Assembly (NCBI GenBank): GCA_004000155.1
Contig: RCSS01000485.1
Location: 1-25,748, forward strand
Direction: 5' to 3'
Length of the DNA: 25,748 nt
Source of the DNA: Tubulinosema ratisbonensis
Lineage: Eukaryota; Microsporidia; Tubulinosematidae
Shown here piece by piece: positions 1 through 25,748 of this stretch. The position numbers and the translations under genes were made by a program. Below the pieces are notes generated by a model. It searched no databases. It had not been told where the DNA came from and worked only from the letters and a program-made list of their open reading frames with translations. How positions within the stretch are numbered: position 1 is the stretch's first letter; each line of letters opens with the position of its first letter.

Positions 1-1417
1 GAACATCTTGAATACGGTATAGAAGGATAAATTTTATTTACAACAATAAGTTTAATTAGGTCTTTTTCATTTTTTATTTTGTGTCTTAAAAATTTTATAT
101 AAAGTTCTTCTACGTGTTGAAACAGAAAAAAAGGGCAATTTTTTTGCGCGGAAAAAATTTTTTCGCCAAGTTTTAATTAAATTGCAACCAAAAAATAAAT
201 ACGTATATTTATTTCAGATATAAAATTAAAATTTAAATTTTTATATTTTGTTATTCTTTTAACAGAGCATAAAAGAGAAGAGTTAAATATTATTTTCTTT
301 TTAAACTGTTTTATTTTCTAAGAAAGGTTTATTTTACAATCTTTAAATGTGGAAAAAAAGTGAATAAAAGGTTTAGAAACATTTTTAAAATTTCAAGTCT
401 ATTTCTGCTGGAAAAAATACTTTGAGTTTCTATAAATTGGTTTTGGTAAAATCAACACTTATATAAAAGAAATTTTTTGAATCTGTTAATAATAAAAATG
501 TTTTTGCCCTAAAAAGCAGTCTTTCGAAATTTGTATCAAAGAAGTGGATTTTAAAAATATGAGAAATGACAATTTTACACTTCTCGGTCAATCTTTAATC
601 ACCCAGAAAATTTCGCAAGTTTGGATACTACTGCTTATAAACAAAATTTTGAATTATATGGATGTGTGCTAAAGAAAGAAATAAAATAAATCATTAAATT
701 TGTAAAAAATCTTTAGAAACATGCTAAAACAAATCATATAGAGCAAAAAAGAGATTTTTTAAATATTAATAATCTTATATCAGAATTTTACCATTCAAAA
801 TAAATAATTATTTTTTTTTTCTTTACCCAAATAAAACACAGAAAAAGTATAAAATTTTTAATAAGTTTTTTTTGTAGTTTTGTGACTAATTAGTTAAATT
901 ATCTAATTTTTAAAGAATATTATTTTTTTTGAGATTTAATTTTTATTTAATTTAATAAAAACACTACTATGTAGAATTTTTATGTGCTTACATATATTTT
1001 TTTTAAAAAATAATTTATTAATTCTACAAGTATTTATTTTAAATTTATATTAACCTTTTAGCAGTAATCTTTAAAAAATTATCTTTTTCAATAATTTTTT
1101 TAAAAATAATACTTTTATTAAGTTTTACACATAAACACAGAATAAACCTTTACAATAAAAATAAAATTTTACATTTTAAGAACACTTTGTTAGTGTTAAT
1201 TTTATTACATATTAAATATAAAATAAATAAATTATTTTTTACCATAAAAAAAATTAATCAAAACCAGAAAAAATTTAACATTTTTAAATTAAATAAAAAA
1301 TTTTATAAAAATATTTTACTTCCTTTTTAAAATTTAATTAATCATTAAAAATATGATTTATCAAAATTTTGATAGATCAGTTAATAAATTTAATATTCAA
1401 AAAGATCATTAAAAAAG
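1..1417. other. Gene-free AT-rich region
   Basis: No supported gene. The stretch is dominated by A/T runs with frequent stops in all frames. Bases 540-690 have slightly more complex composition and short open stretches, but I could not match them to any family. An A6T6 tract with GC-rich flanks lies at about 146-167. The last 30 bases are the likely promoter of the next gene. Confidence 0.6.
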
Positions 1418-1444
1418 TATAAATAGATGATAAATGTTTAACCC
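1418..1444 (+). promoter_or_regulatory. TATA-like box and CCC start motif of the 1445 gene
   Basis: TATAAATA lies at 1418-1425, about 20 bases before the ATG, and CCC at 1442-1444 directly abuts it. In microsporidia a CCC or GGG motif just upstream of the start codon is a known mark of transcription starts, with very short 5' UTRs. It supports the ATG at 1445 as the true start. Confidence 0.6.
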
Positions 1445-2626
1445 ATGAATTTAATCAAGATTCTTTTAAGTTTGATTGGATTATTTTGCGTATTCCTTAC
1501 CATTGGTGGTTATAATTTAAGGGATAAACCTATGACAAACAATACTAGTAATCAAGAAATGTGGAGTAACTCTTATAACATTAGTGAAAATGAAGGAGAA
1601 CAAAGATTAATTTTTGAAGAAGATAATGACTTACTAAACAATCAAAGCTTTATAATTCAAAATGGAAGTTCAATGATTTACAACGAAAACAAACCAGAAA
1701 ATACTTCTTTAATTTTAGATGAAAATTTTGACCAAATTTCTAAAACTAACCCTAAAGAAGAAAAACATTCCTCATTAAAAGAAAAAAAAGATTTAAAAAT
1801 CAACGAACCGAAAGACATCCTTCTGCAAATTATTAATGAAGAAAAAGAAAACGTAACCAACAACCAAATATTTTTAGAAAGAATAACTGACTTAACAGGT
1901 AAAATTAACAATTCTTTTATTGATATAAATGAGATAATACAACGATTTAAAAAAAGTTGTGATTCTTTTATATCCAAAAATCTTTATGATATGATGGTTG
2001 GTCAGAAGAAAGGATATTTTGAATTGACACAAAATTTATTAAATGTTCTTTACAAAGTGAAGAATAGCCAATTAAAATTGACAAATTTATATTTGGAGAA
2101 AAAAGGGATAAATTTTATTTTATCAAGTAATTCAGAATTTGTAAAAGAATTGCTTAAAGAAAAATATGAAGAATTTAACAAAACATACGTTACACTTACC
2201 GATAACATCGCTACATTGTATTATTACACAATCACAACAAACGACAAAATCTCTTCTATATGTAGAATCATGTCAGATCTAAACAGATGGTCCATAATAG
2301 AAGAGGATATAAAACAATTGATAAATTCTTTGATTGTAAAAGAGTTACAAACCCAGAAATCAATGACGGCTCTAATACAAAATATAAATTATAAGTTAGA
2401 CGATGGGGTTGTGTTAATGAAAAACTATTATAAGTTGTGTAAAGAAAAATATGATGAAAAGAGTTTATCGGTTGATTCGTTTAATCTTTGTAAAAGTAAT
2501 GTTGGTTCTATTTCTGCGATGGTTGAAAGAATTCATGCTGTGTGGAAATTTAGTGAGTTAGAGATTAAAAAAATTTTGAGTGTTGAGTTTGAGCACTTGG
2601 AGAGGAAAGGTATTAAAGTTAATTAA
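1445..2626 (+). CDS. Hypothetical secreted or membrane-anchored protein
   Basis: A 393-aa protein of no family I recognise. Residues 4-22 are strongly hydrophobic after a single Lys, so they form a signal peptide or a type II signal anchor. Residues about 28-135 are polar, Asn/Glu/Lys-rich and probably disordered, with several N-x-S/T sites. Residues about 140-393 look like a mainly helical domain with Cys at 172, 273, 332 and 349, which could form two disulfides if the protein enters the secretory pathway. There is no C-terminal KDEL-type signal. The start is supported by CCC touching the ATG and a TATA-like box. The gene stands alone, with more than 1.4 kb of gene-free DNA on one side and 2.1 kb on the other. 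Lineage-specific secreted proteins are common in microsporidia, so a host-exposed or spore-wall role is possible but is inference only. Confidence 0.8.
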   Translation: MNLIKILLSLIGLFCVFLTIGGYNLRDKPMTNNTSNQEMWSNSYNISENEGEQRLIFEEDNDLLNNQSFIIQNGSSMIYNENKPENTSLILDENFDQISKTNPKEEKHSSLKEKKDLKINEPKDILLQIINEEKENVTNNQIFLERITDLTGKINNSFIDINEIIQRFKKSCDSFISKNLYDMMVGQKKGYFELTQNLLNVLYKVKNSQLKLTNLYLEKKGINFILSSNSEFVKELLKEKYEEFNKTYVTLTDNIATLYYYTITTNDKISSICRIMSDLNRWSIIEEDIKQLINSLIVKELQTQKSMTALIQNINYKLDDGVVLMKNYYKLCKEKYDEKSLSVDSFNLCKSNVGSISAMVERIHAVWKFSELEIKKILSVEFEHLERKGIKVN

Positions 2627-4746
2627 AATGATTGGTTATTTTTTTATACAAAGATTTTGATGATTAATTTTTAAAAAATTTAAAATTAGATTTGATTTTT
2701 AATTTTTGATTAACAAAATAATAAAGGTTTTGACAAAAAATACTTTACTTTTTTTAATTATAATTTTCAAAAATGATTGATAGAAAATTAAGAAAGATTT
2801 ATGTGTAAATTCTATTATCACCCAATAAAACATTTGAAAAGATCAATTAAAGAAATTGTATTTTTAAGAAATAAATAAATTTTTAAAGAGAATCTAAATT
2901 AAAACTTTTATTTTATTAGTAAATACTTTTAAGAGATTCTATAAAACTCTTTTTTATATTATGTCATATAAAAAACCTTATACTTCATGAATTAAAAAAT
3001 CTTACTTAATCAAGGTTATTATTTGTTTCGTTAAACAAATTATGAGTTTATTTTTTATTATTATTTACTATTTTTTCGACAAAAAAACATTATTTAAATA
3101 TAAAAATAGTAAATAAGATTTCTTAGTAAGTTTTTTAAAAAATTTTATAATCCTTTAGTTTTGTAGTGAAGCTTTGATATTTTTTTAGAATATCGTTAAA
3201 AAAAAGTTAACTCAAAAATAAATTTTAATTATTAAAATATTTAAATTATTTATTCAAAATTTGACCAATACACCATAAATTTAATTAATCTATTTTTTTA
3301 TGTTAATTTTTATTGAATTACTACTGCTTAAGTTTTAAATTTATGTATTTGTATTAAAATTCAATTTTTTTTTATTTTATAAAAATATTGCTTGAACAAA
3401 GTTTATTTATAATTTTAAGATATTTGTCATAAATACAAATACTTTAATAAAAACGTAATATTTTATTTTTTTATGGTACATGTTCATTCAAATTTCTATT
3501 AAAATTTAATCAGTTATTTATTTTTTTTGAAATGCTCAAAAATCAGCAAACTATTTATTATTTTTTAAATTAATAGATTATTTAAATTATTATATTATTC
3601 CTTTATTTTTTAAAGCTTTTGTGTATATCAAAGAATGAACTATGAAAAAACTATGTAAATGTTTTTCTTTTTTATATATAATTTTAACTATTTAAATTTT
3701 TTACTTTAAACCTTTGATCAGAAAATTTAAAAGCTTAATTTGTTTCTTTTATGAATTATTAAAGTAAATATTGTAAAGACTGTTGCTATTATTATAAAAT
3801 TAATATGATCTTAAATCTTAAATAAGAGCAAAATAAAATGTTTGTTTTGATAATAAAATGTATTCATTGTGAAATAAAGAAGATTAAATTTTAGAAAGAT
3901 ATTTACCTTTTTATTTTACTATCTTTTTTGTAGAAACAGAGTTAAAAAGTATATTTTTACAATATCATTGGTGTCATTGAAAATGAAATATCTCCTTAGT
4001 AAATTATTTTTATATTTATAATGAAGTTAAGTACATTTTATTTTCTTATAAGTTAAGTCAAAGCAAAAGAGCAAAACTATTATATAATTTAAGCGTATTG
4101 CTGGGGCTAATTGGGTCTAGTATTTTTATAAAATGTTGACTTAAAATCTCATTACTAAAAATATTCTTTTTTAATATGCAAGCTTTAAACTTGATTTTTC
4201 ATCAAAGATAATCACCGATTTTCTTTTTAAAACGTTTTAATTTGCTTAAAAATTATAGTTTGTGTGTAATTACCACATATAACCATATTTGATAATAAAA
4301 ACCAATTGTTTCATTTTTCTTTAGTAATTTTTACTTGATCATTTATTATAAATCTAAAAGTAAAGATATTAGTAAAAATAATCAAGTATTATAAAAAATT
4401 TATTTATTTAGAATATAAGAGTTTACTTTTTATTATGAAAAAACAAAGATTCTTCTTTGTAAATTTCTATTATTTTTTTCAAGTGTTAATATCTGTTAAA
4501 AATTTTAAAAAATTTTTTTACAATAAAACTTGTTTTTTAGAAAACTAATAGTTATGAAATATAATTAAAACATAACCAATTTTTTTATTTCTTATAGGAT
4601 TACTTTGTTAAAGATAAAAAAAAATCTTTTGAAAATCGCAGAATCATTCTTTAAAAATATTAAAGAATTCTTTAGAACAGTCTTTACTAAAAAATCAATA
4701 AAATTGTAATTTTTAATTATTTAAAGAAAAAAAATTTAAAAAAAGT
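2627..4746. other. Gene-free, extremely AT-rich spacer
   Basis: About 2.1 kb of A/T-dominated DNA with dense stops in all frames and many homopolymer runs. I see no coding remnant, transposon motif or structured RNA. A small GC-richer patch at about 4090-4120 is too short to interpret. Confidence 0.6.
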
Positions 4747-5472
4747 ATGGTGTTTGGCAAAATAACAATGATTCTGTTTATTAATTTAGTTTTCTCAGCA
4801 AATAAAAAAGAAGACAAAAATGAAATGTTTGATATTAATCCAATAAATGATTTCAATAAAAGGCCTATTCAAGGAAATCCTAGGAAAGATGAAGAAAGAC
4901 AATGTTTACTAGAGGTTGAAGAATGTAAAGAAGCAGGACAGGAAACAATTCAAGTGGCAAGACCAATATTATTAGAGAGAAAAACAAACGAATTTATAAA
5001 TTTTGAAGAAGAAATCAAAATAGCTACACCCAAGGAGAATAAAAAACCAACTGAAGAAAAAGAGGAAGAAAAAAAGGAGGAAGGAAATGAAAAAATTGAC
5101 GAAAAAAGTACAAAAGAACATTGTCAACAAAAGGACTACGATGTTCAAGAAATCGAAGATAGTCTAAAAGAAAGTGAGGAAGAAAAAGATGATAAACAAG
5201 ACGACGATGTTAAAGAAATCAAAGTTAGTGAAGAAACAAGTAAAAATGGAAATGACGATAACCAAGCTAGAGATGAAGAAGCTGAAGAAAAAAAAGAAGT
5301 TGAAGGATTGGTTGAAAACGATGAGAGTACAGAAACGGTATATAAAGAATATATTGGATTACAACAAAAATTTATATTTATGCTTAGAGTTTTACGTGGG
5401 TTATCTGCGGTTAGTCCTTATTTAGGAGGTTTGCTTACGGGGTATTTCCTTTACAACTTATTGCATAAGTAA
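4747..5472 (+). CDS. Hypothetical acidic protein with signal-like N-terminus and hydrophobic C-terminus
   Basis: A 241-aa protein of unknown family. Residues 4-18 are hydrophobic and resemble a signal peptide ending near FSA. Residues about 20-200 are highly charged and low in complexity, with runs of Glu, Lys and Asp, and are likely disordered or helical. Residues about 208-238 are hydrophobic with Gly and Pro (LSAVSPYLGGLLTGYFLYNL) and probably form a membrane segment or hairpin, ending in LLHK. The layout would fit a single-pass or tail-anchored membrane protein with a long acidic lumenal or cytosolic region. Unlike two other genes here there is no CCC motif before the ATG, and an in-frame ATG at residue 8 is an alternative start that keeps the hydrophobic segment. 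A continuous ORF this long in such AT-rich DNA, plus the three-part layout, argues for a real gene. Function is not inferred. Confidence 0.7.
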   Translation: MVFGKITMILFINLVFSANKKEDKNEMFDINPINDFNKRPIQGNPRKDEERQCLLEVEECKEAGQETIQVARPILLERKTNEFINFEEEIKIATPKENKKPTEEKEEEKKEEGNEKIDEKSTKEHCQQKDYDVQEIEDSLKESEEEKDDKQDDDVKEIKVSEETSKNGNDDNQARDEEAEEKKEVEGLVENDESTETVYKEYIGLQQKFIFMLRVLRGLSAVSPYLGGLLTGYFLYNLLHK

Positions 5473-6084
5473 ATTAATTGAGTACCATTTATATTTTTGA
5501 AAATAAAGTAATCCAAGAATATTTTTTTATATTAGAACTGATTTATTTAAAATTATTTTAAAAAAAATCATAAATACAGTCGACAGTTTCATTACGCAGC
5601 GCTCTATGGATGCGATTTAAAATATAAACTACAATGAATTTTCCATAAATTCCTTTATTTTTATTACGAGAAATAAAATAAAAGTTTTATTAGATTTTTT
5701 CTAGTATAACATGAGATAAAACATAAAGATAAAATTTTACGTATCAAGTATATTTATATTGAATGATGTTTTCTTTTTTTTATTTGAATTTGTTAGTCTT
5801 TGTGTTTTATATATGACAACTATTTATACATGTATATTTTTAAAAGTTAAAATGATTTATTTTGATTATTTTTCTTTCTAATCAAGACAAATCTCAAAAA
5901 TAAAATATTACTCTTATAAAACCAATAGTATTATAATTTAAATTTTATAAAATTATTAAAAAAAAATAGAACGCTATATTGCCAACATGTTAAAGAGATT
6001 AAAAAAAGCCTATTTCCTTTGTAGATAATATACGAATATTAAATAGTATTTAAAAAGCTATCATAAGTCTCGAAACGAATGGAT
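5473..6084. other. Gene-free spacer
   Basis: No gene supported. A GC-richer patch at about 5578-5620 begins TACAGTCGACAG and resembles a transposon end, but I found no inverted partner downstream. Confidence 0.5.
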
Positions 6085-6960
6085 TTAATGGAAAAACAAT
6101 CTAAAACATAAGAAAGCTTTACAAAATTATAAAGAGAGTTGCAAGCAGCTGTCCGCTAGATACAAAACAATTTACATATTCAAAATTCATATATGTTAAA
6201 AATAAAACGATTTTTGGTGTTTTGATAAAAAATAAATTACTCAAACATTTCTATCAATAGGAGTTAAACTAATTAAACGACTCTTAAAGTATATAAATTT
6301 TTTGAAATTCTAAAATATTTACAACTTTAAAAGAAAATTATTGGTTTCTTGCCAATAAAAAGGATTTAAGAAAATTTGAAAAAATATTTTTATTGCATAA
6401 TATGAAGTTTTGCCGTGAAAATGCTACTTTAGATAGAAATTTTAAAACTAACCAACACAAATTATCAACGGATATAATTAGAGCCGATTAGATTTTTATC
6501 CTGTTGAAATAGAACTGAATAAACTATTTTTTGGGACATTTATTTCTAAAAATCAGTGACGTAAATAATTCAACCTCTACAAATTACGCATAAATTATCC
6601 CATAAGTTGTATTTTTTAGTGGATCTAGTAATAAAACAGATAAATAAAAATCATTTTTAACTACTCATATTTTAAAAATCAATCTCTAAAAGTATTTCTG
6701 AATTTTTTGGAGACCAATTTTTTTTTGTTTTATTAATTAAACAGAAAAATACAAATAGATAATTTTGTATTTTAAAACTATATTGGGTTTTGGTAATATA
6801 GGCTGCCATAATTTGGAAATGAACAACCCCATATAAAAAAGATATTTACCTTAAAACACACAAATTCAATATAGTCTTTAGATCATTCAGTTGAGTATAC
6901 ATTTAAATGTACTATTGAGGAATGTTTGAATCATTTTTGGGGTATTCTAAAATAATGATA
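6085..6960 (+). pseudogene. Decayed ISXO2/Merlin-like (IS1595-type) transposase remnant
   Basis: There is no ORF, but pieces in several frames occur in the order expected of an ISXO2-like DDE transposase. A Trp at 6089 and CKQLSARYKTI from 6140 resemble the zinc-ribbon end, usually C-x-x-SiR-x-sfF. FCRE at about 6413 is followed about 31 codons later by VEIELNKLFFG at about 6505, which matches the family spacing from the YNxxR helix to VEIDESxFGKRK. The fragment ILGFGNIG near 6780 resembles WVFGGI. HSVEYTF then CTIEECLNHFWGILK at about 6885-6955 resembles NHSxNFV ... HTxxIExxWxxLK. The first catalytic Asp (EID) reads as Leu in EIEL. The spacing between VEIE and ILGFG is too long, so an insertion is likely. 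No terminal repeats were found. The call rests on pattern order and is moderate to weak. Confidence 0.4.
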
Positions 6961-9900
6961 ATAATAAAAATTAGTCAGGTATGTATAAAATTATCTATTT
7001 TAGATGGCATTGAAACGTGTCATTAAGTTGTACAGAAATAAAACAAATTTCTTTTAGTTGAGTTGGAAAGTTATTTGCTTTAGATGATTACAATAATACA
7101 CGACCATATACAATTTCTAAAACATATTACAGCAGTTTTAGAAAATGCTTCTTAAATAATGAAGATAAATTAAGTAGAAATTTTTTAAATGCGTGTCAAA
7201 TGGGGTTTCGAAAAATAACCGTTATCTAGAAGATCTTGTGAAATTAAAAAATCTTAAAGGTATAAATTCATTAACAAACAAAAATCAGAAGCTTTTTTTT
7301 ATAAACAGATTGCTCTGCAAGTCCTAGTGCAAAATTCTGAAAAAAAGCAAAGGGTTGTCGGGTTTCTTTGAAAGAAATTTTTTAGAAGTGAAAAAAAAAC
7401 AACAAAGATTCGTTTGATCCATTATGAATAGACCAAAGAAAACTTTGCAAACAACACAAAAAGAAGTCATTTTATATTGGAAAACTAAAGAAGTATTTTT
7501 TATAATCAAAAGGTATTTCTTAATATTTACGTTTTGCTAAAAACAAATATTTGCTAACCTTATTCTTTAATCAATTATTTGTTCACCTAAATATTTTTTT
7601 ATATATTTTATTCATAAAATAATGGCATTTGTTTTTATAAGTCTTTTTCTATCTTACTTCGAAATAAGCACTGATTCTAGGTTTTTATAGTGCCATTATC
7701 ATAAAAAGAGAAAGTTTGCTTGATACAACGTGTTTATCGTTGATTGAATATAATGCAAAGTACTGAATAGTTTCAAAAGCATGACTGTAAACAAGATCGT
7801 TTATATTTTATACTAACAGCTTAAAAACTTTAAAATATTGTCGTGATGAAGCTGATTAGTATTTCTAAAAATGATTTAAAAATCAAAAATTTTATTGATA
7901 TTTACTTTTATAAAAGACTTTTGTTCAAAAAATAGACCAATATCTTATTAATAAACGTCAAAAAAAATGAATTTAATGATATATTTTAAAAAACTTACAG
8001 ATTTCCGAACTCTTTTCTTAATTTTATACCGTGTAAAAGTGTTATTACAATTATGCACTATATACCATACATTAATTGTGATAAAAATAGTATTAACAAC
8101 TTACTTATTGAGGAGAAGTTAAAATAAATATAAACAGGGTTATACTCTTATACATTGATTGATAAGCATGTGTCATATTCCAGTAAGTCAAGCGGTAAAA
8201 AGGTGCATAACTGTTTAAAACAAGTATATTAATAAAAACTTATTTATGAAATATAACATATTTTTTTAAACAAAAAAATCACAAAGGTTGATATATGGAA
8301 ATAAAAGAACAATATTGAAAAGTACACTTAAATTAAAAAAAGAATTGCCATCATCGTAAGCTTAAACTTTTATAATTTTTCTAAAAAATACTATTTATTC
8401 ATAAAAACAATGAACCAAAAATTTTAAATCAAAATACGGAAAACAAAACAATTTAAATGAAATTCATGAGAGCGAACTAGTGCAATAAATTATATAAATC
8501 TATAAGGCAATTTTTATGTATTTAGTTTTTTTAACAAAATTTAAAATTCAATATCTAATTAATTAGGTTTAGAAATATTTCAAACATTTTCAATAAATAA
8601 ATGTGGAAATTTACAGAGTAAAAAGTAGCTTAGCAAAATATTTTGTTTTCTCGTATTTTAGTCTTATTAATCAAGATCGAGTATATTTTCTAAAAATATA
8701 AAAACTTATTGCTACTAGAATTTAATGAAATACAAAAAAATTTAGTTTTTACCTTTAAATTTTTGTTAAATAACAATAATTTGGGATTCAAAAAGATTGT
8801 TTTGGTTTTTTATATTCTGAAAGTTTTACAAATTGAAAATAATCGAAAAATACTTGAATAAAGTATAAATAATTTTAATTAAACCAAGTTCATGATTGAA
8901 AATTTTGGAAAAAAATTTCATTAATTTAAGATATTTATTTACATTAATGTTGCAGTTAATAAACACCTTTTTTATTTGGAACAATCAACAGTAAAAATAT
9001 ATAAAAGTATGTTTTAAGAGTTATTTGAAGGATTGAAATAAAACTATTAAAAAAATATATCATCTCTAGATTTTGCCAATGATATCTTAATCTGAATGAA
9101 TTTTAAAGTGTTAAAATTTTCTATTTTCTAAAGAACACTTATTAACAAAGATATATAAAAAATTTTGTCGAAAATTTATATCTTAAATTTTAAAAAAATA
9201 ATTTTATAAGTTTTGATTCAAATATAACAATCAAATGATATTCTTTATTATTTTAATAATGGCTCTTTGATATTTTAATTTAATTGGATCAGTATTTTTT
9301 GTATCAAATTAACATTTAAATGAAGTAGAAGAATCTTTTTTATTTGATGTTTTTACAAATATTATATCAATCATAAATACAAACAACCATAAGTTCCATT
9401 TTAAAGAGACCAGAAATTTTAAGTTTTATTACCCAATACATTAACTTTATGGAATTTAGGCATGAAAAATAAATCAGAAACATCAATACCTAATTTTAAT
9501 ATACTTTTAAAGAAGTAAAAATGGGAGAAAAAACAAAATACAAAGATAATTAAGATTTAATTAGAAAATAGTAGTTTTTCTTTAGGATAAGATTTAAGAA
9601 TTAGATTAAAATTGTTTTAATATATCAAGAATTTTGTGTATAGAATTATTAAAGGTAGTTTAGTATTTTGAAATTAATTGAGAATAAAATCAAATTCAAT
9701 TCTTAACCATGTATTAGAATTCTTAGAATTATATAAAAAGACACTATCTATAAATTAATGAAAATTCTATTTTATATATTTGTAACAAATAGATACAGAA
9801 TAAGAAAATTTGAATTAAAAAAAATTTACGAATTAATTACACTTAAAAAGTTCAAAATGTAATTTTTAAAATATGAATCTAAATTTTAACAAATACATAT

Positions 9901-10621
9901 AAATGGATCAGAATACTTTGTTCGAACCTTCAGTATTATAATTAAAACCTGAACTTTATTTTCATTTAATTTGTCTAAATGATTATCTGATCTATTGTTC
10001 AGTAAAATAATTTAAAAAATATGTAAAGTCAAACGCGCCTATATATTTGTAAAATATAAATAAAATAAAACAAATTAGATAGTGTTTATTCGCCCGTAAC
10101 CTCATCTCTATTTGTAGAAATTATAACCCGTTTCAGATTTAATGATATTTTAAATAAGCAAAATAAAAACATATTAAATAGCATTAAAGATTTAAAAAAA
10201 AATATTGCTGTAAAATTACAAAATCTAAAGACTGATAAAAAATTTAAATCTAAAAAAATTTAAATAGAAATTTTAAGTGAAAAAAATCATTTATTTTATA
10301 CTTTATGAGAAGGTTTTTAGTTTGTGTTTTTTGCACAACAACAATTACATTTCTTATATTTGCAATATATTACAGATTTTTTTGTTTATTAAAAACTAAT
10401 ACTTTTTTGTAGTTATATTATATAGATAAACAATTAAATACAAATTTACTTATATTAACGATAAAAAATTAAACCAGGAAAAATTAAATAGAAAGGTCGG
10501 ATTTGTATTTTTTTTATTCCAATTTAATGATTATTAAAAAATCAAGAAATGTAATAAAAATTTTGTGGAAAAAATATTTTAATTTAAATATAAAGCTTCT
10601 TTTTTACCCAAATATCAAGCC
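6961..10621. other. Gene-free region, possibly with unrecognised old remnants
   Basis: About 3.7 kb with no supported gene. The first part (to about 8250) has less extreme base composition than the rest, and short open stretches occur on both strands (for example around 7080-7190 plus and 7650-7800 minus), so decayed mobile DNA is likely, but no motif was recognised. From 8250 on it is mostly A/T-rich with dense stops. Confidence 0.5.
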
Positions 10622-10670
10622 ACGTTAATTAAATAGTTAAATAAAAAAATCAAATTTTTTTAATTAACGT
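10622..10670. repeat. Perfect 12-bp inverted repeat upstream of the 10705 gene
   Basis: ACGTTAATTAAA at 10622-10633 and its exact reverse complement TTTAATTAACGT at 10659-10670 are separated by 25 A/T-rich bases. The right arm ends 34 bases before the ATG at 10705. It could be a protein-binding site, a hairpin in the 5' leader, or a chance event in AT-rich DNA. The CG-containing outer ends make pure chance less likely. Confidence 0.5.
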
Positions 10671-10704
10671 CACATACAAATAAATAAAATTCTGTGAGAA
10701 TATC

Positions 10705-11572
10705 ATGAATAGATTCCTAAGATTTTATTTGCTTTATTGTTGTTTCAATTTAATAGAAATAATAGTTTATACCATATACGCTAAAATATTAATTAAATAT
10801 TATTTAAACTTAGGAGTCAAAACACCGGGTAGCGTAATATATGGTATAACTGGATTTTTCTTTGGTAACTTTGTAAGCTTTACAGCCTTTTCATATGCTT
10901 TTTTGGCTTTAAATCACAAAGCTCTTTTGCTGTATCTTTATTTTACAGTATTTATATTTTTGTATTCAGCATTATTGTTACCTTATTCAGTAAAGCCCTA
11001 TTTAGTTCTTGGGTTTTTGCTTCCGTTGGTAGGAGAATATTTTTTTGTACTTAAAAACTTTGACTTATATGCTCGCAAAATTATATTTCAACGTAATAAA
11101 AAATTGGGTTCTAATTTAAAATTAAAACGAGCTTTAAATGTAAGTGAAAATATAATTAGATAAGATCTATGACTATGGTTACTAGAACAGTTGCATATAT
11201 TTACATCTATAGAATGTTGTTTGCCAATTTTGTTGCTGGGGAGGTTTATCCGAAGCAATCACATAAAAATAATTATTTATTACATTCACTAATTGGAATA
11301 GATCTGCTTTGTTCATTATATGAGAAATATGAAAACAAAATTATCAAAACTATTTCTTGGTTGTGTGTCTTAGGTATTAGCATTTTCATAATGATGGTTA
11401 TGATTCTTAAATGGCATTGTATGAAAAGGTAAGTATAATTTTAATTAGATTTGATAAAATAAGAATGGGACAGGATTTGGCCAGGATGATTATATATTTT
11501 TGTTTTACAACTTATGACTTTTATATTTTAGGTTCGGGGTTAAAAGAGTATCATAGAACTTATAATGTTTAG
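10705..11572 (+). CDS. Multi-pass membrane protein with two candidate 20-nt introns
   Basis: Read as join(10705-11139, 11160-11428, 11449-11572), giving 275 aa. Without splicing the locus shows a 152-aa ORF ending at 11163, an 87-aa ORF at 11169-11432, and an open tail to TAG at 11570-11572. Removing GTAAGT...TAATTAG at 11140-11159 (phase 0) puts the second ORF in frame. Removing the similar 20-mer at 11429-11448 eliminates its TAA stop and adds 40 residues. Hydrophobic segments lie at about 7-28, 43-66, 72-94, 96-114 and 209-228, with a weaker one at about 248-262. A basic stretch at about 124-142 follows the fourth. I do not recognise the family. There is no CCC motif before the ATG; an inverted repeat lies just upstream. 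If splicing is wrong, the alternative is two adjacent small membrane-protein genes 5 bases apart. An alternative 3' splice site at TATATTTTAG ending 11531 would give a shorter C-terminus. Confidence 0.6.
11140..11159 (+). other. Candidate spliceosomal intron 1, 20 nt
   Basis: GTAAGTGAAAATATAATTAG: a consensus 5' site GTAAGT, a TAAT branch-like element fused to the 3' AG, length 20. It lies between codons 145 and 146. Excision restores the frame into the ORF starting at 11169; retention leads to TAA four bases after the intron. Confidence 0.55.
11429..11448 (+). other. Candidate spliceosomal intron 2, 20 nt
   Basis: GTAAGTATAATTTTAATTAG: the same length, the same 5' hexamer and the same TAATTAG 3' end as intron 1. 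It splits an Arg codon (AG|A). The in-frame TAA lies inside it, and excision opens a further 40 codons to TAG at 11570-11572. Confidence 0.5.
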
Positions 11573-12449
11573 AAAATTTTATAATCCTATGGGTTTCATT
11601 TGAAAATGTTTAAATTAAATGCTACAATAAAATTATGTTAAAGAATAAACTAAAAAGCTAATAGTTTCTCTAGCCAAAACTACCAGCATAACCTAAATAA
11701 AAACTCTGTTTTCATTTATTAGAACCCTTTGAATTATATTAAGAGTTCGTTTGATATTTATATAAAAGTATAATATAAAACAATCGCATTATTAATTATT
11801 TAAATTCGCTTTTTATAAGCCTGCACCAATAAAAATTATAAATTGAATTCCATTTACCAGCTTTTTTTATAAATTTTTTGATTTTTCGAAATATTTTAAA
11901 AGTATTTTTTTTATTTGTAAATTTTTTACTTTTGTTTAATATTTTTGTTACGATTAAAAATGTTTATTTGTTAAATTACTTTATAAAATTGTTTGAACAG
12001 TTTAAATATAATTAAACAAAATTAATTTACCAAAAGTTTTAAACACTGCTCAGTAGGATTTTATGTATTTTTAAAATTAAAATATTTTTTTGCTCAAAGA
12101 GCTCATGGCAAAACTCAGTAAAAATACCAAATAAATTAAAACCTCAATTTTACAAAATAATTTAACTTATTTATGAAAATATCAAAAATCATTGAATTAT
12201 TTTTGGTTTTTTATAAATCCTTGTTTCTAAAACATTCGAAAAATATCTTTTCTGGTTTTAAACTAAAAATAATTTACAAGCAAAATACATAAATATATCT
12301 TTTTACACGACTTAAAGTTCTTTAACACCTTTAATCTGAACAAAAAGTGAGAAATATATTTTACTTTTCCAGTTATTTTTGTTAAAATTTTTTACGATCT
12401 TAGAAAAATAATCTTCCTTACTATAAATCATTATACAAAAAAAATCAAA
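11573..12449. other. Gene-free AT-rich spacer
   Basis: No coding, RNA or mobile feature supported between the spliced gene and the pogo-like element. Homopolymer runs and stops in all frames. Confidence 0.6.
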
Positions 12450-12451
12450 TA

Positions 12452-12474
12452 CAGTGAACGCTCTTTATTAGCAA
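12452..12474 (+). repeat. 5' terminal inverted repeat of the pogo-like element
   Basis: Starts CAGTGAACGCTC directly after a TA dinucleotide; pairs with the 3' terminus at 14462-14484, 19 of 23 positions matching. Confidence 0.85.
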
Positions 12475-12899
12475 TTTCTTTTAAACAACAATATCTATAA
12501 GTTACCTCTATGTTAACAACTTTTAAGTTTTAAAGATCTTTGTATTAGCAGCTTTCTTTTAAATAAAAATTATTGTTTTAAACTTAGTATAAATTTAAAA
12601 AAAAACTTTATAAACATATAAGAGTAGAATAAGTTTATTCAAAAGTTTTTTGGTTATTATGAAGCCATGTTCACAAAATATTTATATCATATATATACCT
12701 CTTAGAGAATAAATGAATTTTTTTATAAATTTTATTTTTTCCTCAAAATAATTCAGAAAGAGAATAGATGTTCAATTTCGATGAAAGATAAAGTAGTAAT
12801 TTTAAAAAATATTGAAATGATAAAATAGCAAGAGAAATCTATACAAATATTAAATCATAAAGTCTAAGATTAGTGGGCTAAACAAACAACGAAACTTAG

Positions 12900-14268
12900 A
12901 GCAACATGCATCCTTTAACGAATGAATCAAGACAAAATAGAGAAAATAAAGACTTTAAGTAAAAAAATTAGATATTTCTGATATAATCTAATCCTAAAAA
13001 GATGACCTTAACCCATTAGGGTCCGATTGAAACAATAAAAAAAAGATCCTAGAAATAATTAATCGTTTGACGGTCTCCAACATTTGTTGTAAGTAATGAA
13101 TGGTTAAAAAAGTACAAAAGTGTTATGGAACACGAATTCTATCACTTTTTAAAAAAGTGCATCCTAGAATATAAAACTTGCCAATTGTTTAGAGAATACT
13201 TTTAGTCCTATATCAAAGAAAATAGATTTTCAGCTAACAAATATATAATTGTGATTAAACAGGTCTAATTTATGAAATCTTGTTTAAATAAACTAATGTT
13301 TCTAATTTAAAGAAGCCTGCTGCTGGGAAAAAGCAATAAAAGAAATGGTTACGAATAGGCCATGTTAAAATTCTATAAATACACATAAATTAAATTTGAT
13401 GATGAAAAAATTATAAATTCTCTGTTGCTCAAAAAATTAAACATGCTACTATATTACAAGCCTTTTAAAAATGCCTGGGGAACTTGTATATTATTCAAAA
13501 ATTGATACAATGATATGTTTATACCTTCGTTACTACACTCTTAAAATCAAAAAACTTTCAATCAAAGCTCTACTTTTAGTTAATAATGCAATCTGCAATG
13601 GTTGTATAGATAACTTTAGCAATGATTCAAACTTTTATATCATGTTTTTTTCCAAATAACACACATATTCTACAACAACTGAATCAAAATATTATTAAAT
13701 CATTTAAAAAAGGATATAAAAGACATTTTTTAGCGGGCATTGCAGCTTAAGGAGCTAAAAACAAAATATTTTTTGCCTTTAAAAATATAAATTATAAAGA
13801 TGTTAATTATTCTAATGGTAAGCTTGTAATAAAATCCTATTCTCAAGTATTTCAAATTCATTTAAGCGTCTTTTTTCTTTAGAGATAGAATTCCAAGCAA
13901 TAAAAACTAATCTAAACTTTCTGACGAAAATTGTATTCAACTGCCAAATTTGTATAATTCGATTTTTAATGATTGCCAATTAGCAAACAACGAAATTTTA
14001 AATTGGGCAAGTGAAGCTAGCAAAGTCAACCATCCATCTAACTTTGAAAGAAATATTGAACATGAAAATGAAATTATTATTTCTGACAAAGAAGTTAAAA
14101 TACCAACTAACAAAATTAGAAATTATCGACCAATTGATATTTTATTTTGATTTTGTTAATGAATGGGCAAAAGAAAACAATGTAATTTGTAACAAAATTT
14201 TATTACTGCAAGAATTAGAAAAAGAAATATTGAAAAAAATTACTGTTTTCGCATCATATTTTTTATAA
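12900..14268 (+). pseudogene. Decayed Tigger/Jerky-like DDE_1 transposase
   Basis: Pieces in different frames follow the DDE_1 (Tigger/Jerky/CENP-B-like) order. YNCD then a stop then TGLIYEILF at 13244-13280 matches YNaDETGLxW; the first catalytic Asp is kept (13253-13255) but the next Glu is TAA. KKPAAGKKQ follows at about 13310. YYKPFKNAWGTCILF at about 13455-13495 matches the NxKAWM..xF segment. KALLLVNNA at about 13565-13590 matches LLLLDNAPSH with Asp changed to Asn (13582-13584). After a frameshift, PNNTHILQQLNQNIIKSFKK from 13652 matches PPNTTSLLQPLDQGVIxxFK with the third Asp changed to Asn (13682-13684). The C-terminal acidic and PIDIL..FVNEWAKENN region spans 13950-14268 with another frameshift. 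The N-terminal DNA-binding part (before about 13100) is only vaguely traceable. It was an enzyme that moved its own element; it is now dead. Confidence 0.8.
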
Positions 14269-14461
14269 ATGATTGTAATTAAAAAATAAAATCGTCATTA
14301 ATTTTTATAATCTGCATATATAGTAAAGTAGAAAAGGTTTTTAAGTTATGAAATAAAATCATATACTCTAATTAGATTATACTTTACCTTATTTAGTTTT
14401 GAGATTTTTTTTATCTTTTTTCTAAAAAATTAACTTTTTTTAAATAATTGGTTCACTTGAG

Positions 14462-14484
14462 TTGCCTATATATAGCGTTCACTG
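14462..14484 (-). repeat. 3' terminal inverted repeat of the pogo-like element
   Basis: On the minus strand it reads CAGTGAACGCTATATATAGG, matching the 5' end of the element; the next two plus-strand bases are TA, the second copy of the target duplication. Confidence 0.85.
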
Positions 14485-14486
14485 TA

Positions 14487-14835
14487 ATTCATATATGAAA
14501 TCATCAGACGGTTTAATATTAAAATCATTTTGATTTTTTATATAAAAAAACATTATTTTTGAGAGATTAAACATGTTATAAAACCTATTTTTTTGATGAA
14601 ACTGTTTATGTATTTTAAAATATATTTGTAGCTTTTATGTATCAGGTGTTTGATTATTTTATTGAAAAATTATTTAGCATTAAAAAGTTGATTTCAGGTT
14701 ACCGTTATTCAAATTTCAAAACAAACGTTTGATTTATAAATCTAAAAAAGGAAATAAAATTTTTTAATTTTTAAAAGTATTTTAAAAATTCAACCAATTA
14801 AAAAATATTTAATTAATTTTTAATTTTAAAAAATA
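14487..14835. other. Short intergenic region before the protease gene
   Basis: About 350 bases of AT-rich DNA between the transposon end and the protease start motif. No coding signal. It presumably contains the promoter; no clear TATA box stands out in the A/T runs. Confidence 0.5.
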
Positions 14836-14839
14836 CCCC
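14836..14839 (+). promoter_or_regulatory. CCCC start motif of the protease gene
   Basis: CCCC, then TTA, then ATG: a C-run three bases before the start codon in an otherwise almost C-free leader. It fits the CCC-like transcription-start motif of microsporidia and fixes the start at 14843. The 1445 gene has the same arrangement. Confidence 0.6.
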
Positions 14840-14842
14840 TTA

Positions 14843-16042
14843 ATGTTTCTAAAAATCATTTCTGGTTTATTCGTTCATTACTTAATACCATCAATCATAG
14901 TACTTTATATCATTGCTATCATCAAGACATCAATTGAAAAGAAAAGAATAGGAAAACCTACCAAAAGTAAAACTTATGACATTTTCACACAAAAAAGTTC
15001 TAGTCATCTTGAGATAGAAATAAAGGCATACAATGCTATAATTTCTTATCTGGCAATACCAATTTTTTTTTATTCATTGATTTTTGGTTTTGTTTTGGTT
15101 AGTTTTTATGATTTTGATACGAGTCAACCTTTTTCCTTTTCTTATTTTTTTGACATCACTAAAAAAAAATGTGACCAGATGCTTCTTCCTGGTTATAAAC
15201 AAAACCGCTTTTTGATACAAATAATTATTTACATAATTACAAATAGTTTGATACCATTTCAGACAATTTCTTACCTAATTTTTACTTTAATGATCAGATC
15301 TGATAGTTTCTTAGATTATTGGGGCAAAAAATTGGATTCTTATGATATCAACATTGTTCATATTCTTTTATTTTTTACGCTAACTGTTTTTCTTTCACTT
15401 TTAGTTAGCTATTTTTATTTGTTTTTTCTTTCTATGAAAAAGTTAAAAACAGTACCTGAAAAATGCATTGAATTAGCATCAAAACATTTTGATTATGTTG
15501 GTTATATTGAAAGTGATAATCAATTTAACGTAATGAATGGTCCTATCTTTCATAAACAAGCTTTATTATTTTTGGGAGATTCACATTTTTTAGAAGAAGA
15601 CGAACTCTACGCGATTATTCTACACGAAATTGGACATGGTGGCAATTCAAGAATACACCTAACATTTCTAACAAATCTTATAATTAAGCTTATTTTCATT
15701 ACGATGTCATATTATCTTTCAATGCTTTACACAAAAGAGTTCTTTAATTACAATCATAGTTTATGTTTGGTATTTTTCAGTTGGACAGTTCCTGCGGTGT
15801 ATTTTTATGATAATATTTTAAATAATTATCTTAACTATAAAGAAGAATTTTTATCTGATTATTATGCGATCAAAAATGGTTATGGTAAACAGCTGATTTC
15901 TGCTTTGATAAAGTTATCATATAAAAACAAAATGTACAATAAGTTAAATTATTTCACAAATCTTATCATTTCCACACATCCTTGCAATTATTCACGAGCC
16001 TTGTTTTATGATAAAATAGAAAATCAACCAGAAAACGTTTAA
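14843..16042 (+). CDS. STE24: CAAX prenyl protease 1 (Ste24-type zinc metalloprotease, M48)
   Basis: A 399-aa integral membrane zinc protease that removes the C-terminal -AAX residues from prenylated CAAX proteins in the ER membrane; in yeast Ste24 also trims a-factor. The zinc motif HEIGH lies at residues 261-265 within LHEIGHGG. The downstream third-ligand region EEFLSDYYAIKNGYGKQL (334-351) corresponds to Ste24 EYEADAFAxKLGY, with Glu335 the likely ligand and Asp339 conserved. The C-terminal STHP at 377-380 matches the STHPP..R signature. Hydrophobic segments at about 7-28, 65-88, 122-150, 170-197, 275-297 and 307-322 fit the multi-helix barrel of the family. It is somewhat shorter than yeast Ste24 (about 450 aa), as expected for a reduced parasite. 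The ORF is intact with no frameshift, and the CCCC motif supports the start. It is the only gene here with a confident function. Confidence 0.93.
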   Translation: MFLKIISGLFVHYLIPSIIVLYIIAIIKTSIEKKRIGKPTKSKTYDIFTQKSSSHLEIEIKAYNAIISYLAIPIFFYSLIFGFVLVSFYDFDTSQPFSFSYFFDITKKKCDQMLLPGYKQNRFLIQIIIYIITNSLIPFQTISYLIFTLMIRSDSFLDYWGKKLDSYDINIVHILLFFTLTVFLSLLVSYFYLFFLSMKKLKTVPEKCIELASKHFDYVGYIESDNQFNVMNGPIFHKQALLFLGDSHFLEEDELYAIILHEIGHGGNSRIHLTFLTNLIIKLIFITMSYYLSMLYTKEFFNYNHSLCLVFFSWTVPAVYFYDNILNNYLNYKEEFLSDYYAIKNGYGKQLISALIKLSYKNKMYNKLNYFTNLIISTHPCNYSRALFYDKIENQPENV

Positions 16043-16394
16043 GTTTGCTATGATATTATTAAATTTTGACATGTTAATGTTTTTTAAGAAAAAATTGTAT
16101 TTTTTAATAATACAACTGAGTAAACATAAAATTAATTTTCATATTTAAATTTGATAATAAAATAATTTTTAAAAGGGGTTTATTTAAGTTATTAGTTGAA
16201 AAAAATTTGTTGGTACTTATTTGTCTGCCTTTTTAATTTTTAATAAATTTGATTTATTATTAATCAAAAAATATAAATTTAATAAATCAAATATTATAAA
16301 AAAGAAATAAATGATATTTATATTTTCATTAAAACCTGAATTAGTATTTAATTTATTAATTTTTTGGGCTTTATTTTACTCAAATTTTTTATTA
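16043..16394. other. Intergenic region downstream of the protease gene
   Basis: No coding signal. It contains an inverted repeat (16247-16292) and otherwise A/T runs. Confidence 0.5.
16247..16292. repeat. 13-bp inverted repeat, hairpin candidate
   Basis: ATTTGATTTATTA at 16247-16259 pairs perfectly with TAATAAATCAAAT at 16280-16292 across a 20-base loop. It lies about 200 bases after the protease stop codon and could be a 3' processing hairpin or a chance AT-rich palindrome. Confidence 0.4.
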
Positions 16395-16546
16395 GTTCCC
16401 TCAACGACGTTGCTTTCTATAAATTTATAGAAATGGAGGAAGAAGTAATACCATTTTATTTGATCACAACCTAGCCGTTTTGTGCCTTGAGGCAAAGAGG
16501 CGCCTTTGGTTTAAGTTTAAGCCAAAGTATGCGGGTTAAGCTTTTT
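16395..16546 (+). ncRNA. Candidate structured non-coding RNA in a GC-richer island
   Basis: About 150 bases with clearly higher G+C than the surroundings and no long ORF. Several hairpins follow one another. CAAC/GTTG lies at about 16401-16411. A perfect 20-base palindrome TTTCTATAAATTTATAGAAA lies at 16414-16433. TGCC-TTGA-GGCA occurs near 16483, and GGCGCC near 16500. CTTTGG...CCAAAG at 16504-16527 has T/A pairs extending the stem inward. CCTC near 16400 could also pair with GAGG near 16437. The island ends at a T5 run (16542-16546), which would suit an RNA polymerase III stop. I could not match it to tRNA, 5S rRNA, SRP, RNase P or a spliceosomal RNA by eye. Strand is assumed from the T-run. 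Confidence 0.35.
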
Positions 16547-17149
16547 AGTAATACAAAAATAACCCCTTTTTAATTATTGACTTTTATAAAAACTGAAGAA
16601 TTATATATAATTTTATAAAAACACAAAATTTAATCGGAATAAGACTTGTGCATTTATGAAATATTATTGTTTTTATACCCATCTTAATTGTCCATTGTGT
16701 AGTAATAAAAATTAAAGAAGCAAGGTTTTCTTTATTAACACATCTTTTTGTAATAATTGCTACAAAAAATGTATTAATAATTACGTTAAACCTAATTTAA
16801 AAAGCGCACTAAGCTTGGTTCTACAGTTATATTTAATTTTATATTTTATCAGGAATTTTACTAAACCTAGCAATCAATTATTTTATTCTAAATAGACCAA
16901 CAATCCGAAATTAAATAAAAATATTAGAAAATTTATTAATAAGAGATCACAATCATTTTCCCTTCGAAATATACAAAATAATTAAATATTTGTTTTTTTT
17001 AATTTTCTTTTCAAATTAGACAAAAAATAAAAATTATCAATTTATTTAAAAGATAAGCAAATTTTCTTTTCAAACTGAATATTTTCTTTCTAAATTAGAC
17101 AAAGATTAATAAAATTTATTATGTTTAATGATAATCTTACATTATTTTT
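16547..17149. other. Gene-free spacer with short direct repeats
   Basis: No gene. It contains the short repeats at 17001-17108 and would hold the 3' flank of the minus-strand transposase remnant; no terminal inverted repeat was found. Confidence 0.5.
17001..17108. repeat. Three imperfect direct copies of ATTTTCTTTTCAAATTAGAC-like unit
   Basis: Copies at about 17001-17028, 17060-17078 (shortened) and 17081-17108. The first and third share the run up to TTAGACAAA; the middle one keeps only the first half. The spacing is irregular, so this is a small decayed repeat cluster, not a regular satellite. Confidence 0.5.
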
Positions 17150-18010
17150 TACCTCTTACAATAAAATCTTCTTAAATACCTTTTCAAACTTCTCCAACAT
17201 CTAAAAAAGACTGTTATTTCGCAAAAATTTACTGCAATATTAATTTTATAAATTTATTTCTCTTCTGTATAAAATTGTTGGTCTATCAATATTTTTTCAT
17301 TTAAAAAAGGTGTTTTGAATAGAATTTAGAAAAGGCAAGTAAAGAGGCAAAAACAAGATGCTAAAATTATTTTTGGTAATTATGAGCTCTACTTCCTAGC
17401 AACAATAAAATCAAACATTATCCATAATCATTACTTCTCTGTGTATACCCATTTGCTGCATCTCCCAAAACAATTCCTCTAAATAGCAAAGAAAATTTTT
17501 TTTATTATAAGGCTGATTATTTACTTTGTAAAAATAAAATCCTAAAACCGAAAAGCAAGCACAGGCTGATGGATTTATAGATCTTATTGCACAAAAAAGT
17601 CTTATATAATTGATAACTTTGTAACCTTTTCCATAATTTCTTCACAAACTCAAAAAAACCTTCCCTATTCAAAAAATAAAACGCTTCGTTTTTGAAAAAC
17701 TTTGAGCATTAATGAAATTTAAAGCTTAAATATAACTTTCCTCGATGTTTTCTCTGATATTTCGTGCTAGTGGTGTCAAAAACGCCTTTTTAAATGTAAA
17801 ATTTATACTTTCACAAGGAAGAGATATCAAAGTAATTTCTAAACAGGTTCCAGTGTTTTCAAAAATTTTACCTTATATCTCCCATAAAGTTTTACTGTAA
17901 TTTCTCCTTAAAATATTTATAGTTAAGTTTAAAATTTTATGGTATAGTTTTGTCTTTGCAGGTTTACGATGGCAAGCCTAGGATTCTTTGGTCATTGTTG
18001 AACCATTGAA
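17150..18010 (-). pseudogene. Decayed Tc1/IS630-like DDE_3 transposase
   Basis: Read on the minus strand. LNREGFFEFVKKLWKRL (around 17625-17675) matches the FIDEvGF first catalytic block, with Asp changed to Asn (17667-17669). ACASFSVLGFYFYKVN and then FLCYLEELFWEMQQMGIHRE lead into IMDNV at 17414-17428, matching VxMDNvPFH with the second Asp kept (17420-17422). FLPLYLPFLNSIQNTFFK (around 17300-17350) matches LPPYSPFLNPIENxFS, with the third catalytic residue changed to Gln (17315-17317). The second and third catalytic positions are 34 residues apart, as in DD34E Tc1/IS630 enzymes. Stops and frameshifts interrupt all parts, and the N-terminal helix-turn-helix is not recognisable. This type of DDE_3 transposase is known from microsporidian genomes. 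Confidence 0.7.
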
Positions 18011-18338
18011 AATTTTTCAGTGACCCATGAACAAAAATTTATTTTTTATCAAAATACTAAATAAATATATTTACGGGTTTGGTTGTATAATTGTAAAAGT
18101 AATTTAGATAGACATTGATAGCAGAAAAGTATGTAAAATCTTTGTAATCTGATGTATATTCAATTGTTTTTATTTATTAAAAGCATTATATAGCCTGCAA
18201 TCTTTCAAACTGTTTGAGAAACTTTCTAAAAAACTTTTAATTGGTAAAGAAAATAGATGTATTGTCATTATTTTATCGAACTGAGTAAAATGTTATGTAA
18301 TGAAATTTCGAATAGAAAAATGAAAGAAATTAAATATG

Positions 18339-18448
18339 CATGAACGAATAGTTAAAATTTATGAAAAAGGTCTAGGATTCTAAATATATATGTCTTTCAA
18401 GTAAATAATTAATGCTTTTAAGCACTATTTGTCCAGTATTAGAGTTGT
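18339..18448 (+). pseudogene. N-terminal helix-turn-helix fragment of a Tc1 transposase
   Basis: The frame from 18339 reads HERIVKIYEKGLGF, stop, IYMSFK, stop, IINAFKHYLSS. This matches the first Tc1 helix-turn-helix (eRxrIvxLyekGxsxrxIAxxlxxsxsTVxxilKxy). It is on the plus strand, as is the Tc1 catalytic remnant at 21353-22010 that lacks this domain. The two are probably halves of one element split by the hAT between them. Confidence 0.5.
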
Positions 18449-18919
18449 CTTAAAAATTTAATCTAAATGTAAAGAAATACATGGCTAAAAATTACAATAA
18501 TATTTTTTTAATTTAGAATAAAGATATGTTGACAAATCTACAGCATAATACCATTCATATTATTTAGTATACTAAGAGTAAATTTGTAAACCACATAAAA
18601 CTAAATATTTTTAAGAGATTTGCAGTTTATTGCACTTAATTAAATCTAATTTTTGATTCTAGATTTACTAATTTAATTCCTTATTTGTCAAATTTTTATG
18701 TATTTCAACAAAAATAATTCTTATATTCTAAGCCTCATAATCATCTAAAAAAACTAAACGAATCTCAATTCGTTTTTATGTATATTTAAATTTTTAAAAT
18801 CATCTTCTACTTACGGATTTTCTTATTTCTTTTAACGAAATATCAGTTTGACACAATCTTACTAATTCAGATATTTTATATATTTAACTTTTTTAGAATT
18901 TTTTACATTTATAACATTT
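18449..18919. other. Uninterpreted AT-rich stretch
   Basis: No motif recognised. If the Tc1 element is split by the hAT, this should contain the decayed second helix-turn-helix, but it is longer than needed for that, so another insertion or a different hAT border is possible. Confidence 0.4.
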
Positions 18920-18927
18920 GTCTAGAA
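18920..18927. repeat. Possible left target-site duplication of the hAT
   Basis: GTCTAGAA, identical to the 8 bases directly after the hAT 3' terminus (21305-21312). hAT elements of the Ac/Charlie type make 8-bp duplications, often of the form NTCTAGAN. The adjoining bases do not show a recognisable 5' terminal repeat, and the same 8-mer also occurs at 24147, so this is tentative. Confidence 0.4.
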
Positions 18928-19231
18928 AATTTTTCATAGCTATATGATATTATTTTAATTCCTAATTTAATATTTTTTTGTTTTAGTTAACATAGAAATT
19001 GATTATTACTCGATGTGTGGATTTTGTTTAATTGATTTAATTAATTCACCTATATTGATTTAAAAATATTTTTTAAAAAATAAATAATTTGTCATTTCCT
19101 TATCTATTAATTTTATAAATGACTAATAAAATATATATTAGAGTCTTTCACAAGTCTAAAATTATAATAAAAATAAAAACATATCAAAATTTTAAAAAAC
19201 TAAAGATTCTTCTACTTGGTATCAAATCAAA

Positions 19232-21093
19232 AAAAGAAAAATGAAAATACTAGTACGCGAGACTATCAAGCCATATGGTTTGATAAATATGAAGCAACAC
19301 AAAAACAATATTTTATTATGTGTTATTTGAGGATAACAATTAATATCTTGCACAAAAAATGTAAAAAGACATTTTAAAAGAAGCATGCTACTAATATGAG
19401 GACTGATTCAGATGAAGAAAAAAGAACATATTTTTTACAAAAAGGAAAAGAAAGAGTTTTTTAGTACTGTATAAACAAATAATTTTGCGAATAAAAACAA
19501 CATAACAGCGGCAAGTTTTAAAGTAGCATATTATATCGCAGCCGTGATAAAACTTCATAAACGGAGCATTTATTAAAAGGTGTTTCAAGCAAGCTCCTCT
19601 GATTATTCATCAATTTTCCTAAAAGGGGCGTATATTAAAACGTATTAACGACTTACTCATAATTAGAAACATCAACAATAACCGCATAATTGACATTAGA
19701 AAAAATGTGTTAGCTCGTAAAAAGCAAGATTGTGACATACAGGAATGTATTTCATAGCTAAAGATAAGAGTAATGGTATTCACATATATGCTCACTTGGC
19801 CGTTTTTATTCATTTTAATATGGAAGATTCTATAAAAAAAGAACTTTTAAAACCAATAACTTTAAAAGGTAATATTACAGGGTTAGAAAAATATAAAAAA
19901 TTTGATGTGGATTTGAGAAAAGATAATATTGATTTTGAAAAAATTGTTTTCATCACAACACTTGGAGCTCCTTGTATGACTGGCGAAAAATCAAGATTCG
20001 TGCATGTCTAAAAAATACATCTCGCACCCCATTGTTAAATTTCATTGTACAATTCATCAGCAGGTTCTATGTGCTAAAAACTGCTTTAAAAATTTTCGTG
20101 TATACTGTCAAAATTTGTTAAATTAATAAACTTTATTATGCAAGAGCTCATAATAAAAAACAGTTGAAGAACTCTTAAAAGAAAACGAATCTGACGTTAT
20201 AAAAATTTTGACTCACAACAATGTGCGCTAATTGGGTTTTGCCAGAGTAATAAAACATTTTATAGTAATATTACTAAAAAATATCTTTGAAAGAAAAGAA
20301 ATATATTTGTGATGAAATTGAGGATCCTATTTGAATGAGTGATTTGATGTATTTTTGTGATATTTCATAACATTTTAATGATTTAAATTTGGAAATACAG
20401 GTAAATGGGATGATTTTCACGACTATGTATGAAAGTATAAAAATACTTAAAGCTAAACTCGATTTGTTTTGCATCGATATAGAAACAAGTACTTTCAAAT
20501 AATTTACACATTAAAAAAACAACTTATATCTAAGTAAGACTCTCAACTTATGATCAATATGCTAGGTAGACTAATCAAAACCTACTCAGATATCTTACAT
20601 ACCATAAAGAAGAGTTTGAAAATGGATTTAAACAGTTTAAAACGCTGGAAAACACATTTGTATCTCTATATATCCTTGCTAAGCATCTTACAAATCAATG
20701 GATTTAAACAAATTTTTACGTCTAGGTATAGAAAATCTAGGAATAGAAATTTCCGAATTTCAGAATAACATTATTTGTAAAAATAGATTTGACGAATTAA
20801 TGTCAAAAGTTGTATAAAATTTCGAGATTTGGCTTTTCTGAATACAAAAATTCAGTAAATTGAAAATTCATCGTTAAATACATGATTGACGATCCAAATT
20901 TTTTTGTTTATATGAAAAAATTAGCATATGCAGTTTTATTCATGTTTGGTCTAAACTATTTGTGCGAAAATACCTTTTCTGCAATGAATTTGATAAAACC
21001 TGGACGATGAAATTAACTTGATAATAAATTGACAAAAAAATGTGTTAAGTTAATAAACACTAGCTACGAGTCTGATTTGAAAATTTTATAAGA
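19232..21093 (+). pseudogene. Decayed hAT transposase with BED finger (GTF2IRD2/ZBED-like)
   Basis: Pieces in several frames follow the family order. YQAIWFDKYEATQKQYFIMC at 19261 on resembles a BED finger, with several ligands lost. ASFKVAYYIAAVIK is at about 19510. IAKDKSN...HLAVFI (19754-19810) matches AIDESxDxxxxAQLAIFI, with the first catalytic Asp kept (19763-19765). LKPITLKGNITG comes next, then VFITTLGAPCMTG at about 19946-19984 for VTTDGAPAMxG, with the second Asp changed to Leu (19961-19963). FHCTIHQQVLCAK at about 20040 follows. NDLNLEIQ...MYESIKILKAKLDLF (20370-20470) matches LNxLNxKLQ...MYDxVxAFxxKLxLW. EEFENGFKQF occurs near 20620. The dimerisation end MFGLNYLCENTFSAMNLIK at 20942-20998 matches MFGSTYxCEQxFSxMNxxK, continuing to 21093. 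Many stops and frameshifts show long decay. Confidence 0.85.
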
Positions 21094-21270
21094 TAAAACA
21101 ACAACAATTTTCACTAAATTTATAATTTTTTTATTTTAAACATTAGTTATTAAAAATTTTATCATATAAAAAATATAAATTTTTTATAAGATTATTTTTT
21201 ATAAAAGAACTAAATGTATTTATTTTTGAGCTGAACCACAATTAAATGCTTTCTATAAAATTTAAAAAAA

Positions 21271-21304
21271 ATGGCACAAGATTAGAAAAAGTTGGCCATC
21301 ACTA
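21271..21304 (-). repeat. 3' terminal inverted repeat of the hAT
   Basis: On the minus strand the end reads TAGTGATGGCCAAC, then a T-run and TAATCTTGTGCCA. This is the common animal-type hAT terminus. No convincing 5' partner was found. Confidence 0.6.
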
Positions 21305-21312
21305 GTCTAGAA
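21305..21312. repeat. Right target-site duplication of the hAT
   Basis: GTCTAGAA directly follows the hAT end and fits the NTCTAGAN preference of Ac/Charlie-type hATs; a second copy lies at 18920-18927. Confidence 0.5.
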
Positions 21313-21352
21313 TAGTAGCAAATAAAATATAATAGAGACTTAATTCAGTGTT

Positions 21353-22010
21353 GTAACTCACGTTTCTTTATATGCTATTCGTAAACACACAGAAAACCCA
21401 GGCTATAAAATCGTGTTAGCCCTAAAAAACTAACATTTTATGTAAATAATATTAATAAAAACGAATTTTGTAAATAACCACGCTTAAAATTTTAGAGTTT
21501 AGAATACAACTGTTTTTTCAGAAATGACAAAATTTATTTTATTTGGATATGATGCACATTCATAAGTTTGGCAAAATCCTAATATGCGTTCTGAACAAAA
21601 AAAATTATTTTACCATAAAATATGAAGAAACATCATTATTGATTTAAAGATTTATATCAAGGGGAATAAGAAAATTTTTTTCTTAACAGAGGAATTATGC
21701 GTAACTTTAAATGCTTAGACATTTAAAAGGTTTCCTAAAAAATTCCATCAATTCATTGTAAATGATAATGATTATGTGATTTACAAGGCAATAATCCTAA
21801 AAACACGACAAAAATTGTTAAAGAGCACTCTAAAGAAAAAACATTTCGCTCTTCTATAGGTTTCGTAATCATGAGATTTGAATCGAATTAAACATTTGTG
21901 GTCAAGGATCAATCAGAAACTAGATATTAAAAGCATAAACGAAACATAACATGATGAATAGATTTTTATATATAAAAATTTATCACTCTTAGAAAATGTT
22001 TTAACCTATT
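21353..22010 (+). pseudogene. Decayed Tc1/mariner (DD34E) transposase, catalytic part
   Basis: The reading starts within the second DNA-binding helix. VTHVSLYAIRKHTENPGYK from 21353 matches vSvSTVRRxLxxaGlK. VFSEMTKFILFGYDAHS at 21512 on matches VxFSDETKFxLFGSDGxxYVWR, with the first Asp changed to Glu (21521-21523), and VWQNPNMRSEQKKLF continues it. KYEETSLLI..FISRGIRKFFFL at about 21620-21685 matches KHGGGSxMVWGCFSxxGxGKLxFI. QGNNPKNTTKIVKEHSKEK at 21784 on matches QDNDPKHTxKIVKExxKxK, with the second Asp changed to Gly (21787-21789). After a frameshift DLNRIKHLW at 21875-21900 matches DLNPIExLW, with the third catalytic Glu changed to Lys (21890-21892). The first helix-turn-helix is missing here but found at 18339-18448, on the other side of the hAT. 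All three catalytic residues are lost. Confidence 0.75.
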
Positions 22011-25000
22011 TTATTTTAAGCTTTACAGTTAGAAAAAATTATACAAAATGCAAAGAAAAAATACTTAACAAAATATACTATATTTTGAAAAATCTCTATG
22101 TAAAATATAAATCAGTGATCTTTAATGCTTTCTTGTAGTTTACTTATTCTATTTTTTAACGCATTTCTTTAAAAAATATTGTTTTAAATGTATGGGTAAA
22201 AATAAAATTGCAAGATTGGAAGGTGCCCTTAGACGTATATTTTTTTTGTATTTTGTATATTAAAAATTTAGTTGAATAAAGCATCCTTTAATAAAAGTAA
22301 TACTTTTATATTTTCCTACTTGATTTTGCAACCAATATATAATATAGGTCATTTTTTGTCTTTTCATGACTAATACACCAATCACAATAAAATATTAAGG
22401 GCCTTTCTCACCAACGGTAAAAAAATAATTGTTTCATACATAGAAAGTATAAAAATGAATAATTTTTAAAATAAAAAAATATTATTATTTTAAGAAAGGA
22501 ATTAAAAAAATAATGAATTTATTTCAAATAATTTATAATATTGCTTATAGCCTGTCGAGGGATGTTAAACAAGTATTTTAATAATAATTAAGAGACCCTT
22601 AAGATTTAAAAATTTTCAATCGATACTGGAAAGAAAAAAATTTTACTCTGACCCTCAAGCTGCATAAAGCAGCGATGAGTTTAAGTTGTTTTCAAAATCA
22701 TTTTGAATATATATTAATTTATTTATATGCATATATATATAAACACAAAATATCTTAATGAATTTTTTCAAATGGCATAGTATATTTTAAAAGATACTTT
22801 ACAGGATATTCGAAGCATTCTTTAGGGGTTTTATAATAATATCATAATATTGTATATAAAACTTTTTTTATATTCTGTAGATTTAAAAATGTAAATTTTT
22901 TTCAATTTTCAACAAGATCATGCTTAATCTATAGTTCTGATGCTATATTGTACATTATTTTTTTAGAATAACTAATTCGTTTAAATTTTATAATACTTCT
23001 TCACAGTAATAATGGTAGTAGTATTTAGAGAAGTTTACCTTCACAAGCATCCTAGAAACTAAAATTTTTGTTTAAATTAGATTTATTTAGATAGTTTGAT
23101 ACATACATGAGTAGAATTTTTTTTCAGCTATAGATTCTATTCTTTAAAAAACAATTATAAACTTAATAAAGCTGATTAAAGGTCATTTAAGGGCACAAAA
23201 GGTAAAGCTAAAATTATTTAAACATGTATTCCAAAAATAAAATTTTCAATATAATGAACTGTATCTAAGCAATAAAACTCACGTCAAATTTTTAGTTCTA
23301 AATGAAAAGTACATCCATGAAACTTTTTTTGTTGAACTAATAACTTACTGGGACTAAAACAGAAGTGCAAAATTATTTTTTATATGTTCTGGTGGCATTA
23401 CTTTCATTTCTTTTAGTAAAAATTTAAATAAATAATTGAAATAATTCTCAGTTTTTTACATAAAATAATTGATCAAAGACAGATATTTAGTTCTAATGTT
23501 GCAATGATTAGTGAATAATTGTTAAAAATTAGAAGTGAAGCAATGTACTAACACAGCCAAGTTTCATTATTTGACAAATGAAATTATTATCTATTGTAAT
23601 AAAAATGTTTATTATTTTTTCTTTTTTTTTACTCAGAATCATAAAATAAAAATTGTTTTTCAGAAAGCGTTGTACTGACCTCTTTTAAATATCATAACAA
23701 TCAACATAAATAAAGTTATTTTTATACCTATATGACACAATTAGTTTTATAGCTTTTACAAAGTTATAATATCTACCATTTAAATATCATCTGCTGTACT
23801 GTTTACAATATTACATGGTGTAGACATTAAAGATATAGATTTAAATTTGATAGAGATGCTAAACACAACTTTGTTGTATTTTATCTTTCTGCTTAGTGTT
23901 TGTATTCGACAGTTATGCAAGATCTTGTCCAAGATGTGGTTATAACATTGACTTATTGTTTTTTTAACTACATATTTAATACAATTTATCTTCAACTTTG
24001 CATGCCAAGTAGGTGTTTGCAAGATTAAATCATCAAAACAGAAAGAGTAAATACTGGTTGATGTAATCTTTTTTATACTGAAAGGAAGTATTAAAGTAGT
24101 TGGTTTTTTTATCTATAAAATACTTTATTTTCCAGAAAAATTCTTTGTCTAGAAAATTCATTTTTTGCTAAAAAATTATCTAAATATTCTTAATTAAAAT
24201 TATCTTAAAAAATAAACAGTTTATTTATTTATATAAAATATTAAAATTAATGATAAAATCTCTCTATTTATAATTTAAACAAATTTTGTAGCATTATCTA
24301 ACCAAAGAAGCATTTTTTAGATTCTTTTTGTCTTTAATATAATTATAGAAATGTAAGTAAATTCATATTATTTAATTCCATTTGTATTATTTATACCTTG
24401 AAAACTACGATGTTGGATACAACTAACTATTGTAAGCCTTTACTCGACCCCCTTTAGCTATTAACAAAGCATAAGACAGTCTTAAGAAATCAATGTTTCC
24501 TCTTTGCATTGGAAGAGCAAACTAATTTTCGGAAGAAAAACCAGCCAATCAGATTTATTTTTTAAACAAACTATTTATAGAATTTAAATAAATATTAATG
24601 GTACAAGTTTATAAACATAACCAAGAAAAAACTTTAATAAATCTAATTTTAATCCATCGAACCTCCAACAGTACTATAGAGGAAGGATGAAAACCCGGGG
24701 CTTTGACACCATTAAAAGCTTTATCACATGACAACATCTTTTATTTTCAAAAAATCCACACAAAAATAATAACCATCTTTCCAAGATGTTAATTTTACCT
24801 TCAAAGACAATAAAATGTATAAAAATTTATATTTTTAATTTCATTGAAGTTTTAAAATGAGTTTGTTTTAAAAGCAATTAAGATTTTACCTGTGGTTTCT
24901 TTTTGTTTTTTATGATTTATAAGGTATTTTCTTTAAAGAGCACTTTCATTAATTAATTTNAAATTTACTTCGTCAGGTTTAAAACATTCTAATTTAACAT

Positions 25001-25748
25001 ACGCAATAGTGTTAATATATTATGACGCCAGGGTTTCATCATATTAAAGACTCTTTTTCTAATATGTTTGTAGTTGTATTCTAAAATTTAAAAAGAGATT
25101 GATGTGTCAGTTAAGATATTTATCTTTAAAAGTCCTATTAAATCTTATAAGAGCGTTGTTTGTGCCAGGCTTAAAAATCTAGTTCAATCGTACTGGTTCG
25201 TGTTTTTTTCTTTGTAAAAATTTTCACAAGATTTTTTATCACTGATTTGATACATTCGATATTTTTCTATTCTCTTCGAAAAGCCATATTTGAACTTAAA
25301 ATATGCTCTTGATGGCAGCAGCTTGTATAAATTTTATATCATTTATAATTTCGTTTTTTCAATTTTTTCGAACAGAACGCATTGTTTAAAAAATATTTCT
25401 GAATACATGATAAAAACAATATGAACTAGAGACATTTGATAACAGAGTCTTTTGCCCTGTGTTAATCTGAGCAGCAGCATTTGTAATGATATTTTGTGGT
25501 TTAATCATAATATTTAAGAATTGTAAAATTTTAATGCCTTTTTAATAAACTTAATTATATTTTTACGATTTATATTTAATTATTGATGTTGCTTATGCGA
25601 AAATACTAACAATTATCAGTTCAACCCATAATCAAAATAGGAAAATATTAATCTATTAGCTTATATGTGCAATCTAGGTGCGAATTCTTTGCACTTTGCA
25701 TTTTATATCAATAATTTATGAGATATATTATCTTTAAATTCTTAAGAT
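22011..25748. other. Gene-free region to the window end
   Basis: About 3.7 kb with no supported gene. Three patches have less extreme base composition: 22540-22690 (with a CTGC/GCAG hairpin near 22660), 23780-24100 (minus-strand frame, see findings) and 24655-24725. Bases about 24960-25500 have short open stretches on the minus strand that look like decayed coding DNA, but no family could be named. The N at 24960 is an unresolved base. Confidence 0.5.

Follow-up and report, generated by a model that had tools for sequence, protein, structure and literature searches.

Evidence for 20-nt spliceosomal introns in a membrane-protein gene, within a set of 19–20-nt introns, in the microsporidian Tubulinosema ratisbonensis

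The stretch of Tubulinosema ratisbonensis DNA analyzed here (25,748 nucleotides of contig RCSS01000485.1, hereafter the window) carries a gene whose reading frame is interrupted twice by sequences of exactly 20 nt that share the ends GTAAGT and TAATTAG. The locus raises the question of whether sequences this short are introns and, if so, whether they are confined to this gene. T. ratisbonensis is a microsporidian of Drosophila with a draft genome of 7.56 Mb in 952 contigs (PMC6675976), and the genome-wide counts given below cover 4.1 Mb in 236 contigs of that draft. Based on the sequence comparisons described here, we consider the two 20-mers to be, with a probability of roughly 95%, genuine spliceosomal introns (U2-type, GT-AG) of a predicted multi-pass membrane-protein gene, and part of a set of 19–20-nt introns that also occur in ribosomal-protein genes, immediately behind the ATG.

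In the window, the pattern GTAAGTN7TAATTAG matched on either strand only at these two places, and none of 100 dinucleotide shuffles contained any match. GTAAGT by itself was at chance level, with 13 sites vs 11.34 expected. None of the four remaining plus-strand sites (3126, 8183, 13089, 24353) falls in a plus-strand ORF that starts with ATG and reaches 60 aa or more, and one of the seven minus-strand sites (19651) falls in a probably spurious 64-aa minus-strand ORF. A preliminary description of this DNA had pointed to the two 20-mers, had placed the other GTAAGT sites it noticed outside the accepted genes, and had proposed that removal of both copies joins a 152-aa ORF, an 87-aa ORF and an unassigned open stretch into one gene. 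These statements were borne out: both ORFs exist as described, excision of both 20-mers yields a frame of exactly 275 aa (Table 1), and each retained copy brings a premature stop, giving 152 aa if the first is kept and 235 aa if the second alone is kept. The joined protein has about six hydrophobic segments in a simple hydropathy scan, and everything beyond the fourth of these would be lost if the first 20-mer were retained. Pfam and structure-relative searches with the membrane protein gave no Pfam family above threshold and no solved relative.

Table 1 Features of the intron-bearing gene in the window. C95, C60- and C60+ (minus and plus strand of C60), C179, C184 and L052 are the related copies described in the text; P0003 is a public protein.
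Feature	Position	Strand	Evidence
Spliced gene, 275-aa predicted multi-pass membrane protein	10705..11572, including stop	+	Joined frame, paralogues, dN/dS
Exon 1, 145 codons	10705..11139	+	dN 0.118, dS 1.095 vs C95; P0003 63% identical
Intron 1, 20 nt, phase 0, GTAAGTGAAAATATAATTAG	11140..11159	+	Position shared with C95 and C60-; missing from C184 and C179
Exon 2, 269 nt	11160..11428	+	Spliced frame: dN 0.153, dS 1.302 vs C95
Intron 2, 20 nt, phase 2, GTAAGTATAATTTTAATTAG	11429..11448	+	Position shared with C95, C60- (19 nt) and C60+; missing from C184 and L052
Exon 3, 124 nt including stop; encodes the C-terminus and the final hydrophobic segment	11449..11572	+	dN 0.186, dS 1.276 vs C95; collinear with L052 and C60-
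TAATTAG of intron 1, putative branch point fused to the 3' splice site	11153..11159	+	TAATT-N0-AG of the T. hominis expression; resembles E. cuniculi CTAAYTT
TAATTAG of intron 2, putative branch point fused to the 3' splice site	11442..11448	+	TAATT-N0-AG of the T. hominis expression; resembles E. cuniculi CTAAYTT

About 30–50 nt 5' of the ATG, at approximately 10655–10675 of the window, lies the block TTTTTAATTAAYGTCACA, which is common to C95 and C184 and is a possible promoter element. Elsewhere in the window, positions 14843–16042 (+) hold an M48 peptidase gene (399 aa, Pfam 8.5e-8), and two plus-strand ORFs at 1445–2626 (393 aa) and 4747–5472 (241 aa, Lys/Glu-rich) have hydrophobic N-termini and no Pfam match at E 0.1. 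The window was also scanned for Rfam families and tRNA, and nothing was detected.

Both interruptions recur in related genes of the same genome. A paralogue on C95 (76% identical) has the two introns at the same two places, each 20 nt long, and a paralogue on the minus strand of C60 (C60-, 24% identical, with seven or eight hydrophobic segments in a simple hydropathy scan) has them in the same alignment columns, with lengths of 20 and 19 nt. The C60- protein is collinear in spite of its 19-nt second intron, which rules against a translated repeat because 19 nt would shift the frame. On the plus strand of C60 (C60+), intron 2 is present with 20 nt and the 5' part reads N. Contiguous intron-free counterparts were found as well, at both junctions in C184, at junction 1 in C179, where exon 1 runs directly into exon 2 and the copy is then decayed, and at junction 2 in L052 (the end of C95), which is read through. 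Between the window contig (C165) and C95, dN/dS was ~0.12 over the joined frame, third codon positions took the largest share of the changes in each exon (53/90, 37/63 and 16/32, respectively), and every joined exon is under purifying selection.

A profile search for the membrane-protein family returned three proteins, namely the 152-aa ORF of the window, TUBRATIS_006060 (P0002) and P0003, and no public protein of ~275 aa; a search with exon 2 gave no relative. P0002, with 159 aa, is the C60- gene read into the retained intron. It is identical to C60- exon 1 but is listed on a contig of length 37914 vs 28077 for C60; it may come from a second copy outside the 4.1 Mb. P0003 ends VSKILIR-LDI after a conserved ALN. 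By the genetic code, such an ending would result if this site held a 20-nt GTAAGT-N7-TAATTAG and the next exon began with IRY.

A genome-wide search for such sequences inside conserved genes, as the preliminary description had asked for, was carried out with the pattern GTAAGTN{0,30}TAATTAG, and the reversed pattern served as control. It gave 22 matches vs 14 for the control. Nine of these were 20 nt long, four were 19 nt long, and the other nine were spread across 17–35 nt. The control rate predicts ~0.9 matches in two length classes, vs the 13 observed at 19–20 nt (P ~2e-11); without the seven matches of one paralogue family, which are non-independent, six remained vs 0.9 expected (Poisson P ~3.5e-4). 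A gene frame was restored by 12 of the 13, which lie in the genes for eS1, eL43 and eL39, an Arv1-like gene, a gene for a small membrane protein (C231), and the window gene with three paralogues; the exception, a 19-nt match on C107, restored no frame. Donor and 3' motif are uniform across these introns since the search demanded GTAAGT and TAATTAG. No assignable joined frame resulted from any of the nine matches of other lengths. Longer GTAAGT matches on C40 (22 nt) and C138 (26 nt) lie between open stretches that would add up to 22+73 and 21+47 codons, respectively, without an assignable gene. With the wider 3' motif TAANTAG, 41 matches were obtained vs 45 for the control, and inspection of 15 of the 19 extra ones (all except C177, C179:18457, C224 and C225, and including all four that were 19–20 nt long or ended in TAACTAG) gave no convincing joined frame. 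Other donors, searched as GTNNGT...TAATTAG, gave 51 matches vs 79 for the control, and the five non-GTAAGT ones of 19–20 nt, which were the ones inspected, restored no frame.

The introns proposed in the preliminary description are indeed in a membrane-protein gene, but they are not peculiar to it, and the same 19–20-nt class stands directly after the ATG of three ribosomal-protein genes (eS1, 20 nt; eL43, 20 nt; eL39, 19 nt). The joined products had Pfam matches of 7.6e-56, 8.1e-36 and 1.7e-15, respectively, all well beyond the family cut-off, and their residues 1–228, 1–78 and 1–52 were aligned with the solved ribosome chains 6zu5_SB0, 6rm3_LPP and 6rm3_LLL, each alignment starting at the first one or two residues. 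The 6zu5 structure is the Paranosema locustae ribosome, and 6rm3 is presumably a microsporidian ribosome too. In the Arv1-like gene, removal of a 19-nt intron places the junction after residue 27, inside the Pfam match (1.4e-14, residues 3–86). The 20-nt intron at C231:7625–7644 (L021/L044) joins a 109-aa protein. Across the junction this protein weakly resembles the small subunit of serine palmitoyltransferase (E 0.03), and it has a LIM-like start; both matches are below the cut-off, so that C231 is suggestive only. The joined eS1 (C154, L006) is 100% identical over 218 aa to the public record '40S ribosomal S1 [Tubulinosema ratisbonensis]' (P0004), which lacks the first 12 residues and starts at an internal Met; we attribute this late start to the 20-nt intron after the ATG having been missed. 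The eS1 relatives P0005–P0007, among them one of Anncaliia algerae, have the same internal Met start, and these protein records hint that their genes may carry the same intron. TACCC stands 5–6 nt before the start codon in the three intron-bearing ribosomal-protein genes (L005, L006, L022) and resembles the CCC-like start signals of microsporidia; the window gene is without it. The 4.1 Mb held no spliced copies of the genes for eS1, eL43, eL39 or the Arv1-like protein. Ribosomal protein S23, whose gene has a longer, spliced intron in Spraguea lophii and Trachipleistophora hominis (PMC3749934, PMC4654818), was not found in the 4.1 Mb.

The two window introns combine a GTAAGT donor with an AG end, which makes them GT-AG sequences with the donor consensus of a U2-type intron. 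Both match the microsporidian intron expression GTA[AG]GT...TAATT-N{0,4}-AG published for T. hominis (PMC3486916) in its zero-spacer form, and the other ten match by construction; the branch point reported for E. cuniculi is CTAAYTT (PMC2483917). Each intron would thus consist of a GUAAGU 5' splice site, 6–7 A/U-rich nucleotides and a fused branch point/3' splice site UAAUUAG, with the branch adenosine probably inside the last motif. Removal of the 20-mers would be carried out by the spliceosome, which would join the three exons into the 275-aa protein, and a transcript with intron 1 or intron 2 unremoved would give the truncated protein of 152 or 235 aa. Prp8 is encoded in the 4.1 Mb (PROCN domain, 2.4e-19), as is a U6 snRNA (57.9 bits), found as a single copy (C15:13838–13935 (-), L053:1501–1598). 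A U2 snRNA was not found; the same search was blank in control genomes too and is hence uninformative. The microsporidian SSU rRNA model (RF02542) gave nothing in the 4.1 Mb. The U6 carries ACUGAGA in place of the family consensus ACAGAGA. In the spliceosome, this box pairs with donor positions 4–6, and ACU is the exact complement of AGU at positions 4–6 of the GUAAGU donor, which suggests the hypothesis that the U6 box and the donor have covaried. A wider proposal, which we advance tentatively, is that Tubulinosema, and perhaps all Tubulinosematidae, may possess a length-locked minimal class of 19–20-nt introns, in which the GUAAGU donor would have co-evolved with U6 (ACAGAGA to ACUGAGA, with full pairing to donor positions 4–6) and individual introns would be gained and lost precisely, as whole units, from one paralogue to another, probably via cDNA.

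The copy on C184 (L047:1440–2388) is an uninterrupted 275-aa gene in which both 20-mers are missing exactly at the predicted junctions. Its first part is a C95-like exon 1, with 2 mismatches within the gene; it switches from C95-like to C165 somewhere in 21 nt that the two genes share, and then matches the spliced C165 exactly over 489 nt, across both junctions and up to 63 nt after the stop. The published assembly merged genomic contigs with contigs from 54-nt RNA-seq reads, by IDBA-UD and then CAP3 (PMC6675976), and for this reason we read C184 as probably a chimeric spliced-transcript contig merged into the assembly; a chimera of this structure fits short-read transcript assembly by these programs. 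Other contigs of the T. ratisbonensis assembly may hold similar hybrids. The flanks of C184 are unlike those of C95 and C165, save for a brief similarity farther out in the 3' flank, and intron-free junctions occur in C179 and L052 as well, as would be expected if C184 were a real genomic gene that has lost both introns via a cDNA intermediate. Given the chimeric structure, we regard a true locus as unlikely, by something like one part to three. As a true locus, C184 would most simply be a cDNA-derived copy, which would also need precise splicing.

A different possibility is that the introns are real but mostly retained, with the truncated 152-aa protein and its four hydrophobic segments as the main product and splicing as a minor or regulated event. 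Inefficient splicing is reported from other microsporidia: in V. culicis, with 27 intron-bearing genes, it is mostly inefficient with a median of 25.3% (PMC4435813), and values of ~20% for the small introns of E. cuniculi are cited in PMC10542269. The public P0002 corresponds to the retained form, but as a hypothetical protein it does not count as protein evidence. Purifying selection acts on exons 2 and 3 to a similar degree as on exon 1, and in C95 the retention of intron 1 would lead to a stop after two residues; predominant retention is accordingly rather improbable in our view. The broken frame in the DNA is the sole point in favor of a pseudogene with two frameshifting insertions, or of programmed frameshifting or bypassing. 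Such readings have very little probability in view of insertions that share one splice-site consensus, that occur at the same places in paralogues and also in ribosomal-protein genes, and that are exactly absent from C184, and the dN/dS speaks further against a pseudogene. The common ends of the 20-mers might also mark them as copies of a short element, mobile or repeated, but these ends comprise no more than the 5' splice site and the branch/3' splice motif. The inner 6–7 nt are unlike one another in all 12 gene-assigned introns, and none of the nine matches of other lengths could be placed in a recognisable gene, so that this origin is the least probable of all. The preferred reading of the 20-mers as spliceosomal introns is backed, with regard to their identity, position and length and to the joined frame, by the paralogues, the ribosomal-protein genes with solved relatives and the C184 copy.

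In sequence, the T. ratisbonensis introns are like the short introns of Encephalitozoon cuniculi, Nosema ceranae, T. hominis and Vavraia culicis, with a GTAAGT-type donor and a TAATT-type branch point adjoining AG. As in other microsporidia, the 5' end of a ribosomal-protein gene is a frequent location (PMC3749934), and eL39 is a known carrier (PMC3486916). In contrast, introns of E. cuniculi measure 22–76 nt (PMC3629993) and 17 long-read confirmed introns of Hamiltosporidium have a mean of 28 nt (PMC10542269), whereas 12 of 12 gene-assigned cases here are 19–20 nt long. They hence fall outside the E. cuniculi size class, which is not defining for microsporidian introns. Also unlike other microsporidia, two introns lie deep in a membrane-protein family, whose relatives were found only in the T. 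ratisbonensis genome and as P0003. In T. hominis, 85 introns were predicted by motif and splicing at the motif is reported for one gene only (PMC4654818), and in S. lophii two of eight intron-like sequences, both longer, were spliced, and the other six were unspliced in the transcriptome (PMC3749934). Because motif-predicted microsporidian introns are often unspliced, our case relies not on the motif but on the frames, the paralogues and C184. The S. lophii sequences resemble the present ones in being short and in mostly adjoining the start codon of a ribosomal-protein gene; unlike in S. lophii, retention here would truncate or frameshift the protein.

Outside microsporidia, introns of 16–17 nt in mikrocytids, 18–21 nt in the chlorarachniophyte nucleomorph and 15–16 nt in heterotrich ciliates have been described (PMC10245619), and those of T. 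ratisbonensis are similarly very short with a narrow length range. Mikrocytid introns, too, have a highly conserved sequence and belong to a reduced spliceosome, and M. mackini has 224 introns (PMC10245619) vs 12 here in 4.1 Mb; introns of the Bigelowiella nucleomorph are without a 5' splice-site motif, unlike the GTAAGT of T. ratisbonensis. The suggestion that 20 nt is at or below the known minimum thus applies within microsporidia, relative to the 22–76 nt of E. cuniculi, but not to eukaryotes at large. Among the matches listed in a literature search covering titles and the beginnings of abstracts, no earlier report of 19–20-nt microsporidian introns was found, and priority is not established. 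The T. ratisbonensis genome announcement, in its text up to the reference list, makes no mention of introns (PMC6675976).

Taken as spliceosomal introns, the 19–20-nt sequences form a compact set that extends the known microsporidian kind of intron and founds no new one. In both of the cases seen, the public T. ratisbonensis record gets an intron-bearing gene wrong, eS1 by its late start and the membrane protein by being cut at a retained intron. RNA-seq (PRJEB31246 / PRJNA494796) was published along with the genome (PMC6675976), and the intron claim is directly testable on these reads. The set would extend the lower end of microsporidian intron length to 19–20 nt, and it would be a small, clearly delimited set on which to test the minimum intron length that a reduced spliceosome can process.
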